From NCBI GenBank assembly GCA_017307375.1, contig JAFKFH010000010.1, forward strand, positions 124,001 to 188,000: a stretch of DNA of 64,000 nt, read 5' to 3'. Source of the stretch: Alphaproteobacteria bacterium (GTDB lineage Bacteria; Pseudomonadota; Alphaproteobacteria; Ferrovibrionales; Ferrovibrionaceae). The notes beneath the pieces are model-generated. The model was not told the origin of the DNA, did no database searches, and saw only the letters and a program-made list of their open reading frames with translations. The first letter of the stretch is position 1, and each line of letters starts with the position of its first letter. Below, piece after piece: positions 1 through 64,000 of the stretch. A program made the translations under genes and the position numbers.

Positions 1-14
1 GGGGGCGCTGCGCC

Positions 15-320
15 GTGCCGATCCGGCCTGAGATTCTGGCCGCCATCGGCTTCCTGGGCATCCTGTCCTATGGCTGCCGGGCGGCGGGCTTCTTCCTGAT
101 GCGCTATGTCGCGATCACGCCGCGGGTCGAAGCCTGGCTGCGGGCGATGCCGATCGCGCTGATCGGCGCCATCGTCGGGCCGGCGGCGGCCAAGGGTGGC
201 CCGCCAGAGTGGCTGGGCCTGGCCGCGGCGGTCGGCCTGATGCGCGCGACGGGAAACGATTTCATCGCCGTCGCCGGCGCGGTCGGCCTGGTGGCCGGCA
301 CGCGCGCGCTGGGCTTCTAG
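15..320 (+). CDS. azlD: AzlD family branched-chain amino acid export subunit
   Basis: Small inner-membrane protein resembling AzlD, the partner of AzlC in export of branched-chain amino acids. It has 101 residues, the usual family length, and about three hydrophobic segments (roughly residues 5-29, 44-60 and 67-98), with a polar loop around RVEAWLRAMP between the first two. The start taken is GTG at 15. Only 14 bases lie before it, so the start cannot be fully tested, and azlC would be expected just outside the window. Its stop overlaps the stop of the convergent serine hydrolase gene by 4 bases. The family call rests on overall pattern, not on a catalytic motif. Confidence 0.7.
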   Translation: MPIRPEILAAIGFLGILSYGCRAAGFFLMRYVAITPRVEAWLRAMPIALIGAIVGPAAAKGGPPEWLGLAAAVGLMRATGNDFIAVAGAVGLVAGTRALGF

Positions 321-1462
321 CCGACGGAGAACATCGGCTGGGCGAATTGCGGCCAACCCCAGATCGCCGCCACCTCGGCAAAGAACGGGGCGAACAGCTC
401 GTTGCCGCGATCGCTGTTGGTCATGATGGCCGCGGCCTTGCCCTCGGTCGGCAGGATGGTCAGCCAGGACCGGAAGCCGGCATTGGCCCCTTCCTTGACG
501 AATACCGGCGTGCCGTCGGCGGTGCGAAGCAGACCGCCCCCGAGACCATAGCGCTCGCCGTCGACGGCCTGCATCATCGCTGTCGCCAGATCGCGCGGCA
601 AGGGCGCGCCGGACCGGCCGGCATAGCTGTCGATCAGGCCGCAGGCGAACAGCCCGAGATCGGAGGGCGAGCACCAGAGCCCGGCTGCCGCGAGTTCGGG
701 ATAGATCAGCCCGCCGCCCGGGAACGGATGGCCGTCGGCAGCGTAGCCACGGGCGGCAAGGATTTCGGTCTCGGGCGGCAGCGGCTGGGCGAAGGTGGCC
801 CGCCCCATCCCGTAGGGCCCGAGGACCAGGCGGTTGGCGGCGACGCCGAAGCTTTCGCCGGTCACGTCCTCGATCGCCGCCTGCGCGATTTCGTAGCCCC
901 CCCCCGAATAGGACCAGCCGCCGCCCGGGGCCCCGACGATCTGCACCGGCGCCGAGTTGGCCGGTGCCGTGCCCGACAGGATCGCGATCGTGTCCGGCAG
1001 GTTGGCGCCCAGCGGATAGCCGCGATAGCCCGGCACGTTGGTTCCGGCCGTATTGGCGAGAAGCCGGCGCAGCGTCACCGGCCGGCCCCGCGTCAGTTCG
1101 CTTTCCGGCAGCCGCCAGCGCTTCAGGTAGTCCGCGACATTGCGGTCGAGATCGAGCCGGCCCTGTGCCACCAGCGCCAGCACCACCGCGGCGGTGACCG
1201 ATTTCGAGATCGAGGCCGCCTGGAACAGCGTGGCCGGCGTGGTCGGATCGCCAAGCGAGGCGGCGGTACGTCCGAGACCGTCGGCCAGCACCAGTGCGCC
1301 GCCATCGACGACGGCAAAGGACGCAGCGGTTATACCCCGTTCGTCCATATGCCGCGCCATGCGGCGGTCGAGCGGATCGCGCGCTTCCGGCAGGGTGCAG
1401 CCCGCGACCAGGGCGGCGGCGGTCCCAAGCAGCAGGCTGCGTCGGCTAGCCCTCATCGGCAT
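317..1462 (-). CDS. Beta-lactamase-family serine hydrolase, probable Tat-exported lipoprotein
   Basis: 381-residue member of the class C beta-lactamase/esterase superfamily (Pfam Beta-lactamase). The nucleophile motif SxxK is seen as S84-I-S-K87, and a YSG motif (in place of YxN) follows about 110 residues later. No clear third HxG/KTG motif is visible, which fits an esterase or peptidase rather than an antibiotic-hydrolysing enzyme. The N-terminus carries twin arginines (SRRSLLLG) and a lipobox ending in C22, so a Tat-exported lipoprotein anchored in the inner or outer membrane is likely. It lies just downstream of metW on the same strand (27-base gap) but has no obvious link to methionine synthesis. 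The substrate cannot be read from the sequence. Confidence 0.8.
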   Translation of the reverse strand: MPMRASRRSLLLGTAAALVAGCTLPEARDPLDRRMARHMDERGITAASFAVVDGGALVLADGLGRTAASLGDPTTPATLFQAASISKSVTAAVVLALVAQGRLDLDRNVADYLKRWRLPESELTRGRPVTLRRLLANTAGTNVPGYRGYPLGANLPDTIAILSGTAPANSAPVQIVGAPGGGWSYSGGGYEIAQAAIEDVTGESFGVAANRLVLGPYGMGRATFAQPLPPETEILAARGYAADGHPFPGGGLIYPELAAAGLWCSPSDLGLFACGLIDSYAGRSGAPLPRDLATAMMQAVDGERYGLGGGLLRTADGTPVFVKEGANAGFRSWLTILPTEGKAAAIMTNSDRGNELFAPFFAEVAAIWGWPQFAQPMFSVG

Positions 1463-1489
1463 CCCCCAAACTGATCCCCGCGGCGAAGA

Positions 1490-2110
1490 TTAGCGGCGGC
1501 GCGACAGCAGGTAAACGGCCTGTTCGCCGAACAGATTGGGAAACAGCGAGACGGGTCGGTAGCCGCCTTCGGTCGCCGGACCCGAGACCGCCACCCGCCG
1601 CTCGATACGGATGCCGAGTTCGAGACACAGATTGTCGAAGTCGCGGATCGTGCACAGATGGATGTTGGGCGTGGCGTACCAGGGATCGGCCAGCGCATCA
1701 GTCATCGGCATCGTGCCCCGGAACAACAGCCAGCGGCGGATCCGCCAATGGCCGAAATTGGGAAAGGAGACGATCGCCCGCCGGCCGATCCGCAGCATTT
1801 CGTTCAGCACCAGCCGCGGATTGCGCGTCGCCTGCAGCGTCAGGCTCAGGATGACGTAATCGAAGGCTTCGTCGGGATAGGCGCTGAGATCGTTGTCGGC
1901 GTCGCCCTGGATCACCGACAGGCCGCGGGCGACGCAGGCATTGACGCCGGCCTGCCCGATCTCGATGCCGCGGCCGTCGACACGGCGGCTGCGGCCGAGA
2001 TATTCGAGCAGCTGGCCGTCGCCGCAGCCGATGTCGAGCACCCGGGTATCGGGGTCGACCATTTCGGCGATCAGCCGGAGATCGCCGCGGATATCCGAAG
2101 GCGCGCTCAT
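1490..2110 (-). CDS. metW: Methionine biosynthesis protein MetW
   Basis: Class I SAM-dependent methyltransferase-fold protein of the MetW family, 206 residues from the start chosen here. The SAM-binding motif I is VLDIGCGDG near residue 28, and the family-typical FPNFGHW segment lies near residue 115. MetW is required with MetX for efficient homoserine acetylation or succinylation in several proteobacteria. The start at 2110 overlaps the metX stop in an ATGA arrangement, which implies translational coupling and rules in favour of this start over an ATG ten codons upstream inside metX. It is transcribed with metX and so falls under the same riboswitch. Confidence 0.93.
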
Positions 2111-3288
2111 TTCCGGCCGATCCCGCGATGCTCGGCGCAACCTTCGAGGAAGCCGCCCAGGGTCTTGAACATCTCCGGCTCGTCGAGCAGGAACGCGTCA
2201 TGCCCCTTGTCGGTCTCGATCTCGACGAACGAGACGTTCGCGGCCACCGCGTTCAGCGCCTGGACGACCTCGCGCGATTCGGAAGTGGGAAACAGCCAGT
2301 CGGAGGTGAAGGAGACCAGGCAGAACCGCGTCTTCGTGCCCTGGAATGCCCGGGCGAGCGAGCCGCCATGCTCGGCGGCGAGATCGAAATAGTCCATCGC
2401 CCGGGTGATGTAGAGATAGGAATTGGCGTCGAAGCGTTCGACGAAGGCCGAGCCCTGGTGGCGCAGATAGCTTTCGACCGCGAAGTCCGCTTCGAAGCCG
2501 TAGGTGACGCGCTCGCGGTCCTGCAGGGCGCGGCCGAACTTGCGGTGCAGCGCGGCTTCGGACAGGTAGGTGATGTGGGCGGCCATGCGTGCGACGGCCA
2601 GGCCGGCGCGCGGGTTGGTGCCCAGGTCGAGATAGGCGCCGGCGCGCCATTCCGGGTCGGCCATGATGGCCTGGCGGCCGACCTCGTGAAAGGCGATGTT
2701 CTGCGCCGAATGGCGCGCTGCGCAGGCGATCGGGATCGCGGCGAAGACCCGCCGGGGAAACAACGCCGCCCAGGACAGCACCTGCATGCCGCCCATCGAG
2801 CCGCCGATCACGCAGAACAGGTCGCCGACGCCGAGATGGTCGAGCAGCAGGGCCTGGGCGCGCACCATGTCGTTGATGGTGATGACCGGAAAGGTCAGGC
2901 CATAGGGCTTGCCGGTACGCGGATCGGCCTCCTTCGGGCCGGTCGATCCCATGCAGCCGCCGATGACGTTCGAGCAGACGACGTAATAGCGGTCGGTGTC
3001 GATGACCTTGCCCGGCCCGACCATCACATGCCACCAGCCGGGTTTGCCGGTCAGCGGATTGTTCGACGCCACGTGATGGTCGCCGGTCAGTGCGTGGCAG
3101 ATCAGGATGGCGTTCGACTTTTCCGCATTCAGCCGGCCATAGGTGCGGTAGGCGATCGAGAAAGGCCCGAAATCGAGCCCGCAATCGAGCCGCAGCGGCT
3201 GGTCCAGCCCGAGCGTCGCACGGGCTTCGACCGCGCCGTCGGCCTCGACCGTCGCCGTCGCCGTGCCAGGCATGGGCGCCGTGTTCAT
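2107..3288 (-). CDS. metX: Homoserine O-acetyltransferase MetX
   Basis: Alpha/beta-hydrolase-fold acyltransferase that acylates L-homoserine, the first committed step of methionine synthesis; 393 residues from the ATG at 3288. The nucleophile elbow GGSMGG (Gly-x-Ser-x-Gly-Gly) is clear. The catalytic Asp and His are expected in the C-terminal part, where DWLFP and KGHDAFL are visible. The frame is open to 3429, but that extension would run through a terminator hairpin and a riboswitch, so the start at 3288, preceded by the purine-rich AAGGGGGGAG, is chosen. It is followed directly by metW with an ATGA overlap. Whether it uses acetyl- or succinyl-CoA cannot be decided by eye. Confidence 0.94.
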
Positions 3289-3340
3289 TCTTGCCGCTCC
3301 CCCCTTTGCGGCAGCGACGGCAATGCCGGCTGCCAGGGAC

Positions 3341-3373
3341 AAAAAAACCCCGGACGCCAAAGGGCCGGGGTTT
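3341..3373 (-). terminator. Intrinsic terminator/attenuator in the metX leader
   Basis: Read on the minus strand, a perfect 9-bp stem (AAACCCCGG with CCGGGGTTT, 3373-3365 and 3353-3345) with an 11-base loop runs straight into a run of seven T. It lies between the SAM-II riboswitch and the metX start codon, 53 bases before the ATG, where it can end transcription before the gene. This is the layout of an attenuator. Confidence 0.85.
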
Positions 3374-3383
3374 GCGACACCCG

Positions 3384-3440
3384 ACCTTTTAGCGCTTTGT
3401 TTAACGTGGCCGCAAGCCGGTCGGCTCAAATCACCACGGA
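3384..3440 (-). promoter_or_regulatory. SAM-II riboswitch controlling metX-metW
   Basis: The minus strand carries the conserved SAM-II blocks in the right order: GTGATTTGAGCC (from 3434), then CGGCTTGCGGCCACG, GTTAAACAAA, and GCGCTAAAAGG (ending at 3385). SAM-II aptamers bind S-adenosylmethionine and are found mainly before metX/metA/metZ genes in alphaproteobacteria. Its place before metX fits repression when SAM is plentiful. The intrinsic terminator 11 bases downstream suggests that transcription, not only ribosome access, is controlled. Confidence 0.9.
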
Positions 3441-3450
3441 TCGGCGTGGA

Positions 3451-3479
3451 TTGTTACGCCGCGATGGGGTCGACGTCAA
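3451..3479 (-). promoter_or_regulatory. Sigma-70-type promoter for metX
   Basis: On the minus strand TTGACG (3479-3474) and TAACAA (3456-3451) are separated by exactly 17 bases. The expected transcription start is about 3444, a few bases before the riboswitch, so the whole aptamer would be transcribed. Confidence 0.7.
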
Positions 3480-3500
3480 GATTCATGCACGATCTTTCCT

Positions 3501-3529
3501 TTGCTTTTGCCGCGTGCGACCCTTAAACA
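3501..3529 (+). promoter_or_regulatory. Sigma-70-type promoter for the aromatic amino acid operon
   Basis: TTGCTT (3501-3506) and TAAACA (3524-3529) are separated by 17 bases, giving an expected start near 3536, about 55 bases before the ATG at 3591. It diverges from the metX promoter. Judged by consensus match only. Confidence 0.5.
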
Positions 3530-3590
3530 GGAAACCCCTCGATTACCCATGTTCTACGCCCCGGGCCCACCCGGAGGGATTGCCCCCGAC

Positions 3591-4472
3591 ATGAGCGACA
3601 TTCCCGCCGATTCTGCCATATCCGACCCGGAAGCGATCCGCCGCGACATCGACACGCTCGACGACCGGCTGCACGATCTGCTGCGCGAGCGCGCCGAACT
3701 GACCGCACGGCTTGCCGCCAGCCTGCCGCCGACCCGCGGCACCCGCTTCCTGCGGCCGGGGCGCGAGGCGGTGACGATGCAACGCCTGCTGGCGCGGCAC
3801 GCCGGGCAGTTGCCGGCCGCGACCCTGGCCCGGGTCTATCGCGAGATTACCGGGGGTCTCTATCACCTGCAGGCACCGCTGCATGTCGCGGTGCTGGCAC
3901 CGGAAAAATCCGTCGGCTACTGGGATCTGGCGCGCAACCACTTCGGCTCGACCATCGAGATGTCGCTGCACCGGACCGCACCGGTCGTGTTGCGCGGCGT
4001 CACCACCCAGCCCGGCACCGTGGGCGTGCTGCCCTTGCCGCCGGAAGGCGACGCCGAACCCTGGTGGGATTCGATCGCGGTCGAGGCCGCGGCGCTCGGC
4101 GACGGGCTGCCGCCCCGGGTCGTCGCCCGCCTGCCCGGCCTCGCCGACCCGCCCGGCCGGTTCGAGGAGCTGACCTCCTACGTTATCGCGACCGCCACCC
4201 CCGAACCGTCCGGCGAGGATCTGAGCCTCGTCGTCGCGACGATTTCCGACCAGATGTCGCGCGGCACGCTGTCGGGCAAGCTGGCACGCGCCGGCCTCGA
4301 AGGCCAGATCATCGCCGTGCGCGAGGATGGCCGCGGCAGCCATCTGCTGTTCGAGATCCGCAGCTTCGTCGCCGAACAGGATCCCCGGCTGGCCCAGGCG
4401 CTGGCCGACAGCGGCGGCGCGCTGCATCGCCTGATAAGTATCGGTTCCTATGCCTGCCTGCCGCCGGGCTGA
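3591..4472 (+). CDS. Chorismate mutase with degenerate prephenate dehydratase and ACT-like parts
   Basis: 293 residues. The N-terminal ~85 residues look like an AroQ chorismate mutase helix bundle (IDTLDDRLHDLLRERAELT, then GREAVTMQRLL carrying the Arg-Glu pair). Residues ~105-215 can be aligned with prephenate dehydratase (start HVAVLAPE, HFGSTIE), and the C-terminus resembles an ACT domain ending in ISIGSYA. The dehydratase motif TRF appears as TSY (about residue 193), so dehydratase activity is doubtful. ATG at 3591 has GGAGGG 12 bases upstream; an earlier in-frame ATG at 3549 is possible. It heads an operon with hisC and tyrA, so the likely role is supplying prephenate for tyrosine. Annotated elsewhere simply as chorismate mutase. 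Confidence 0.75.
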   Translation: MSDIPADSAISDPEAIRRDIDTLDDRLHDLLRERAELTARLAASLPPTRGTRFLRPGREAVTMQRLLARHAGQLPAATLARVYREITGGLYHLQAPLHVAVLAPEKSVGYWDLARNHFGSTIEMSLHRTAPVVLRGVTTQPGTVGVLPLPPEGDAEPWWDSIAVEAAALGDGLPPRVVARLPGLADPPGRFEELTSYVIATATPEPSGEDLSLVVATISDQMSRGTLSGKLARAGLEGQIIAVREDGRGSHLLFEIRSFVAEQDPRLAQALADSGGALHRLISIGSYACLPPG

Positions 4473-4500
4473 CGTTTTTCTTGCCTGAAGGATTGCCGCC

Positions 4501-5625
4501 GTGCCGCTGCCCAAGCCCCAACCCGGTATTCTCGACATCGTCCCCTACAAGGGCGGCGAAGCCAAGGTCGAGGGGGTGACCAAGGTCGCCAAGCTGTCGT
4601 CAAACGAATCGCCCCTCGGGCCGTCGGCCAAGGCGGTCGCGGCCTACATGGCGCTGGCCGCCGAACTGCACCGCTATCCCGATGGCGGCCATGGCGATCT
4701 GCGCGAGGCGCTGGCGGCGAAATGGGGCATCCCGGCCGATCGCATCGTCGTCGGCAACGGTTCGGACGAACTGATCGGCCTGCTGGTGCGGGCCTTCGCC
4801 GGGCCGGGCGACGAGGTGCTGTTCAGCCGCCACGGCTTCCTGATGTATGCGATCTCGGCCAGGACCGCCGGGGCCGAGCCGGTGATGGCGCCCGAGATCG
4901 ACTACCGCACCGATATCGAGGCGCTGCTGGCCGCGGTCACCCCGCGCACCCGCATCGTCTTCGTCACCAATCCGAACAACCCGACCGGCAGCTACGTGAC
5001 CGCGGCCGAATTGCGCAGCCTGCGCGACCGCCTGCCCGCCGACGTGCTGATGGTGGTCGATGCCGCCTATGCCGAATATGTCAGCCGCAACGACTATTCG
5101 GCGGGCATGGAACTGGTCGAGACGACCGACAACACCGTGGTGCTGCGCACCTTCTCGAAGATCTACGGCCTGGGCGGGATGCGGGTCGGCTGGGCCTACG
5201 GCCCGGAAGCCTTCATCGATGTGATGAACCGGATGCGCGGCCCGTTCAACGTCAACGCGCCGGCGCAGGCGGCGGCGGTCGCGGCACTGGCCGATGCCGA
5301 TTGGGTCGAGGCGGCGCGCCGGCATAACGACAAGTGGCTTGCCCGCATGGCCGACGGCATCGCCCGCCTGGGCCTGTCGACCCTGCCTTCGGTCGGCAAT
5401 TTCATGCTGATCCGCTTCACCGAGGGTGCCCACGATGCGGCTGCCGCCTTCCGCTTCCTGCAGCAGCGCGGCCTGATCCTGCGCCCGGTCGCCGGCTATG
5501 GCCTGCCGCAGTTCCTGCGGCTCAGCCTCGGGACCGACGAGGAGAACGAGGCGGTGCTGGCCGCCCTGGCCGACTTCCTGGCGGCACACCCGGACACGCT
5601 GGTCGATCCCGCGGCACTGGCATGA
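4501..5625 (+). CDS. hisC: Histidinol-phosphate/aromatic aminotransferase HisC
   Basis: 374-residue PLP-dependent fold-type I aminotransferase. The substrate-binding SSNESPLGPS region lies near residue 36, NPNNPTGS near 158, and the PLP-binding lysine is expected in the TFSKIYGLGGMRVGW block (residues ~217-232), the standard HisC signature. It starts with GTG at 4501. The position between a chorismate mutase-like gene and tyrA (tyrA starts inside the hisC stop, ATGA) suggests that it transaminates prephenate or aromatic keto acids as well as, or instead of, imidazole acetol phosphate. Confidence 0.93.
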   Translation: MPLPKPQPGILDIVPYKGGEAKVEGVTKVAKLSSNESPLGPSAKAVAAYMALAAELHRYPDGGHGDLREALAAKWGIPADRIVVGNGSDELIGLLVRAFAGPGDEVLFSRHGFLMYAISARTAGAEPVMAPEIDYRTDIEALLAAVTPRTRIVFVTNPNNPTGSYVTAAELRSLRDRLPADVLMVVDAAYAEYVSRNDYSAGMELVETTDNTVVLRTFSKIYGLGGMRVGWAYGPEAFIDVMNRMRGPFNVNAPAQAAAVAALADADWVEAARRHNDKWLARMADGIARLGLSTLPSVGNFMLIRFTEGAHDAAAAFRFLQQRGLILRPVAGYGLPQFLRLSLGTDEENEAVLAALADFLAAHPDTLVDPAALA

Positions 5626-6545
5626 CCGCGCCGATGTTCGATACCGTCGCCCTGGTCGGCATCGGGCTGATCGGCGGCTCGATCGCCCGCGGGATTCGCG
5701 AGCATGGCCTGGCCCGCCGCATCGTCTGCGTCGACGCCAGCGCCCAGCATTGCGCCGAGGCACTCGAACTGGGCCTGGTCGACGAGGCCATGACCGAGCC
5801 CGGCACCGTCCTCACTGAAGCCGGCCTCGTCATCCTGGCGATCCCGCTCGGCGCGATGCGGGCCGCCGGCGAGGCACTGGCCCCGTTCCTGAAGCCCGGC
5901 ACGATCGTCTCCGATACCGGTTCGTCCAAGCAGTCGGTCATCGACCATCTCGGCCCGCTGTTGCCGGCGGGCGTGCATCTGGTACCGGCCCATCCGGTGG
6001 CAGGCACCGAGAACTCCGGCCCCAAGGCCGGCTTCGCCTCGCTGTTCCGCAATCGCTGGTGCATCATCACCCCGGCGCCGGGTTCGGATCCCGCGGCGAT
6101 CGAGCGGTTGTCGGCGTTCTGGCGGGTGCTCGGCTCCAAGGTCGAGATCATGGATGCCCATCGCCACGACCTGGTGCTGGCGATCACCAGCCATGTGCCG
6201 CATCTGATCGCCTACAACATCGTCGGCACCGCCGACGACCTGGAAACCGTCACCCACAACGACGTCATCCGCTTCTCGGCCGGCGGTTTCCGCGACTTCA
6301 CCCGGATCGCCGCCTCCGACCCGGTGATGTGGCGCGACGTGTTCCTGAACAACCGCACCGCGGTGCTCGAGATGCTCGGGCGGTTCACCGAGGACCTGTT
6401 CGCGCTGCAACGCGCGATCCGCTGGTCCGACGGCCAGGCCCTGCAGGACCTGTTCACCCGCACGCGGGCGATCCGGCGCGAGATCATCGATGCCGGCCAG
6501 GAAACCGCCGCGCCCGATTTCGGCCGGACACCGACAAAAAACTGA
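5622..6545 (+). CDS. tyrA: Prephenate/arogenate dehydrogenase TyrA
   Basis: 307 residues. An NAD(P)-binding Rossmann motif GIGLIGGS near residue 11 is followed by the all-helical TyrA dimerisation domain. The catalytic-region segments HPVAGTENSGP (about residue 125) and the conserved His in the ITSHVPHLIAY segment (about 192) are visible. It oxidatively decarboxylates prephenate or arogenate in tyrosine synthesis. The ATG overlaps the hisC stop by 4 bases, showing coupling. No ACT domain is fused, so feedback control by tyrosine through ACT is not expected. Cyclohexadienyl specificity cannot be decided here. Confidence 0.94.
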   Translation: MTAPMFDTVALVGIGLIGGSIARGIREHGLARRIVCVDASAQHCAEALELGLVDEAMTEPGTVLTEAGLVILAIPLGAMRAAGEALAPFLKPGTIVSDTGSSKQSVIDHLGPLLPAGVHLVPAHPVAGTENSGPKAGFASLFRNRWCIITPAPGSDPAAIERLSAFWRVLGSKVEIMDAHRHDLVLAITSHVPHLIAYNIVGTADDLETVTHNDVIRFSAGGFRDFTRIAASDPVMWRDVFLNNRTAVLEMLGRFTEDLFALQRAIRWSDGQALQDLFTRTRAIRREIIDAGQETAAPDFGRTPTKN

Positions 6546-6565
6546 ATCGTTTTCCGCACCCGGCC

Positions 6566-6597
6566 CCTCCTTACCGGTGAGACCATCGGCAAGGAGG
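6566..6597 (+). promoter_or_regulatory. Hairpin hiding the ribosome binding site of the DUF2892 gene
   Basis: CCTCCTTACCG (6566-6576) can pair with CGGCAAGGAGG (6587-6597), 10 of 11 positions matching, with a 10-base loop. The right arm contains the whole Shine-Dalgarno AAGGAGG, 8 bases before the ATG at 6606. If it forms, translation would be shut until it melts or is opened. Inference from sequence only. Confidence 0.5.
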
Positions 6598-6605
6598 AAC
6601 CCGCC

Positions 6606-6806
6606 ATGCTCTACCGCAAGAATGTCGGCGCCGTCGAACGCGGCCTGCGGATCGCCGCGGCGGCCGGATTGATCGCCGCCGGCGCGATCGCCCTGCCGGG
6701 CACCCCGCTCGGCTATGGGCTGATCGCGGCCGGCGCGGCGGCCGCCCTCACCGGCTTCGTCGGCTTCTGCCCGGCTTGCGCCATGATCGGCCGCAAACCG
6801 CTCTAG
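6606..6806 (+). CDS. DUF2892-type small inner-membrane protein
   Basis: 66 residues with the N-terminal pattern MLYRKNVGAVERGLRI followed by two hydrophobic helices (roughly 16-30 and 36-55) and a short cysteine-containing FCPACAMIG segment. This matches the YgaP-like membrane domain family DUF2892, which occurs alone or fused to rhodanese domains; the pair of cysteines before the C-terminus is common in the family. A near-perfect ribosome binding site AAGGAGG precedes the start but is paired in a predicted hairpin. The function is unknown; a link to sulfur transfer is only by family association. Confidence 0.8.
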   Translation: MLYRKNVGAVERGLRIAAAAGLIAAGAIALPGTPLGYGLIAAGAAAALTGFVGFCPACAMIGRKPL

Positions 6807-6860
6807 GTTGCGGGGCCGCCATGGCCGGCGCTAGACTGCGGGCAACACGCAGGGTGAGGC

Positions 6861-7664
6861 ATGCACGACATGGGCGGCCCCCAGACAGCCAGCCTGGCGG
6901 CCCCGGACACCGGCCCGGGCCGCAAATCGATCGATATCGCCAGATACGAGGCGGTATCGCGCCAACTCGACTCTCTGCCGGACGACAATGCCCTGCGCAC
7001 CGCGATCGCGGACTTGGTTGCCGATGCCGGATTCATGTTCTTCTCTTATGGCACGAGCCCCCGCTGCGGCGAGCGGCTGAGCCGGGCCAGCCAGCTCGTG
7101 TTCATTACGAATTATCCGGCAGAATGGCACGCCCGCTATGTCCGGCAGCGCTACCAGTCGCTCGACACCGTCGTCGCCGTGGGCGAACGCGCGCGGCGCC
7201 CCTTCCAGTGGGGCGGCCAGGGTTATCTCGCCACGCTCGACAAACCCCGGCAGACGTTCTTCGGCGAGGCGGGATCGTTCGGGATCGTCCACGGCTACAC
7301 GATTCCGGTGCACGGGCCGGACGGCGATTGCGGCATCTTCTCGATCTCCCATCCGCGCCAGGCCGAGTTCGGCGACGCCTTGGCCGCCGCGGTGCTGCCG
7401 CTGCATGCGCTGGCCCAGGCGGTTCACGCCCGCTGCATCGAACAGCTGGCCGTGCGCGGCAGCGCCGAGCCCCAGGCCCTGACCCAGCGCGAGCGCGAAT
7501 GCCTGGCCTGGACCGCCGACGGCAAGACATCGGGCGAGATCGCCTGCATCCTGGGCCGCTCGGTCGCCACGGTGAACTTCCACCTGCAGTCGGCGATCCG
7601 CAAGATGGACGCGTCCAACAAGCATCACGCCGCACTGAAGGCGCATCGGCTGCGCCTGATCTGA
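6861..7664 (+). CDS. LuxR-type quorum-sensing-like regulator without synthase (LuxR solo)
   Basis: 267 residues. Residues ~30-190 form an autoinducer-binding domain and residues ~207-255 a LuxR/GerE helix-turn-helix (LTQRERECLAW, ASNKHHAA). Ligand-pocket residues used by AHL receptors are kept: W89, Y93, D102 and W117; the proline after the Asp is T103. These differ from the plant-compound-binding OryR type, which changes the Trp/Tyr pair. No luxI-type synthase is in the window, so this is a solo. It stands 81 bases upstream of, and in line with, a Liv-type transporter operon whose promoter region has a lux-box-like palindrome, so it most likely controls that operon. The ligand is unknown. 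Confidence 0.88.
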   Translation: MHDMGGPQTASLAAPDTGPGRKSIDIARYEAVSRQLDSLPDDNALRTAIADLVADAGFMFFSYGTSPRCGERLSRASQLVFITNYPAEWHARYVRQRYQSLDTVVAVGERARRPFQWGGQGYLATLDKPRQTFFGEAGSFGIVHGYTIPVHGPDGDCGIFSISHPRQAEFGDALAAAVLPLHALAQAVHARCIEQLAVRGSAEPQALTQRERECLAWTADGKTSGEIACILGRSVATVNFHLQSAIRKMDASNKHHAALKAHRLRLI

Positions 7665-7670
7665 AGCCGA

Positions 7671-7688
7671 CCTAGCAACCCTGCTAGG
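7671..7688 (+). promoter_or_regulatory. Lux-box-like operator before the transporter operon
   Basis: A perfect 7-bp inverted repeat CCTAGCA/TGCTAGG with a 4-base centre. It contains the CT-N12-AG spacing of known lux boxes. A possible -10 element TACGAT lies at 7712-7717, so the palindrome centre (7679.5) would fall about 43 bases before the start of transcription, the usual place for LuxR activators. It sits in the 81-base gap between the LuxR gene and the operon. Confidence 0.6.
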
Positions 7689-7718
7689 GGATCGGCGCGG
7701 CCGGTTGGGCCTACGATC

Positions 7719-7738
7719 CCTCCTGTTCAGGCAGGAGG
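7719..7738 (+). promoter_or_regulatory. Hairpin covering the ribosome binding site of the binding-protein gene
   Basis: CCTCCTG (7719-7725) is a perfect complement of CAGGAGG (7732-7738), with a 6-base loop. The right arm is the Shine-Dalgarno sequence, 7 bases before the ATG at 7746. Whether the left arm is in the mRNA depends on the exact transcription start, which I place near 7723, so the hairpin may be partial. Confidence 0.4.
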
Positions 7739-7745
7739 GGCAATC

Positions 7746-8990
7746 ATGTTCGGAATTTCACGGGGCAGGCTGTTGGGCGCGGCGGCGGCGGCCGCGCTGC
7801 TGTGGGCAGTACCGGGCGCGGCCGATGCCGCGACCGTCAAGCTCGGCGTGCTGGCACCGCTGACCGGCCCGGCCAGCGGCGACGGCGAGGACTATGTCCA
7901 CGGCGTGACGATGGCCGTCGAGGAAGCCAACAAGAAGGGCGGCATCGCCGGCTCGACGTTCGAGGTCATGGCCGTCGACGTCAAGGACGGTTCGGCCAAT
8001 GCGGTGACCTCGGCGGTCGAGCGCCTGCTGGCCGACAAGGACGTCCAGGTCATCCTGACCGGCTATGCCAGCATCTCGAATTTCGAGATCAACCTGATGG
8101 CCGACGCCGACATGCCGTTCCTGATCGCCGGCCCGTCGGGCCAGACCCGCGCGATCATCGCGCCGGATCCGGCGAAATTCTGGTGCTGCTGGTCCTATAC
8201 GCCGTCGTTCGACGGTTACGAGACCCAGGTGACGCCGTTCGTCGAGGGCCTGGCCAAGGCGGGCAAGATCAAGCTGGCCAGCAAGAAGGTCGCCATCGTC
8301 TCGTCCGACAACGCCTATTCGAAGACGATCTCGGAAGGCATGAAGAAGGTATTCGCCAAGGCCGGGTGGACCATCACGGTCGACGAGCTGGTGCCGTTCG
8401 GCGAGGTCACCGACTGGCGCGTCATTCTCGCCAAGGTCCGGCAGGACCCGCCCGACGTCGTCATCAACACCGATTACCTGCCCGGAAATTCGGCCACGTT
8501 CATGAACCAGTTCATGGAGGCGCCGACCAACAGCCTGGTGTTCCTGCAATACGCGCCCTCGGTGCCGGAATTCGTCAAGCTGGCCGGCAACAACGCCACC
8601 GGCGTGCTCTACAACCTGCTGGGCGGCCCGATCCGCAGCCCGAAATACCCGCTGGCCGGCGAACGCCTCGCCCAATACAAGGCGCGCTGGGGCGCCGAGG
8701 GCGGCCCCTATGGCGTCATGCTCTACGAAATGGCCTGGCACTATCTGAAGGCGCTCGAACAGGTCAAGGACCCGGCCAAGCACGAGGCGATCGGCAAGGC
8801 GATGGGGGCGATGACCCTCGATTCCGCGCAGGGCAAGATGGCCTTCGACCAGAAGACGCATCTGGCCGTGCAGGACGACGCCCATGTCCCGTTGCAATTC
8901 TACCAGCTGTGGCAAGGCGATCGCGTGCTGCTCTCGCCTCCGCAATATGCGACGGGCGAGTTCAAGCTGCCGCCGTGGATGAAGAACTGA
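7746..8990 (+). CDS. Liv-type ABC transporter substrate-binding protein (cluster 1)
   Basis: 414-residue periplasmic binding protein of the Leu/Ile/Val-amide type (peripla_BP_6). A signal peptide with a long alanine-rich core ends near residue 28 (AADA), and the mature start TVKLGVLAPLTGPASGDGED is typical of the family. The ATG at 7746 has a strong GGAGGGG site. It heads an operon with two ATPases, two permeases and an alpha/beta hydrolase. The gap of 137 bases after it carries palindromic repeats that may let it be made in excess over the other subunits. The ligand is unknown; amino acids, amides and short acids are all possible for this family. Confidence 0.9.
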   Translation: MFGISRGRLLGAAAAAALLWAVPGAADAATVKLGVLAPLTGPASGDGEDYVHGVTMAVEEANKKGGIAGSTFEVMAVDVKDGSANAVTSAVERLLADKDVQVILTGYASISNFEINLMADADMPFLIAGPSGQTRAIIAPDPAKFWCCWSYTPSFDGYETQVTPFVEGLAKAGKIKLASKKVAIVSSDNAYSKTISEGMKKVFAKAGWTITVDELVPFGEVTDWRVILAKVRQDPPDVVINTDYLPGNSATFMNQFMEAPTNSLVFLQYAPSVPEFVKLAGNNATGVLYNLLGGPIRSPKYPLAGERLAQYKARWGAEGGPYGVMLYEMAWHYLKALEQVKDPAKHEAIGKAMGAMTLDSAQGKMAFDQKTHLAVQDDAHVPLQFYQLWQGDRVLLSPPQYATGEFKLPPWMKN

Positions 8991-9018
8991 CGGGTGCCGC
9001 AGGTTTCCATGCCCATCA

Positions 9019-9106
9019 CCGTCATTCCCGCGACAGCGGGAAGCCAGGGTAGGCACGTCGTCGCTTGCGAGGCCCCGAACCCTGGGCCCCGGGTCGAGCC
9101 CGGGGC
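9019..9106. repeat. Intergenic palindromic repeat element
   Basis: Two palindromes lie between the binding-protein gene and the ATPase gene: TTCCCGC-gaca-GCGGGAA (9025-9042) and CCCCGGG-tcgag-CCCGGGG (9087-9105). The first is embedded in GTCATTCCCGCGACAGCGGG, a form of an extragenic repeat that I know to be widespread in proteobacterial genomes. No second copy is seen in this window, so repeat status rests on that recall. It may stabilise the upstream mRNA end. Confidence 0.6.
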
Positions 9107-9127
9107 GGCGGAAGGCGGGCCGGCGTG

Positions 9128-9856
9128 ATGCTGTCGGTCCGCAACCTCGCCAAGTCCTATGGCGCGCTGGCCGTGCTGCGCGACGTCTCGTTCGACGTCG
9201 CCGCCGGAGAAATCCTCGGCATCGCCGGCCCGAACGGCAGCGGCAAGTCGACCCTGTTCAACGTCCTGACCGGCATCCCCGTGCGCGCCGACGACGGCGA
9301 GATCCGCTTCGACGGGCGCGAGATCCGCAACCTGCCGGCGCCGGCGATCGTCGCCGCCGGCCTGGTCCGCACCTTCCAGCGCGAAACCGCATTCGAGACG
9401 CTGACCTCGCTGGAGAACGTGCTGGCCGGACCGCTGCACGACCTGCGCATGCCCAGTGCCGACGCCCGCCGCCGCGCCGAGGCCGCGCTGGATTTCGTCG
9501 GCTTTCCGGCCGAGCGCATCGGCTGGATCGCGGCCGATCTTTCCGTTTTCGACCGCAAGCGGCTGATGATCGCCTCGGCCCTGGCGCTCGGCCCGAAGCT
9601 CTGCCTGTTCGACGAACCGGTCGCCGGGCTGGCCCCGCCCGAGATCCAGGCGATCATGGCCATCCTGCGCCGGCTGCGCGACCGCGGCACCGCGGCGATC
9701 CTGGTCGAACATGTCCTGCCTGCGCTGCTCGGCGTCTCCGACCGGCTGATGGTGCTGCACCAGGGCGTGGTCCTCGCGACCGGTGCGCCGCAGGACGTGA
9801 TCCGCGATCCCCGCGTCATCGATGCCTATCTCGGACCCGGCCGGCATGCTGCTTGA
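9128..9856 (+). CDS. livG: Liv-type ABC transporter ATPase, LivG-like (cluster 1), with altered signature motif
   Basis: 242 residues. Walker A GPNGSGKS spans residues 34-41, Walker B LCLFDEP lies near 160 and the switch His is in VEHVLP. The ABC signature is unusual: where LSYGQ or LSGGQ is expected the protein has LSVFD (138-142), lacking the glycine and glutamine. The codons read clearly, with no sign of a frameshift. In an asymmetric ABC dimer one weak site can be tolerated, and its LivF partner keeps a normal signature. ATG at 9128 is preferred over GTG at 9125. It overlaps livF by 11 bases. Confidence 0.88.
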   Translation: MLSVRNLAKSYGALAVLRDVSFDVAAGEILGIAGPNGSGKSTLFNVLTGIPVRADDGEIRFDGREIRNLPAPAIVAAGLVRTFQRETAFETLTSLENVLAGPLHDLRMPSADARRRAEAALDFVGFPAERIGWIAADLSVFDRKRLMIASALALGPKLCLFDEPVAGLAPPEIQAIMAILRRLRDRGTAAILVEHVLPALLGVSDRLMVLHQGVVLATGAPQDVIRDPRVIDAYLGPGRHAA

Positions 9857-10556
9857 GATCGCCGGACTGAAGGCCGGTTACGGCGGCGTCACCGTCCTGC
9901 ACGCCCTCGACCTGGAGATCGGCGCGGCCGAGACCGTCGGCCTGTTCGGCCCGAACGGCCATGGCAAGACCACCTTGCTGAAGACGGTCTCGGGGCTGGT
10001 CGCGGCGCGCGGCGGCACGATCCGGTTCGACGGCGTCGACATCACCAACCGGAAGCCCGGCCATATCGTCGAGCTGGGCCTGGTCCATGTGCCGCAGGGC
10101 AACCTGCTGTTCCCCGACTGCACGGTGGCAGAGGCCCTGTCCCTCGGCGCCTGGCCCCGGCGCGCGCGGCCGCGCGAGGCGGCCAACCGCGCCCGCATCG
10201 AGACCCTGTTTCCCCGGCTGGCCGAACGCCGCCGCCAGAAGATCCACGGCCTCTCGGGCGGCGAGCGCCAGATGCTGGCGATCGGCGTCGCGCTGATGGC
10301 CGAACCCAGGCTGCTGATCCTCGACGAACCGACGCTGGGCCTGGCCCCGAAGGTGCGCGGCGAGCTGGCCGCGGCGATCACCGAACTGGCCGGAGGCGGC
10401 CTGCCGATGCTGGTGGTCGAGCAGGACCTGCGTTTCCTCGGCGCCGTCTGCCCGCGGCTGGCCCTGATCGATCGCGGGCAGGTGGTGCTGGAGGCCCCGA
10501 GCGCCACGATCGACGAGGCAGCGATCATGTCGCGCTATTTCGGTGACGCGGCATGA
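9846..10556 (+). CDS. livF: Liv-type ABC transporter ATPase, LivF-like (cluster 1)
   Basis: 236 residues, the usual LivF length. Walker A GPNGHGKT, signature LSGGERQ and Walker B LLILDEPTLGLAP are all normal. It pairs with the preceding LivG-like ATPase to drive the importer. The ATG at 9846 lies inside the end of livG (11-base overlap), and the gene ends in an ATGA overlap with livH, so the four transporter genes are translationally chained. Confidence 0.92.
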   Translation: MLLEIAGLKAGYGGVTVLHALDLEIGAAETVGLFGPNGHGKTTLLKTVSGLVAARGGTIRFDGVDITNRKPGHIVELGLVHVPQGNLLFPDCTVAEALSLGAWPRRARPREAANRARIETLFPRLAERRRQKIHGLSGGERQMLAIGVALMAEPRLLILDEPTLGLAPKVRGELAAAITELAGGGLPMLVVEQDLRFLGAVCPRLALIDRGQVVLEAPSATIDEAAIMSRYFGDAA

Positions 10557-11428
10557 GCGGCGACGCGCTGGTCACCATCGCCGTCTCGGCCCTCGTGCTG
10601 GGCTCGCTCTACGCCGTCATGGCGCTGGGACTGGCCGTGGTGTGGTCCAGCCTCGGCATCTTCAATTTCGCCCATGGCCTGTTCATGACGCTCGGCGCCT
10701 ATGTCGCCTGGCAGGTGGCGGCCGGTGCCGGCTGGGGGCTGTGGCCCGGAATCGTCGCCGCGGTGGCCGCCGCGATGGCGGTCGGTGCAGTCGCCTGCGA
10801 GCTGCTGGTGCGGCCGTTCCTCGGCCGCAAGGATGTCGTGCTGGTCGCCGTCATCACCACGCTGGCCGGCGCCACCCTGATCGAGAACGGGGTGCTGCTG
10901 GCCTGGGGCGGCCGGCCCAAGCAGCTGCCGCCGCTGGCGACCGGCACCGTCAACCTGTTCGGCGCCGCGCTGTCGGCACACGAGGCCGTAATCGTCGCGA
11001 TCACCCCGCTGATCCTGCTGGCGGTCTGGCTGTTCCTCGGCCGCACCCGGCTCGGCGCCGCCCTGCGCGCCGTGGCGCAGAATCACGAGGCGGCGCTGCT
11101 GATGGGCCTGCCCGCGGCGCGGCTCTATGCGCTCGCCTTCGCACTGGCGGCGGGGCTTGCCGCCATCGCCGGCATCTTCCTCGGCGCCATCCGCTTCATG
11201 TCGCCGGCGATGGGCGGGGATCCGCTGCTGAAGGCCATGGTCGTCGTGATCTTCGGCGGGGTCGCGCGCTTCGCCGGGCCGGTCGTCGCGGCCTATCTGA
11301 TCGGGCTGATCGAGGCGGTCTCGACCTATGCGATCGGCCTTTACTGGACCCCGTCCGTCCTGTTCCTGTTCATGATCGGCACGCTGATGCTGCGCCCCCA
11401 GGGCCTGTTCGGCGGGGCGCGGCGATGA
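10553..11428 (+). CDS. livH: Liv-type ABC transporter permease, LivH-like (cluster 1)
   Basis: 291-residue integral membrane protein with about eight hydrophobic helices. The early segment YAVMALGLAVVWSSLGIFNFAHG is split here as the family hallmark: a GLAVV helix followed by NFAHG, seen in all LivH proteins. ATG at 10553 overlaps the livF stop (ATGA), and its own stop overlaps livM (ATGA). Confidence 0.92.
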   Translation: MSGDALVTIAVSALVLGSLYAVMALGLAVVWSSLGIFNFAHGLFMTLGAYVAWQVAAGAGWGLWPGIVAAVAAAMAVGAVACELLVRPFLGRKDVVLVAVITTLAGATLIENGVLLAWGGRPKQLPPLATGTVNLFGAALSAHEAVIVAITPLILLAVWLFLGRTRLGAALRAVAQNHEAALLMGLPAARLYALAFALAAGLAAIAGIFLGAIRFMSPAMGGDPLLKAMVVVIFGGVARFAGPVVAAYLIGLIEAVSTYAIGLYWTPSVLFLFMIGTLMLRPQGLFGGARR

Positions 11429-12357
11429 CCCGGCGCGGTGTCGTCATCGGGCTGGCCGCGCTGGGGCTGCTGGCTGCCCTGCCCTTCGTCTTTCCCGTGC
11501 CGTATCTGCGGCACATCTTCATCCTGGCCTTCATCTACGCGGTGGTCGCCTCGAACTGGGACCTGTCGCTCGGCTATGGCGGGATCTTCAACTTCGCCCA
11601 TGTCGCCTTCTTCTCGATCGGCGTCTACGGTTACGGCATCCTGACCAAGCTGGCCGGCTGGTCGCCGTGGGCGGCACTGGCGGCCGGGGGCGTGCTCGCC
11701 ACCCTCGCCGCCGTGCTCGTCGCCATCCCGGTCCTGCGCCTTTCCGGCATCTACATCATCCTGGTCACCTTCGCCTTCGCCCAGCTGGTGCTGCAACTCG
11801 TGGTCAGCCAGTCCGGGCTGACCGGGGGCATGATGGGCATGGTCGGCCTGCCGACTTTCCAGATCCCGGGCTACAACCTCGCCCGCGACGGCAAGCTCGG
11901 CTATTACTTCGGCGCGCTGGCATTGCTGGTCGTCTCGACCGCTTTCCTGCGCGCCTTCGTCGGCTCGCGGCTCGGGCTTGCCATCCGTGCCTTGCGCGAC
12001 GATCCCGACTATGCCGCGGCCCGCGGCATTTCGGTCGCCCGCCAGCGCATCCTGACGCTTGCCGCCTCGGCTTTCTTCACCGGCGTCGCCGGCGCCTATT
12101 ATGCCGCCTATCTGCGCATCGCCTCGCCCGACGCCTTCGGCGTCAGCCTGCTGTCGCTGCTGCTGTCGATCCTGCTGCTCGGCGGGCTGGCCTCGATCTA
12201 CGGGCCGGTCGTCGCGGCCCTGGTCCTGACCTTCCTGTCGGAAGCCTCGGTCGATCTGGGCCCCTGGCGACACATCGCCATCGCCGTCGTCATCATCGTC
12301 GTGGTGCGGATCTGGCCGGGGGGCCTGTGGTCCGCGCTGCGCCGGCTTTCATCCTGA
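11425..12357 (+). CDS. livM: Liv-type ABC transporter permease, LivM-like (cluster 1)
   Basis: 310-residue membrane protein with about nine helices. The family pattern LSLGYGGIFNFAHVAFF and the cytoplasmic coupling segment RALRDDPDYAAARGI are present, the latter corresponding to the loop that meets the ATPases. It is joined to livH by an ATGA overlap and followed 22 bases later by the hydrolase gene. Confidence 0.92.
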   Translation: MTRRGVVIGLAALGLLAALPFVFPVPYLRHIFILAFIYAVVASNWDLSLGYGGIFNFAHVAFFSIGVYGYGILTKLAGWSPWAALAAGGVLATLAAVLVAIPVLRLSGIYIILVTFAFAQLVLQLVVSQSGLTGGMMGMVGLPTFQIPGYNLARDGKLGYYFGALALLVVSTAFLRAFVGSRLGLAIRALRDDPDYAAARGISVARQRILTLAASAFFTGVAGAYYAAYLRIASPDAFGVSLLSLLLSILLLGGLASIYGPVVAALVLTFLSEASVDLGPWRHIAIAVVIIVVVRIWPGGLWSALRRLSS

Positions 12358-12379
12358 ATCAGCAGCGGAGGCAACGACC

Positions 12380-13195
12380 ATGCAAGAAAGCTTCATCGCG
12401 ACCGACCACGGCCGCATCTTCGCCCGCGACAGCGGCGGACCCGGACCGGCGGTCCTGTTCCTGCACGGCAATTCGTCCTGCAGCGCGATCTTCCAGCACC
12501 AGATGGGCTCGGACCTGGCCGGGCACTACCGCTTCATCGCCGTCGACCTGCCGGGGCACGGCCAGTCAGACAATGCGACCGATCCGGCCCGCACCTATAC
12601 GCTGACCGGCCTTGCCGACGTCGTCGTGCAGGTGCTGGCCGCACTGGGCATCGCCGATCCGGTCATCGTCGGCTCGTCGATGGGCGGCCACATCGCGATC
12701 GAGGTGGCCAGCCGCCTCGACGGGATACGCGGCCTCGCCATCAGCGGCACCCCGCCCTGCGGCCCCGGCCCCGACGTGATGAGCGTGTTCACGCCCCAAC
12801 CGCAGATGGCGTTCACCTTCAAGCCCGAATTCACCGCCGAGGAGGCGGAAACCTACGCCCGCTACACCACCTCGCTGAAACTGCCGCTGGACCCGGCCTT
12901 CGTCGCGGCGGCCAAGCGGGCGGACGGCCGGCTGCGCGCGCTGATCGGTCAATCCTTCGTCGCCGGCACCGAAGGCACGCCGGCGGTGCCCTTCGTCGCC
13001 GCATGGCCCAGGCCGATCGCCGTCATCCAGGGCGCCGACGAACCGTTCTTCGACAACGGCTATGTCGAAGGGCTGGCCTGGGGCAATCTGTGGGAGGGCC
13101 GGGTCCACATCATCCCCGATGCCGGGCATGTGCCGTTCTACGAAAAGCCGGACGCCTACAACCCGATGCTGGCCCGGTTCCTCGCCGCTACCTGA
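12380..13195 (+). CDS. Alpha/beta hydrolase at the end of the LuxR-linked transporter operon
   Basis: 271 residues of the alpha/beta-hydrolase fold. The oxyanion segment FLHGNSSCS, the nucleophile elbow GSSMGG (about residue 97) and the C-terminal catalytic His in AGHVPFYE (about 253) are all visible. A GGAGG site precedes the ATG. As the last gene of the operon it probably hydrolyses the compound brought in by the transporter, an ester, amide or lactone. A lactonase acting on the LuxR ligand is another possibility. The stop overlaps the convergent DUF2125 gene by 8 bases. Confidence 0.85.
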   Translation: MQESFIATDHGRIFARDSGGPGPAVLFLHGNSSCSAIFQHQMGSDLAGHYRFIAVDLPGHGQSDNATDPARTYTLTGLADVVVQVLAALGIADPVIVGSSMGGHIAIEVASRLDGIRGLAISGTPPCGPGPDVMSVFTPQPQMAFTFKPEFTAEEAETYARYTTSLKLPLDPAFVAAAKRADGRLRALIGQSFVAGTEGTPAVPFVAAWPRPIAVIQGADEPFFDNGYVEGLAWGNLWEGRVHIIPDAGHVPFYEKPDAYNPMLARFLAAT

Positions 13196-14153
13196 CCAGG
13201 GCCGGCGGCAGGACCACCGGCAGGGTGGCGACCGGCCGTTCGAACACGAACAGCCGGCCATCCTGGCCCGAGAACGGCACCTTGGTGCCGTCGGGCAGGG
13301 TCAGGGCGAAGATGCCAGCCGCCGTGGTCTGACCGGGCGTCAGATAGCCGCTCTTGCCCATTGCGGTAACCGCCGCCTTGGCACCCTGGATCGTCACGGT
13401 CCCCGCGCCGAGCGGGCGGCCCTGCGCATCCAGGGCCAGGGTCGCGTCGCCGTTGAGGCGCAGCGGCCCCCAGGCGATCTCGAGCCGCTTGACCTCGATG
13501 TCGCCACCGGCGTCGCGCCAGGCAGCGATCGCGGCGGGCAGCGGCCCCCCGGGCCAGCGGTCGTCGACCTGGCCCAGGATGCCGACACGGTCGACGCGGC
13601 GGCCCAGCGGCGCCGGCACCGTTTCCGGCAGGTCGAGCTGCTCGGCGATCAGCGATATTTCGGTGCCGGCCTCGATCCGCCGCAGATTGAGCTGGGCGCG
13701 GGCCGCCGGCAGGGCCTGACCGTCGGCGATCATCGTCGGCTGCTTGGCCTCGACGACGATGTCGCGCCAGCCGGCCGGGTCGGCCAGCAGGCTGCCGTGC
13801 AGCACCTTGGCATCGATCTCCAGCTTGTGTCCCAGCAGGTCGAAGGTCTGCCGGCCGTCCGCCTCGGCGATCGCATGGCGCGGCGCCCAGGGCTGGACCA
13901 CGATCTTGATCGGCCCGGCCCCGCGCCAGTCCAGGCCGTTGCCCGCCAGATGCGGGGTTGGCACGGTCATTTCGAGGCGGAAGGGAAAGCCGCCCATCGC
14001 GATCTCGCCGTGTTCGACGGTCCAGCCTGCGGCGCGCCGCTCGGCCACCCAGCGCTCGGCCCCGTCGCGGAACAGCCCCGCGGCATAGAACCAGTAGCCG
14101 ACATAGGCGGCGACGAGGGCGACGACGGCCGCACCGATCAGATAATAGCGCAT
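13188..14153 (-). CDS. DUF2125 domain protein, membrane-anchored
   Basis: 321 residues. An N-terminal hydrophobic helix (about residues 3-25) is followed by a long mostly beta-type exported region; the segments WTVEHGEIAMGGFPFRLEM and LDWRG belong to the DUF2125 pattern found mainly in alphaproteobacteria. No enzyme motif is seen. It follows a TRAP-type binding protein gene by 12 bases on the same strand. The family has no settled function. Confidence 0.8.
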   Translation of the reverse strand: MRYYLIGAAVVALVAAYVGYWFYAAGLFRDGAERWVAERRAAGWTVEHGEIAMGGFPFRLEMTVPTPHLAGNGLDWRGAGPIKIVVQPWAPRHAIAEADGRQTFDLLGHKLEIDAKVLHGSLLADPAGWRDIVVEAKQPTMIADGQALPAARAQLNLRRIEAGTEISLIAEQLDLPETVPAPLGRRVDRVGILGQVDDRWPGGPLPAAIAAWRDAGGDIEVKRLEIAWGPLRLNGDATLALDAQGRPLGAGTVTIQGAKAAVTAMGKSGYLTPGQTTAAGIFALTLPDGTKVPFSGQDGRLFVFERPVATLPVVLPPALVR

Positions 14154-14165
14154 GGGTTCTTCCAG

Positions 14166-15176
14166 CTAACGCGGATAACGACTGATGGCATCGAGTTCGG
14201 CCGGGTCGAAGCGCCGGGCGAAATCGGCCGTGGCCGCACGGAGGGCGGCACGGAAGGCGGCGCGGTCGGGGTCGGTCTCGACCACCATGCCGCGCTGGCG
14301 GGCCAGGGCGATGCCGGCCTCGCGATCGGCGGCCGACCGCGCCCGCATCGCCGCGGCACCGGCCTGCGCCGCCGCGGTCAGCAGCGTCCGCTCGGCAGCG
14401 ACCAGGGTGCCCCAGCGTGCCGGCGAAACGACGATCAGGGCCGGCGACACGGCATGATCGGTCAGCGACAGATAGCGCTGAACCCGCCACAATTCGACCG
14501 ACAGGATGACGCCCAGCGGATTTTCCTGGCCGTCGAGCGCGCCCTGGCGCAGCGCGCCGAACAGTTCCAGGAAGGGGACGCGGGTCGTGGTGGCCCCCAG
14601 CCGCGTCAGCCCCTCGGCCAGCACCGGGTTGTCCATCACCCGCAGGCGCAGGCCCTGGAGATCTTCCGGACGGCGCAACGGCCGCTTGGCGTTGGTGATT
14701 TCGCGAAAGCCGGTGTCGCCCCACGCCAGGCCGATCACACCCGTCGCATTGACGGCCGCCATCAACCGCTTGCCCAGCGGTCCGGCCAGCACGGCGGCAA
14801 CATGGGCGGAATCGTCGAACAGATAGGGCAGGTCGAGGATCTGCAGGTCGGGAACCTGGGCGGCGAAGATGCCGCTGGTGGCGATCAGCAGGTCGAGTTC
14901 GCCGCGGCGGACCGCGGCGGCCATCTTCGTCGCATCGCCCAGCTGACCGTTCGGAAACTGCTGCAGCTTCAGCCGCTGCGACGAGCCGCGGCCGAGTTCG
15001 TCGGCCATCGCGCTTGCGGCGTCGCCGTACTGGGAATCGGGGGGCAGCGTATAGCCCAGCCGCAGCACCTGGGCATGGATCGGCGGCGCGGCCAGCGCCA
15101 GGACGACGAGCAGCAGACAGGCTACGGCCGAAAAATGCAGACGCGGCACCCGATGCACGCCGATTGACCTGGGCAT
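14166..15176 (-). CDS. TRAP-type transporter periplasmic binding protein (DctP family)
   Basis: 336 residues with a signal peptide (hydrophobic core about residues 14-32, ending PPIHA) and then VLRLGYTLPPDSQYGDAA, typical of DctP-family receptors for dicarboxylates, sialic acid or related acids. The characteristic GLRLRVMDNPV segment, which holds the carboxylate-binding arginine, lies about residue 155. ATG at 15176 is chosen because GAGGAG lies 11 bases before it; an upstream in-frame ATG at 15212 would spoil the signal peptide. No DctQ/DctM membrane genes are in the window, so it is an orphan receptor or serves a distant permease. Confidence 0.88.
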   Translation of the reverse strand: MPRSIGVHRVPRLHFSAVACLLLVVLALAAPPIHAQVLRLGYTLPPDSQYGDAASAMADELGRGSSQRLKLQQFPNGQLGDATKMAAAVRRGELDLLIATSGIFAAQVPDLQILDLPYLFDDSAHVAAVLAGPLGKRLMAAVNATGVIGLAWGDTGFREITNAKRPLRRPEDLQGLRLRVMDNPVLAEGLTRLGATTTRVPFLELFGALRQGALDGQENPLGVILSVELWRVQRYLSLTDHAVSPALIVVSPARWGTLVAAERTLLTAAAQAGAAAMRARSAADREAGIALARQRGMVVETDPDRAAFRAALRAATADFARRFDPAELDAISRYPR

Positions 15177-15255
15177 GGGTTCATGTTTCTCCTCAGGCGC
15201 TGGAATTGTCAAATTGTACGGTCCCCGCGCCCGTCCGCGTCAGCGAGTAGCTTTT

Positions 15256-16146
15256 ATGTCCGCTCCCCCCGCCTCGTCGTCGCAATCGGCCATGCTCGCC
15301 CTGGCCCCGGCCGTGTTCGTCGTGCTGTGGTCGACCGGCTTCATCGGCGCCAAGCTCGGCCTGCCCTATGCCGAGCCGATGACCTTCCTGTCGCTGCGCT
15401 TCGGCATCGTCGCGGCGATGATCGCGGTGTTCGCGACGGTATTCGGCGCCCCCTGGCCGCGGCGGCCGGCCGACGCGCTGCATATCGCCATTGCCGGCCT
15501 GCTGGTCCACGCCGTCTATCTCGGCGGCGTCTTCGCCTCGATCGCCCACGGCGTCGATGCCGGCGTCTCGGCCCTGATCGTCGGCACCCAGCCGCTGTTC
15601 ACCGCCGTGCTGGCCAGCCGCCTGCTCGGCGAGACCGTCACCGGGCGGCAGTGGCTCGGCTTCCTGCTGGGGCTGGCCGGTGTCGGCCTCGTCGTCTCGG
15701 CCAAGCTCGGCCAGGGCCAGGGCACCACTTTCGGCTACCTGCTGTCGGTGCTGGGGCTGGTCGGCATCACCATCGGCACGCTCTACCAGAAGCGCTTCTG
15801 CGCCCATATGGACCTGCGCACCGGCAGCGCGATCCAGTTCGCCGCCTCGTCGCTGGCGCTGCTGCCCTTCGCGCTGGCCTTCGAGACGATGAAGATCACC
15901 TGGAGCGGGGAATTCATCTTCGCCCTGGCCTGGCTCTGCGTTGTCCTCTCGCTCGGGGCCATCACCCTGCTCTATATTCTGATTCGCCGCGGGGCGGCGG
16001 CACGGGTGGCATCGCTGTTCTACCTGGTGCCCCCCTGCACCGCGGTGGTCGCCTGGTTCCTGTTCGGCGAGCGGCTGTCGGCGCTGGCCTGGGCAGGCAT
16101 GGCCCTGGTCGCGCTCGGAGTAGCCCTGGTCAATGTCCGCCGCTGA
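15256..16146 (+). CDS. EamA-family (DMT) inner-membrane exporter
   Basis: 296 residues with ten predicted hydrophobic helices in two EamA repeats, the second ending in ALAWAGMALVALGVALVNV, which is typical of the family. Such proteins export amino acids and small metabolites. The start at 15256 follows a weak ribosome site. Its end overlaps the ChaC-like gene by 14 bases, so the two are co-transcribed. The substrate is unknown. Confidence 0.88.
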   Translation: MSAPPASSSQSAMLALAPAVFVVLWSTGFIGAKLGLPYAEPMTFLSLRFGIVAAMIAVFATVFGAPWPRRPADALHIAIAGLLVHAVYLGGVFASIAHGVDAGVSALIVGTQPLFTAVLASRLLGETVTGRQWLGFLLGLAGVGLVVSAKLGQGQGTTFGYLLSVLGLVGITIGTLYQKRFCAHMDLRTGSAIQFAASSLALLPFALAFETMKITWSGEFIFALAWLCVVLSLGAITLLYILIRRGAAARVASLFYLVPPCTAVVAWFLFGERLSALAWAGMALVALGVALVNVRR

Positions 16147-16747
16147 GATCGTTCAGATTCCGTTCGACGCCGAGGAAAACCTCGACCCCTCGGAAGTCGT
16201 TCCGCGCCCCAAGCTGCAGCGCGAGGGCACCGAGCCTCTCTGGGTATTCGGATACGGCTCGCTGATGTGGGACCCCGGTTTCCCGTTCGAGGAAAGCCGC
16301 ACCACGCTGCTGCGCGGCTATCACCGCGCGTTCTGCGTCTGGTCGCATCACTATCGCGGCACGCGCGAGCATCCGGGGCTGGTGCTGGGGCTGAAGCGCG
16401 GCGGATCCTGCCGCGGCCGGGCATTTCGCGTATCTGCCAGCAACGAACCGGCCGTCATCGACTATCTGTGGCGGCGCGAATTGCTGACGGGCGTCTATCG
16501 CCCGGTCCTGACCCAGGCGGCGACCGACCAGGGCCCGGTGACCGCCCTGGCCTTCGTCGCCGACCCGCACCACACCCAATATGCCGGCCGGCTGGCCGAC
16601 TCCGCGATCGTCGAGCGGATACGGAGCGCCACCGGCGCCCGTGGTCCCTGCCGCGACTACCTCGTCAACACCGTGCGGCATCTCGAGGAAATCGGCATCC
16701 GCGACAAGGCGCTGCACCGGCTGATGCTGGCGGTCGAGGGCGCCTGA
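16133..16747 (+). CDS. ChaC-like gamma-glutamylcyclotransferase
   Basis: 204 residues. The family motif appears as VFGYGSLMWDPGF (about residue 33), the substrate-binding YGSL loop of the gamma-glutamylcyclotransferase fold, followed by RGYHRAFCVWS and GLVLGL. ChaC enzymes cut glutathione to 5-oxoproline and Cys-Gly. The ATG lies within the end of the EamA gene. Convergent with nrdJ (3-base gap). Confidence 0.9.
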   Translation: MSAAEIVQIPFDAEENLDPSEVVPRPKLQREGTEPLWVFGYGSLMWDPGFPFEESRTTLLRGYHRAFCVWSHHYRGTREHPGLVLGLKRGGSCRGRAFRVSASNEPAVIDYLWRRELLTGVYRPVLTQAATDQGPVTALAFVADPHHTQYAGRLADSAIVERIRSATGARGPCRDYLVNTVRHLEEIGIRDKALHRLMLAVEGA

Positions 16748-16750
16748 GGT

Positions 16751-18574
16751 TCATCGACATTTCGCATAGCCGCAGGCTGTGCAGCCGTCACAGCCTTCCT
16801 GCCGGATCAGCGCCGCCTGGCCACATTCCGGGCATGGGGCCGCGGTCTGCGCGCCACCGGCCGCGTCCGCCGCCGCTGGGCTGGCCGCCGACAGTACCGC
16901 GCCGGTCACATCGTTCGGCCGGTAGGTGGTGCAGCCCTTGCAGTCGCTGTCATAGGCCAGGGCATAGACATCCTTGAAGGCGTCGAAACTGATCGCCTCG
17001 GGCACGTTGATGGTCTTCGAGATCGAGGAGTCGACGTATTTCTGCACTGCCGCCTGCATCCGCACATGGTCGGCCGGGGTCAGCGACTGGGCGGTGACGA
17101 AGGCTTCGGTCAGCGGCGCCTGCTCGCCCTTCAGCCGGCGATAGAGGCGGTAGGCGTGATCGGCGACCGCCTCGTCGTGCCGGGTACCGTCCGGCATCAG
17201 CACCGAGCGGGTGTACGTGAACGAGAAAACCGGCTCGATCCCCGAGGAGACGTTGTCGGCCAGCAGCGAGATGGTGCCGGTCGGCGCGACCGAGGTCAGC
17301 AACGCGTTCCGGATGCCGTGGCGGGCGATGGCGGCGCGCACGTCCGCGTCCAGGTCGCGGATCGCTTCGCCTGCCAGATAGACATCGCGGTCGAACAGCG
17401 GGAAGGCGCCTTTCTCGGCCGCCAGTTCGGTCGAGGCGAGATAGGCGGCGCGGCGCAGCGCCGCCATCCAGGCCTCGGTCAGCGCGACGGCCTGCCCGCT
17501 GCCGTAGCGCGCCCCGACCATGATCAGCGCATCGGCCAGGCCGGTGACGCCGAGGCCGATGCGGCGCTTGGCCATCGCCTCGGCCCGCTGCCGCTCGAGC
17601 GGAAAGCCGGAAATGTCGATCACGTCGTCGAGCATGCGCACGGCGACGCGGGTCAGGCGATCGAGTTCGACAAGGTCGAGCGCCGCGTCGGCCGCGAACG
17701 GACGCCGGACCAGCCGGGCCAGGTTGAGCGAGCCCAGCAGGCAGGCGCCGTAAGGCGGCAGCGGCTGCTCGCCGCAGGGGTTGGTGGCACTGATCGTCTC
17801 GCAATAATGCAGGTTGTTGCGGCGGTTGATCCGGTCGATGAAGATCACGCCGGGCTCGGCATAGGCGTAGGTCGCCCGCATGATCCGGTCCCACAGCGCC
17901 CGGGCCGGCACGGTCTTCCGGATGGTGCCGCCGAAGCGCAGCGGCCACGGTGCATCCTGGCGCACCGCCCGCATGAAGTCGTCGCCGACCAGCACGGAAA
18001 GATTGAACATCCGCAGCCGGCGGGGATCGCGCTTGGCGTCGATGAACGCCTCGATATCCGGATGGTCGCAGGCCAGCGTCGCCATCATCGCCCCGCGGCG
18101 ATGCCCGGCCGACATGACGGTGCGGCACATCGCGTCCCAGACGTCCATGAACGACAACGGCCCGGCGGCGTCGGCCCCAACCCCATGCACCGGGGCCCCT
18201 TTCGGCCGGATGGTCGAGAAGTCGTAGCCGATGCCGCCCCCCTGCTGCAGGGTCAGGGCCGCTTCCCGCAGATGCGCGTAGATGCCGCCCATGTCGTCGG
18301 GCAGCGTGCCCATGACAAAACAGTTGAACAGCGTGACCTGGCGCTGCGACCCCGCCCCGGAGAGGATGCGGCCGGCAGGCAGGAAACGGAAATCCTCCAG
18401 CGCCTCGCGAAACACCGGCTCCCAGGCGGCCGGATCGGCTTCGGCCGCCGCGACCGCGCGGGCCACGCGCCCCCACATGTCCGGGATCGACCGGTCGACC
18501 GCCCTGCCGGCGGGATCGGTCAACCGGTACTTCATCTCCCAGATCTGCTGCGAAACCGGTGCGATCGGCATCAT
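16751..18574 (-). CDS. nrdJ: Adenosylcobalamin-dependent (class II) ribonucleotide reductase
   Basis: 607 residues. Reduces ribonucleotides to deoxyribonucleotides using a B12-derived radical. Visible landmarks are the N-terminal active-site Cys in NCFVMGTLPDD (about residue 84), the glycine-rich LQQGGGIGYDFS, and NPCGEQPLPPYG (about 265), which carries the radical Cys and Glu. The C-terminus has two CxxC pairs (CPECG and CTACG) like a small zinc ribbon, plus a final Cys, probably for redox renewal of the active site. No NrdB-like subunit is near, as expected for class II. The gene stands alone after a 185-base upstream region holding DnaA-box-like sites. Confidence 0.95.
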   Translation of the reverse strand: MMPIAPVSQQIWEMKYRLTDPAGRAVDRSIPDMWGRVARAVAAAEADPAAWEPVFREALEDFRFLPAGRILSGAGSQRQVTLFNCFVMGTLPDDMGGIYAHLREAALTLQQGGGIGYDFSTIRPKGAPVHGVGADAAGPLSFMDVWDAMCRTVMSAGHRRGAMMATLACDHPDIEAFIDAKRDPRRLRMFNLSVLVGDDFMRAVRQDAPWPLRFGGTIRKTVPARALWDRIMRATYAYAEPGVIFIDRINRRNNLHYCETISATNPCGEQPLPPYGACLLGSLNLARLVRRPFAADAALDLVELDRLTRVAVRMLDDVIDISGFPLERQRAEAMAKRRIGLGVTGLADALIMVGARYGSGQAVALTEAWMAALRRAAYLASTELAAEKGAFPLFDRDVYLAGEAIRDLDADVRAAIARHGIRNALLTSVAPTGTISLLADNVSSGIEPVFSFTYTRSVLMPDGTRHDEAVADHAYRLYRRLKGEQAPLTEAFVTAQSLTPADHVRMQAAVQKYVDSSISKTINVPEAISFDAFKDVYALAYDSDCKGCTTYRPNDVTGAVLSAASPAAADAAGGAQTAAPCPECGQAALIRQEGCDGCTACGYAKCR

Positions 18575-18718
18575 GTCCGGGGCTCCGTCACGGGCATGTT
18601 TTCACTCTACGCCCAGGTCAGCGCGACTCGCAATGTTGATGTTCTTGAAATGTTTCTCCCCTGGTTTTTCGGATAAACACATGAAATATAAAAACTATTC
18701 GTGATATCCCCGTTATAC

Positions 18719-18748
18719 CCTGTGGATGGTCGGCAAGTTATCCACAGG
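18719..18748. promoter_or_regulatory. DnaA-box palindrome upstream of nrdJ
   Basis: CCTGTGGAT (18719-18727) and ATCCACAGG (18740-18748) form a perfect 9-bp inverted repeat with a 12-base centre. The right half contains TTATCCACA (18738-18746), an exact DnaA box; the left half matches the opposite-strand box in 7 of 9 bases. It lies 145-174 bases before nrdJ and just after the arsN1-like gene. DnaA control of ribonucleotide reductase genes is known in E. coli. Confidence 0.55.
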
Positions 18749-18759
18749 CCTGGAACAAA

Positions 18760-19314
18760 TCACGTACCGAGCGAACGCCAGACCTGCATGAAGGTTGCCG
18801 GCTCGGCCGGCGGCGTCGCCCGGGCGAGCGGCCGGCGCCACCAGCCGACGTCGTGCCAGCGGCCATGCTTGAAGCCGACTTCGCGATAGACGCCGAGCGC
18901 TTCGAACCCGACAGCTTCATGCAATGCCACGCTGGCGTCGTTGGGCAGGGCAATACCGGCATAGGCGGCATGAAAGCCCTGGCGGGTCAGCGTGTCCATC
19001 AGCACCCCGTAGAGCGCCCGGCCGACGCCCCGGCGCCGCCCGCCCGCGGCGACATAGGCGGTCACGTCGACCGACCAGCGATAGGCCGCCCTGGCGCGAT
19101 GGGGACCGGCATAGACATAGCCGAGCACGCCGCCCTCTTCCTCGGCGACGAGATAGGGATAGACTGCCAGGGTCTCGCGGATCCGCCGGGCCATCTCGGC
19201 GACCGACGGCGGTTCGTCCTCGAACGAAATCGCGGTGTCGCGTACGAGCGGTGCGTAGATCGCCTGGATCGCCGAGGCATCGGCCTCGCGCGCCATCCGG
19301 ATCTCGTAAGCCAT
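18760..19314 (-). CDS. arsN1: GNAT acetyltransferase of the phosphinothricin/arsinothricin type (ArsN1-like)
   Basis: 184 residues of the Pat/Bar acetyltransferase family: the start IRMAREADASAIQAIYAPLV, the TAISFEDEPP segment that binds the glutamate-analogue substrate, and the acetyl-CoA loop GGRRRGVGRALYG (motif A RxxGxG). In ars operons this family member is ArsN1, which acetylates the organoarsenical antibiotic arsinothricin. It is the last gene of arsR-arsC-acr3-arsN1 here, 38 bases after acr3, and the context decides for ArsN1 over a general Pat enzyme. The actual substrate choice cannot be seen. Confidence 0.75.
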   Translation of the reverse strand: MAYEIRMAREADASAIQAIYAPLVRDTAISFEDEPPSVAEMARRIRETLAVYPYLVAEEEGGVLGYVYAGPHRARAAYRWSVDVTAYVAAGGRRRGVGRALYGVLMDTLTRQGFHAAYAGIALPNDASVALHEAVGFEALGVYREVGFKHGRWHDVGWWRRPLARATPPAEPATFMQVWRSLGT

Positions 19315-19352
19315 GCTGCCTCCGGCCGGTCCTGCCGACAGCAATTCTTCCC

Positions 19353-20420
19353 TCAGCCGGCGGCCCCGCGCAATCCGCCGCGCTCGTACCAGCCCTTGCT
19401 GGCATTGACGACACGGACGACCGACAGCATCACCGGCACCTCGATCAGCACACCGACGACGGTGGCCAGCGCCGCGCCGGAATTGAAGCCGAACAGGCTG
19501 ATCGCCGCGGCGACGGCCAGCTCGAAGAAGTTCGAGGCGCCGATCAGGGCCGACGGCCCGGCGACGCAATGGGGCACGCCCAACAGCCGGTTCAGCAGAT
19601 AGGCAATGCCGGAATTGAAATAGACCTGGATGAGGATCGGCACCGCCAGCAACAGGATGATGCCGGGCTGGGCGACAATCTGCGTCCCCTGGAAACCGAA
19701 CAGCAGGACGAGGGTGAGCAAGAGGGCGCCGAGCGACAGCGGACCCAGCCGGGCGAGAACACGGTCGAGCGACGCCTGGCCGCCGCGCGCGAGCAGCCAG
19801 CGGCGCCACGCCTGGCCGGCGGCGACCGGGATGAGAATGTAGAGCACGACCGAGAGCAGCAGCGTCGGCCACGGCACGGTGATCGCCGACAGGCCGAGCA
19901 GCAGGCCCACGATCGGCGCGAAGGCCACCAGCATGATCGCATCGTTGACGGCGACCTGGGTCAGCGTGAAGTTCGGCTCGCCCTCGCACAGGTTCGACCA
20001 CACGAAGACCATAGCCGTGCAAGGCGCGGCCGCCAGCAGGATCAACCCGGCGATATAGCTGTCGACCTGGTCGGCAGGCAGCAGCGGCCGGAACAGCCAC
20101 CCGATGAACAGCCAGCCGAGCAGCGCCATCGAGAACGGCTTGACCGCCCAGTTGATGAACAGGGTCACGCCGATGCCGCGCCACTGTCCGGCGACCTGGC
20201 CGAGGCTGGCGAAATCGATCTTCAGCAGCATCGGCACGATCATCAGCCAGATCAGCAGCGCGACCGGCAGATTGACCTGGGCCAGTTCCACCCGGCCGAT
20301 CGCCTGGAAGGCGCCGGGCACCCAGGTCCCCAGCGCGATACCGGCGACGATGCAGAGGCCGACCCAGAGCGTCAGCCAGCGTTCGAACACCCCGAGGCCC
20401 GGCCGCGCCGCTTCAGTCAT
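19353..20420 (-). CDS. acr3: Arsenite efflux permease ACR3
   Basis: 355-residue membrane protein with ten hydrophobic helices, the usual ACR3 length. The conserved transport cysteine is C134 in AAPCTAMVFVW, and the conserved Glu lies in SNFFELAVA near residue 305; both are needed for As(OH)3 export in studied ACR3 proteins. The start at 20420 overlaps the arsC stop in an ATGA arrangement, which decides it over the open upstream frame. Confidence 0.94.
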   Translation of the reverse strand: MTEAARPGLGVFERWLTLWVGLCIVAGIALGTWVPGAFQAIGRVELAQVNLPVALLIWLMIVPMLLKIDFASLGQVAGQWRGIGVTLFINWAVKPFSMALLGWLFIGWLFRPLLPADQVDSYIAGLILLAAAPCTAMVFVWSNLCEGEPNFTLTQVAVNDAIMLVAFAPIVGLLLGLSAITVPWPTLLLSVVLYILIPVAAGQAWRRWLLARGGQASLDRVLARLGPLSLGALLLTLVLLFGFQGTQIVAQPGIILLLAVPILIQVYFNSGIAYLLNRLLGVPHCVAGPSALIGASNFFELAVAAAISLFGFNSGAALATVVGVLIEVPVMLSVVRVVNASKGWYERGGLRGAAG

Positions 20421-20920
20421 GCCGGCACCTCCGTCTTGCCGATCCGGTCCAACGCGTGCTGCAGCGACAGCCGGTCGAGCGCCTCGAGCCGGAGACTGGT
20501 GAACAGCCGCAGGCGCGCCTGCATCGCCGCCAGCGCCTCCCTGAACGCCTTGCGGCGCACGTCCTCCGAGCCCGCCACCGCGGCCGGGTCGGGAATCCCC
20601 CAATGCGCCGTTACCGGCTTGCCCGGCCAGATCGGGCAGACTTCGCCGGCGGCGTCATCGCAGACGGTGAAGATGAAATCGATCGGTGGCGCGTCGGGCG
20701 CGGCGAATTCATCCCAGCTCTTGCTGCGCAGGCCGGCGGTCGGCAGGTGGAGGCTCGCGAGCAGCTCGATGGCCAGCGGATGGACCTCGCCTTTCGGGAA
20801 ACTGCCCGCGCTGTAGGCGGCAAAGCGGCCGCCGCCGATCTGGTTCAGCAGGCTTTCGGCCAGGATCGATCGGGCGGAATTGCCGGTGCAGAGGAAGAGG
20901 ACGTTGTAGGGTCTGGTCAT
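20417..20920 (-). CDS. arsC: Arsenate reductase ArsC, thioredoxin-linked type
   Basis: 167 residues of the low-molecular-weight tyrosine phosphatase fold. The P-loop CTGNSARS (Cys-x5-Arg-Ser) is at residues ~11-18, and the redox cysteines lie in TVCDDAAGEVCPIWPG, matching the pair used by thioredoxin-coupled arsenate reductases. It reduces arsenate to arsenite for export by ACR3. It overlaps arsR upstream by 4 bases. The C-terminal ~35 residues extend beyond the usual length of this family. Confidence 0.93.
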   Translation of the reverse strand: MTRPYNVLFLCTGNSARSILAESLLNQIGGGRFAAYSAGSFPKGEVHPLAIELLASLHLPTAGLRSKSWDEFAAPDAPPIDFIFTVCDDAAGEVCPIWPGKPVTAHWGIPDPAAVAGSEDVRRKAFREALAAMQARLRLFTSLRLEALDRLSLQHALDRIGKTEVPA

Positions 20921-21273
20921 GTGCGGGCTCGGCTGCGTCTGGTGGGGACGGGAACGGCATCTGGCGGGCAGCAGACGACCGCCGCGGCCGGGTTGCCGCA
21001 GCAGTTCGCGGTGAGATAGCCGACCAGCGCGTTCATCGCCGCGATGTCGGCGGCATAAATCAGCGACCGCCCCTGCCGCCGCTGGAGCACCAGCCCGGCA
21101 TGACGCAGCTGGGCCAGGTGGAACGACAGCGACGAGGCCGGCATGCCCAGCGCCTGGGCGATCGCACCGGCCGCCTCGCCGGCGGGTCCGCGCTCGACCA
21201 GCAGGCGGTAGACGGCCAGGCGGTTCTCCTGGGCGAGGGCCGCCAGGGCGGCGATGACGGTCTTTGTTTCCAT
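20917..21273 (-). CDS. arsR: Arsenic-responsive ArsR repressor
   Basis: 118-residue winged-helix repressor. The recognition helix is ASSLSFHLAQLRHAGLV (about residues 46-62). The arsenic-binding cysteines are not in the helix-turn-helix; instead C91, C92, C101 and C102 cluster at the C-terminus, like the Cys95/96/102 site of the Acidithiobacillus ferrooxidans ArsR. It is the first gene of arsR-arsC-acr3-arsN1 and overlaps arsC by 4 bases. An inverted repeat touches its start codon, so it should repress itself. Confidence 0.92.
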   Translation of the reverse strand: METKTVIAALAALAQENRLAVYRLLVERGPAGEAAGAIAQALGMPASSLSFHLAQLRHAGLVLQRRQGRSLIYAADIAAMNALVGYLTANCCGNPAAAVVCCPPDAVPVPTRRSRART

Positions 21274-21294
21274 ATTTCCATGATTATCGAAATA
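21273..21294 (-). promoter_or_regulatory. Candidate ArsR operator at the arsR start
   Basis: TATTTC (21273-21278) and GAAATA (21289-21294) form a 6-bp inverted repeat with a 10-base AT-rich centre. It overlaps the ribosome binding site and the first base of arsR. Location and symmetry fit an autoregulatory ArsR site. Confidence 0.5.
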
Positions 21295-21368
21295 GTAAGC
21301 CTTGGATAGCGGGATTCCCGCGGCCGGTCAAAAGACGGTTTGATGACAGTGCATCGAGGGTTGACCCA

Positions 21369-21388
21369 TTGATCATCAAGGTATAAGG
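21369..21388 (+). promoter_or_regulatory. Operator-like site A before the PadR gene
   Basis: TTGATCATCAA followed by GGTATAAGG. The same 20-base unit occurs in reverse orientation at 21830-21849 with only one mismatch. The first 11 bases are a palindrome around a central C. The site contains the likely -10 element TATAAG (21382-21387), with TTGACC at 21361-21366 as a possible -35. A regulator bound here would block the promoter. Confidence 0.6.
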
Positions 21389-21396
21389 ATTCGGCC

Positions 21397-21819
21397 ATGG
21401 CCAAGACAGCAGCCCGCGCCCGTCCCGTTCCCAAGGTCGCACCCGACTTTACCAGCCGGGCGTACTGGAACGGCACGATCAAGATGAGCCTGTCGAAATT
21501 CTTCATCCTGTGCGTGCTGCACAAGCGGCCGATGCACGGCTACGACGTGGCCCGTGCCGTCGAGCAGACGACCAACGGCTGCTGCTCGCCGACCGAGGGC
21601 ACGATCTATCCGGTGCTGCGCGAGTTCGAGGAGGGCGGCTACGTCACCTCGGAAGCCGAGATCGTCTCGGGCCGCGAGCGCAAGGTCTACACGCTGACCG
21701 ACAAGGGCCGCGAAGCCTTCAAGGTGGCCGTCGACTCCTGGATGGAGATCACCCAGTGCCTGGTCGATTCCGGCCGCGTGGTCGACGAGGCCGCGGCGTC
21801 CAGAACCTGCTGTCCGTGA
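21397..21819 (+). CDS. Cysteine-rich PadR-family regulator in the arsenic island
   Basis: 140 residues. The winged helix spans about residues 34-105, with the PadR hallmarks LCVLHKRPMHGYD, GTIYPVLREFEEGG and YTLTDKGREA. Six cysteines are present: C39, C62-C63 in the recognition region, C121, and C138-C139 at the C-terminus. Clustered cysteines are unusual for PadR and fit direct sensing of arsenite or a related thiol-binding agent. It leads the operon of the flavin monooxygenase and MFS transporter and is divergent from arsR. Matching operators lie before it and before the next gene. The sensing role is inference. The likely start of transcription is only a few bases before the ATG. Confidence 0.82.
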   Translation: MAKTAARARPVPKVAPDFTSRAYWNGTIKMSLSKFFILCVLHKRPMHGYDVARAVEQTTNGCCSPTEGTIYPVLREFEEGGYVTSEAEIVSGRERKVYTLTDKGREAFKVAVDSWMEITQCLVDSGRVVDEAAASRTCCP

Positions 21820-21829
21820 TTTTTTTTGC

Positions 21830-21849
21830 CCTTATACCTTGATCATCAA
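21830..21849 (-). promoter_or_regulatory. Operator-like site B before the flavin monooxygenase gene
   Basis: CCTTATACC followed by TTGATCATCAA: the reverse complement of site A with one difference at the centre. A further ATCAAT lies at once downstream, so extra half-sites are possible. It lies in the 65-base gap between the PadR stop and the monooxygenase start, suggesting a second, separately controlled promoter or an internal operator. Confidence 0.6.
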
Positions 21850-21884
21850 TGCATCAATCATCCCAGCGAATGAGGAAACCCGAG

Positions 21885-23186
21885 ATGACCGCCGACCTGC
21901 CCATTGCGATAATCGGTGCCGGCCCCGTGGGCCTCGCCGCCGCCGCCCATGTCGTGGAACGCGGGCTGACACCGCTGATCCTCGAGCGCGGGCGCGGCCC
22001 GGGCCACGCCGTGCGGCACTGGGGCCATGTCAGCATCTTCTCGCCCTGGTCGTTCAACATCGACGCAGCGGCGCGGCGCCTTCTGGCCGGCACCGGCTGG
22101 ACCGCGCCCCACCCGGACGCCTTGCCCACCGGCGATGCGCTGGTCGACGACTACCTGGCACCGCTCGCCGCCCATCCGGCGATCGCGCCGCATCTGCGGC
22201 TCGGGGCCGAGGTGGTCAGCGTCAACCGGGCCGGCTACGACAAGGTCATGTCGCCCGGCCGCGAGGTCGCGCCGTTCCGGCTGCGCTGGCGTGATCGCGA
22301 CGGCGACGAGCAGGAAGCGCTGGCCCGTGCCGTCATCGACGCCTCCGGCACCTGGTTCACCCCGAACCCGATGGGGGCCGACGGCCTGGCCGTGCGGGGC
22401 GAGCGGGCGGCGGCCGACCGGATCGCCTATGGCATCCCGGATGTGGCCGGCGCCGCATCGGCAAGCTATGCCGGCCGCCGGGTGCTGGTGGTCGGCAGCG
22501 GCCATTCCGCCATCAACGTGGTGCTCGACCTGCTGGCGCTGCAGCAGGCCGCGCCCGAAACCAAGGTCAGCTGGGCAGTGCGGCGCGACCGGATCGACCG
22601 GCTGCTCGGCGGCGGGCTGAACGACCGGTTGCCGGCCCGCGGCGCGCTGGGCCTCGCGGCCAAGAAGGCGATCGCGGACGGACGGCTGGTGTTGCTGGCA
22701 CCGTTCGCAGCGGAAGGCATCGCCGCCGACGGCGGGGGGCTGAGAGTGACCGGCCGACTGGGCGGGCTGCCGCATGAGCTGACGGTCGACCGGATCGTCG
22801 TCGCCACCGGTTTCCGCCCGGATCTCGCGGCCTTGACGGAACTGCGCGTCAGCGTCGACCCCATCATGGAAGCGCCGCCGGCGCTGGCGCCGCTGATCGA
22901 CCCGAACCTGCATTCATGCGGCACCGTGCCGCCGCATGGCGTGCTCGAACTGTCGCATCCCGAGGCTGGATTCTACATCGTCGGCGCGAAGAGCTATGGC
23001 CGGGCGCCGACGTTCCTGATGGCCACCGGCTACGAGCAGGTCCGCTCGGTCGTGGCCGAGATCGCCGGTGACCGCGAGGCGGCGCGCTCCGTCAAGCTCG
23101 TCCTGCCCGAGACCGGGGTCTGCAGCGCCACGCCGGCCACGGCGGGTGCCAAGGCGCCGGCCGCCTGCTGCGGCGCAACGGCCTGA
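21885..23186 (+). CDS. Flavin-dependent monooxygenase of the arsenic island (ArsO-like)
   Basis: 433 residues. The FAD-binding Rossmann motif IIGAGPVGLAAA is at residues 8-19, and a second nucleotide motif VVGSGHSAINV (about 203-213) should bind NAD(P)H; VATGFRPD is the usual C-terminal FAD contact. The layout is that of flavin monooxygenases called ArsO when found in ars loci. The protein ends with Cys-rich PAACCGATA, which could bind arsenic. ATG at 21885 has GAGGAAA 10 bases upstream, better than the ATG at 21849. The MFS gene starts within its stop codon. The reaction has not been inferred from residues. Confidence 0.75.
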   Translation: MTADLPIAIIGAGPVGLAAAAHVVERGLTPLILERGRGPGHAVRHWGHVSIFSPWSFNIDAAARRLLAGTGWTAPHPDALPTGDALVDDYLAPLAAHPAIAPHLRLGAEVVSVNRAGYDKVMSPGREVAPFRLRWRDRDGDEQEALARAVIDASGTWFTPNPMGADGLAVRGERAAADRIAYGIPDVAGAASASYAGRRVLVVGSGHSAINVVLDLLALQQAAPETKVSWAVRRDRIDRLLGGGLNDRLPARGALGLAAKKAIADGRLVLLAPFAAEGIAADGGGLRVTGRLGGLPHELTVDRIVVATGFRPDLAALTELRVSVDPIMEAPPALAPLIDPNLHSCGTVPPHGVLELSHPEAGFYIVGAKSYGRAPTFLMATGYEQVRSVVAEIAGDREAARSVKLVLPETGVCSATPATAGAKAPAACCGATA

Positions 23187-24466
23187 TGACCGGAGAGGGA
23201 GCGAAACCGGGCAGCGGCGTGCCGGGCGACGGGGTGCCGGCGCCCCGTCGCCGCTTCATTGCGGCGCTGGGCATCGGCCAGATCGTCGGCTACGGCACGC
23301 TGTACTACAGCTTTCCCCTGGTGGCAGGACCGCTGGGGCAGGCGATCGGCGCCGACAAGCCGGCGATCTATGCCGCGCTGGCCGTGGCGCTGCTGTCCGC
23401 GGGGCTTGCGACCTATCCGATCGGCGCCGCCATCGACCGCGGCCATGGCCGGCTGGTGATGGGATGCGGCGCCGCGCTGGGCGGCATGCTGCTGGTCGCC
23501 TGGTCGCAGGTCACCAGCCCGGCGATGCTCTATGCCGTGTTCGCCGGCATTGGCCTCGCCCAGGCGATGACGCTCTACGAGCCCGCCTTCGCGGTGATCG
23601 CCCGGCGGCTGGGACCGGATGCCCGCCAGGGCATTACCGAGCTGACGTTGTGGGGCGGCTTCGCCAGCACGGTGTTCATTCCGCTGCTGCAACTCCTGAT
23701 CGACCGGTTCGGCTGGCGCCACGGGCTGATGGCCCTGTCCTGCGGGCAGATCGGCATCTGCATGACGCTCTATCTGCTGGTGATCCGCCCGCGCCTCGAC
23801 ATCGCCGGCAGTTCCCATCGCGGCACCGGCCGCGGTCCCGTTGCCTGGGCATTGCGCCAGCCGGTGTTCTGGGGCCTGCTCGTGGCGATCGTGATCTATC
23901 GCGGCCTGTTCTCGGCGATGTCGTTCCACCTCTATCCGCTGCTGCTCGAGCGCGGCTTCGAGGCAGGCACGATCGTCGCCGCCCTGGCGATCATCGGCCC
24001 GTCGCAGGTCGGCGGGCGCCTTGCCATATTGGCTTTTGCCCGCGACCGGCCGCTGCGGACGATCGGGATGGCGACCGTCGTCGCCCTGCCGCTGGTCCTG
24101 CTGCTGCTGTGGCGATTGCCGGCGGGCTTTGCCGCGCTGGCCGGATTCGCCGCTCTCTACGGCGCCACCAACGGGATCATGACGATCATTCGCGGCGTCG
24201 CTGTCCCCGAGATGCTGACCCCAAATGGGTATGGCGCGGTGAACGGCGTCATCGGCACGCCGGCAACGATGCTGGAAGCCCTGGCGCCGGTCGGCGCCGC
24301 CCTGCTGTGGTCGATCACCGGCTCCTACCAGGCCGTGCTGCTCGGGGCGATCGGTGCCGGCGTCGTCGTGGCCGCAGCCTTCGGTTTTGCCGTCGCCAAC
24401 CGCCTTCAATCGGGGGACAGCCCAGCACCCGCGGATCGCCCGAAGGCGGGCAGCACCCGGACATAG
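23186..24466 (+). CDS. MFS transporter, probable arsenical exporter
   Basis: 426 residues with about twelve hydrophobic helices in the major facilitator arrangement, starting at about residue 24 after a polar, proline-rich N-terminus. The loop between helices 2 and 3 has IDRGHGRLVMG, the MFS-A motif in altered form. The start shares bases with the monooxygenase stop (TGATG), so the two are coupled. MFS proteins in ars operons include ArsJ and ArsK; no GAPDH-like partner (needed by ArsJ) is present, so an ArsK-like role is the better guess. It ends by overlapping the convergent symporter gene by 61 bases. Confidence 0.78.
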   Translation: MTGEGAKPGSGVPGDGVPAPRRRFIAALGIGQIVGYGTLYYSFPLVAGPLGQAIGADKPAIYAALAVALLSAGLATYPIGAAIDRGHGRLVMGCGAALGGMLLVAWSQVTSPAMLYAVFAGIGLAQAMTLYEPAFAVIARRLGPDARQGITELTLWGGFASTVFIPLLQLLIDRFGWRHGLMALSCGQIGICMTLYLLVIRPRLDIAGSSHRGTGRGPVAWALRQPVFWGLLVAIVIYRGLFSAMSFHLYPLLLERGFEAGTIVAALAIIGPSQVGGRLAILAFARDRPLRTIGMATVVALPLVLLLLWRLPAGFAALAGFAALYGATNGIMTIIRGVAVPEMLTPNGYGAVNGVIGTPATMLEALAPVGAALLWSITGSYQAVLLGAIGAGVVVAAAFGFAVANRLQSGDSPAPADRPKAGSTRT

Positions 24467-25386
24467 ACCAGTTCGCTGACCAGTTCGACCAGCGTCTGGG
24501 TGACGATCACCGCCGGCAGCAACGGCACGGCATCGGGCACGGCGAAGGCCAGCGGCAGGATCACCAGCGAATTCCGGGTCGCCGCGCTGAAGCCGACGGC
24601 ACGGGCGGCCGGGGCGGCGAGACCGAACAGCCGGCCGATGCCCAGGCCGATCAGCGGCGCAACGACGGCGAACACCGCATAGACCGGCACGACCTGCAAC
24701 ACGGCGGCCGTGGCCGAACCCATCAGCGGCATCGCGGCCGCGATGACGACGAACAGCACAAGCGCGGTTGCCGGCACGGGCAGCAGGCCGCAGCCCGCAA
24801 CGACCCGCCGCGCCACGGGGCTGCGCCGCCCCCGGGCCTGCAAGGCGGCGGCCAGCGCCAGCGGCAGCAAGATCAGCCAGACGAAGGCCTCGACGAACGG
24901 GCCGGCCCTGAGGACCGATGCCGCTTCGCCGCCCAAAAACAGGTGCAGAAAAAGCGGCAACAGCGCCATCTGCCCCGCCAGCAGGATCGGCGTGGCCGCC
25001 AGCAGCGACCGGGAATCGGCGCGACCGAGATGGGCGAAGGTGACGACGTAGTCGATGCAGGGGGCCAGCAGCACCAGCAGCACGCCCAGCCGCAACCCGG
25101 GATCGGCCGGCAGAAACGGGAACAGCACCGCGACCAGCGCCGGCACGGCGATGAAATTGGCCACTGCCAGCGCGGCGAGGAACCGGCGATCGCCGAAGGC
25201 CCGGCCGAGATCGGTCAGCGGCACCTGCAGGAAGGTGACGAACAGCATCAGCCCCAGGGCGGGAGTGATCGCAGCGGCAAGGACCGTGGTCGCCGGCAGC
25301 CACAGCCCGGCGACCACGGCCGCGCCGATCGCCGCGGCATAGACCGCGATCTGCCGTCTTTCGAGGGTATCGCGCAGCGGCATCAT
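24406..25386 (-). CDS. ACR3/bile-acid-symporter-like membrane protein
   Basis: 326 residues from the start chosen, with about ten hydrophobic helices of the bile acid:sodium symporter superfamily. The segment LLAPCIDYVVTFAHLG matches the place of the ACR3 transport cysteine (APCTAMVF), while the ACR3 Glu position (in AATRNSLVILPLAFA) is hydrophobic. Similar proteins are often named arsenic resistance protein. Its place in the ars island supports a role in export of an arsenic or antimony species, but the missing Glu speaks against standard ACR3 chemistry. The start is uncertain: two adjacent ATG codons stand at 25386/25383 and others lie upstream to 25506. Confidence 0.7.
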   Translation of the reverse strand: MMPLRDTLERRQIAVYAAAIGAAVVAGLWLPATTVLAAAITPALGLMLFVTFLQVPLTDLGRAFGDRRFLAALAVANFIAVPALVAVLFPFLPADPGLRLGVLLVLLAPCIDYVVTFAHLGRADSRSLLAATPILLAGQMALLPLFLHLFLGGEAASVLRAGPFVEAFVWLILLPLALAAALQARGRRSPVARRVVAGCGLLPVPATALVLFVVIAAAMPLMGSATAAVLQVVPVYAVFAVVAPLIGLGIGRLFGLAAPAARAVGFSAATRNSLVILPLAFAVPDAVPLLPAVIVTQTLVELVSELVYVRVLPAFGRSAGAGLSPD

Positions 25387-25544
25387 CACGTCTTGCAGTT
25401 CGGAATCCTGCTTTTCGGGGTGGTGGTGCTTTCCACCGGGCAGGGCCGGAACCCATGCGGAACCGTCACGTTCACCCGGCATCGGCGCCGCCACGGAGCC
25501 CGCCAACCTGCGGGCAGGCGCCTCGATCCATCAAGGAGAAGATC

Positions 25545-25967
25545 ATGAAAGTCAGCGACGCGATGACCCGCGACGTGCGCACCATGAGCCCTGGCCAGAC
25601 GATCCGCGAGGCGGCGCAGGTGATGCAGCGGCTGGATGTCGGCTTCCTGCCGGTCGGCGAGAACGACCGGCTGGTCGGCATGATCACCGACCGCGACATT
25701 GCCATCCGCGGCGTCGGCGCCGGCAAGGGGCCGGACGCGCGGATCAGCGAGATCATGACCGCCGATGTGAAATATTGTTTCGAGGACGAGGATACCGATA
25801 ACGTCGCCCGCAACATGGGCCTGCTGCAGATTCGCCGGCTGCCGGTGGTCGACCGCAACAAGCGGCTGGTCGGCGTCATCTCGCTGGGCGACCTCGCGGT
25901 CGGCCACGATACCGGGGGCGCGGCCGGATCGGCGCTGAAGGAAATCTCGCGACCGAAGGCGGCGTAG
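25545..25967 (+). CDS. Twin CBS-domain protein
   Basis: 140 residues made of two CBS motifs (about residues 8-60 and 70-125), each with the pattern MTxDV...LPVxDxxRLVGxIxxxDL. CBS pairs bind adenosine nucleotides and often sense energy state. There is no attached enzyme or channel domain. A strong site AAGGAGAAG precedes the ATG at 25545. It is a single gene between the arsenic island and the ftsE group, with no partner that reveals its target. Confidence 0.88.
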   Translation: MKVSDAMTRDVRTMSPGQTIREAAQVMQRLDVGFLPVGENDRLVGMITDRDIAIRGVGAGKGPDARISEIMTADVKYCFEDEDTDNVARNMGLLQIRRLPVVDRNKRLVGVISLGDLAVGHDTGGAAGSALKEISRPKAA

Positions 25968-25999
25968 TCGCAACGGCGTACCGGCGCCGGCCGGCACGC

Positions 26000-26476
26000 T
26001 CAGCCGACGCGGTGGCGGGCCGGATCGAGGCGGGCACGCAGGGCGGCATCGCGCTGGCCCAGCACCCGCCCGACCACGGTCACCGGCACGCCCAGGCCGA
26101 TCAGCGTCGCGCCGCCATCGCACCATTCCCGGTAGGAGGCGATCAGGCCGCCTTCGAAGGCAAACAGGCTGGCCCCGCGCATCACCGCGCGGCGCCCCGC
26201 CGTCTCGGCCTTGCGGGAGGTGAAGGAGAACAGCCAGTTGACATAGACGCGATCGTCGTCGCCGATCGGGTCCCGCATCTCCCAGACGAAATCGCAGCCG
26301 TCGCGATGCCACAGGTCCGACATCATCCGCGCGATGGCGTCGCGCCCATGGAACGGGCCGTAGAAGACGTCGTCATAGGTCGCATCGGCAGTGAAAAGCG
26401 CCGCGAAGGCCGGGCCGTCGCCAGCGGCCACGGCCTCCGAGAAGCGTTGGATATGGGCAATGCGATCCACGATCAT
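26000..26476 (-). CDS. SnoaL/NTF2-like protein
   Basis: 158 residues with the NTF2-like cone pattern: RFSEAVAAGDGPAFAALFTADATYDD, then GPFHGRDAIARMM, and YVNWLFSFTSR. Such proteins can be small enzymes or ligand binders; no catalytic residue set can be named here. It follows plsC by 4 bases at the end of the ftsE-to-plsC run and is probably co-transcribed. Confidence 0.78.
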   Translation of the reverse strand: MIVDRIAHIQRFSEAVAAGDGPAFAALFTADATYDDVFYGPFHGRDAIARMMSDLWHRDGCDFVWEMRDPIGDDDRVYVNWLFSFTSRKAETAGRRAVMRGASLFAFEGGLIASYREWCDGGATLIGLGVPVTVVGRVLGQRDAALRARLDPARHRVG

Positions 26477-26480
26477 CGCG

Positions 26481-27203
26481 TCATCCTCCTGCTTGCGCCT
26501 CGGCCACCAGGCGGTCGGTCGCCGTCTCGATGGCGGTTTCCAGCTCGGCCATGAAACGGCGACGGTCGAGGCCGGGCGGGATCGGCGGCAGATATTCTAC
26601 GACGATCGTACCCGGCCGGCGCAGGAATTGCCGGCGCGGCCAGAACAGGCCGGAATTGAGCGCGACCGGCACCACCGGCAGGCCGAGATCGCGATAGAGC
26701 GCCGCGACCCCGGGCTGGTAGGGCACCGAGACCCCGGGCGCCACCCGCGTTCCCTGCGGAAAGATCACGATCGGCCGGCCGGCCGCCGCCGCGGCACGGG
26801 CCGCGGCCAGCATCCCCTTCAGCGCCTTGGCGCCGGCCGTGCGGTCCACCGGGATCATGCCGACCTTCTTCGAGTACCAGCCGTAAAGCGGGATCCACAG
26901 CAGTTCGGCCTTCATCACGATCGCCGGATCGCTGCCCAGGTGATGCGCCTTCACCGTATCCCAGGCCGACTGGTGCTTGACGGCGAGCAGGCAGGCCCCG
27001 GCAGGCAGATGCTCGGTCCCGCGGATCTCGACCTTGACGCCGATGACGAAACGGCCCAGCCACATCACCCCGTCCGACCACATCTCCATCCCGCGCACGA
27101 TGACGATGCGGGGACCGACGATGGCGGGCAGGTAGAGGATCATCATCCCGGCCGTCCACAGATAGAAGGCCAGGTTGAACAGGGCCGAGCGCAATAGCAG
27201 CAT
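26481..27203 (-). CDS. plsC: 1-acylglycerol-3-phosphate acyltransferase, PlsC family
   Basis: 240 residues. One or two N-terminal membrane helices precede the catalytic motif H-x4-D seen as KHQSAWD (about residue 79) and the substrate-binding motif IFPQGTR (about 148). It transfers an acyl chain to lysophosphatidic acid or a related lysophospholipid at the inner membrane. The ATG follows the ydcF stop with no gap, so the genes are coupled. Confidence 0.92.
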   Translation of the reverse strand: MLLLRSALFNLAFYLWTAGMMILYLPAIVGPRIVIVRGMEMWSDGVMWLGRFVIGVKVEIRGTEHLPAGACLLAVKHQSAWDTVKAHHLGSDPAIVMKAELLWIPLYGWYSKKVGMIPVDRTAGAKALKGMLAAARAAAAAGRPIVIFPQGTRVAPGVSVPYQPGVAALYRDLGLPVVPVALNSGLFWPRRQFLRRPGTIVVEYLPPIPPGLDRRRFMAELETAIETATDRLVAEAQAGG

Positions 27204-27854
27204 TCAGTCGAACTCCGCGACGAGGCGGCTGGCGAGATCGCCCAGGCGCGCCCGGATCAGGGCCACGGCATATTTGCCGAATTCGGAAAACAACAGGCTC
27301 GCCGTGCCGGGCCAGGCCCACCAGCGGTCGAGCTTCACACTGTCGGGAAAGACCGGATAGGGCACCAGCGCGACACGGCCGCGCAACGCCTCGCTCAGTT
27401 CGAGCAGGGCACGCGGCATGTGATAGGCGCCGGTCACGACGCCCAGCGACTGGATGCCGTAATCCTCGACCCATTGCGCGGTTTCCAGCGCATTGCCGAT
27501 GGTATCGGCCGCCTCGAAGCCCAGGTCGACACAGCAATCGAGCAGATCGGCATGGCCGGCGATGCCGGCCAGCGCCGATTTCGAGGTCGCCGGGTTGACG
27601 CCGGAAATGAACATGCGCGAGGCGCGCCCCTCGGCCAGCAGTTCGAGCCCCATGCCGACCCGGGCGGTGCCGCCGGTCAGCACGACCAGCGCATCGGTCT
27701 TCACCCCGGCATCCGGGCCTTCGCGCGGCAATTCGCCGACGAAATGCAGGAAGGCGCCGGCAACCAGCAGTGCCAGCACCACGATGATCTTGCAGAGGCG
27801 CCAGAGGGCCCGGCCGGGCCGGCGCGGCGGTTGCCGCGGCAGGACCATGGTCAC
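27204..27854 (-). CDS. YdcF/SanA-family (DUF218) membrane protein
   Basis: 216 residues with one N-terminal hydrophobic helix (about residues 17-38) and a periplasmic DUF218 domain: DALVVLTGGTARVGMGLELL, RMFISGVNP and the YHMPRAL segment that carries a conserved His and Arg. The family (YdcF, SanA, ElyC) is tied to envelope integrity. It starts inside the gmhB stop (ATGA) and abuts plsC. Confidence 0.87.
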   Translation of the reverse strand: MTMVLPRQPPRRPGRALWRLCKIIVVLALLVAGAFLHFVGELPREGPDAGVKTDALVVLTGGTARVGMGLELLAEGRASRMFISGVNPATSKSALAGIAGHADLLDCCVDLGFEAADTIGNALETAQWVEDYGIQSLGVVTGAYHMPRALLELSEALRGRVALVPYPVFPDSVKLDRWWAWPGTASLLFSEFGKYAVALIRARLGDLASRLVAEFD

Positions 27855-28402
27855 GGCGGCATGTCCGCCAGCAGCCGGTCGACGGCATCGGCGAGGTCGG
27901 CGCGCACCGCCACCGGCAGCACTTCGGGCGGCAGGCCGCGTGCCTGCATCGCCGCGCCCTTGCCGGTCCGCACCAGGATCCGCGCGACCCCGGCGGCCGT
28001 TGCCGCCTGCAGGTCGACCAGGTTGTCGCCGATCATCACCGCATCATGCGGGGCGACGCGGAACTGTGCCAGTGCCTCCCGCAGCATGCCGGGGCCGGGC
28101 TTGCGCCGGTCGGTCGCCGCATGCGGCGCATCGGGGGCGTGCAGGATCAGATCGAGATGCGCGCCGGCGGCCGCCAGATGGTCGCGCAGCGTGTCGTGGA
28201 TCCGGTCGAGCATGTCCGGGCCGATGATGCCACGGCCGATGCAGGACTGGTTGGTGCAGAGCGCCACCTTCAGGCCGGCCCGGTTCAGGCGTGCCACCGC
28301 CTCGGCCGCGCGCGGGATCATCACCAGTTCGCCGGGATGCTTGACGAAATCGTCGCGATCCTGGTTCAGCACCCCGTCGCGATCGAGCAGGACCAGTTTC
28401 AT
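27851..28402 (-). CDS. gmhB: D-glycero-heptose-1,7-bisphosphate phosphatase (HAD family)
   Basis: 183 residues of the HAD-IIIA class. Motif I DRDGVLNQD (nucleophile and acid Asp) is at residues 7-15, motif II CTNQS near 49, and the C-terminal RKPGPGML and GDNLVDLQAA hold the motif III Lys and motif IV acids. It removes a phosphate in ADP-heptose synthesis for lipopolysaccharide. The cysteines that bind zinc in E. coli GmhB are not evident in the usual loop, so a broader histidinol-phosphatase-like specificity remains possible. It lies 12 bases after ftsX. Confidence 0.82.
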   Translation of the reverse strand: MKLVLLDRDGVLNQDRDDFVKHPGELVMIPRAAEAVARLNRAGLKVALCTNQSCIGRGIIGPDMLDRIHDTLRDHLAAAGAHLDLILHAPDAPHAATDRRKPGPGMLREALAQFRVAPHDAVMIGDNLVDLQAATAAGVARILVRTGKGAAMQARGLPPEVLPVAVRADLADAVDRLLADMPP

Positions 28403-28414
28403 CGTCGTCGATCC

Positions 28415-29302
28415 TCAGGTCATCCGGCGCAGGGCGCCCAGCACGGTCAGCCGGGCGGTGACGGTCGCAAGCAGGCTCGCCACCAGCGGCAGCGCCACCA
28501 GCGTGGCCCAGGACAGCGGCCCGAATTCGACCGGCGGCAGCAGGGCGGCGTCAAGCTGGGCGGCCGCGCGGCCGATCGCGAACAGCGCCAGGGCGGCCAG
28601 CGCCGTGCCGGCCAGCGCCCCCCTCAAGGCCAGCCGCAGAGCATGGGCCTGGAACTGGCGGGCAATATAGGCGTCGCGCGCGCCGATCAGATGCAGCACC
28701 TCGATGACGTCGCGATGGGCGGCAAGGCCCGCACGGGTGGCGAAGACCACCATCGCGACGGTGGCCAGGCCGATCGCGGCGACGATCGCCAGCGCCAGCC
28801 CCTCGAGCAGCACGGCAATGCGCGACAGCCGGTCGAGCCAGGGCCGCGGATCGTCGATGCGGGCCCCTGGCACGGCGTCGGCGAGATGGGCCTGCAACGC
28901 ATCGAGGTCGACCGCCATGCCCGGCGTCAGCTCGATGTCGATCAGCGCGGGCAGCGGCAGTTCGCGGGTCAGGCCGTCGCGGCCGAGCCAGGGCTGCAGC
29001 AGCGCTGCAACCGCCTCGCGCGGCATTTCCTCGGCCCGGGCGATGCCCGGCGTCTGGCGCAGCAATTCGGCCGCGCGGCCGGACCGCGGGGCCAGGCTCG
29101 ACCCCGGCTCGTCGGCGATCTGGACGGTCAGCCGGCCTTCCAGACCGTGCTGGAAGCCCAGCGCCGACTGCGACAGGGCCAGGGCCGCGGCGGTGGCCAG
29201 CATGGCCAGGAACACCATCAGCGTGACGGCAAAAGGCAGGAAGCGGCCCGACGGGTCGCGATCGAGCTGGAGGTCGGAGGGGCGGCGCAGCATCGGGCTC
29301 AC
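28415..29302 (-). CDS. ftsX: Cell division permease-like protein FtsX
   Basis: 295 residues: one helix near residue 30, a periplasmic domain to about 165, then three helices, the standard FtsX four-helix layout. It starts with GTG at 29302, overlapping the ftsE stop (GTGA). FtsEX controls cell-wall hydrolysis at the division site in other bacteria; there is no amidase activator gene adjacent here. Confidence 0.92.
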   Translation of the reverse strand: MSPMLRRPSDLQLDRDPSGRFLPFAVTLMVFLAMLATAAALALSQSALGFQHGLEGRLTVQIADEPGSSLAPRSGRAAELLRQTPGIARAEEMPREAVAALLQPWLGRDGLTRELPLPALIDIELTPGMAVDLDALQAHLADAVPGARIDDPRPWLDRLSRIAVLLEGLALAIVAAIGLATVAMVVFATRAGLAAHRDVIEVLHLIGARDAYIARQFQAHALRLALRGALAGTALAALALFAIGRAAAQLDAALLPPVEFGPLSWATLVALPLVASLLATVTARLTVLGALRRMT

Positions 29303-29970
29303 TCCCCCCGCGGCCGGCGCACGACCAGCTCGCCGTTGGCCAGGGTCATGACCGGCTTGCGGAAGGTCTGCAGCAGATGGGCGTCATGCGTGGCGATGAC
29401 GATGGTGGTACCGATCTTGTTCAGTTCGACGAACAGATGCAGCAGCCGTTGGCCCATTTCCGGATCGACGTTGCCGGTGGGCTCGTCGGCGAGCAGCAGG
29501 CTCGGCCGGTTGATGACGGCACGGGCGATGGCGACGCGCTGCTTCTCGCCGCCCGACAAGGTCGCGGGCCGCGCCTGCATGCGGTCGGCCAGGCCGACCC
29601 AGGTGAGCAGTTCGGCGCAATGGTCCTTGACCTGCTGTTCCGGCACCCCGGCGATACGCAGCGGCAGGGCGACGTTGTCCAGCGCCGACAGATGCTCGAT
29701 CAGGCGAAACTCCTGGAAGACCACGCCGATGCGCCGGCGCAGTTCGGGCAGCTTGTCGCGGCGGATGGTCGCCAGATCGTGCCCGAACAGCCCGATCAGC
29801 CCGCGCGACGGCCGGTGCGCCAGGAAGAGCAGCTTCAGCAGCGACGATTTCCCCGCCCCGGACGGCCCGGTCAGGAAATGGAACGAACCGGGTTCCAGCT
29901 CGAAAGAAACGTCGCGCAATACCTCCGGCCCCAGGCCGTAGCGCATGCCGACATTCTGAAAACGTACCAT
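29299..29970 (-). CDS. ftsE: Cell division ATPase FtsE
   Basis: 223 residues, the normal FtsE length. Walker A GPSGAGKS (about residue 36), signature LSGGEKQR (about 140) and Walker B LLLADEPTGNVD follow in order. Start MVRFQNVGMRYG at 29970 is chosen over the frame's upstream ATG because it matches the family N-terminus. Coupled to ftsX by GTGA and divergent from the zinc-ribbon gene. Confidence 0.94.
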   Translation of the reverse strand: MVRFQNVGMRYGLGPEVLRDVSFELEPGSFHFLTGPSGAGKSSLLKLLFLAHRPSRGLIGLFGHDLATIRRDKLPELRRRIGVVFQEFRLIEHLSALDNVALPLRIAGVPEQQVKDHCAELLTWVGLADRMQARPATLSGGEKQRVAIARAVINRPSLLLADEPTGNVDPEMGQRLLHLFVELNKIGTTIVIATHDAHLLQTFRKPVMTLANGELVVRRPRGE

Positions 29971-30008
29971 GGACACGGTCCAAACCCCTTCCCGGTCCCC
30001 GCCTTCTA

Positions 30009-30038
30009 TTGCCAGCGGGCTGCCAATCACCCTATAAG
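30009..30038 (+). promoter_or_regulatory. Sigma-70-type promoter for the zinc-ribbon gene
   Basis: TTGCCA (30009-30014) and TATAAG (30033-30038) separated by 18 bases, about 53 bases before the ATG at 30092. Consensus match only. Confidence 0.55.
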
Positions 30039-30091
30039 GTCAAGTCACCCTTGTCTTTTTCAGCAACGGACGCCGCGCCGAATCGACCGGC

Positions 30092-30937
30092 ATGATAGTT
30101 ACCTGCCCCGCATGCGCAACGCGCTACATGGTCGACGACCGTGCCATCGTACCGGCGGGGCGCAAGGTTCGCTGCCGGCGCTGCGGGACCCAGTGGCATC
30201 AACCGCCGGTGGCGCCGCCGCCGATGATGGGCTACCCGCCCGGCTACGGCGCCGCCCCGCCGCCACCGCCCCCGCCGCCACCACCGCCCCCCCCACCGCC
30301 TCCTCCCCCGCCACCGCCGCCCCCTCCTCCCCCGCCGCCGCCGCCCGAACCGGAGCCGGTACGCGACGAGTTCGAGGACCTGCTGGCGGTCGAGGAGACC
30401 GGCGAGCCGGATTACGAGCGTGCGTTCCCCGGGCGCCCGACGCGCGAGACCGCCGCCGCGCCGCCACCGCCGCCGGCGCCCCGCAAGCGCCGCGGCTGGA
30501 TCGGCTGGGCGGTGCTGGTCCTGGTGCTGATCGGGCTGCTGGCGGGCCTGTGGTTCGGGCGCGACAAGCTGGTCGCGCTATGGCCGCCGGCGATGACGCT
30601 CTACGAAAAGCTGCATATTCCGGTGAAGGACCCGGCCGATATCGGCCTCGAGTTGCGCGAAGTGACGCCGGCCCGGGCGATGGAGGGGCAGAAGTCGATC
30701 CTGGTGATCACCGGCCAGGTCGTCTCGACCTCGTCGTCGCCCCGCACGGTGCCGCCGCTGAAGGTCACCCTGCGCAACGAAGCGGGCGAGGCGGTCTATA
30801 CCCAGTCCTTCGCACTGTTCGATGCGCCGGTCGGCCCGGGTGCCAAGGAGAATTTCGCCATCCGGCTCGACGACGTGCCGGGGGCGCAGAACGTCGCGCT
30901 CGACTTCGAAGCCGCGACGCCGCAAAAACATCACTGA
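30092..30937 (+). CDS. MJ0042 zinc-ribbon/DUF3426 membrane protein with 30-proline tract
   Basis: 281 residues. The N-terminus is an MJ0042-type zinc ribbon: CPACATRY then CRRCGTQWH (Cys4). Residues 56-85 are 30 consecutive prolines coded by all four Pro codons, followed by an acidic stretch, a second short proline run, a basic patch and one membrane helix (about 132-152). The C-terminal ~125 residues match DUF3426 and would lie in the periplasm. Such proteins are common beside ftsE/ftsX in alphaproteobacteria, but the role is unknown. Probably co-transcribed with hpt, 28 bases downstream. Confidence 0.85.
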   Translation: MIVTCPACATRYMVDDRAIVPAGRKVRCRRCGTQWHQPPVAPPPMMGYPPGYGAAPPPPPPPPPPPPPPPPPPPPPPPPPPPPPPEPEPVRDEFEDLLAVEETGEPDYERAFPGRPTRETAAAPPPPPAPRKRRGWIGWAVLVLVLIGLLAGLWFGRDKLVALWPPAMTLYEKLHIPVKDPADIGLELREVTPARAMEGQKSILVITGQVVSTSSSPRTVPPLKVTLRNEAGEAVYTQSFALFDAPVGPGAKENFAIRLDDVPGAQNVALDFEAATPQKHH

Positions 30938-30965
30938 CCCAGAGCCTTATCGCCACAGGACCGCC

Positions 30966-31502
30966 ATGGAACGCCCCGACGCCCGCGTCGAGCCGCTGAT
31001 CAGCGCCGACGAAATCCGCACCCGGATCGACGATCTCGCCGCCCGCATCACCAACGACATGGGCCCGCGCGTCGTGCTGGTCGCCATTCTGAAGGGCAGC
31101 TTCATCTTCGCCGCCGACCTGGTCCGCGGCCTGCATTACGCCGGCATGGAGCCGCGCATCGATTTCCTGACGCTGTCGTCCTACGGCAAGGGCAAGACCT
31201 CATCGGGCGAAGTCACGGTGCTGCGCGACATCTCGGAGGAGGTCGCCGGCTGCAAGGTCCTGCTGATCGACGACATCCTCGAATCGGGCACGACGCTGTC
31301 CTTCGCGCGGCAACTGATGCTGAGCCGCGGGGCAGTCGACGTCCGCCTCTGCGTCCTGCTCGACAAGCAGGGCAAGCGCCGCAACGACCTCGAAGCCGAC
31401 TATGTCGGTTTCGTCTGCCCGGACAAATTCGTGGTCGGCTATGGCCTCGACTACGCGCATTATTTCCGCGAACTGCCCTATATCGGGGCGGTCGTCGACT
31501 AG
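30966..31502 (+). CDS. hpt: Hypoxanthine phosphoribosyltransferase
   Basis: 178 residues. The PRPP-binding signature [14 protein letters not shown] (about residues 100-113) and the flexible loop [14 protein letters not shown] (about 71-84) define the purine salvage enzyme that converts hypoxanthine, and usually guanine, to the nucleotide. The C-terminal [17 protein letters not shown] matches the family. Start at 30966 is fixed by alignment. It precedes glmM by 37 bases. Confidence 0.94.
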
Positions 31503-31539
31503 ACGCCAGAAACGCAGCAACGACGGGGAGCAACCCGCC

Positions 31540-32886
31540 ATGACCCGTGCCCTCTTCGGTACCGACGGCATCCGCGGCAAGGCCAATACCGAGCCGATGA
31601 CGGCATCGACGGCCCTGCGGGTCGGCATGGCGGCCGGCCGGCATTTCCGGCGCGGCGACCATCGCCACCGGGTCGTCATCGGCAAGGACACGCGCCTGTC
31701 GGGCTACATGCTGGAGCCGGCGCTGACCGCGGGCTTCATCTCGGTCGGGGTCGACGTGGTGCTGGTCGGCCCGATGCCGACGCCCGCCGTCGCGATGCTG
31801 ACCCGGTCGCTGCGCGCCGATCTCGGCGTGATGATCTCGGCCTCCCACAACGCGTTCGAGGACAACGGCATCAAGCTGTTCGGCCCGGACGGCTACAAGC
31901 TGTCGGACGACACCGAGCGCGAGATCGAGGGCCTGATCGCCTCGGGCGCCGAGGCGGGTCTGGCCGAGCCGCGCAAGCTGGGCCGCGCCAGCCGTCTCGA
32001 CGACGCGGCCGGACGCTACATCGAATACGTCAAGAACACCTTCACCCGCGGCCGGCGGCTGGATGGCCTGCGCATCGTCGTCGACTGTGCCCATGGCGCC
32101 GCCTACAAGGTGGCGCCGACCGTGCTGTGGGAACTGGAGGCCGAGGTGGTGCCGATCGGCGTCTCGCCCGACGGCCTCAACATCAATCGCGATTGCGGCT
32201 CGACCCGGCCGGAAGGCCTGCGCGAGCAGGTGCTGGCCCATCGTGCCGACCTCGGCATCGCGCTGGACGGCGACGCCGACCGCGTCGTGATGGTCGACGA
32301 GCGCGGCGAGCTGATCGATGGCGACCAGATCCTGGCGATCGTCGCCGAGCGCTGGAAGACCGAGAGCCGCCTGCGCGGCGGCGCGGTGGTCGCCACGGTC
32401 ATGTCCAACCTGGGGCTGGAACGGCACCTGTCGTCGATCGGCATCGGGCTGGAGCGGACTGCGGTGGGCGATCGCTACGTGCTGGAACGGATGCGCGACA
32501 AGGGCTGCAATATCGGCGGCGAACAGTCCGGCCATGTCATCGTCGGCGACTATTCGACGACCGGCGACGGCCTGATCGCGGCGCTGCAGGTCCTGTCGAC
32601 CCTGGCCGAGAGCGGCCGCAAGGCCTCCGAGATCTGCCGCCGTTTCCAGCCGCTGCCCCAGTTGCTGCGCAATGTCCGCCATTCCGGGGGCAAACCGCTG
32701 GAGCGGCCGCGGGTCCGCGAGGCCATCGCCGATGCCGAGGCGCGGCTGGGCCGCACCGGCCGGCTGGTGATCCGCCCCTCCGGCACCGAACCGGTGATCC
32801 GCGTCATGGCCGAGGGCGAGGACGAGACACTGGTCGAGGCGGTGGTCGACCAGATCGTCTCGGCGCTCAAGTCCGAGACCGCGTGA
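31540..32886 (+). CDS. glmM: Phosphoglucosamine mutase
   Basis: 448 residues. The phosphoserine loop is [14 protein letters not shown] with the catalytic Ser near residue 102; the metal-binding DGDADR loop is near 246 and the phosphate-binding [11 protein letters not shown] near the C-terminus. It converts glucosamine-6-phosphate to the 1-phosphate for UDP-GlcNAc and so feeds peptidoglycan and lipopolysaccharide. ATG at 31540 follows GGGGAG. Its end overlaps the convergent MFS stop by 20 bases. Confidence 0.96.
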
Positions 32887-34093
32887 CCCGGCTGGCCGCA
32901 GCCGGCACCGACCCGCGCAGCATCCAGGTGGTGGCGACGATCGCCACCCCCGAAATCGCCGTCGCCAAGGTAAAGAGCGGCGCGTAGCCGAAACGATCGA
33001 CCAGCACGCCGGCCGTCATCGAGCCGGCGAGATAGACCAGGAGCTGGGCGCAGGACAGGATCGTGAAGTCGGTGCCGGGTTGATCGGACGACGATACGGC
33101 CATGAACAGGCTGTAGAGCGCCACGATCTCCATGTAGCGGATCAGCGTCTGGAACGCGGCGGCGCCGAACACTTCGTAATGGCCACCCAGCAGGCCCGCG
33201 GCATGCAGCGCGAACAGCGCGAAGCAGACGGTGCGCAGGCCCCCCAGCAGCGCCAGCACGTTTTCCACGCCGATGCGCGCAATCAGCAGCGCGGCGATCG
33301 CCGAACCGGCCAGCCCCGCCGTGGTCGCCGCCCCGCCCGACAGATAGCCGATGGTCGCAAGCGGCACGCCGATATCGACGAGGTAGGGTCCCTCCATCGC
33401 CTTCACCAGCCCCTCCGAGGCCCGGTAGATCAGCGCGACGGCCAGGATCAGCCGGGCTTCGGGCCGGGCAAGAAATGCCCGGAACGACGGCCGCGGGCCG
33501 CGGGCCTCGGCCTTCGGGTCGCCCTCGCGCATCATCAGCGCGGCGGCGAGCGGCAGCAGCGAGATGACGGCGACGATCAGGATCGTCGCCGTCCAGCCGA
33601 GATGATCGTAGAGCACCAGGCTCATCGTGCCGCCGATGACGACGCCGAAGGCGACCGAGCCGCCCTGGATCGCATTGCCGATCGCCCGGTCGCCGGGCGC
33701 GAGCTGGCGCGTGGCGTAGCCGTCGGTGGCGATGTCCTGGGTCGACAGCAGCATCGAGACGGCGAAGCCGATGACCAGGATGACATTGATGTCGGCGGGC
33801 GGCACGAAGGCCAGCCCGACGATCAGCGCGATGATGCCGGCCTGGGTGATGAAGACCCAGCCGGCACGATGCCCGATGGCCAGCGGGCGCAGCCGGTCGA
33901 CCTGCGGCGCCCACAGGAACTTGATCACCAGCGGCACGAACAGGATCGCAAACAGCCCGATCGCGGTGCGCGACACGCCGGCCTGACGCAGGATCGGCGG
34001 CAGCGCGGCGGCGAACAGATAGCTCGGGATCGCCTGGGCGAGGTAGAGCCCGCCCAGCACGAGGAACAGGCGAAGCCGGCCGGCAGCGATCAC
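32867..34093 (-). CDS. RhtX/FptX-like siderophore permease (MFS)
   Basis: 408 residues with about twelve helices. The N-terminal pattern [18 protein letters not shown], then [16 protein letters not shown] and GHRAGW, fits the RhtX/FptX group that carries whole ferric siderophores across the inner membrane, a branch related to AmpG. It starts with GTG at 34093, overlapping the stop of the 121-residue gene (GTGA). As the last gene after a TonB-dependent receptor with FecI/FecR control, uptake of a ferric siderophore is the likely job. Which siderophore is unknown. Confidence 0.8.
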
Positions 34094-34455
34094 GGCAGAT
34101 ATCCTTCGAGGAAACGGCGTGCCGCCGCCTGGTCGGCGGTCACCAGGATCGGAAACGTCCACAGCCGCCCGAACACTTCGGCCGTCCGCGGCCCGGGCAC
34201 CGCGCGCACGATGGCCAGGGCCCGGCAGTGCCGGTTCATCACCTCGCGCGTCGCCTTGAACCACAGCGCCTGGCTGCGTTCGCCCGCGGCCGAGAGATGA
34301 TCGCCATGGCCGAGAACCGCAAGCAGGGCGAACGGCCCGGGCCAGCGGCCGATGCGGTCGAGCGCGGCGAGATAGGCCGGCTCGTCGTCGGCGCCATAAG
34401 GCGGGTGATAGCCAAGGGTGACGATGCCCCCCGCTTCGGCCTCCAGCCGCACCAT
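34090..34455 (-). CDS. Small protein of unknown function in the siderophore operon
   Basis: 121 residues, start ATG at 34455, only 2 bases after the receptor gene and overlapping the permease gene by 4 bases, so it is clearly expressed as part of the operon. No signal peptide or membrane helix is seen. The pattern (YLAALDRIGRWPGPFALLAVLGHGDHLS, then KATREVMNRHCRALAIVR, then WTFPILVTADQAAARRFLEGYL) alternates predicted helices and strands and looks like a compact cytoplasmic alpha/beta fold, with some likeness to SpoIIAA/STAS-type folds. I do not recognise the family. Confidence 0.7.
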   Translation of the reverse strand: MVRLEAEAGGIVTLGYHPPYGADDEPAYLAALDRIGRWPGPFALLAVLGHGDHLSAAGERSQALWFKATREVMNRHCRALAIVRAVPGPRTAEVFGRLWTFPILVTADQAAARRFLEGYLP

Positions 34456-34457
34456 GG

Positions 34458-36896
34458 TCAGAACGTCTTGTTGTAGCCGAGGGTGATCGTCCGCCCCCAG
34501 GCATTGACCGGAATGTCGCGCGTCGCCGTCGCGGTCGGGTTCTCGTAGGTGCGGTCCAGCAGGTTCTGCGCCGAGAGGTAGATCTTACCGCTCCACAACG
34601 GCTGGTTCACCAGCAGGTTGACGGTCCCGCCGGCCTCGATCGTGCCGTTCGGGATGCGGTTGCGGCCGGAGAAGTACTCGCCTTCCAGCCGGACCATGGT
34701 CCCGGTCTCGAAGGTGTAGCTGCCATAGAGGAAGGTGCGGAAGGGATTGGCGAGGCGATTGTTGGGCAGATAGGAGTCGATCGAGCCATCCTGGTTCTTG
34801 TCGTACTTGCCTTCGCGCCAGGTCAGGTTGGCGCCGAGCGTCAGGCTGCGGGTGACGTCGACCTCGCCGGCCAGTTCGACGCCGTAGATGATTTCCTTCT
34901 GCTGGCTGATCGTGTTGGTGCGGGCATCGAAATTGACGCCTTCGTCCGAGGTCGACACGAAGCCGGCAAGCGACCCGCGCACCGTGTTCCAGTTGCCGCG
35001 CAGGCCGAGTTCGTAATTGTCGACGATCTGCGCCTTGGGCCCGATGTTGGAATAGTTCACCGTCGAATTGGCCGGCAGGCCCAGCCCCGCCCGCCGGGTG
35101 AACGAGCCGATGTCGGGCAGCGAGAAACCCTGCGAGAAGCCGCCATAGACATCGATGTTGTCGGTGATGCGCACGACCGCCCCGGCGTTGAAGGTCGCGG
35201 CGCTGTAGGTGAACGAGCCCCCGATCATGTTGATCGCCGGGGCCAGCACCGGGTTGGGGCCGTAGAGATAATAGGCGACATAGGCCGGGCGGCGGAACGA
35301 CGAGACGTCGAGGTGGAAGGATTCGTAGCGCACCCCGCCCTTGACCGTCACCCGGTCGAAGACCGGCGCTTCGAGCTGGGCGAAGGCCGCATAGCCCGCC
35401 TGGCGCATCGGCGCGATCGCGTTGATGTCGCCGGGAAAGGTCTGGCGCGTGTTGTCGAGCGTCAGATCGCCGCCCCAGGTCAGGCGCAGGCCGCGATAGA
35501 GCCGGTCGAGGTCGGTGTCGACCGTCGCATTCAGGCCGCCGCGATTGGTATGCAGCGTGGTGATCCCGTTCTGGTCGATCGGCGCACGCGGATTGCCCGA
35601 GTAGTAGACGATCGGGTTCACCGGCGAGGCGGTGGCGAAGCCGAAGCGCTTCTCGATGCGGTTGTAGAAGGCCTGCAGGTTCAGCCGGCCCAGCGCGAAG
35701 TCGTTGTCGGCATAGCGCAGCGCGAACGAGCCGGAATTCTCCATGATGCTCTGCGCCGGATAGGGCTGGTTGAACGACGGCTGAACCGGGCTCTTGGTGT
35801 AGTCGGACAGATAGGCGGGATTCTGGTTGAAGTAGTTCCACATCGCCGTGGCCTCGACCCGCTTCTCGCCGAAGTCGTGGCCGACCTTGCCCAACAGGTT
35901 GAGATTGCCGTAGCGGTCGCCGCCGCCCTGGCCGATCATCGGGTCCGACGGCATCTCGTTGCCCGAGCCGTCGTAGGTCTTGCGGGCGGTACGGCCGGTG
36001 ACAGTCGCGACGTAGTCGGTGCCGTTGGCGATGCCCGAGACCGTGCCCGAAAGTTCGGGGGCCAGCGACTGGCCGATATTGGCGGTGAAGGCCCGCACCG
36101 CGCCGTTGACGCTGACCGTCGGCTTGCCGTCCTCGGCCTTGCGGGTGATGAAGTTGACCGTCCCGCCGGTGGCGCCGGAGCCGTAGAGGCTCGACGCGCC
36201 CGCGACGACCTCGATGCGCTCGACCGCGTTGAGGTCGATCAGCGGATTGGTGCGCGAGACGTCGCGCAGCGGCGTGTTGAGCGGGACGCCGTCGAGCATG
36301 ACCAGCAGGTCGCGGCCACGGAAGGTCTGCGACGCACCGGAAACCGTCTGGTTCGATGGGGAATAGCCCGGCACCAGCTTGGCCAGCGCGTCCGACGGGC
36401 TGGCGGAGAACTCGAGCTGACGCTGGATCTCGGCGCGCTCGATCACCTGCACCGAGGCCGGGGTTTCGGCGACCAGCCGGTCGGCGCGGCTGGCGGTCAC
36501 CGTGATCGCCTCGAGCGAGGTCAGGCCGAGCGCGCCGGACTGGGCCGCCGGACGGCTGATCACGACGCTGCCGGCGGCGGTCAGCCGATAGACGGCACCG
36601 GTACCGGACAGCAGGGCGCGCAGCGCGGCCTCCGGCTCCAGCATCCCGGACACGCCGGGCGAACCGATGCCGTCGACGTCTTCCGGCGGATACGAGACCT
36701 GGAAACCCGACTGCCGGCCGAAAGCCAGCAACGCCGCCGACAAGGCCTGCGGCGCGATGTCGAAACGCACTGCCGCCGCCGCGTTGGCCGCTGCCGCCGG
36801 TGCGGACACCTGGCCAAAGGCCGGCGCGTTCAAGATCACGGCCATGGCGGTTGCCGCCGCCAGGCCGAGGCGGCGCAGTCCTGTCGAAGTCATCAT
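34458..36896 (-). CDS. TonB-dependent siderophore receptor with signalling domain (FecA-type)
   Basis: 812 residues from ATG at 36896 (GGGGGA upstream). A signal peptide ends near residue 30; a secretin/TonB short N-terminal (STN) domain covers about 45-95 (FDIAPQALSAALLAFGRQSG); the plug starts near 130 with LEAITVTASR and includes ERIEVVAGASSLYGSGATGG; the beta-barrel fills the rest and ends in Phe (ITLGYNKTF). The STN domain is the part that contacts FecR, so the receptor both imports ferric siderophore and signals. It follows fecR by 81 bases. Confidence 0.93.
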   Translation of the reverse strand: MMTSTGLRRLGLAAATAMAVILNAPAFGQVSAPAAAANAAAAVRFDIAPQALSAALLAFGRQSGFQVSYPPEDVDGIGSPGVSGMLEPEAALRALLSGTGAVYRLTAAGSVVISRPAAQSGALGLTSLEAITVTASRADRLVAETPASVQVIERAEIQRQLEFSASPSDALAKLVPGYSPSNQTVSGASQTFRGRDLLVMLDGVPLNTPLRDVSRTNPLIDLNAVERIEVVAGASSLYGSGATGGTVNFITRKAEDGKPTVSVNGAVRAFTANIGQSLAPELSGTVSGIANGTDYVATVTGRTARKTYDGSGNEMPSDPMIGQGGGDRYGNLNLLGKVGHDFGEKRVEATAMWNYFNQNPAYLSDYTKSPVQPSFNQPYPAQSIMENSGSFALRYADNDFALGRLNLQAFYNRIEKRFGFATASPVNPIVYYSGNPRAPIDQNGITTLHTNRGGLNATVDTDLDRLYRGLRLTWGGDLTLDNTRQTFPGDINAIAPMRQAGYAAFAQLEAPVFDRVTVKGGVRYESFHLDVSSFRRPAYVAYYLYGPNPVLAPAINMIGGSFTYSAATFNAGAVVRITDNIDVYGGFSQGFSLPDIGSFTRRAGLGLPANSTVNYSNIGPKAQIVDNYELGLRGNWNTVRGSLAGFVSTSDEGVNFDARTNTISQQKEIIYGVELAGEVDVTRSLTLGANLTWREGKYDKNQDGSIDSYLPNNRLANPFRTFLYGSYTFETGTMVRLEGEYFSGRNRIPNGTIEAGGTVNLLVNQPLWSGKIYLSAQNLLDRTYENPTATATRDIPVNAWGRTITLGYNKTF

Positions 36897-36915
36897 CCCG
36901 TCCCCCAACGCAAAT

Positions 36916-36933
36916 GCGACGCAATGGCGTCGC
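36916..36933 (-). promoter_or_regulatory. Hairpin between fecR and the receptor gene
   Basis: GCGACGC (36916-36922) and GCGTCGC (36927-36933) form a perfect 7-bp stem with a 4-base loop, 20 bases before the receptor start. It could mark mRNA processing or shield the ribosome site. It is not followed by a T-run, so it is not a plain terminator. Confidence 0.35.
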
Positions 36934-36977
36934 TCAGTCATGAAGACGGGCGAGACGGCGGGTCACTGCAAAAAAAA

Positions 36978-37916
36978 TCAGGCGGCCGAGACGACCAGCA
37001 GCCAGGGGGTCAGTTCGCTGAGCCGCCCGCCCGCCGCCGCGGCGACGGCGCGCACCGCCTCGACCGGACGGTCGAGGTCGTAGATGCCCGATACCGGGCG
37101 ACGGCCCAGCGCGTCGTCGCGCAGCATGATGCGACCGGGGTGGTAGCGACCGAGTTCGTCGAGCACACGCGCCACCGGCCAGCGATCGACGACGAGTTGG
37201 CCCTGGCGCCAGGCCAGCGCGGTTTCGATCGGCGCGCCGCCACGCAGGATCCTGGCCTGCGCCCGATCGAGACGCGCGCTTTCACCTGGGCCGAAGCGCT
37301 CGGCGCCCAGGCCGACCTCGCCGGTCGCGACCGCGAGATCGAGGCCGCCGGGGGTCAGCCGCAGGTCGAAGGCAGTGCCGAGCGCACGAACCTCGGTTCC
37401 GGCGGCGGCGACCACGAACGGCCGGGCGGGATCGCGGACGACGGTGAAGAAGGCTTCGCCCCGCTGCAGCGCCAGACCGCGACGATCGGCGGTATAGTCG
37501 ACCGACAGCGCGCTGTCGGTGTTGAGCAGGACGCGGCTGCCATCGGCCAGCGCCACCTCGCGCCGCTCGCCGATGCCGGTCGCATGATCGGCCCGCAGCC
37601 GGATCGTGAGCGGCGTCAGGCTGAGCCCCGCCAGCCCTGCCGCGAGGGCCACCCCGCCGCCGACCAGCCAGCGCCGCCGCGACGGGCCGGCCGGCGCCCG
37701 GATCGACGGCGGCGCCGTCACCTCGGGCAGGCGCGGGGCGAGATCCCAGATCGCGCGGGCCTCGCGCCAGGCGCGGGCATGCGCCGGATCGCGGTCGAGC
37801 CAGTCCTGCAGCCCGGTCTCGACCGACCGGTCGCCCGGCGACCGGTCGAGCACGAAAAGCCAGTCGAGCGCCTCTCGCCAGGCGCGCTGGTCGCGATCGG
37901 CGGGAAGGTCGGCCAT
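36978..37916 (-). CDS. fecR: FecR-type anti-sigma/sigma-regulator
   Basis: 312 residues. The cytoplasmic N-terminal domain (RAWREALDWLFVLDRSPG, DWLDRDPAHARAWREA) is the DUF4880 sigma-binding part; a membrane helix lies at about residues 84-105; the periplasmic part has the FecR domain GERREVALADGSRVLLNTDS. It passes the signal from the loaded receptor to the FecI sigma factor. ATG at 37916 follows GAGGTG. A run of eight T comes right after the stop codon, without a clear hairpin. Confidence 0.92.
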   Translation of the reverse strand: MADLPADRDQRAWREALDWLFVLDRSPGDRSVETGLQDWLDRDPAHARAWREARAIWDLAPRLPEVTAPPSIRAPAGPSRRRWLVGGGVALAAGLAGLSLTPLTIRLRADHATGIGERREVALADGSRVLLNTDSALSVDYTADRRGLALQRGEAFFTVVRDPARPFVVAAAGTEVRALGTAFDLRLTPGGLDLAVATGEVGLGAERFGPGESARLDRAQARILRGGAPIETALAWRQGQLVVDRWPVARVLDELGRYHPGRIMLRDDALGRRPVSGIYDLDRPVEAVRAVAAAAGGRLSELTPWLLVVSAA

Positions 37917-37992
37917 GGCACCTCGCTGATGGCTGGGGACGCGCCGGGAAGTCGACAGCATCATTCACTCAGACGAACGACGGGGACATCGA

Positions 37993-38523
37993 CTACACAT
38001 CTTCTGCTCCGCCATACATCCTGGCACGGCAATGGGTCATCGCGTCGCGCAGCAAGGTGTAGACCAGGCTGACCGAAATGCCCAAGGCCGCGGCGATCTG
38101 CTCGGCGTTGCGGCCGCCGACCCGGCTCATCTCGAAGACCGCCCGGGTGCGCGGCGGCAGTTCGGCCAGCGCCGCCGCCAGGCGTCGCAGGCTGTCGCGC
38201 GCGACCAGCGCCTCCTCCGGGTTCGGCTCGGCGGTGGCGACGGTTTCCGGCACCGCCTCGCCGGCACCGTGGCGGCGCTCCAGCGTCAGGCGCCGGGCAT
38301 GGTCGATCGCGAGGTTGCGGACCATGCGATAGAGATAGGCCAGCGGGCGCTCGGGCAGCCTGGCGGCAGGGTCCTGGCCGAGCTTCAGATAGGCGTCCTG
38401 CACCACGTCCTCGGCCCGCGACCGGTCGCCGACGATCGGCTGCGCCGCGTCGACCAGCGCCGCACGGTTCGCCATCAACGTCTCGACGAGGAGGTCGTTG
38501 CCTGCCAAGGTCTGCCTGTCCAT
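37993..38523 (-). CDS. fecI: ECF sigma factor, FecI type
   Basis: 176 residues. Region 2 (DAAQPIVGDRSRAEDVVQDAYLKL, with LAYLYRMVRNLAIDHAR) and region 4 (LPPRTRAVFEMSRVGGRNAEQIAAALGIS) are both clear. It should direct RNA polymerase to the receptor operon. Earlier in-frame ATG codons at 38577 and 38631 are rejected because a Fur-box-like site covers the first of them, and 176 residues is the usual FecI length. It is divergent from a membrane protein gene. Confidence 0.9.
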   Translation of the reverse strand: MDRQTLAGNDLLVETLMANRAALVDAAQPIVGDRSRAEDVVQDAYLKLGQDPAARLPERPLAYLYRMVRNLAIDHARRLTLERRHGAGEAVPETVATAEPNPEEALVARDSLRRLAAALAELPPRTRAVFEMSRVGGRNAEQIAAALGISVSLVYTLLRDAMTHCRARMYGGAEDV

Positions 38524-38562
38524 CGGAATCCACGCCCGCAACCGGGCGATCCGGACCGTATG

Positions 38563-38581
38563 GCGATTGATAGTCATTAGC
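38563..38581 (-). promoter_or_regulatory. Fur-box-like site before fecI
   Basis: The minus strand GCTAATGACTATCAATCGC matches the 19-base Fur consensus in 13 positions. It lies 40 bases upstream of the fecI start, in the short gap to the divergent membrane protein gene. Iron repression of a fecI gene is standard; alphaproteobacteria may use Irr or RirA instead, so the binding protein is uncertain. Confidence 0.4.
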
Positions 38582-38602
38582 AAGATACGATCCGGCCCTG
38601 CC

Positions 38603-39397
38603 ATGTTTTTTGATGCGTTCTGGCTGTCCATCCTGATGAAAATGGCGGCCGCGGCGGTGGTCGTGATTCTGGCCTCGACGGTGGCCGAGCGCGCCGGCCC
38701 CTATCTCGGGGGGCTGATCGCCGCCCTGCCGGTATCGGCCGGGCCGGCTTATGTCTTCCTGGCGATCCAGACCGACGACGCCTTCGTCGGGCAAAGCGCG
38801 CTGGGCTCGGTGGCCGGCAATGCGGCCACCGCCCTGTTCCTGCTGGTCTATTGCTTTCTCGGACCGCGGCGCGGCCTCGTCGTCACCCTGGGCGGCGCGG
38901 TGGCGGCATGGCTGGCGGCGGCGGCCATGATCCGGGAAATCCCCTGGACCGCCTGGACCGCCCTGCCCTTCAGCGCGGCGGTCTACATCGCCTGCATCCG
39001 GCTTTCCCGGCGGGTCGACATGCATCTGCAGCCGGCGCGGCTGCGCCGCCGGTGGTTCGACCTGCCGGCCCGCGCCCTGCTGGTCGGCACGCTGGTCGCA
39101 ACCGTCGTGACCGTCTCGCAGGCGATCGGCCCGGCCGCGACCGGCATCGCCGCCTCCTTCCCGGTCAGCCTGACCTCGATCGGGGTGATCGTGCACAGCC
39201 GGCTGGGCGGCGCAGCCGCGGCGGCGGCGATGGCCAGCGCGCTCCGCGGCATGCTCGGCCTGGTGGTCGGATTGTGGATCCTGCATCTGACGGCCGTGCC
39301 GCTGGGTGCCGGCTGGGCGATGCTGCTGGCGCTTGCCACCTGCTTTGCCTGGTCCGGGGTGATCCTGGTGATGCGGCGCCGGGCGCAGCGGCGCTGA
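38603..39397 (+). CDS. Multi-pass membrane protein of unknown function
   Basis: 264 residues with about eight hydrophobic helices and short loops (for example TVAERAGPYLGGLIAALPVSAGP near the start and VSQAIGPAATGIAASFPVS in the second half). The likeness of these two segments, each with GP and a small-residue-rich turn followed by FPVS/LPVS, suggests an internal repeat, as in many small transporters. ATG at 38603 is divergent from fecI with an 79-base gap. I do not recognise the family. Confidence 0.7.
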   Translation: MFFDAFWLSILMKMAAAAVVVILASTVAERAGPYLGGLIAALPVSAGPAYVFLAIQTDDAFVGQSALGSVAGNAATALFLLVYCFLGPRRGLVVTLGGAVAAWLAAAAMIREIPWTAWTALPFSAAVYIACIRLSRRVDMHLQPARLRRRWFDLPARALLVGTLVATVVTVSQAIGPAATGIAASFPVSLTSIGVIVHSRLGGAAAAAAMASALRGMLGLVVGLWILHLTAVPLGAGWAMLLALATCFAWSGVILVMRRRAQRR

Positions 39398-39411
39398 CGC
39401 CCGGGCGACGG

Positions 39412-40806
39412 CTACAGCAGCAGCCGCCGGCCGTGCGGGCCGGCGTCGATGATGGTGCGCAGCGTGGTCAGATGGCGGGTCAGCTGGTTGCGGTCGCGCA
39501 CGGCGGTCAGCGACAGCCGGATGGCATGGGGTACCGGGTCGCGGCCGACGGCAAAGGTCGCGGCGGTGACGACACGAATGCCCGATTGCAGGCAGGCCGC
39601 GGCGAATTCCTCGCGCCGCCAGGGTTCGGGCAGATAGAGATAGGCGTGGAATGACCCCGGCTGGCTCTGCAGTTGCAGGCCGGCGAATACCTGGTTGGCG
39701 ATGGCGTTGCGCGCGGCGACCTCGGCGCGCAGTTCGCCGGCCAGGCGGTCGGCGGTGCCGTCCTCGACCCAGCGGCGGAAGATCTCGGCCGGCAGCGGCG
39801 GCTGCGACAGGGCCAGGACGTGCATGGCGTCGGCAAAGCGTTCGATCAGCGCCGGCGGGGCGATGACCCAGCCGACGCGCAGGCCGGGCGCCAGGCATTT
39901 CGAGGCCGAGGCGATGTAGACCGTGCGCTCGGGCGCCAGCGCCGCGATCGGCGGTGGCCGATCGGCCGGCAACTGGCCGTAGACGTCGTCCTCGATCAGG
40001 GTCAGGTCGTGGGCGCGGGCGACGGCGACGATCTCGCGGCGCCGTTCCAGGTCCATCTGGGCCGCCGTCGGATTGTGCACCGTCGGCTGCAGCACCACCA
40101 GCTTGGCATCCTTGCGGCGCGCGACCTCGTCCAGCGCCGCCGGCACCATGCCGCGGGCATCGACGCTGACGCCTTCGAACCGCAGTTCGCGCACCCGCAG
40201 CACATCGAGCAGGCCGCCATAGGTCAACGCCTCGCACAGCACCATGTCGCCCGACCGCGCCAGCGCCATCAGCGAGGCCATCAGCGCCTGCTGGCCGCCG
40301 GCCGCCAGCACCACCTGGTCGGGCGACGCCTTCAGCCCGACCCGCTCGCACCATTTGGCGGCGGCGGCGCGATGGGCGGCGTGGCCGACATCGGGCATGT
40401 ATTGCACCAATTGTTCCAGCCCTTCGCGCTGGGACAATTCGGCGAATGTACTGCGCAATGCCCCTTCCAGCCCGCCGATCAGCGGCCCGGGGAAGTTCTT
40501 GCCCAGATCGACCAGGTTGTCCGCAGGCGGCGGGTCCAGCACATAGCCGCCGGCCTTGCCGGCGCCGGCACGGACATAGGTGCCACGCCCGACCTCGCCC
40601 GACACGAACCCGCGGCTTTCCGCCAGCATGTAGGCGCGCGAGACCGTGCCGACCGTGACCCCGAGTCGCCAGGCAAGGTCACGCTGGGGTGGCAGCTTGA
40701 CGCCTTCGCCCAGGTCGCCGGCGACGATCGCATCACCGATCGCCTCGGCGATCGCCTGATAGCGGGGTCCGTCATAGCGGGTCAGGTCAGGTACCCAAAT
40801 TGTCAT
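39412..40806 (-). CDS. MocR-type regulator (GntR helix-turn-helix fused to aminotransferase fold)
   Basis: 464 residues. The N-terminal winged helix (YQAIAEAIGDAIVAGDLGEGVKLPPQRDLAWRLGVT... to about residue 75) is GntR-type, and residues ~95-455 form an aminotransferase-like domain with the PLP lysine expected in ASASKCLAPGLRVGW (about residue 300). MocR regulators sense PLP adducts and usually control a neighbouring gene. Here the divergent neighbour is a DUF1127 gene, and an inverted repeat lies between them. The predicted -10 puts its transcript start almost at the ATG, so the mRNA may be leaderless. Confidence 0.92.
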   Translation of the reverse strand: MTIWVPDLTRYDGPRYQAIAEAIGDAIVAGDLGEGVKLPPQRDLAWRLGVTVGTVSRAYMLAESRGFVSGEVGRGTYVRAGAGKAGGYVLDPPPADNLVDLGKNFPGPLIGGLEGALRSTFAELSQREGLEQLVQYMPDVGHAAHRAAAAKWCERVGLKASPDQVVLAAGGQQALMASLMALARSGDMVLCEALTYGGLLDVLRVRELRFEGVSVDARGMVPAALDEVARRKDAKLVVLQPTVHNPTAAQMDLERRREIVAVARAHDLTLIEDDVYGQLPADRPPPIAALAPERTVYIASASKCLAPGLRVGWVIAPPALIERFADAMHVLALSQPPLPAEIFRRWVEDGTADRLAGELRAEVAARNAIANQVFAGLQLQSQPGSFHAYLYLPEPWRREEFAAACLQSGIRVVTAATFAVGRDPVPHAIRLSLTAVRDRNQLTRHLTTLRTIIDAGPHGRRLLL

Positions 40807-40813
40807 GGTGCAA

Positions 40814-40854
40814 GTTTTACATTGACACCCTCATGCTGTCAATTGATCATGACA
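40814..40854. promoter_or_regulatory. Overlapping divergent promoters and palindromes between MocR and DUF1127 genes
   Basis: Plus strand: TTGACA (40822-40827), 17 bases, GATCAT (40845-40850). Minus strand: TTGACA (40842-40837), 17 bases, TAAAAC (40819-40814). The two -35 elements form the inverted repeat ATTGACA-N9-TGTCAAT (40821-40843), and a second one, TGTCA-N8-TGACA, spans 40837-40854. The symmetry suggests one regulator, probably the MocR protein, controls both directions. Confidence 0.65.
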
Positions 40855-40899
40855 ATCATTGAGTTTGCACCTGTTGACCGTGAACAAAAGGAGAGAGTT

Positions 40900-41160
40900 A
40901 TGTCGAATTGTATCGGTTCAATTACACCTGCGGACGAAAGTAGGCGGTTCCAGGCGGCGGCTGGGCCGGTGATTGCCCAGAAGACGCTTGGGACATTTGG
41001 GACAATCATGCAGTCGGTCGGCACCATCATGCTGCAGTGGCAGCAGCGCGCCGGCCAGCGCACCCATCTCGGCACCCTGGACGACCGCCTGCTGAAGGAT
41101 ATCGGCCTCAGCCGCGCGGACATCGAGCCGGAGGTGTCCAAGCCGTTCTGGCGTCCGTGA
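40900..41160 (+). CDS. DUF1127 (YjiS-like) small protein
   Basis: 86 residues. The C-terminal ~30 residues hold the DUF1127 motif LGTLDDRLLKDIGLSRADIEPE, an arginine-rich short helix pair; a less common N-terminal half of about 50 residues precedes it. A strong site AAAGGAGAG stands before the ATG. DUF1127 proteins can act on RNA or on RNA-protein and phosphate metabolism in alphaproteobacteria. Facing a MocR gene across a shared palindrome, it is probably its target. Confidence 0.82.
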   Translation: MSNCIGSITPADESRRFQAAAGPVIAQKTLGTFGTIMQSVGTIMLQWQQRAGQRTHLGTLDDRLLKDIGLSRADIEPEVSKPFWRP

Positions 41161-41520
41161 TCGCGGCCGCGCCCGTAGCGAGGCCGGCGCCGCCGTCCCA
41201 TCGCGGGGCAGCGGCGCCGGCTGGTCCGACCGGACAATGAGATTTCGGCCCCGACGGGGCCATCGCCACATCGCCGACGCCCGGCCGGCCTGACCGCCCC
41301 TCCCCCTCGGCGGCAGGCCCTGAGGATCCGGACCCTGGGATTCTCTCCCCCATGGCCGGGCGTCCCGATCCGCCAGGCCGGCATCGCCGCTCGCAGCCCG
41401 ACTCGCGCGATGCCGGCCGGCGGATTTTCCAACCCGGCCTTGTCGAGAATTCCGCCTCCGGGTTGAGCATCGCAGCCCGCTTGTGCAGGGTATCGGGCAT
41501 CGCCGCCACGAGGATTCGCC
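41161..41520. other. Gene-free stretch, 360 bases
   Basis: No convincing reading frame. A long hairpin, GCCGGCGCCGC (41183-41193) with GCGGCGCCGGC (41211-41221), follows the DUF1127 gene and could end its transcript, though without a T-run. No clear promoter for the phzF gene is recognised in the rest, which is GC-rich and weakly structured. Confidence 0.5.
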
Positions 41521-42306
41521 ATGCTGCTCGATATCTATCAGGTCGATGCCTTCACGACCGACGTGTTCCGCGGCAATCCGGCCGCCGTGGTGCCGCTCGA
41601 CCGCTGGCTGCCCGATGCGCTGATGCAGGCGATCGCGGCCGAGAACAATCTTTCCGAAACCGCCTTCCTGGTGCGCGAGGGCGACGGCTGGGGCCTGCGC
41701 TGGTTCACCCCGGCGGTCGAGGTCGACCTGTGCGGCCATGCGACGCTCGCCACGGCCTGGGTGCTGTTCAACCGCCTCGGCGTCAGCGATCGGCAGGTGA
41801 CGTTCCATACCCGCAGCGGACCGCTGACCGTGCGCCCCGCCGGCCAAGGCCGACTGACCATGGATTTTCCGGCCCGGCCGGGCCAGCCGGTCGCCGCCCC
41901 AGCGGCGCTGGTGCCGGCGCTGGGCGCTGCACCGCGCGACGTGCTGGCCGCGCGCGACTACCTCGTCGTCTACGACGAGCCGGCCATCGTGCGCGGGCTG
42001 CAGCCGGATCTCGCGACCCTCGCCGGCCTCGATCGTTTCGGCATCATCGTCACGGCGCCGGGCGACGACGGGTTCGACTGCATCTCGCGCTTCTTTGCCC
42101 CGGGCGAAGGCATCGACGAGGACCCGGTGACCGGCTCGGCGCATTGCACGGTGGCACCTTACTGGGCAGAAAGGCTCGGGAAACCGGTGATACGGGCGTA
42201 TCAGGCCTCGGCCCGCGGCGGGATTCTCGATTGCACGGTCGTCGGAGATCGTGTCACGCTCACCGGCGATTGTGCGTTCTACCTCGAAGGAAAGATCAAT
42301 GTCTGA
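41521..42306 (+). CDS. PhzF-family isomerase/epimerase-like protein
   Basis: 261 residues. The PhzF/DapF-type fold is marked by VDAFTTDVFRGNPAAVVPLD at the N-terminus, the ENNLSETAFLV segment with the catalytic Glu (about residue 43), GHATLATAWVLF and the C-terminal DPVTGSAHCTVAPYW. Family members isomerise small acids, as PhzF does in phenazine synthesis; no phenazine genes are near, so the substrate is open. It overlaps the next gene by 8 bases. Confidence 0.88.
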   Translation: MLLDIYQVDAFTTDVFRGNPAAVVPLDRWLPDALMQAIAAENNLSETAFLVREGDGWGLRWFTPAVEVDLCGHATLATAWVLFNRLGVSDRQVTFHTRSGPLTVRPAGQGRLTMDFPARPGQPVAAPAALVPALGAAPRDVLAARDYLVVYDEPAIVRGLQPDLATLAGLDRFGIIVTAPGDDGFDCISRFFAPGEGIDEDPVTGSAHCTVAPYWAERLGKPVIRAYQASARGGILDCTVVGDRVTLTGDCAFYLEGKINV

Positions 42307-42796
42307 CCAGTCCCGCCTTGCCGTGAGCGACCCCGCCTCGCCGGAGGATATCGCCGCGGCCAAGCGACTGTGCCAGGACTATGCCGAAAGCCTCGGCTTC
42401 TCGCTTTCCTTCGACGGCTTCGACGAAGAATTGGCGTCGTTTCCGGCGCCCTTCGCCCCGCCGGGCGGCGCGCTGCTGCTCGCCCGCCTGGACGGCCGCG
42501 CCGTCGGCATCATCGCCCTGCGCCCGCTGGGCCAGGGCGCGGCCGAGCTGAAGCGGCTCTATGTCGCGCCGGTTGCCCGCGGGCTCGGCCTCGGGCGCAT
42601 GCTGGCCGAGGCGGTGGTCGCGCGCGCGGCCGCGCTGGGCCATCACACCGTGCGCCTCGACACGCTGCCGACGATGGACCGCGCCATCGCGCTGTTCCGC
42701 ACGCTCGGCTTCGTCGACGATGCGGCCGGCGGGCCGTCGCTGGTCGACGGCGCGGTCTTCCTCGAACTGTCGCTCAAGGAGCCGCTCGCGGCCTGA
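42299..42796 (+). CDS. GNAT-family N-acetyltransferase
   Basis: 165 residues. The acetyl-CoA-binding motif is LYVAPVARGLGLGRMLAEAV (RGLGLG, about residues 98-103), followed by RLDTLPTMDRAIALFRTLGF, which is usual for small-molecule acetyltransferases of this type. ATG at 42299 overlaps the phzF end; the stop shares a base with the tadA start (TGATG). Substrate unknown. Confidence 0.88.
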   Translation: MSDQSRLAVSDPASPEDIAAAKRLCQDYAESLGFSLSFDGFDEELASFPAPFAPPGGALLLARLDGRAVGIIALRPLGQGAAELKRLYVAPVARGLGLGRMLAEAVVARAAALGHHTVRLDTLPTMDRAIALFRTLGFVDDAAGGPSLVDGAVFLELSLKEPLAA

Positions 42797-43245
42797 TGGC
42801 CCGTGGCTTCATGACGCTGGCGCTCGCCGCCGCCCGCGCCGCGGCCGAGGCGGGCGAAGTGCCGGTGGGCGCCGTGCTGGTCGATCCGGCCGGCGCCCGC
42901 GTGGTGGCGACGGCCGGCAACCGCACCCGGCGCGACAACGACCCGACCGCCCATGCCGAAATGCTGGTCATCCGCGAGGCGGCCCGCACGCTCGGCGCCG
43001 AACGGCTCGGCGGCCTCGATCTCTACGTCACCCTGGAACCCTGCGCGATGTGCGCCGGGGCGATTTCCTTCGCGCGGCTGCGCCGGGTCTATTACGGCGC
43101 GGCCGATCCGAAGGGCGGCGCGGTCGACAGCGGGCCGCGGTTCTTCGCCCAGCCGACCTGCCATCACCAGCCGGAGGTCTATGCCGGCATCGAGGAGGTC
43201 GCGGCGGCCGAATTGCTCCGTGGCTTTTTCCGGGCGAGGCGATAG
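42796..43245 (+). CDS. tadA: tRNA adenosine(34) deaminase TadA
   Basis: 149 residues. The zinc site of cytidine-deaminase-fold enzymes is seen as HAEM (about residues 53-56, His and catalytic Glu) and PCAMCAGA (about 83-90). TadA makes inosine at the wobble position of tRNA-Arg(ACG) and is usually essential. It begins inside the acetyltransferase stop (TGATG). Confidence 0.92.
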   Translation: MARGFMTLALAAARAAAEAGEVPVGAVLVDPAGARVVATAGNRTRRDNDPTAHAEMLVIREAARTLGAERLGGLDLYVTLEPCAMCAGAISFARLRRVYYGAADPKGGAVDSGPRFFAQPTCHHQPEVYAGIEEVAAAELLRGFFRARR

Positions 43246-43283
43246 ATTACCGGCCGGTATAGCCAGATCAGGGAGGGCGCCGG

Positions 43284-44489
43284 ATGGACTTCGCCTATTC
43301 GCCGAAGGTGAAAGACCTGCAGGAGCGCGTGTCGCGCTTCATGGACGAGAACGTCTACCCGAACGAGGAGCGCTATTTCCGCGAAATCGCCGAAGGCGAC
43401 CGCTGGCAGCCGACCTCGGTGGTCGAGGAGCTGAAGGAGAAGGCGCGCGCCGCCGGGCTATGGAATTTGTTCCTGCCGGAAAGCGATCGCGGCGCCGGGC
43501 TGACCAATCTCGAATACGCGCCGCTCTGCGAGATCATGGGCCGGTCGTTCCTGGGTCCGGAAGTGTTCAACTGCTCGGCGCCCGATACCGGCAACATGGA
43601 AGTGTTCGAGCGCTACGGCACGGCCGAGCACAAGGAGAAGTGGCTGAAGCCGCTGCTGGAAGGCAAGATCCGCTCGGCCTTCGCGATGACCGAGCCCGCG
43701 GTGGCCTCGTCGGATGCGACCAACATCGAAAGCACCATCCTGCGCGACGGCGACCACTATGTCGTCAACGGCCGCAAATGGTGGACGTCGGGCATCGGCG
43801 ATCCGCGTGCCAAGGTCATCATCTTCATGGGCAAGTCGGACCCGAACAATCCCGATCGCCACCGGCAGCAGTCGATGGTGGTGATCCCGCGCGATGCACC
43901 GGGCGTCAAGGTCGTCCGCATGCTGCCGGTGTTCGGCTATGACGATGCCCCGCACGGCCATGGCGAGGTGATCTTCGAGAACGTGCGCGTGCCGGCCTCC
44001 GACATGCTGCTCGGCGAGGGGCGCGGCTTCGAGATCGCCCAGGGCCGGCTGGGGCCGGGCCGCATCCATCACTGCATGCGGCTGATCGGCCTGGCCGAAC
44101 GCAACCTGGAGCGCATGTGCAAGCGGGTGAAGTCCCGCGTCGCCTTCGGCAAGCCGGTGGCCGAGCATGCGACGACCAAGGAACGCATCGCCGAGGCGCG
44201 GATCATGATCGACCAGTGCCGCTTCCTGACGCTGCATGCCGCCTGGAAGATGGACACCGTCGGCAACAAGCAGGCGTTGAAGGAAATCGCCATGATCAAG
44301 GTGGCGGCGCCCAACATGGCCTGCCAGGTGATCGACTGGGCGATGCAGGCCCATGGCGCGGCCGGCGTCTGCGACGATTTCGGCCTGGCCTATTCCTATG
44401 CCCAGGCCCGCACCCTGCGCTTCGCCGACGGCCCGGACGAGGTCCATCGCGACCAGATCGGCCGGCTGGAGCTGCGCTCGCACAACTGA
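43284..44489 (+). CDS. Acyl-CoA dehydrogenase of the ACAD10/11 type
   Basis: 401 residues with the three-domain acyl-CoA dehydrogenase layout: [17 protein letters not shown] (FAD and substrate contact, about residue 134), the mid beta domain, and the C-terminal helices with [12 protein letters not shown] and [14 protein letters not shown]. The last motif is typical of the ACAD10/ACAD11 and FadE-like group. In known cases this group works with an APH-type kinase on 4-hydroxyacyl-CoAs; two APH-type genes lie 3.4-5.5 kb downstream on the other strand. A GGAGGGCG site precedes the ATG. Confidence 0.9.
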
Positions 44490-44519
44490 TTTTTCCTGTC
44501 TTCGATCGGGAGTACGCCT

Positions 44520-45605
44520 TTGTCCGTCGTATCCGCCTTTTCCGCCAGCTACAGCGAAGCCCGCGCCAAGTTCCTCGATGCCGTCGCCGCCACCGGCGGC
44601 GCGGCCGAGACCTTCGTCAACCCGAAGGCCAAGGGGCCCGAGGGCGAGGTGCTGGCCTGCGACGTCGTCCGCTTCGGCGCGGCCGATGCCCGGCGCGTGC
44701 TGTGGCTCAATTCGGCCACCCACGGCGCCGAGGGCTATTGCGGGTCGGGCGCGCAGATCGCCCTGCTGGCCGACGGCCTGCACAAGCGCCTGCCGGCCGA
44801 CACCGCCCTGGTCATCAGCCACGCGCTGAACCCCTATGGCTTTGCCTGGACCCGCCGGGTGACCGAGGACAACGTCGACCTCAACCGCAACTTCTTCGAC
44901 CACGACCGCCCGCACCCGAAGAGCGACGCCTATAACGCGATCCACCACCTGCTGATTCCGGCGGACTGGGATGGCCCGGCCCGCGAGGCGGCCGAAGCGG
45001 GCATCCGCGACTACATCGCCCGGAACGGTGCCAAGGCCTACCAGGCGGCGGTCACCGGCGGGCAGTACGACCAGCCGACCGGGGTGTTCTACGGCGGGCG
45101 CGCGCCCTGCTGGTCGAACATCCAGATCCGCGACCTGGCCCGGCGGCACGGCGCGGGGGCGGCCGAGATCATCTTCCTCGACTTCCACACCGGCCTCGGC
45201 CCGAACGGCTATGGCGAGCTGATCTACGGCCTGACCCGCGATCAGTCGCTGGTGCCCTGGGCGCAGGGTCTGTTCGGCAACGAGGTGACCAACCCGGGCG
45301 ACGGGTCTTCGACCTCGGCCCCGGTGCAGGGCACCGTGGTCGACGGCGTGGCCGAGGAAGTGCCGCATGCCCGCATGCTCGGCATCGCCATCGAATACGG
45401 GACCGAGCCGGTGCCGGAAGTGCTCGATTCGCTGCGCGGCGACCATTGGCTACATGTCCATGGCGGCCGCGAGACCGAGCAGGGCCGGGCCATCGTCGCC
45501 CGCGTGCGCCGCGCCTTCTATTCGGAAACCGACGAGTGGAAGGAAAAGATCGTCGCCCGTGCCCAGGACGTCGTCGGCCGCGCGCTGGCCGGCTGGAGCG
45601 CCTGA
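44520..45605 (+). CDS. DUF2817 (M14-like) metallopeptidase
   Basis: 361 residues. Zinc-carboxypeptidase-like features are NSATHGAEGYCGSG (the H-x-x-E zinc motif, about residue 65), NPYGFAWTRRVTEDNVDLNRNF and the later LDFHTGLGPNG with a third ligand His. DUF2817 is a cytosolic-looking branch without a signal peptide here. The start is TTG at 44520, with GGGAG 8-9 bases upstream. The peptide substrate is unknown. Confidence 0.85.
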   Translation: MSVVSAFSASYSEARAKFLDAVAATGGAAETFVNPKAKGPEGEVLACDVVRFGAADARRVLWLNSATHGAEGYCGSGAQIALLADGLHKRLPADTALVISHALNPYGFAWTRRVTEDNVDLNRNFFDHDRPHPKSDAYNAIHHLLIPADWDGPAREAAEAGIRDYIARNGAKAYQAAVTGGQYDQPTGVFYGGRAPCWSNIQIRDLARRHGAGAAEIIFLDFHTGLGPNGYGELIYGLTRDQSLVPWAQGLFGNEVTNPGDGSSTSAPVQGTVVDGVAEEVPHARMLGIAIEYGTEPVPEVLDSLRGDHWLHVHGGRETEQGRAIVARVRRAFYSETDEWKEKIVARAQDVVGRALAGWSA

Positions 45606-45610
45606 TCGCC

Positions 45611-46090
45611 ATGCGCGTCGTGCTGCTGCTGATCGCCCTGCTGGTCCTGCCCGTCGCGGCGCGGGCTCAGGATGCGCTGGCGCCGTTCTACGGCAAATGG
45701 ACCGAGGTCGAGGGCAGCGTGCGCCAGACGCCGCCCGGCCGGGTCGACGACATCGCCGTGGAGATCGGCAAGTCGGCGACCGGATTCTATATCGCCTCGT
45801 ACCAGACGCGCAGCACGACGCGCATCGCGTCCTCTCTGTCCTTCCGCCTGACCGCCCTGCCCAATGTCTGGCGGATCGAAGGCCAGGGCGACCCGACCGC
45901 CGAGGCGACCGGGTGGGCGCGGGTCGACGGCCCGCGGCTCTATATCGACCTGATCACCCTGGACAAGGATGGCAGCGCCGATTACCAGAGCTTCGTGCGC
46001 ACCGTCTCGGGCAGCACCATGACGCTGGATTTCCGCCGCCTGCGCAACGGCGAGCTGGTCCGCCGGGTCGATGCGGAGCTGAAGCGGTAG
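45611..46090 (+). CDS. Small exported protein of unknown function
   Basis: 159 residues with a clear signal peptide (core LLLIALLVLPVAA, cut near ARAQ at residue 20). The rest is mostly predicted beta strands (WTEVEG, FYIASYQTR, LYIDLITLD, MTLDFRRL) and looks like a lipocalin-like or beta-sandwich domain of about 135 residues. It follows the DUF2817 gene by 5 bases. No family recognised. Confidence 0.75.
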   Translation: MRVVLLLIALLVLPVAARAQDALAPFYGKWTEVEGSVRQTPPGRVDDIAVEIGKSATGFYIASYQTRSTTRIASSLSFRLTALPNVWRIEGQGDPTAEATGWARVDGPRLYIDLITLDKDGSADYQSFVRTVSGSTMTLDFRRLRNGELVRRVDAELKR

Positions 46091-46098
46091 GACTGTCG

Positions 46099-46144
46099 AA
46101 ATCCATAATGAGGCCCGGCCCAGCCTGGGCCTCATTATGGATTT
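46099..46144. terminator. Bidirectional terminator with perfect 18-bp inverted repeat
   Basis: AAATCCATAATGAGGCCC (46099-46116) pairs perfectly with 46127-46144 across a 10-base loop. The plus strand ends in TTTT. It stands between two convergent genes, 8 bases after one stop and 10 after the other. The long AT-tipped stem is far more regular than is needed for a terminator. Confidence 0.75.
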
Positions 46145-46154
46145 TACCCGAAAA

Positions 46155-46544
46155 CTATAATTGGCGGGCGCGGTGCATCGTGCCCTTGCCCCAGGTGATC
46201 GCGACCATGTCGCCCGGCTCGATCACGCGGGCGGTATGCCAGGTGCCGGCCGGTACGATGAACGCGCGCAAGGCCGGTAGCGGCACCCGGCGCTCCGTCT
46301 CGCCCTCGATGATCCTGAGCTCGATCGCACCGGACAGCAGGATCAGCACCTCGTCGCCCTCCGGATGGCATTCCCAATGGTCCCAGTCCGCCTCGTTGCG
46401 GAACTGGCAGACCAGGCGGCCGTCGTCGAGGTCGGTACGGGTCGCGATGCCGGCCCAGAATTCCCCGCCGCCGGGAAACGTCCGCACCTCGGCCGACGGG
46501 GGCAGGTAGAGGTAGGTGGCGGCGAGGTCGAAGCTGTCAGCCAT
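46155..46544 (-). CDS. Single-domain cupin protein
   Basis: 129 residues of the cupin fold: HWECHPEGDEVLILLSGAIEL carries the first cupin motif (G-x5-H-x-H-like with E) and the second is seen in FIVPAGTWHTARV. It may bind a metal and act as a small dioxygenase or isomerase, or bind a ligand. ATG at 46544 overlaps the restored stop of the VOC gene upstream (46537-46539). The frame is open further upstream only because of a one-base deletion in that gene. Confidence 0.85.
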   Translation of the reverse strand: MADSFDLAATYLYLPPSAEVRTFPGGGEFWAGIATRTDLDDGRLVCQFRNEADWDHWECHPEGDEVLILLSGAIELRIIEGETERRVPLPALRAFIVPAGTWHTARVIEPGDMVAITWGKGTMHRARQL

Positions 46545-46931
46545 TGTCGACCTCCGGCCGGTAGGTGCCGAAATGCCAGAAATGGCCGTCGGATCGCAGA
46601 CGCTGTATTCACGGCTGCCGTAGGACGTATCCTCGATCTCGCGCACGATCTCGGCCCCTGCGGCCTTGACCCGCGCGTAGTGGCCATCGGTATCGGCAGC
46701 GTGGACATAGATCGACTGCTTGCCCGTCTCCCGCATCCAGGCGGGCAGGTTCTTGCGGTCACCCAGCATCACCATGCCGTCGCCGAAGGTCAGTTCGGCA
46801 TGGGCGACGCTGCCGTCAGGGGCGTCATAGGCGACCTTGAGTGTGAAGCCGAAGACACGCGTCAGCCAGTCGATGGCGGCGCGGGCATCGACATAGCTGA
46901 GGGTTGGATAAAAGGTCGGTGCGATGGCCAT
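46537..46931 (-). pseudogene. VOC-family (glyoxalase-like) gene with a one-base deletion
   Basis: From ATG at 46931 (GGGGAA upstream) the protein follows a PhnB-like VOC domain: YPTLSYVDARAAIDWL, AELTFGDGMVMLGD, YGSREYSVCDP. Just after the last segment (about 46590) the frame breaks. One added base in the CCGAC run restores GHFWHFGTYRP, the family ending, and a stop at 46537 (131 residues). As written, the frame runs on into the cupin gene. It could be a true recent mutation or a sequencing error. Confidence 0.75.
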
Positions 46932-47018
46932 GGCGGTATTCCCCGTGATCGTTGGCGTCATTGGCGATACGGCGGATCCTGCCGGCCTGCCCTGGCGGGC
47001 GATTGGAAAAATGTTACC

Positions 47019-47876
47019 TCACGCCGGCGCAGCGGTGCCGGGGATGCCGTCGTCGTCGGCGCGCCGGCGCAGATAGGCGGTCGGCGTCAGCCCGGTCAGG
47101 CGGCGGAAATCGTGAATGAAATGCGCCTGATCGTAATAACCGCAATCGAGCGCGAGGCCTGAAAGTTCCGGCGCCGGCCCGCCGCCGTCGAGCGCGCGGA
47201 CGGCGGCGCCCAGCCGCATCAGCCGTGCCACCGCCTTGGGCGCCAGCCCGACATGGTCGCGGAACTGCGTCGCCAGGTGCTTGCGGCTCCAGCCGATATC
47301 GGCGGCAAGCTCGGTGATCGAGATAAGGCCGCCCGTCTCGCGCAGCCGGCGCCAGGCCCAGGCGACCGTCGGGTTGGGTTTCGACCCCGCCGCCAGCCGC
47401 GGCGCGAGGTGGCGGTCGAGCAGGTCGAAACGCCGCGACCAGTCGCGGGCCGCCTGCAGCTGCTCGACCAGCCCGCCGGCACCGTCGCCCCAGAGATCGG
47501 CGAAATCGACGACCTCGCGGGTCAGGCGCCCGATCGGCAGGCCGAACAGGCGGCCGGCAACGAGCGGATCGAGATTGAGCTGGATGCCCGATTGCGCCCC
47601 GGTCGTCTCGGTGATGGTGAATCCGTCATCGAGCCCGGCGACGAAGCTGTCGACGCGGCGGGCGCCGTCCGCCACCGGATCGACCAGCGTGATCGAGGGG
47701 CCGAGCCCGAAGATGAAGACGACCTTGCCGGCGGTGAATTCCCGGCGCCGGACCGGTCCGGCCGTCTTCTCGACATAACCCTGGTAGTGGTCGATCGCCT
47801 GGCCGAGCAGGCCCGCCGGCCTGGCACCCGCGACCTCCCACCCGGCCCCCTGCCGGACCGTGATCGGCCTGGTCAT
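47019..47876 (-). CDS. AraC-family transcriptional regulator
   Basis: 285 residues. The C-terminal ~100 residues hold two helix-turn-helix units (ISITELAADIGWSRKHLATQFRDHVGLAPK and LSGLALDCGYYDQAHFIHDFRRLTGLTP), the AraC signature. The N-terminal part (about 170 residues) is of the DUF6597-like/effector type and not identified. It starts inside the stop of the APH-like gene (ATGA) and precedes the VOC-cupin pair by 87 bases, which may be its targets. Confidence 0.9.
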   Translation of the reverse strand: MTRPITVRQGAGWEVAGARPAGLLGQAIDHYQGYVEKTAGPVRRREFTAGKVVFIFGLGPSITLVDPVADGARRVDSFVAGLDDGFTITETTGAQSGIQLNLDPLVAGRLFGLPIGRLTREVVDFADLWGDGAGGLVEQLQAARDWSRRFDLLDRHLAPRLAAGSKPNPTVAWAWRRLRETGGLISITELAADIGWSRKHLATQFRDHVGLAPKAVARLMRLGAAVRALDGGGPAPELSGLALDCGYYDQAHFIHDFRRLTGLTPTAYLRRRADDDGIPGTAAPA

Positions 47877-48910
47877 TCGCCTTCGACCAGATGCCAGGCC
47901 TGGCCGGCATAGGCGCGGGCCAGCACCCCGTATTGCCGGGCGGCCTGGGCCTGGCCGGCCGAAGCGGCGCGCCGCTTCACGCCCTGCGCCACCACGGCAA
48001 GCCGGAACAGGTCGATGGCGACGTGAACATGCCAGTCGTCGGGCACCGCGCGCCCCAGCCGTTCGCAATAGCGGGCGAGGAAATCGCGTTCGCCGGGGAT
48101 GCCCGAGGCGATGGGATCGAGGCCTTCCAGCCCGCCGAAACCCGGCACGGTGATGTGATAGAGGGCGCCGAGCCGGGCGACGTCCGACAGCGGCTGGCCC
48201 AGACCGACCTGGTCCCAGCCCTGCAGCGCCACCACGCGCGGTTCGTGGATGTCGAACAGCATGTTGTCGATGCGACAATCGCCGTGGGTCAGGCAGGGTG
48301 CTTCGGCTGCCGGCAGGTGATCGGGCAGCCAGGCGATCAGCCGTTCGATCGGCCCGATCTCCTCATCGGCCTGGTCGCGATAGGTCCGGACCCACGTCGC
48401 CACCCGGGCGGCATAGGGCGTCTCGGCCGGCAACCGGCCGTCGAGCCCGAGATCCCCGGGGGCCAGCCGATGCAGGTCGGCCAGCAGCGCGGCGATCGCC
48501 TCGTAGAGGCGACCGCGTTCCTTCGGGTCCAGGCCCGGCAGGCGGGGATCCCGCCAGGCCCGGCCGCGGCGATGGTCGGACAGCATGAACGGCGCCCCGA
48601 TGACCGCGGCATCCGGGCAGTGATGCAGTGCCGCCAGCACGGGAAAGCCCCGCGCGGCCAGTGCCGCCGTGACCTCGAATTCCCGGGCCAGGCGTGCCGC
48701 CCCGCCATTGGCCGCCCGGCGCAGCACGTAGTCGCGGCCGGCGGTGTGCAGAAGGTAGCTGGGCGCGCCCTTGGCCGACTTGAACTGCCTGGCCGAGAGC
48801 GGCCCGCGATAGCCGTCGAGGGTCCGAGCGAGATACCGGTCCAGCGCCGCCTCGTCGAAGCGGTCGGCAGGCTTTACCGCGATCAGATCCTCGACGTGCA
48901 AGCCCGTCAC
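47873..48910 (-). CDS. APH-fold phosphotransferase-like protein, metal site altered
   Basis: 345 residues of the aminoglycoside phosphotransferase/ACAD10-kinase fold, a paralogue of the next gene upstream. The catalytic loop is kept (H209, HGDCRIDN). The metal-binding segment that reads LDWE in the paralogue is QGWD here: the Asp is G231, and the following GDP is GQP. The sequence is clean with no frameshift. Phosphotransfer is therefore doubtful; it may be a pseudokinase or work in another way. Coupled to the AraC gene by ATGA. Confidence 0.85.
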   Translation of the reverse strand: MTGLHVEDLIAVKPADRFDEAALDRYLARTLDGYRGPLSARQFKSAKGAPSYLLHTAGRDYVLRRAANGGAARLAREFEVTAALAARGFPVLAALHHCPDAAVIGAPFMLSDHRRGRAWRDPRLPGLDPKERGRLYEAIAALLADLHRLAPGDLGLDGRLPAETPYAARVATWVRTYRDQADEEIGPIERLIAWLPDHLPAAEAPCLTHGDCRIDNMLFDIHEPRVVALQGWDQVGLGQPLSDVARLGALYHITVPGFGGLEGLDPIASGIPGERDFLARYCERLGRAVPDDWHVHVAIDLFRLAVVAQGVKRRAASAGQAQAARQYGVLARAYAGQAWHLVEGE

Positions 48911-48960
48911 AACCCTGGCCTCCCGCGATGGCGGCGGTCGTCGTCGTGACGGCTATATTG

Positions 48961-50031
48961 CTAACGATCGAGGGTTTGCGCCAGTGCCCAGGCCAATTCG
49001 GCGATCGGCCGCACCCGGGCGCCCATTTCGGCGGCCTGGGCGCTCGACGCCGTGCCGGCCACCACCCGCCCCATGATCCCCTGCAGGATGCCGGCAATGC
49101 GGAACATGTTGTAGACGAGGTAGAAGTCCCAGTTGTCGATGCGGTCGCGCCCGGTGCGGCGGCAATAGGCTGCGACGTACTCCTCCTCGGTCGGAATGCC
49201 GAGGCCGGCGAAGTCGATGCCGGCGACGCCGCGGAACAGGTCGGGCCGCAGCCGCCAGGCCATCGCGTGGTAGGAGAAGTCGGCCAGCGGGTCGCCCAAT
49301 GTCGACAATTCCCAGTCGAGCACGGCGATGACGCGGGGTTCGGTCTTGTGGAAGATCATGTTGTCCAGGCGATAGTCGCCATGGACGATCGTGGTGGTCT
49401 CGGTTTCCGGAATGCGGCCGGGTAGCCACTCGATCAGGCGGTCCATCGCCTCGATCGTCTCGGTCTCCGATGCCTTGTACTGCTTGGTCCAGCGATCGAT
49501 CTGGCGGGCGAAATAGTTGCCGGGCTTGCCGAAGTCGCCGAGCCCGATGGCCTGGTAGTCGACCTTGTGCAGCCGAGCGATAGTCTCGTTCATCGCGTCG
49601 TAGATGGCGCCGCGCTCGGCACGATCCATGTTGGGCAGGGTCTGATCCCAGATGATCCGGCCGTCGACGAACCCCATGATGTAGAAGGCCGAGCCGATGA
49701 CGCCGTCGTCCTGGCAAAGGCCGTAGGCGCGGGCGACCGGGAAGCCGACCTTCGACAGGGCGGCGATCGCCTTGTATTCGCGATCGACGGCATGGGCCGA
49801 AGGCAACAGCTTGCCCGGCGGCTTGCGCCGCATCACGTATTCGCCGGACTTCGCGGTCAGCTTGTAGGTCGGGTTCGACTGGCCGCCCTTGAACTGCTCG
49901 ACCGACAGCGGCCCGGCAAAACCCTCGACGTTCTCGTTCATCCAGGCCTCGAGCCTGGCGACGTCGAAGACATGCTGGCTGCGTACCGCCATGGTGCCGG
50001 AAAATGCGGCGGTTTCGTCGATCTGGGCCAT
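48961..50031 (-). CDS. APH-fold phosphotransferase (ACAD10/11-kinase type)
   Basis: 356 residues. The kinase landmarks are intact: ATP-binding region to about 75 (EYVMRRKPPGK), catalytic loop VHGDYRLDNM (about residue 215) and metal site AVLDWELSTLGDPLAD (about 235). This group includes the kinase half of ACAD10/11 and LvaA-like enzymes that phosphorylate 4-hydroxyacyl-CoA. An ACAD10/11-type dehydrogenase lies in the window at 43.3-44.5 kb. ATG at 50031 follows GGGGGAA. Confidence 0.9.
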   Translation of the reverse strand: MAQIDETAAFSGTMAVRSQHVFDVARLEAWMNENVEGFAGPLSVEQFKGGQSNPTYKLTAKSGEYVMRRKPPGKLLPSAHAVDREYKAIAALSKVGFPVARAYGLCQDDGVIGSAFYIMGFVDGRIIWDQTLPNMDRAERGAIYDAMNETIARLHKVDYQAIGLGDFGKPGNYFARQIDRWTKQYKASETETIEAMDRLIEWLPGRIPETETTTIVHGDYRLDNMIFHKTEPRVIAVLDWELSTLGDPLADFSYHAMAWRLRPDLFRGVAGIDFAGLGIPTEEEYVAAYCRRTGRDRIDNWDFYLVYNMFRIAGILQGIMGRVVAGTASSAQAAEMGARVRPIAELAWALAQTLDR

Positions 50032-50069
50032 GTTTCCCCCTTCTACTCTCTTCGGTATCGATTGAAAGA

Positions 50070-51344
50070 TCAGGCGCGGGCGAGCGCGCGCCAGCCGATG
50101 TCGCGGCGGCAGAAACCGCCCGGCCAGTCGATCGCATCGACGGCGCGATAGGCACGGGCGCGCGCCTCGGCCACGCTGGAAGCGATCGCCGAGACGCCGA
50201 GGACCCGGCCGCCCTGGGCGGTGATCCGCCCGTCGGCCTCGGCCCTGGTGCCGGCGTGGAAGACGATGACGCCCTCGACCGCGTTGGCGGCGGCAAGATT
50301 GCCGATCACCGATCCCTTCTCGACGATGCCCGGATAGCCGTTGGCCGCCATCACCACGCACATGGCGAATTCGTCGCGCCAGCGCAGGGTGAAATCGGCC
50401 AGCTGGCCGTCGCAGGCGGCGATCAGCGCCGGCAGCAGGTCCGATTTCAGCCGCAGCATCAGCACCTCGCATTCGGGATCGCCGAAGCGGGTGTTGTATT
50501 CGAGCAGCTTGGGCCCGTCCCTGGTCAGCATCAGCCCGGCGAACAGGATGCCGGTGAACGGCGCGCCGATCTCGGCCATGCCGGCCATGGTCGGGCGGAT
50601 GATCCGCTCCATCACCTCGGCCTGCAGGTCCGGCGTCAGCGCCGGGGCCGGCGAATAGGCACCCATGCCGCCGGTATTGGGGCCCTGGTCGCCATCGTGG
50701 ACCCGCTTGTGATCCTGCGCCGAGGCCAGCGGCAGCGCGGTGCGGCCGTCGCACAGGGCGAAGAACGAGATTTCCTCGCCTTCGAGGAATTCCTCGATCA
50801 CGACCTGGGCACCGGCGGCGCCGAACTGGCCGCCGAGGATATCGTCGACCGCGGCCAGCGCCTCGTCGACCGTCATCGCGATGATCACGCCCTTGCCGGC
50901 GGCCAGGCCGTCGGCCTTGACCACGATCGGCGCGCCCTGGGCGCGGACGAAATCCTTGGCCGGGCCGGGTTCGGAAAAGGTGCCCGAGGCCGCAGTGGGA
51001 ATGCCGAAGCGGGTGCAGATATCCTTGGTGAAGGCCTTCGAGCCTTCCAGCCGCGCGGCCGCCGCATTCGGGCCGAACGCCCTGATCCCCTCGGCCGCCA
51101 GGCGGTCGACCAGCCCGGCCACCAGCGGCGCTTCCGGCCCGACGACGACGAAGTCGATCGCGTTGGCGCGACAGGCGGCGACGATGCCGTCGAAATCGAG
51201 CATGTCGACGGCCAGGCAGGTCGCCACCTCGGCGATGCCGCCGTTGCCCGGGGCGCAGAACAGCCCGTCGACCAGCGGCGACGCCGCCAATGCCCAGCAC
51301 AGCGCGTGTTCGCGCCCGCCCGAACCGATAACCAGAACCTTCAC
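50070..51344 (-). CDS. purD: Phosphoribosylamine-glycine ligase PurD
   Basis: 424 residues with the ATP-grasp GARS layout: N-terminal [17 protein letters not shown], the ATP-grasp core with [13 protein letters not shown] (about residue 142), [12 protein letters not shown] (about 230) and [12 protein letters not shown] (about 278). It catalyses the second step of purine synthesis. It stands alone: 38 bases downstream is the kinase gene, on the same strand. Confidence 0.96.
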
Positions 51345-51412
51345 GCCAGAAGCCTCGCCGTCACATTACCAGGGAGTAGGATGCCCCCTTGTAGCATGTG
51401 ACGTCGCGGCGA

Positions 51413-51976
51413 TCAGCCCCCGAGATAATGCCGGATCAGGGCCTGCGCCTCCGGCGCATCCCAGGCAGCGGGGCCGACCAGCCGGCCGAGTTCGCGGCCC
51501 TGGCGGTCGATCAGGACGGTCGTCGGCAGGCCGACGGCGCCCAGCGCACGGCCCGATTTCATCGTCTTGTCCTGGTAGAAGGTGAGGTTGTCCGCCTTGA
51601 TCTGGTCCAGGAATTCCTGGACCTTCTCCGACGCGACCCGGTCCTGCGAGATCGCGACGACGGTGAAGTCGGCCCCGCCCATCGCCGCCTGCAGGCGGTC
51701 CAGCGCCGGCATCTCCTCGCGGCAGGGAATGCACCAGGTTGCCCACAGATTGACCAGGATGACCCGGCCCTCGAAGGCCTGCAGGTCGACCGGCCGGTCC
51801 TTGTCGTCGCGGAAACTGACGCCGCTTACTGGCTTTGGGCTCGCCGCCGGGGTAAAGTTCTTGACCGCGCCGGTCGCCAGGGCCGCGACCGAGTCGGCCC
51901 GCGCCGCGTCGCTCACGCCCCACGCCAGCGTCAGACCTATCAGCGCCATCAGGCGCCACTGCTTGAACCGTCCCAC
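51413..51976 (-). CDS. tlpA: TlpA-like periplasmic thiol-disulfide reductase
   Basis: 187 residues. A signal peptide ([19 protein letters not shown], cut near ARA) leads a thioredoxin fold with the active-site WATWCIPC (about residue 71). It should reduce disulfides in the periplasm, for example during cytochrome or copper-site maturation. The start taken is GTG at 51976, with AGGTGA just upstream; ATG at 51949 is the alternative. The GTG leaves only 24 bases to the divergent argH start. Confidence 0.88.
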
Positions 51977-52000
51977 GCTATCACCTGGTCCGTATCGAAA

Positions 52001-53458
52001 ATGACTGCGCAGAAGATCAACAAGAAATCGGCCGAGAAGGCAACACCCAAGGCCGTGAACGCGAAATCCGCCGCCAACCAGATGTGGGGCGGGCGTTTCG
52101 CCGCCGGCCCGGCGGCGGTGATGGCCGAGATCAATGCCTCGATCGGCTTCGACAACCGCCTCTACCTCCAGGACATCGCGGCATCCGAGGCCCATTGCCG
52201 GATGCTGATCGAGACCGGGATCATCCCGGCCAAGGACGGCCGCGCGATCCTCAAGGGGCTGACCCAGGTCAAGGCCGAGATCGCGGCGGGCAAGATGGCC
52301 TGGGACCCGGCGCTCGAGGACATCCACATGCATGTCGAGGCGCGGCTGCGCGAGCTGATCGGCCCGGCGGCCGGCCGCCTGCACACCGCACGCTCGCGCA
52401 ACGACCAGGTCGCGGTCGACTTCCGCCTGTGGGTGCGCGACGCCATCGACCGGCTGGACCGCCAGCTGCGCGGCCTGCAGCAGGCGCTGCTGGCCCAGGC
52501 CGAGACCCACGCCGACACGGTGATGCCGGGCTTCACCCATCTGCAGGTGGCCCAGCCCGTGACCTTCGGCCACCATATGCTCGCCTATGTCGAGATGATC
52601 GGCCGCGATCGCGGCCGCCTGCGCGACGCCCGCGCCCGGATGAACGAATCGCCGCTGGGTTCGGCGGCGCTGGCCGGCACCTCGTTCCCGATCGACCGGC
52701 ACATGACGGCCCGGGCGCTCGGCTTCGACGGCCCGATGGCCAACTCGCTCGACGGCGTATCCGATCGCGACTACGCACTCGAATACATGTCGGCGGCGGC
52801 GATCCTGGCCGTGCATCTGTCGCGGCTGGCCGAGGAGATCGTCCTCTGGTGCTCGGCCCAGTTCCGCTTCATCGGCCTGACCGACGCCTTCACCACCGGC
52901 TCGTCGATCATGCCGCAGAAGAAGAACCCGGATGCGGCCGAGCTGGTCCGCGGCAAGGCGGGGCGCGTCGTCGGCGCGCTCAACACCCTGATCGTGATGA
53001 TGAAGGGCCTGCCGCTGACCTACGGCAAGGACATGCAGGAAGACAAGGAACCGGTGTTCGACTGCGCCGACACCATCGAGCTGTGCGTGGCGGCCACCGC
53101 CGGCATGATCGCCGACATGACCCCGAACAAGCCGCGCCTGGCCGAGGCCGCGGGCGAAGGCTTCTCGACGGCGACCGATCTGGCCGACTGGCTGGTCCGC
53201 ACGCTGGGCATGCCCTTCCGCGACGCCCACCATGTCACCGGCCGCGTCGTGGCGCTGGCCGAGGGCCGCAGCGTCGGGCTGGAAGCCCTGACGCTCGAGG
53301 ACATGCAGTCGATCGAGCCCAAGATCACCCGGGACATCTTCACCGTGCTGGGCGTGGACAATTCGGTCAGAAGCCGCAAGTCCTATGGCGGAACCGCACC
53401 GTCCCAGGTCAAGGCCCAGGCCGCGCGCTGGCGCAAGCGGCTGGCCAAGGAGGGTTGA
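52001..53458 (+). CDS. argH: Argininosuccinate lyase
   Basis: 485 residues. The superfamily signature [12 protein letters not shown] is at about residue 302, and the N-terminal [10 protein letters not shown] and [15 protein letters not shown] match ArgH. It makes arginine and fumarate, the last step of arginine synthesis. The ATG at 52001 gives a lysine-rich 27-residue lead before the usual MWGGRF; no good ribosome site is seen before it. Followed by lptM (4 bases) and lysA, so arginine and lysine genes share an operon. Confidence 0.95.
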
Positions 53459-53462
53459 TCCG

Positions 53463-53612
53463 ATGCGGCGCCTCGGCCTTTTCCTGATCCTCGGACTGGC
53501 GCTGGCAGGTCTCGCCGGCTGCGGCAAGAAGGCCGAGAACGCACCCCCGCAAGGGGCCTCGCAAACCGCGCCGCGCGTACCCCCGTTCGACAATTCCAAG
53601 GTCTATCCGTAA
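53463..53612 (+). CDS. lptM: LptM-like small lipoprotein
   Basis: 49 residues: a short hydrophobic signal peptide and the lipobox LAGC with C20, then GKKAENAPP and a proline-rich tail. LptM/YifL-type lipoproteins assist oxidation and assembly of the LptD-LptE outer-membrane complex, and in E. coli the gene lies next to dapF. Here it precedes lysA by 6 bases, the same neighbourhood type. Confidence 0.85.
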   Translation: MRRLGLFLILGLALAGLAGCGKKAENAPPQGASQTAPRVPPFDNSKVYP

Positions 53613-53618
53613 GCAGCC

Positions 53619-54890
53619 ATGCATCATTTCCACTATCGCAACGGGGTCCTGCATGTCGAAGACATGCCGGTGCCTGAAATCGCCGAGAAGGTCGGCACGC
53701 CGTTCTACTGCTATTCGACGGCAACCCTGACCCGACACTACCAGGCGTTCGACGCGGCGCTCGAAGGCCTCGACCACCTGATCTGCTATGCGGTCAAGGC
53801 GAACTCGAACCGTGCCGTGCTGACGACGCTGGCCCGGCTGGGCTGCGGCGCCGACGTCGTGTCGGAAGGCGAATTGCGCCAGGCGATCGCGGCCGGCATC
53901 CCGGCCGACAAGATCGTCTTCGCCGGCGTCGGCAAGCAGCCCGGCGAAATGGCCTATGCGCTGGGCCAGGGCGTGTTCCAGTTCAACGTCGAATCCGAAC
54001 CCGAACTCGACATGCTGTCGCAGGTCGCAGCCGGCATGGGCCTCGTGGCGCCGGTCACGATCCGGATCAACCCCGATGTCGATGCCGAGACCCACGCCAA
54101 GATCTCGACCGGCCATGGCGAGACCAAGTTCGGAATCCCGCTCTCGAAGGCGCGCGCGGTGTTCAAGTATGCCGCAACCCTGCCGGGCGTCCGCGCGCTG
54201 GGCGTGCATGTCCATATCGGCAGCCAGCTGACCTCGACCGGTCCGTTCCGCAGCGCGTTCGAGAAGGTCGTCGAGCTGGTGCGCGCCTTGCGCGCCGACG
54301 GCCATGTCGTCGAGCGGGTCGACCTCGGCGGCGGGCTGGGCGTGCCCTACAAGGACGAGGCCCCGCCGCTGCCCGCCGATTACGGTCGGGTGGTCGCCGA
54401 GATGTTCGGCGATCTCGGCGTCAAGCTGGTGTTCGAGCCCGGGCGGCTGATCGTCGGCAATGCCGGCATCCTCGTCGCCTCGCTGGTCTACGTGAAGGAA
54501 GGGCTGACCCGCCGGTTCTACATCACCGACGCGGCCATGAACGACCTGATCCGTCCGACGCTGTACGAGGCCTTCCATCGCATCGAACCGGTGGTCGAAC
54601 CGCCGGCCGGCACGCCCCGCACCCCGGTCGACATCGTCGGACCGGTATGCGAGACTGGCGATATCTTCGCCGAGGAACGGCCGATGCCGCCGATGAAATC
54701 GGGCGATCTGCTGGCGATCTTCTCGGCCGGGGCCTATGGCGCGGTCATGGCCTCGACCTACAACAGCCGGTTGCTGGTACCCGAGGTGCTGGCCGACGGC
54801 GACCGGTTTGCCATCGTCCGGCGCCGCCCTAGTTACGAAGAATTGACCATGCTGGAGGCGATGCCGCCCTGGCTCGCCAACAAGGGTTGA
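53619..54890 (+). CDS. lysA: Diaminopimelate decarboxylase
   Basis: 423 residues of the alanine-racemase-like PLP barrel. The PLP lysine is in YAVKANSN (about residue 60), GGGLGVPY binds phosphate near 240, and GPVCETGD and SAGAYGAVMASTYNSR are the substrate and C-terminal landmarks. It converts meso-diaminopimelate to lysine. Part of the argH-lptM-lysA group. Confidence 0.96.
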   Translation: MHHFHYRNGVLHVEDMPVPEIAEKVGTPFYCYSTATLTRHYQAFDAALEGLDHLICYAVKANSNRAVLTTLARLGCGADVVSEGELRQAIAAGIPADKIVFAGVGKQPGEMAYALGQGVFQFNVESEPELDMLSQVAAGMGLVAPVTIRINPDVDAETHAKISTGHGETKFGIPLSKARAVFKYAATLPGVRALGVHVHIGSQLTSTGPFRSAFEKVVELVRALRADGHVVERVDLGGGLGVPYKDEAPPLPADYGRVVAEMFGDLGVKLVFEPGRLIVGNAGILVASLVYVKEGLTRRFYITDAAMNDLIRPTLYEAFHRIEPVVEPPAGTPRTPVDIVGPVCETGDIFAEERPMPPMKSGDLLAIFSAGAYGAVMASTYNSRLLVPEVLADGDRFAIVRRRPSYEELTMLEAMPPWLANKG

Positions 54891-54938
54891 GGCTATCGTC
54901 GGGATCCGACCGACCGTTTTCCTGAGAGGGCCGTTCAT

Positions 54939-57479
54939 TTGACCGAGCAGGCGCCCGACGAGCACAAGTCCCACGCCATCATCGGCCGCCGGATCGGACT
55001 CGCGCGCGCCAACCTGCTGTGGGAACGGTTCTGGCCGGCCTTCGCGCCGCTGATCGGTCTCGCCCTGCTGTTCGTCGACCTGGGGCTGCTCGGCACCTGG
55101 TCGATCCTGCCGTTCTGGCTGCATATCGGCCTGGTGGCGCTGTTCGCCATCGGTGCCGCCGCGGCCCTCTGGTACGGCGTGCGCCGGTTGGCCTGGCCGC
55201 ACCGGGTCGAGGCGATGCGGCGGGTCGAGCAGGCCTCGGGCCTCAAGCACCGCCCGCTGACCGGCCTGGAAGACCAGTTGGCCGGCAACCCCGATCCCGC
55301 GGCGCGCGCCTTGTGGGCCGCCCATCAGCGGCGGCTGGCCGCGGCGTTGTCGCGCCTGACCCCGGGCTGGCCGCAATCGGGCCTGACCCAGGCCGACGCC
55401 TACGGCCTGCGCGCCGTCGTCGTCTGCCTGTTGTTCGTCGGGCTGGTGTCGGCAGGGCGCGACGAGGCGCCGGAGCGGCTGGCCGACGCCTTCCGCCTGC
55501 GCGTGCCGACCGCGGCCGAACCGGTCGCGGTGCTCGATGCCTGGATCAACCCGCCGGCCTATACCGGGCTTGCCCCGGTCTTCCTGACCCGCGACGGTGC
55601 GGCCAAGCCTGCCCCGGCCGAGGCGATCCTGGTGCCGACCGGATCGACCCTGTTCGCCCGGCTGTCGGGTGTGAAGGAGGCACCGGTCCTGGAGCTCGAC
55701 GGCCAGGGCACGCCGTTCGCCTCGCCCGACAACAGAAGCTTCCTGCTCGACCGCAAGCTGACCGATGGGCATGACCTGCGCATCAGGCTCGGCTCCCGGA
55801 CGCTCGGCCAGTGGCCGATCGCCGTGCTGCCCGACGCGCCGCCGCAGATCCGGCTGACCGAAACGCCCAAGCCGATGCCCAAGGGCACGCTGAAATTCGC
55901 CTACGAGGCGTCCGACGACTACGGCATCAAGCGGCTGGCGCTGGAAATCAAGCGGACCGATGCCGACAAGATCGAGCAGATCGAGCTGCCGCTGCCCGGG
56001 CGCAGCCCGAAGACCGTCAAGGAAACCAATTTCCAGGACCTGACCGCCCATCCCTGGGCCGGACTCGACGTCGTCGTCCGGCCGCTGGCCGAGGACGTGA
56101 TCGGCCAGCAGGCCTACGGCGACCCGGTCACCGTCACGATCCCGGAGCGCACCTTCAGCCATCCGGTCGCCCGCGCCCTGATCGAGCAGCGGCGCAAGCT
56201 GACCCTGAAGCCGGCCGAACGGCGGCCGGTGATCACCGCGCTGGGGGCCATCACCCTGATCCCCGAAGCCTATGACGGCGACGTCACCGCCCATCTCGGT
56301 ATTCGCGCCGCCCGCGCCCGGCTGCAGCGCGACCTGAGCGACGAGGCCGTGCCCGCGGTGCAGGACCTGCTGTGGGATGTGGCGCTGCGGCTGGAGGATG
56401 GCGGGCTGAGCCAGGCCGAGCGCGATCTGCGCCAGGCCCAGCAGGCGCTGCAGGATGCGCTGGCCCGCAATGCCCCGGACGACGAGATCGAACGGCTGAT
56501 GGCGGAGATGCAGCGGGCGATGGACCGCTACCTGCAGGCCCTGACCGAGGATGCGCTCAAGCGGGCCGAGAACGGCGAGCAGCCCCAGGAGCTTGATCCC
56601 AACGCCCAGGTGCTGACCTCGGACGACCTGCGCAAGATGATGGACAAGGCGCGCGAGTTGGCCCGCAACGGCGCCCGCGACGCCGCCCGCGACATGCTGG
56701 CCCAGATGCAGCAGATGCTGGAAAGCCTGAAGCGCGGCCAGGTCGCGCGCCAGAACGGCCAGCAGGGCCGCAGCCAGATGCAGCGCGACATGTCCGAACT
56801 GGGCGAGATCCTGCGCCGCCAGCAGGAATTGATGGATCAGTCGTTCCGCGACAGCCGCCAGGGCCAGCAGGGACAACAGGGACAGCGCGGTCAACGCGGC
56901 CAGCAGGGGCAGCAGCAGGGTCAGCGCGGACAGCAAGGTCAGCAGGGCCAGCAAGGCCAAGGACAGCAAGGCCAGGGACAGGGCGGCGAGCAGAGCGCCG
57001 AACAGGAGGCGCTGCGCCGCCGGCTGGGCGAGCTGATGCGGCGCTTCGGCGAGCAGGGCGGCAACATTCCCGACGGTTTCGGCCGCGCCGATCGGTCGAT
57101 GCGCGATGCCCGCGATGCGCTGGGCCGCGGCGAGCCGGGCGATGCCGTGGGCCCGCAGGGCGAGGCGTTGCAGGCGCTGCGCGACGGCGCGCGCTCGATG
57201 ATGGAACAGATGGGCCAGATGAACGGCGGCGAACCGGGCGAAGGCCTGTCGGGCGATCCGAGCCAGCAGGGGCCGGGGCGCGCCCAGGCCGAGCGCTTCG
57301 ATCCGCTGGGCCGGCCGATCGGTTCGGACTGGGACGACGGGCGCTCGACCAAGGTGCCGGATGCCCAGGACCTGCAGCGCAGCCGCGAGATCCTCGACGA
57401 GCTGTTCCGGCGGTCGGGCGAAGCCTTCCGCCCGCTGATCGAACGCGACTATATCGACCGCCTGCTGAAGCGCTTCTGA
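54939..57479 (+). CDS. TIGR02302/DUF4175 family large membrane protein
   Basis: 846 residues. Two hydrophobic helices lie near residues 36-55 and 62-80, a third near 155; a long periplasmic-looking beta region follows, then helical, acidic and glutamine-rich parts. Residues ~640-690 are a low-complexity run of GQQGQ repeats with interspersed Arg. The family (TIGR02302) is specific to alphaproteobacteria and unassigned. The start is TTG at 54939 with GAGAGGG upstream. It follows lysA by 48 bases. Confidence 0.85.
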   Translation: MTEQAPDEHKSHAIIGRRIGLARANLLWERFWPAFAPLIGLALLFVDLGLLGTWSILPFWLHIGLVALFAIGAAAALWYGVRRLAWPHRVEAMRRVEQASGLKHRPLTGLEDQLAGNPDPAARALWAAHQRRLAAALSRLTPGWPQSGLTQADAYGLRAVVVCLLFVGLVSAGRDEAPERLADAFRLRVPTAAEPVAVLDAWINPPAYTGLAPVFLTRDGAAKPAPAEAILVPTGSTLFARLSGVKEAPVLELDGQGTPFASPDNRSFLLDRKLTDGHDLRIRLGSRTLGQWPIAVLPDAPPQIRLTETPKPMPKGTLKFAYEASDDYGIKRLALEIKRTDADKIEQIELPLPGRSPKTVKETNFQDLTAHPWAGLDVVVRPLAEDVIGQQAYGDPVTVTIPERTFSHPVARALIEQRRKLTLKPAERRPVITALGAITLIPEAYDGDVTAHLGIRAARARLQRDLSDEAVPAVQDLLWDVALRLEDGGLSQAERDLRQAQQALQDALARNAPDDEIERLMAEMQRAMDRYLQALTEDALKRAENGEQPQELDPNAQVLTSDDLRKMMDKARELARNGARDAARDMLAQMQQMLESLKRGQVARQNGQQGRSQMQRDMSELGEILRRQQELMDQSFRDSRQGQQGQQGQRGQRGQQGQQQGQRGQQGQQGQQGQGQQGQGQGGEQSAEQEALRRRLGELMRRFGEQGGNIPDGFGRADRSMRDARDALGRGEPGDAVGPQGEALQALRDGARSMMEQMGQMNGGEPGEGLSGDPSQQGPGRAQAERFDPLGRPIGSDWDDGRSTKVPDAQDLQRSREILDELFRRSGEAFRPLIERDYIDRLLKRF

Positions 57480-57486
57480 CCCGGCT

Positions 57487-58749
57487 ATGGCGCTGCACGT
57501 CGCCGTCATCGGTGCCGGCATCGCCGGCGTCGCCACCGCGCTGGAACTGCTGCGCGACGGCCACCATGTCGCGCTGGTCGATCCCGGCCCGCCCGGCGGC
57601 GAGCAGGCGGCCTCCTACGGCAACGGCGCGTGGTTCAGCCCGGCCTCGGTCGTGCCGATGTCGATGCCCGGGCTGTGGCGCAAGGTGCCGGGTTTTCTCG
57701 TCGACCCGCTGGGGCCGCTGACCATCCGCTGGCAGCACTTGCCGCGGCTGGCCCCCTGGCTGGTCCGCTTCGTGCTGGCCGGGGCCACGGTGCCCCGGGT
57801 CGAGCGCACGGCGCGCGCCTTGCGCGCCCTGCTGGCCGATGCGCCGGCGCGTCACGCCGCACTCGCCGCCGAGGCGGGGGTGCCCGAGCTGGTCGAGCGG
57901 CGCGGGCTGCTCTATGCCTTTCCCGACCGGGCCGCCTTCGCGGCCGAGGCCCTGGCCTGGCGGCTGCGCCGCGACAACGGCGTCGTCTGGCGCGAACTCG
58001 ATGGCGAGGCGCTGCACCGGCTGGAACCATCGCTGGCCGCGCACTACCGGTTCGGCGTGCTGGTCGCGGATGGCGGCCATTGCCGCGATCCCGGCGGCTA
58101 TGTCGCCGCCCTGGCCGGCTGGGCCGAACGGCAGGGTGCCGGCGTCCGGCGCGCCCGTGCGGTCGGATTCGACATCCGGTCCGGCCGGCTGGCCGGCGTG
58201 CTCACCACGGAAGGGACGATCGCCTGCGAACGGGCGGTGATTGCGGCAGGCGTCCATTCCAAGGCGCTGGCGGCGCTGGCCGGCGACCGCGTGCCGCTGG
58301 AAAGCGAGCGCGGCTATCACGTCGAGATCCGCGACCCCGAAACCGCCCCGGTCATTCCGGTGATGCCGTCGGACGGCCGGATGGCCAATACGCTGACGCG
58401 CGGCGGCTTGCGCGTTTCCGGCCAGGTCGAGCTGGCCTCGGTCGCGGCCGCGCCGAACTGGCAGCGGGCCGAGGTGCTGCTGCGCCATGCCCAGGCCGCC
58501 TATCCGGGCCTGCCCGCCGAGATTCCCGCCGGGCGGCAGCGCCGCTGGCTGGGCCATCGGCCGTCGACAGCAGACGGCCTGCCGGTGATCGGGCCGGCAA
58601 GCGCCTGCCCCGATATCATCCACGCCTTCGGCCATGGCCATGTCGGTCTGGCGGCCGGCCCCGTCACCGGCAGGCTGGTCGCCGACCTGCTGGAGGGGCG
58701 CAAGCCCGTCGTCGATCCGCGCCCCTACGCCGTCACGCGCTTTTCCTGA
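57487..58749 (+). CDS. DadA-like FAD-dependent amino-acid oxidase/dehydrogenase
   Basis: 420 residues. FAD-binding motif VIGAGIAGVATALEL at the start, then SYGNGAWFSPASVVP, a DadA-type segment, and a C-terminal GHGHVGLAAGPVTGRLVADLL that closes over FAD. D-amino acids or other secondary amines are the usual substrates. It begins 7 bases after the DUF4175 gene and ends with a 17-base overlap with the convergent livM gene. As the Liv transporter may bring in the substrate, a link is possible but unproven. Confidence 0.87.
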   Translation: MALHVAVIGAGIAGVATALELLRDGHHVALVDPGPPGGEQAASYGNGAWFSPASVVPMSMPGLWRKVPGFLVDPLGPLTIRWQHLPRLAPWLVRFVLAGATVPRVERTARALRALLADAPARHAALAAEAGVPELVERRGLLYAFPDRAAFAAEALAWRLRRDNGVVWRELDGEALHRLEPSLAAHYRFGVLVADGGHCRDPGGYVAALAGWAERQGAGVRRARAVGFDIRSGRLAGVLTTEGTIACERAVIAAGVHSKALAALAGDRVPLESERGYHVEIRDPETAPVIPVMPSDGRMANTLTRGGLRVSGQVELASVAAAPNWQRAEVLLRHAQAAYPGLPAEIPAGRQRRWLGHRPSTADGLPVIGPASACPDIIHAFGHGHVGLAAGPVTGRLVADLLEGRKPVVDPRPYAVTRFS

Positions 58750-59665
58750 GCCGCAGGAATTCGCCGACCAGGCCCAGGCGGAAGAACGAGACGCAGACGA
58801 TGAAGATCAGCCCGATCACGATCGTCACCATGTCGCCCAGCGTCGCCAGGTAGTTCTGCAGGCCGACGACCAGCGCGGCGCCGACCAGCGGCCCCCAGAT
58901 CGTCCCCAGCCCGCCCAAGAGCGTCATCAGTACCACCTCGGTCGAAGTGTGCAGCGAGACGTCGTTGAGCGAGACCAGCTGGAACACCAGCGCCTTCAGC
59001 GCGCCGGCCAGCCCGGCCACCGCCGCCGACAGCACGAAGGCCAGCAGCTTGAAGCGATCGGTGTCGTAGCCGAGCGAGATCGCGCGCGGCTCGTTGTCGC
59101 GGATCGCCCGCAGGATCTGGCCGAACGGCGAGTGGATGATGCGATGGACCAGCAGGAAGCCCGCGACGAAGACAACCAGGGTGAAGCCGTAGATCGCATT
59201 GTCCGACGTCAGGTCGACCAGGCCGAACAGGCGGCCGCGGGGAATGCCCTGCAGACCGTCCTCGCCGCCGGTCCAGCGGAACTGCACGGCCAGGAAATAG
59301 ACGATCTGCGACAGGGCCAGGGTGATCATCGCGAAGTAGATGCCCTTGCGCCGGATGGCGAGGCCGCCGATGACCGCCCCGATCGCGGCCGCGGTCGCGA
59401 CGCCGGCCAGGATCGCGACCTCGGTGCCGATACGGTCGGCATGGCGGATCATCAGCGCGCCGGTGACATAGCCGGCGCTGCCCAGGAAGGCGGCATGGGC
59501 GAACGAGACCAGACCGGTATAGCCGAGCAGCAGGTTGAAGGCGCAGGCAAACAGGCCGTAGCACAGCACCTTCATCATGAAGATCGGATAGACGATCTGC
59601 GGAAAGAACGGCACGAGAATGGCCGCGGCCACGAACAGCCAGAACAGGCGCAGGGTCGATGACAT
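58733..59665 (-). CDS. livM: Liv-type ABC transporter permease, LivM-like (cluster 2)
   Basis: 310 residues with about nine helices. NLLLGYTGLVSFAHAAFLG and the coupling loop RAIRDNEPRAISLGYD are LivM hallmarks. It is the last gene of the GntR-divergent cluster, 11 bases after livH. Confidence 0.92.
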   Translation of the reverse strand: MSSTLRLFWLFVAAAILVPFFPQIVYPIFMMKVLCYGLFACAFNLLLGYTGLVSFAHAAFLGSAGYVTGALMIRHADRIGTEVAILAGVATAAAIGAVIGGLAIRRKGIYFAMITLALSQIVYFLAVQFRWTGGEDGLQGIPRGRLFGLVDLTSDNAIYGFTLVVFVAGFLLVHRIIHSPFGQILRAIRDNEPRAISLGYDTDRFKLLAFVLSAAVAGLAGALKALVFQLVSLNDVSLHTSTEVVLMTLLGGLGTIWGPLVGAALVVGLQNYLATLGDMVTIVIGLIFIVCVSFFRLGLVGEFLRLRKSA

Positions 59666-59676
59666 GCCGGCGATCC

Positions 59677-60582
59677 TCAGGTTTCGCGACCGAACAGACC
59701 GGCCGGGCGCAACAGCAGGGCCAGCGCCATGATGACGAACACCACGACGGTCGACGCCTCGGGATAGACGACCTTGGTGATCCCCTCGATCAGCCCGAGG
59801 CCGAGCCCGGTGACCATCGCCCCGCTGATCGAGCCGAGCCCGCCGATGACGACGACGGCGAAGATGATGTTGAGCAGGTTGCCGCCCATCAGCGGCGTGA
59901 TCTGCATGATCGGCGCGGCCAGCACGCCGGCCAGCCCGGCGAGGCCGACGCCGAAGCCGTAGGCCAGGGTGATCATGACCGGCACGTTGATCCCGAAGGC
60001 CTGCAGCAGCCGCGGGTTCTCGGTGCCGGCGCGCAGATAGGCGCCGAGCCGCGTGCGCTCGAACAGCCAGATTGTGGCCAGACAGATCGCGAGCGAGGCG
60101 ACGACGACGAACAGGCGATAGCGCGGCAGCATCATGAAGCCGATGTCGATCGGACCCTGCAGCATCTCGGGCGGATCGTAGCCCTGGCCGGACACGCCGA
60201 AGCCATGCCGGAAGGCCCCTTCGGTGACCAGCGCCACGCCGAAGGTGAGAAGCAGGCCGTAGAGATGGTCGAGATGGGCGAGCCGGCGCAGCAGCAGCCG
60301 CTCGAGCCCCATGCCCACCGCCGCGACGATCAGCGGTGCGACCACGAGCGAGGCCCAGAAGCCCAGCTGCAGCTCGGGAAAGCCGAGCCACGGTCCCAGC
60401 TGGTTCAGGCCGATCCAGGTGATGAAGGCCGCCATCATGAACTGCGCCCCATGGGTGAAGTTGATGATGTTGAGCAGGCCGAAGATGATCGCGAGCCCCA
60501 TGCTGAGCATCGCGTAGAAGCAGCCGTTGATCAGGCCGATCGTCACCTGGGCCAGGACGGCGGGCAGCGGGATATCGAACAT
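59677..60582 (-). CDS. livH: Liv-type ABC transporter permease, LivH-like (cluster 2)
   Basis: 301 residues, about eight helices, with GLINGCFYAMLSMGLAIIFG and NFTHGAQFMMAA near the start as in LivH. It follows the binding protein after a 55-base gap that holds a strong hairpin. Confidence 0.92.
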   Translation of the reverse strand: MFDIPLPAVLAQVTIGLINGCFYAMLSMGLAIIFGLLNIINFTHGAQFMMAAFITWIGLNQLGPWLGFPELQLGFWASLVVAPLIVAAVGMGLERLLLRRLAHLDHLYGLLLTFGVALVTEGAFRHGFGVSGQGYDPPEMLQGPIDIGFMMLPRYRLFVVVASLAICLATIWLFERTRLGAYLRAGTENPRLLQAFGINVPVMITLAYGFGVGLAGLAGVLAAPIMQITPLMGGNLLNIIFAVVVIGGLGSISGAMVTGLGLGLIEGITKVVYPEASTVVVFVIMALALLLRPAGLFGRET

Positions 60583-60602
60583 GGCGGAACCCGGAAGGCA
60601 CG

Positions 60603-60628
60603 GCGCGGGCGGGATGAGCCGCCCGCGC
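60603..60628 (-). promoter_or_regulatory. Strong hairpin between binding-protein and livH genes (cluster 2)
   Basis: GCGCGGGCGG (60603-60612) and CCGCCCGCGC (60619-60628) form a perfect 10-bp stem with a 6-base loop, 10 bases beyond the binding-protein stop. No T-run follows, so it more likely protects the upstream mRNA or slows read-through, giving more binding protein than permease. Confidence 0.55.
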
Positions 60629-60637
60629 CTCGTGAAG

Positions 60638-61843
60638 TCAGCTCTTGTTCAGCGGGCAGGCCGGGTTCGGCGCCGGGTAGACCTCGGCCCCCGACAGCAC
60701 CGCGCGGACGTTGTAGAAGTCCCAGTCGCGCTTCGATTCCGCCGGCTTCTTGACCTGCAGCAGCAGCATGTCGTGGACCAGCGCGCCGTCGGCGCGCAGC
60801 CGGCCGTTGCGGATCACCGCATCGTCGATCGTCATCTGGCGCAGCCGGGCCATGACCGCGCCCGCCTCGTCGGTGCCGGCAGCCTCGATCGCCTTCAGAT
60901 AGGACAGCGTGGCCGAATAGACGCCGGCCTGGGCCGCCGTCGGCATCTTCTTGGTCTTCTCGAAGAACTTGGCCGACCAGGCGCGCGAGCGGTCGTCGTA
61001 GTCCCAGTAGAAGGCTTCGGTCAGGTACATACCCTGTGCCTTGGCCAGGCCCATCGACTTGACGTCGGAGATATAGGCCAGCAGCGGCGCGACGGTCTGC
61101 TTGCCGCCGACGCCGTATTCGCTGGCCTGCTTGATCGCGTTCACCGTGTCGGCCCCGGCATTGGCCAGGGCGATGACGTCGGCGCCCGACCCTTGCGCCT
61201 TCAGGATGAACGACGAGAAGTCGGTGCCCGGGAACGGATGGCGCGACACGCCCTTAACCTCGCCGCCGTTCTCGGCGATGATCTGGCTGGCGTCCTTTTC
61301 CAGCGAGTGGCCGAAGGTGTAGTCGGCGGTGATGAAGTACCAGGACTTCTTCCCGTCCTTGAGCAGCGCCTTGGCCGTGCCGGCCGCCAGCGCGTAGGTA
61401 TTGACCGTCCACTGGGCATTGGTGGCCGAGCATTTCTCGGCCAGTACCGCGGTCGCCACGCCCGACGACAGCATGGTCACCCGGTTCTTCTGGCGCGCGA
61501 TCTCCATCACCGCCAGCGCGGTCGACGACGTCGGAAAGTCGGCGATCATGTCGACCTGCTGCTGGTCGAACCAGCCGCGGGCAAGATTGGCGGCGATGTC
61601 GGGCTTGTTCTGATGATCGGCCGAGACGACGACCACCGGCTTGCCCAGCACCTTGCCGCCCATCTCCTCGGCGGCGAGCTGGGCTGCAACGACCGAACCC
61701 TGGCCGGCCAGGTCGGAATAGATGCCTGACAGGTCGGTCAGCACGCCGACCTTGACCACATCGTCGGAAATGCCCTGGGCCTGTGCCGTACCGGCAACCG
61801 CCATCGCCGCGATCGCCGCGGCGCCGAGAATGTCGAGCTTCAT
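60638..61843 (-). CDS. Liv-type ABC transporter substrate-binding protein (cluster 2)
   Basis: 401 residues. Signal peptide with core AAAIAAMAVAGTAQA (cut near residue 22), then VVKVGVLTDLSGIYSDLAGQG and YFITADYTFGHSLEKDA, typical of the periplasmic binding proteins for branched-chain amino acids and aromatic or short acids. A pair of cysteines (in EKCSATN and the C-terminal PACPLNKS) may form a disulfide. It differs clearly from the cluster 1 binding protein. Confidence 0.92.
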   Translation of the reverse strand: MKLDILGAAAIAAMAVAGTAQAQGISDDVVKVGVLTDLSGIYSDLAGQGSVVAAQLAAEEMGGKVLGKPVVVVSADHQNKPDIAANLARGWFDQQQVDMIADFPTSSTALAVMEIARQKNRVTMLSSGVATAVLAEKCSATNAQWTVNTYALAAGTAKALLKDGKKSWYFITADYTFGHSLEKDASQIIAENGGEVKGVSRHPFPGTDFSSFILKAQGSGADVIALANAGADTVNAIKQASEYGVGGKQTVAPLLAYISDVKSMGLAKAQGMYLTEAFYWDYDDRSRAWSAKFFEKTKKMPTAAQAGVYSATLSYLKAIEAAGTDEAGAVMARLRQMTIDDAVIRNGRLRADGALVHDMLLLQVKKPAESKRDWDFYNVRAVLSGAEVYPAPNPACPLNKS

Positions 61844-61876
61844 GTTTTCAGTCCCCCTGTTGTTGACGTCTGACGC

Positions 61877-62587
61877 TTAGAGACCAAGCAGCCGGTTGAC
61901 CTCGGCCTCGCGGCCCGCGATCTCGTCGCGGGCGATCTCGGCCACGACCTGGCCGTGATCGATGACGTAGTGCCGATCGGCCAGGTGCCGCGCGAAATGG
62001 AAGTTCTGTTCCACCAGGACCATGGTGAAGCCGCGCGCCTTGAGCGCGACGATGGCCTGGCCCAGCGCCTCGACGATGACGGGGGCGAGGCCCTCGGTGA
62101 TTTCGTCGAGCAGCAGCAGCGGCGCACCCGTCATCAGGATGCGGCCTAGCGCCAGCATCTGCTGTTCGCCGCCGGAAAGGCGGCCGCCGAGGCTTGCACC
62201 ACGCTCGCGCAGATTGGGGAACAGCGCGAACACCTCGGCGGCCGAGAACCCACCCGGCCCGACCTTGGGCAGGAGGGTCAGGTTCTCCTGGGCGGTCAAC
62301 GTCGCATAGATGCCCCGCTCCTCCGGGCAGTAGCCCACGCCGAGACGGGCGATGCGGTGGGGCGGCAGACCGATGGTCTCGTGGCCCCGCACCTTGACCG
62401 AGCCGGTACGCCGGCCGGTCAGGCCGAGGATCGCCTTGAGCGTGGTCGTCCGGCCGACGCCGTTGCGGCCGAGCAGCGTGACGCACTCGCCTTCGCGGAC
62501 ATGGAAATCGACGCCGTGCAGGATATGCGATTCGGCATACCAGGCGTTGAGCCCGGCGACTTCGAGCATGAACGGCGCGTCAGCCAT
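61877..62587 (-). CDS. livF: Liv-type ABC ATPase, LivF-like (cluster 2), Walker A Lys replaced by Arg
   Basis: 236 residues. Signature LSGGEQQ and Walker B LLLLDEITEGLAP are normal. Walker A reads GRNGVGRT at residues 40-47: the usual Lys is R46 (codon CGG). Similar Arg forms may occur in other LivF proteins. ATP binding should be weaker at this site, as in the reduced site of asymmetric ABC pairs. ATG at 62587 overlaps livG by 8 bases; a frame start at 62611 lies inside livG. Confidence 0.9.
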   Translation of the reverse strand: MADAPFMLEVAGLNAWYAESHILHGVDFHVREGECVTLLGRNGVGRTTTLKAILGLTGRRTGSVKVRGHETIGLPPHRIARLGVGYCPEERGIYATLTAQENLTLLPKVGPGGFSAAEVFALFPNLRERGASLGGRLSGGEQQMLALGRILMTGAPLLLLDEITEGLAPVIVEALGQAIVALKARGFTMVLVEQNFHFARHLADRHYVIDHGQVVAEIARDEIAGREAEVNRLLGL

Positions 62588-63332
62588 GGCCGCCTCCCAT
62601 GTAGGCGGCACGGACGGCGGGCACCTCGGCCACGATGTGATAAGGCCCCTCGGCCAGGATTTCCCCGCGCTGCAGCACGGTGATCGTGTCGGAAATGTCG
62701 GCCACGACCGACATGTTGTGCTCGACCATCAGGATCGTCCGGTTGGCGGCGATGCGCTTGATCAGCGCCTTGATGCGGTCGACATCCTCGGTCGCCATGC
62801 CCTGCGTCGGTTCGTCGAGCAGCAGCATCCGGGGATCGAGCGCCAGCGTGGTCGCCAGTTCCAGGGTCCGCTTGCGGCCATAAGGCAGGTCGGCGGCGCG
62901 AACCTCGGCAAAGTCGGCCAGGCCGACATCGGCAAGCAGCGCCAGGGCGCGGTCGTCGAGCGCATCGAGGGCGCGTTCCGAACGCCAGAAATGAAAGGCG
63001 AGGCCCTGCGCCCGCTGCAGGGCGACTCGGACGTTCTCGCGCGCGGTCATCTGGGCAAAGGTCGCCGAGATCTGGAACGACCGCACCAGACCGCGGCGCG
63101 CCGTGGCGGCCGGCCGCTCGCCGGTAATGTCGATACCGTCGTAGACGATCCGGCCCGCCGATGGCTGGTGGAACTTGGTCAGCAGGTTGAAGACGGTGGT
63201 CTTGCCTGCCCCGTTTGGCCCGATCAGGGCGTGGATGGTGCCGCGCCGGACGGCCAGGTCGACATTGTTGACCGCGACGAAACCGCGAAACGCCTTGGTC
63301 AGTCCGAAGGTCTGGAGAACGATCTCGCCCAT
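62580..63332 (-). CDS. livG: Liv-type ABC ATPase, LivG-like (cluster 2)
   Basis: 250 residues. Walker A GPNGAGKT (about residue 39) and Walker B MLLLDEPTQGMA are intact; the signature is LPYGRKR, a form common in LivG. It is the first gene of livG-livF-binding protein-livH-livM, with 139 bases to the divergent GntR gene. It should supply the stronger ATPase site, as its LivF partner lacks the Walker A Lys. Confidence 0.93.
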   Translation of the reverse strand: MGEIVLQTFGLTKAFRGFVAVNNVDLAVRRGTIHALIGPNGAGKTTVFNLLTKFHQPSAGRIVYDGIDITGERPAATARRGLVRSFQISATFAQMTARENVRVALQRAQGLAFHFWRSERALDALDDRALALLADVGLADFAEVRAADLPYGRKRTLELATTLALDPRMLLLDEPTQGMATEDVDRIKALIKRIAANRTILMVEHNMSVVADISDTITVLQRGEILAEGPYHIVAEVPAVRAAYMGGGHG

Positions 63333-63344
63333 GGCGGCGCATCG

Positions 63345-63380
63345 TCTATTGTATAAAATATCCTGTCAATAATATTATGG
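63345..63380. promoter_or_regulatory. AT-rich control region between livG and GntR genes
   Basis: A sharp AT-rich patch in a GC-rich gap. Plus strand: TTGTAT (63349-63354), 18 bases, TATTAT (63373-63378) could be the regulator promoter. Minus strand: TTGACA (63369-63364) could be the -35 of the transporter operon. ATTGTATAAAAT (63348-63359) resembles the half-palindromes bound by FCD-type GntR proteins. Confidence 0.45.
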
Positions 63381-63471
63381 ATCCAGGAATGCCGGATTGT
63401 CTGCCACTTGACAGCCCTGGGCAGGGCCTCCTTTATCCAGATGCCTACGCTCACCGGGGAAACGCCTCAGC

Positions 63472-64000
63472 ATGAAGAAGCCTCTCGGCCACCGGACGAT
63501 GGCGGTCGCCGCCGCCGACGAACTGCGGCGCCGGATCCTCGAAGGTGAATTCCCCGGCGGCTACCAGCTGCGCCAGGACGCGCTGGCCAATGACCTCGGC
63601 GTCAGCCGCATCCCGATCCGCGAAGCGCTGGTCCAGCTGGAATCGGAGGGGCTGGTCAAGATCGTCGCCCATCGCGGCGCGGTGGTTTCCGAGCTTTCGG
63701 TCGACGAGATCGAGGAATTGTTCGCGCTGCGCGCGCTGCTCGAGCCGCGGCTGCTGCGGCTGTCGGTCCCGCATCTGACGGCCGAGGATTTCGGCGCGCT
63801 CGATAGAATCCTGGCCGATTACGATGCCGAGATGGACAGCCGCGACGCCAGCCGCTGGGGTGAGTTGAACACGGCACTGCATATGCGTCTTTACGAACGC
63901 GCCAACCAGCCACGCACCGCCTCGATCGTTGCCTCGCTGCTGCAGGGCACCGACCGCTACACCCGCATGCAGCTCGCCTTCACCGACGGCCGCCCGCGCG
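63472..64000 (+). CDS. GntR/FCD-family regulator, cut by the window end
   Basis: At least 176 residues are in the window with no stop codon. Residues ~10-70 are a GntR winged helix (ADELRRRILEGEFPGGYQLRQDALANDLGVSRIPIREAL), and the helical FCD ligand domain begins near residue 80 (DEIEELFALRALLEP). ATG at 63472 is the first Met of this frame after the AT-rich control region. Divergent from the cluster 2 transporter, so it is its probable repressor, with a carboxylic acid as ligand by family habit. Confidence 0.88.
   Translation, partial: MKKPLGHRTMAVAAADELRRRILEGEFPGGYQLRQDALANDLGVSRIPIREALVQLESEGLVKIVAHRGAVVSELSVDEIEELFALRALLEPRLLRLSVPHLTAEDFGALDRILADYDAEMDSRDASRWGELNTALHMRLYERANQPRTASIVASLLQGTDRYTRMQLAFTDGRPR

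Follow-up and report, generated by a model that had tools for sequence, protein, structure and literature searches.

The LuxR-led locus and its genes

The window analysed here, a stretch of 64,000 nucleotides, contains a gene for a LuxR-type regulator with an importer gene set and a hydrolase gene directly behind it. The co-directional operon named in the preliminary description (binding protein, two ABC ATPases, two permeases and an alpha/beta hydrolase) is present as described, with every gene on the + strand:

6861–7664, + strand: LuxR solo, 267 aa, with an N-terminal autoinducer-binding domain and a C-terminal GerE HTH
7671–7688, no strand assigned: lux/tra-box-like dyad CCTAGCA-N4-TGCTAGG, the proposed LuxR operator, put forward on its recurrence across loci
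7712–7717, + strand: TACGAT, a candidate -10 hexamer that begins 32 bases past the centre of the dyad
7746–8990, + strand: periplasmic substrate-binding protein (SBP) of the Liv/HAAT class (Peripla_BP_6), with a signal-peptide-like N-terminus
9065–9856, + strand: LivG-type ATPase (Pfam); the ORF runs from TTG at 9065, and an in-frame ATG at 9128 is a likely start
9822–10556, + strand: LivF-type ATPase (Pfam)
10553–11428, + strand: LivH-type permease (BPD_transp_2)
11425–12357, + strand: LivM-type permease (BPD_transp_2); in 19 other loci, its orthologue and the hydrolase are one fused protein
12380–13195, + strand: alpha/beta hydrolase of the AidH type, 271 aa, a putative AHL lactonase with S100-H250-E221, N31 and Y159

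A small ORF starts at 6606.

Both domains of the regulator score over the Pfam cut-off (Autoind_bind PF03472, E 1.2e-30; GerE PF00196, E 8e-15), and its best solved relative is QscR (E 6e-30). AHL-responsive LuxR proteins share a conserved set of residues, in TraR numbering W57, Y61, D70, P71, W85, G113, E178, L182 and G188. W89, Y93, D102 and W117, to which an AHL pocket had been ascribed, are found at these positions of the window protein, and G145 of the pocket is likewise kept. Altogether, the window LuxR carries eight of the nine conserved residues, the exception being P71, which is replaced by T103 directly after D102; the LuxRs of the 17 other clusters described below have all nine, including the proline (17/17). 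The W and Y pocket positions are kept in all 18 cluster LuxRs.

The initial reading that luxI is missing from the window holds and extends to the whole 7.54-Mb genome, listed as 100% complete, in which the LuxI profile PF00765 had zero matches. The control genomes of that search gave none either; since the same search found LuxI in six of ten other genomes, it does work. With no luxI detected in this genome, any AHL sensed would most likely come from neighbours.

As to the importer, SBP, both ATPases and both BPD_transp_2 permeases are over the Pfam cut-off and make up a full Liv/HAAT set. The SBP reaches 60 bits against a cut-off of 477 for the NCBIfam LivJ/K family, and every importer subunit lies under the cut-off of the NCBIfam families compared (the best 25 in the case of the two ATPases), a shortfall that speaks neither for nor against branched-chain amino acids or urea as cargo. 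The best solved match to the SBP is 3h5l.

Kinship of the hydrolase with AidH

What might the hydrolase act on? The closest solved protein is AidH (E 2.1e-64; the next follows at 6e-12), with which it shares 113 of 259 aligned residues (44%). Its AlphaFold model (pLDDT 94.4) matches six AidH entries at Z scores of 42.6–43.1, while the next structure scores 30.6. AidH works with a Ser-His-Glu triad, Asn33 and Tyr160 holding the lactone, according to PMC3532132. In the window hydrolase, the triad (S100, H250, E221) and the lactone-holding residues (N31 for Asn33, Y159 for Tyr160) are all kept, and residues identical to those of AidH are found at N33, S102, H106, V134, F138, M144, Y160, F192, E219, F221 and H248 (AidH numbering). 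Sequence and model thus suggest an AidH-type enzyme and putative AHL lactonase. Among the relatives discussed below, Tyr160 is a phenylalanine in five fusion proteins (L086, L092, L093, L222 and L223).

Conservation of the cluster and of the dyad

A search of related genomes for the arrangement of LuxR, Liv transporter and hydrolase retrieved, among the matches listed, 17 other loci with a LuxR beside the same operon. LuxR adjoins an orthologous SBP gene in 10 of the 23 loci L091–L113 (among the matches listed; more orthologues exist) and in 12 of 30 loci of a second fetched set; the two sets overlap in four places, leaving 18 distinct LuxR-bearing loci, one of them fragmentary. Among the genomes with the cluster is that of the isolate Hoeflea poritis E7-10 (locus L099). 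The 18 cluster LuxRs form a single clade apart from 18 other LuxRs (support 97/92), within which the window protein is 31–43% identical to the remaining members.

In all 17 testable LuxR-bearing loci, the window included, the operon closes with an AidH-like enzyme. In 15 of these it is fused to LivM with no stop in between, and it is a separate gene in two (the window and L091). A simple ORF caller miscalls some genes in these loci; the fusions were verified separately. The LivM-enzyme fusion occurs in 19 loci other than the window in total, four of which (L086, L096, L222 and L223) have no adjoining LuxR; nor was a close cluster LuxR found elsewhere in the genomes of these four. The importer-enzyme unit can therefore exist without the regulator. 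The fused domain of L097 again finds AidH first (1e-54; next 9e-14). AidH-like gene and orthologous importer also stand side by side in divergent orientation (14 of the 30 other loci fetched); the one such gene tested, in L193, is very close to AidH (1e-119). The AlphaFold model of the L097 fusion (mean pLDDT 64.3, pTM 0.53) is of low quality in its membrane part, and the membrane side of the enzyme was consequently judged from Arg/Lys-rich linkers and the positive-inside rule alone; these would place it in the cytoplasm.

The cassette occupies a junction that is closed in 13 of the 16 relatives fetched, and no LuxR orthologue was detected among the 17 other genomes of the window's own family (the order comprises the same 18 genomes). 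Across the class, the LuxR sequence matched in 69 of 385 genomes, at 23–39% identity apart from its own gene, and among 20 of these places fetched, some of them ended by the contig, the operon stood only at that of G018, whose family holds one genome. Plasmid searches returned 189 records for LuxR, all below 60% identity, and 36 for the hydrolase (25 listed, at 37–41% identity). For the SBP, they gave one close relative, in Sinorhizobium sp. RAC02; within the stretch fetched, its operon includes neither a LuxR nor an AidH-like gene.

Is the regulator wired to this operon? The 81-base gap between the LuxR and SBP genes (7665–7745) holds the perfect palindrome reported at the outset, CCTAGCA-ACCC-TGCTAGG, centred on 7679.5; with its 18 bases and 7-4-7 spacing, it resembles the TraR box. 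By shuffling, the bare dyad is weak (p 0.037). Taken as a set, the 19 LuxR-bearing gaps show no excess of palindromes over shuffled sequences (Fisher 0.65), and the same applies to 20 LuxR-less gaps (Fisher 0.98). On the former value, we rejected the strength of the bare dyad as evidence. The core CTAGCA-N4-TGCTAG has one exact site in the genome and one more at one mismatch; a reversed control pattern has 187, so that core-like words may simply be rare in this genome.

The comparison across loci is more telling. Lux-box sites were first called by eye. In a leave-group-out model with L113 left out, the called site was the best in 16 of 18 gaps, the model preferring a different one in L188 and L189, and in 14 of the 18 it reached p≤0.05 (Fisher across the seven groups, 2.5e-7); of the 20 LuxR-less gaps, four also yield a match at p<0.05 (combined 0.005). 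In 15 of the 18 loci, a TANNNT hexamer follows the dyad centre at 30–32.5 bases (32.0 in the window); it is absent at the expected place in L092, L093 and L094. With one locus per group, the offset is common to five of seven groups, a value as high in 0 of 2000 shuffles; less favourable representatives leave four of seven (6 of 5000 shuffles as high). Conservation of the palindrome along with gene order had been set beforehand as the test that could refute the regulatory link, and the dyad does recur in form and promoter position, apart from the three hexamer-less loci. Because of this recurrence and the near-constant distance to a -10-like hexamer, we take the dyad to be more than chance; a variable dyad at such a distance matches what would be expected where a LuxR protein activates. 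Among 16 LuxRs aligned, the recognition helix tends to change along with spacer length, reading TVNFHLQ at four bases (window, L091) and VNHHA or VNQHA at six. L094 is an exception, with a four-base spacer yet the helix VNYH, and the covariation could also stem from shared descent alone.

If the LuxR were instead a bystander, a chance neighbour of a meaningless palindrome, the non-significance of the bare dyad and the four fusions without LuxR would follow naturally. Judged by the sequences, that reading is already disfavoured by the occurrence of 18 loci within one LuxR clade and by the recurring site and promoter geometry, and we give it hardly any credence.

A proposed circuit for AHL uptake and hydrolysis

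Together, these observations lend support to the original proposal of a LuxR solo wired by a palindrome to an importer and a hydrolase for the same amide or lactone. They would further narrow it towards an AHL-like lactone, because the hydrolase is AidH-type and is fused to the permease in 15 of 17 testable LuxR loci. We consider it probable, with considerable room for doubt, that an AHL-responsive LuxR solo switches on importer and AidH-type lactonase, and that the cassette takes up and opens AHLs. An AHL, most likely made by a neighbour, would reach the cytoplasm and bind the LuxR solo, whose dimer would then bind the dyad at 7671–7688, at about -44 of the SBP-gene promoter as placed by its presumed transcription start, and activate the operon. 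The Liv-type importer would capture this AHL, or one closely related to it, in the periplasm and carry it inside, and the AidH-type enzyme would open the lactone ring at the cytoplasmic face. The outcome would be quorum quenching, or the scavenging of signals from other bacteria, combined with negative feedback on LuxR. As the enzyme is tethered to the permease in most relatives found, import and hydrolysis may be coupled. Here, the AHL as LuxR ligand, the AHL as transported substrate and activation as the direction of regulation are all inferred.

The same architecture might serve another chemistry, as in the PipR system, with an AidH-like enzyme of changed or broader specificity. The compound would then be a lactone other than an AHL, or an ester or amide, and could come from plants or algae, be a signal of the ethanolamine type or be some other metabolite. 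T103 of the window LuxR would fit, as would the usual cargo of Liv-class binding proteins, which is amino acids, amides or aromatics. In L214, AidH-like gene and importer are accompanied by genes for glutamine-synthetase-like, N-formylglutamate amidohydrolase, M20 peptidase and isochorismatase proteins. Parts of this set recur in L213 and L218 (sequence clustering), and its composition hints at amine or amide catabolism there. The PipR system furnishes a precedent, with a LuxR solo, an ABC importer needed for the response and signal-lowering hydrolases (PMC4981722). The LuxRs of that group, however, carry W57M and Y61W (PMC4338825), whereas W and Y are retained throughout the 18 cluster LuxRs, and the window enzyme keeps the lactone-holding residues Asn33 and Tyr160. 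We regard a non-AHL substrate as rather unlikely.

Alternatively, LuxR and enzyme may act on AHLs while the importer carries other cargo (ring-opened N-acyl-homoserine, or homoserine and acyl amino acids as food), which would make the locus a nutrient system induced by quorum-signalling neighbours. Its SBP is of the Liv class, and the general view is that AHLs cross membranes by diffusion, with no transporter involved (PMC4981722), so that there is no prior need for an AHL importer. Yet the permease-enzyme fusion in 19 loci argues that the entering compound is the enzyme's target, and to us this division of labour appears improbable.

Returning to AHL uptake and hydrolysis, the more far-reaching version can be offered only tentatively: a dedicated AHL ABC importer, with a lactonase domain on its permease in most relatives and induced by an AHL-sensing LuxR solo, which in several alphaproteobacterial families pulls in and destroys the signals of others. 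We know of no importer for AHLs. With an importer joined to lactonase kin under an AHL-type regulator, these bacteria may be actively importing and destroying signals made by their neighbours. If true, the LuxR-controlled permease-lactonase fusion would be a purpose-built quorum-quenching machine, AidH-type lactonases would gain a physiological setting, and the plant-signal system of PipR an AHL-pocket counterpart. In the largely open-access literature searched here, including parts of PMC10134790, PMC3532132, PMC4338825, PMC4981722, PMC9040811 and PMC3202535, neither the combination of LuxR solo, Liv importer and AidH-type enzyme nor a LivM-lactonase fusion was found described.

How does the locus relate to known systems? 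With QscR, its best solved match, LasR and TraR, the window LuxR shares the autoinducer-binding and GerE domains, but it is a solo with no synthase detected in its genome. The LuxR solos CarR and MalR have all conserved pocket residues and can function without AHL (PMC4981722). Compared to AidH, the metal-independent AHL lactonase of Ochrobactrum (4g5x, 4g8b, 4g9e), the hydrolase has the same fold, triad, Tyr160 and most of the listed tunnel residues; it differs by W101S, L103M, M77L, M188I and F189G around active site and tunnel, its gene is part of a LuxR-led transporter operon, and it is known here from sequence and model. The importer has the SBP, LivG, LivF, LivH and LivM gene set of the branched-chain amino acid (HAAT) importers, whereas its subunits stay under the NCBIfam cut-offs and its LivM orthologues bear a C-terminal AidH-like domain. 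The closest parallel is PipR/OryR (pipR, aapA-F, pipA), likewise a LuxR solo beside an ABC importer and hydrolases with an inverted-repeat operator, for which import and hydrolysis of the inducer were proposed as a feedback loop (PMC4981722). As first remarked, transporter class and pocket set the two apart: the importer is of Liv/HAAT type here and of peptide type there, the AHL pocket with its W and Y is kept here, and in place of a proline iminopeptidase the present cluster has an AidH-like enzyme that is usually fused to the permease.

Composition and distribution of the cassette

The cassette, flanked in the window by tyrA (5622-6545) and a DUF2125 gene (13188-14153), comprises:

6861-7664, + strand: LuxR-type regulator with autoinducer-binding and GerE domains
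7746-8990, + strand: Liv-class substrate-binding protein (SBP); operon start, 81 bases after luxR
9065-9856, + strand: first ABC ATPase
9822-10556, + strand: second ABC ATPase
10553-11428, + strand: first permease
11425-12357, + strand: second permease
12380-13195, + strand: alpha/beta hydrolase; last gene of the operon

This bears out the preliminary description of a LuxR without luxI in the window, followed by a co-directional operon (SBP, two ATPases, two permeases, hydrolase). A search with PF00765 found no LuxI in the entire genome (7.54 Mb, 41 contigs). That run's control genomes also lacked a match; the absence carries weight because the identical search detected LuxI in six of ten other genomes. 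Three of these ten, with the same LuxR (loci L092, L095 and L097), likewise yielded none. The genome encodes two PF03472 proteins, the second (G000:C40:16534-16977, L002) within a 701-aa open frame. Between tyrA and luxR lies a small Ala/Gly-rich ORF (6606-6806, 66 aa), membrane-protein-like by eye.

Where did the cassette come from? This LuxR occurs in none of 17 other genomes of the family, and tyrA directly adjoins the DUF2125 gene in 13 of the 16 relatives possessing the latter (in the other three, tyrA lies outside the fetched stretch; genome G005 gave no DUF2125 match). The closed junction, together with the absent LuxR, points to acquisition and suggests that the cassette was gained by horizontal transfer, repeated loss in the relatives being a possible alternative.

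Beyond the family, the order of LuxR, Liv transporter and hydrolase, proposed earlier as something to look for in related genomes, was indeed found. A class-wide SBP search (385 genomes, E <= 1e-40) matched 15 genomes, the own one included, with 46-58% identical proteins in three others (G051, G018, G239). Scanning a genome collection with an alignment of five such SBPs returned at least 80 loci; among the matches listed, 23 were orthologous operons (L091-L113, 44-68% identity) and were examined, while the other 57 listed (22-31% identical) were left out. LuxR adjoins the SBP gene in ten of the 23, co-directionally in L091 and divergently in the other nine, including the fragmentary L113. The latter (8342-12790) is a second, frame-broken cluster copy in a Ruegeria MAG that also has L093. 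In the family of Hoeflea poritis, 47 of 394 genomes have a close SBP. Of 30 loci fetched there, 12 have LuxR (four being the same places as L091, L095, L098 and L099), and 14 lack it and carry a gene resembling AidH, the crystallised AHL lactonase of Ochrobactrum, divergent from the SBP gene; the one such enzyme tested (L193) is very close to AidH (1e-119). The remaining four have neither gene within about 1.5 kb, two of them (L190, L191) turning out to be LivM fusions once more sequence was fetched. L104 offers a third arrangement: its AidH-like gene (8115-8906) immediately precedes the orthologous Liv operon and points the same way.

The AidH-like enzyme and its fusion to the permease

In a sequence search, the closest solved relatives of the window hydrolase were six AidH entries (E 2.1e-64; next protein 6e-12), and all NCBIfam models shown fell below cut-off, giving no placement. 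Pairwise alignment, through which AidH residues were transferred, gave 113 identities in 259 aligned residues (43.6%). N33, S102, H106, V134, F138, M144, Y160, F192, E219, F221 and H248 are all identical, and W101, L103, M77, M188 and F189 are changed. The accessible text of the AidH study names S102, H248 and E219 as the triad and has the lactone held by the N33 and L103 backbone and the Y160 hydroxyl (PMC3532132). An AlphaFold model (24-sequence alignment, mean pLDDT 94.4) matched AidH structures at Z 42.6-43.1 and rmsd 1.0-1.1, compared to Z 30.6 for the best other protein. Both fold and residues support reading the hydrolase as a putative lactonase.

All 17 testable LuxR-bearing loci, window included, have an AidH-like enzyme at the end of the operon (L095, which stops at a contig border, and the broken L113 fall outside this set). 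The window and L091 have it as a gene of its own; in the other 15 (L092, L093, L094, L097, L098, L099, L103, L224-L228, L248-L250), LivM and enzyme share one open frame without a stop, the enzyme forming the C-terminal half. The best solved match of the fused domain in L097 is again AidH (1e-54; next 9e-14). Four further fusions (L086, L096, L222, L223) have no adjoining LuxR, nor was a close cluster LuxR found elsewhere in their genomes (best 139 bits, in G558; cluster members reach 296-374 bits with a similar model). Arg and Lys abound in the linkers; such segments being cytoplasmic under the positive-inside rule, the fused enzyme would reside on the cytoplasmic side. Fusion to a permease is an argument for the importer's cargo being the enzyme's substrate.

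The LuxR clade and its candidate binding site

In a tree of 18 cluster LuxRs (all but L113) and 18 others from the class search, all cluster members fall on one side of a branch (support 97/92), with those of the window and L091 as sisters (99/95). The four AHL-pocket residues previously noted in the window LuxR (W57, Y61, D70 and W85 in TraR numbering) are kept in 18 of 18, as are G113, E178, L182 and G188; P71, next to D70, is kept in 17, the window having T103 there. As the comparison LuxRs largely share these residues, their presence serves as a check of consistency with AHL binding rather than proof of it. The signature of the plant-responsive PAB/PipR solos, given as W57M and Y61W in the accessible part of PMC4338825, is excluded by W57 and Y61 in all 18.

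The luxR-SBP gap contains the palindrome CCTAGCA-ACCC-TGCTAGG (7671-7688), which the preliminary description took for a LuxR site. Palindrome strength by itself was not significant (window p 0.037; combined 0.65 for 19 LuxR-bearing and 0.98 for 20 LuxR-less gaps), with perfect 7/7 arms in 4/19 versus 3/20. Yet the site recurs where gene order is kept. A half-site model was built on sites picked out by eye in 18 gaps (the 38-base gap of L113 left out), with the LuxR subgroups excluded one at a time. Its top-scoring place was the picked site in 16 (exceptions L188, L189); p was <= 0.05 in 14, and one value per group combined to 2.5e-7. Some signal appeared in LuxR-less gaps too, 4/20 of them having p < 0.05 and all together giving 0.005. 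The spacer measures 4 bases in the window, L091 and L094, 5 in L092, L093, L187, L188 and L189, and 6 in the remainder. Across 16 aligned LuxRs, the 6-base loci have VNHHA or VNQHA in the recognition helix and the 5-base loci VNYH, shared with L094; the window and L091 read TVNFHLQ. The helix tends to change in step with the spacer, as expected if LuxR binds the site, a pattern that common descent could also produce.

Independently of how sites were called, 15 of the 18 gaps have a TANNNT hexamer that starts 30-32.5 bases from the centre of the dyad (TACGAT at 7712 in the window, 32.0 bases away); L092, L093 and L094 lack it at this offset. At other offsets (14-59, outside 29-33), the hexamer occurs in at most one locus each. 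With one locus per group, 5/7 share the common offset (0/2000 shuffles as high); with the less favourable representatives, 4/7 do (reached by 6/5000). If the hexamer occupies -12 to -7, the dyad centre would lie at about -44 in the window and -42 to -45 across the set, the place of a lux box overlapping the -35 region. Similar sequences are found in L086, with the hexamer at 32.0, and in L191, without it. The exact core, CTAGCA-N4-TGCTAG, occurs once in the genome; the sole other near match (G000:C12:177596-177611, L230) has one mismatch.

Possible cargo and comparison with known systems

We think that AHLs are what the cassette handles: an AHL would be sensed by LuxR, brought in by the Liv-type importer, and its lactone opened by the AidH-type enzyme. 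The chief rival retains this architecture with another lactone, ester or amide as substrate. Against certainty about AHLs stand T103 and, in the accessible sections of PMC4981722, the points that AHLs can diffuse and that LuxRs with intact pockets may ignore them. So do amide-related genes beside the AidH-linked loci L214, L213 and L218. These belong to sister Liv operons (L214, L100, L111, L213, L218 and L091 3575-7559), some with an AidH-like gene, that have neighbouring gene clusters in common. Pfam assigns the L214 neighbours to M20 peptidase, N-formylglutamate amidohydrolase, glutamine-synthetase-like, isochorismatase and RpiR regulator families, and sequence clustering places parts of this set at L213 and L218; it is perhaps an amine or amide catabolic cluster.

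Our preference for AHLs derives from the likeness to a described system. LuxR solos with an importer and a hydrolase are a known kind; in the literature searched, we found none described that combines an AHL-pocket LuxR, a Liv-class importer and an enzyme of AidH type, mostly fused to the permease. The PipR model, as outlined in the same sections (PMC4981722), comprises inducer import, LuxR activation, and hydrolysis as feedback. The cassette matches this anatomy, with AHL parts where PipR has plant-signal parts.
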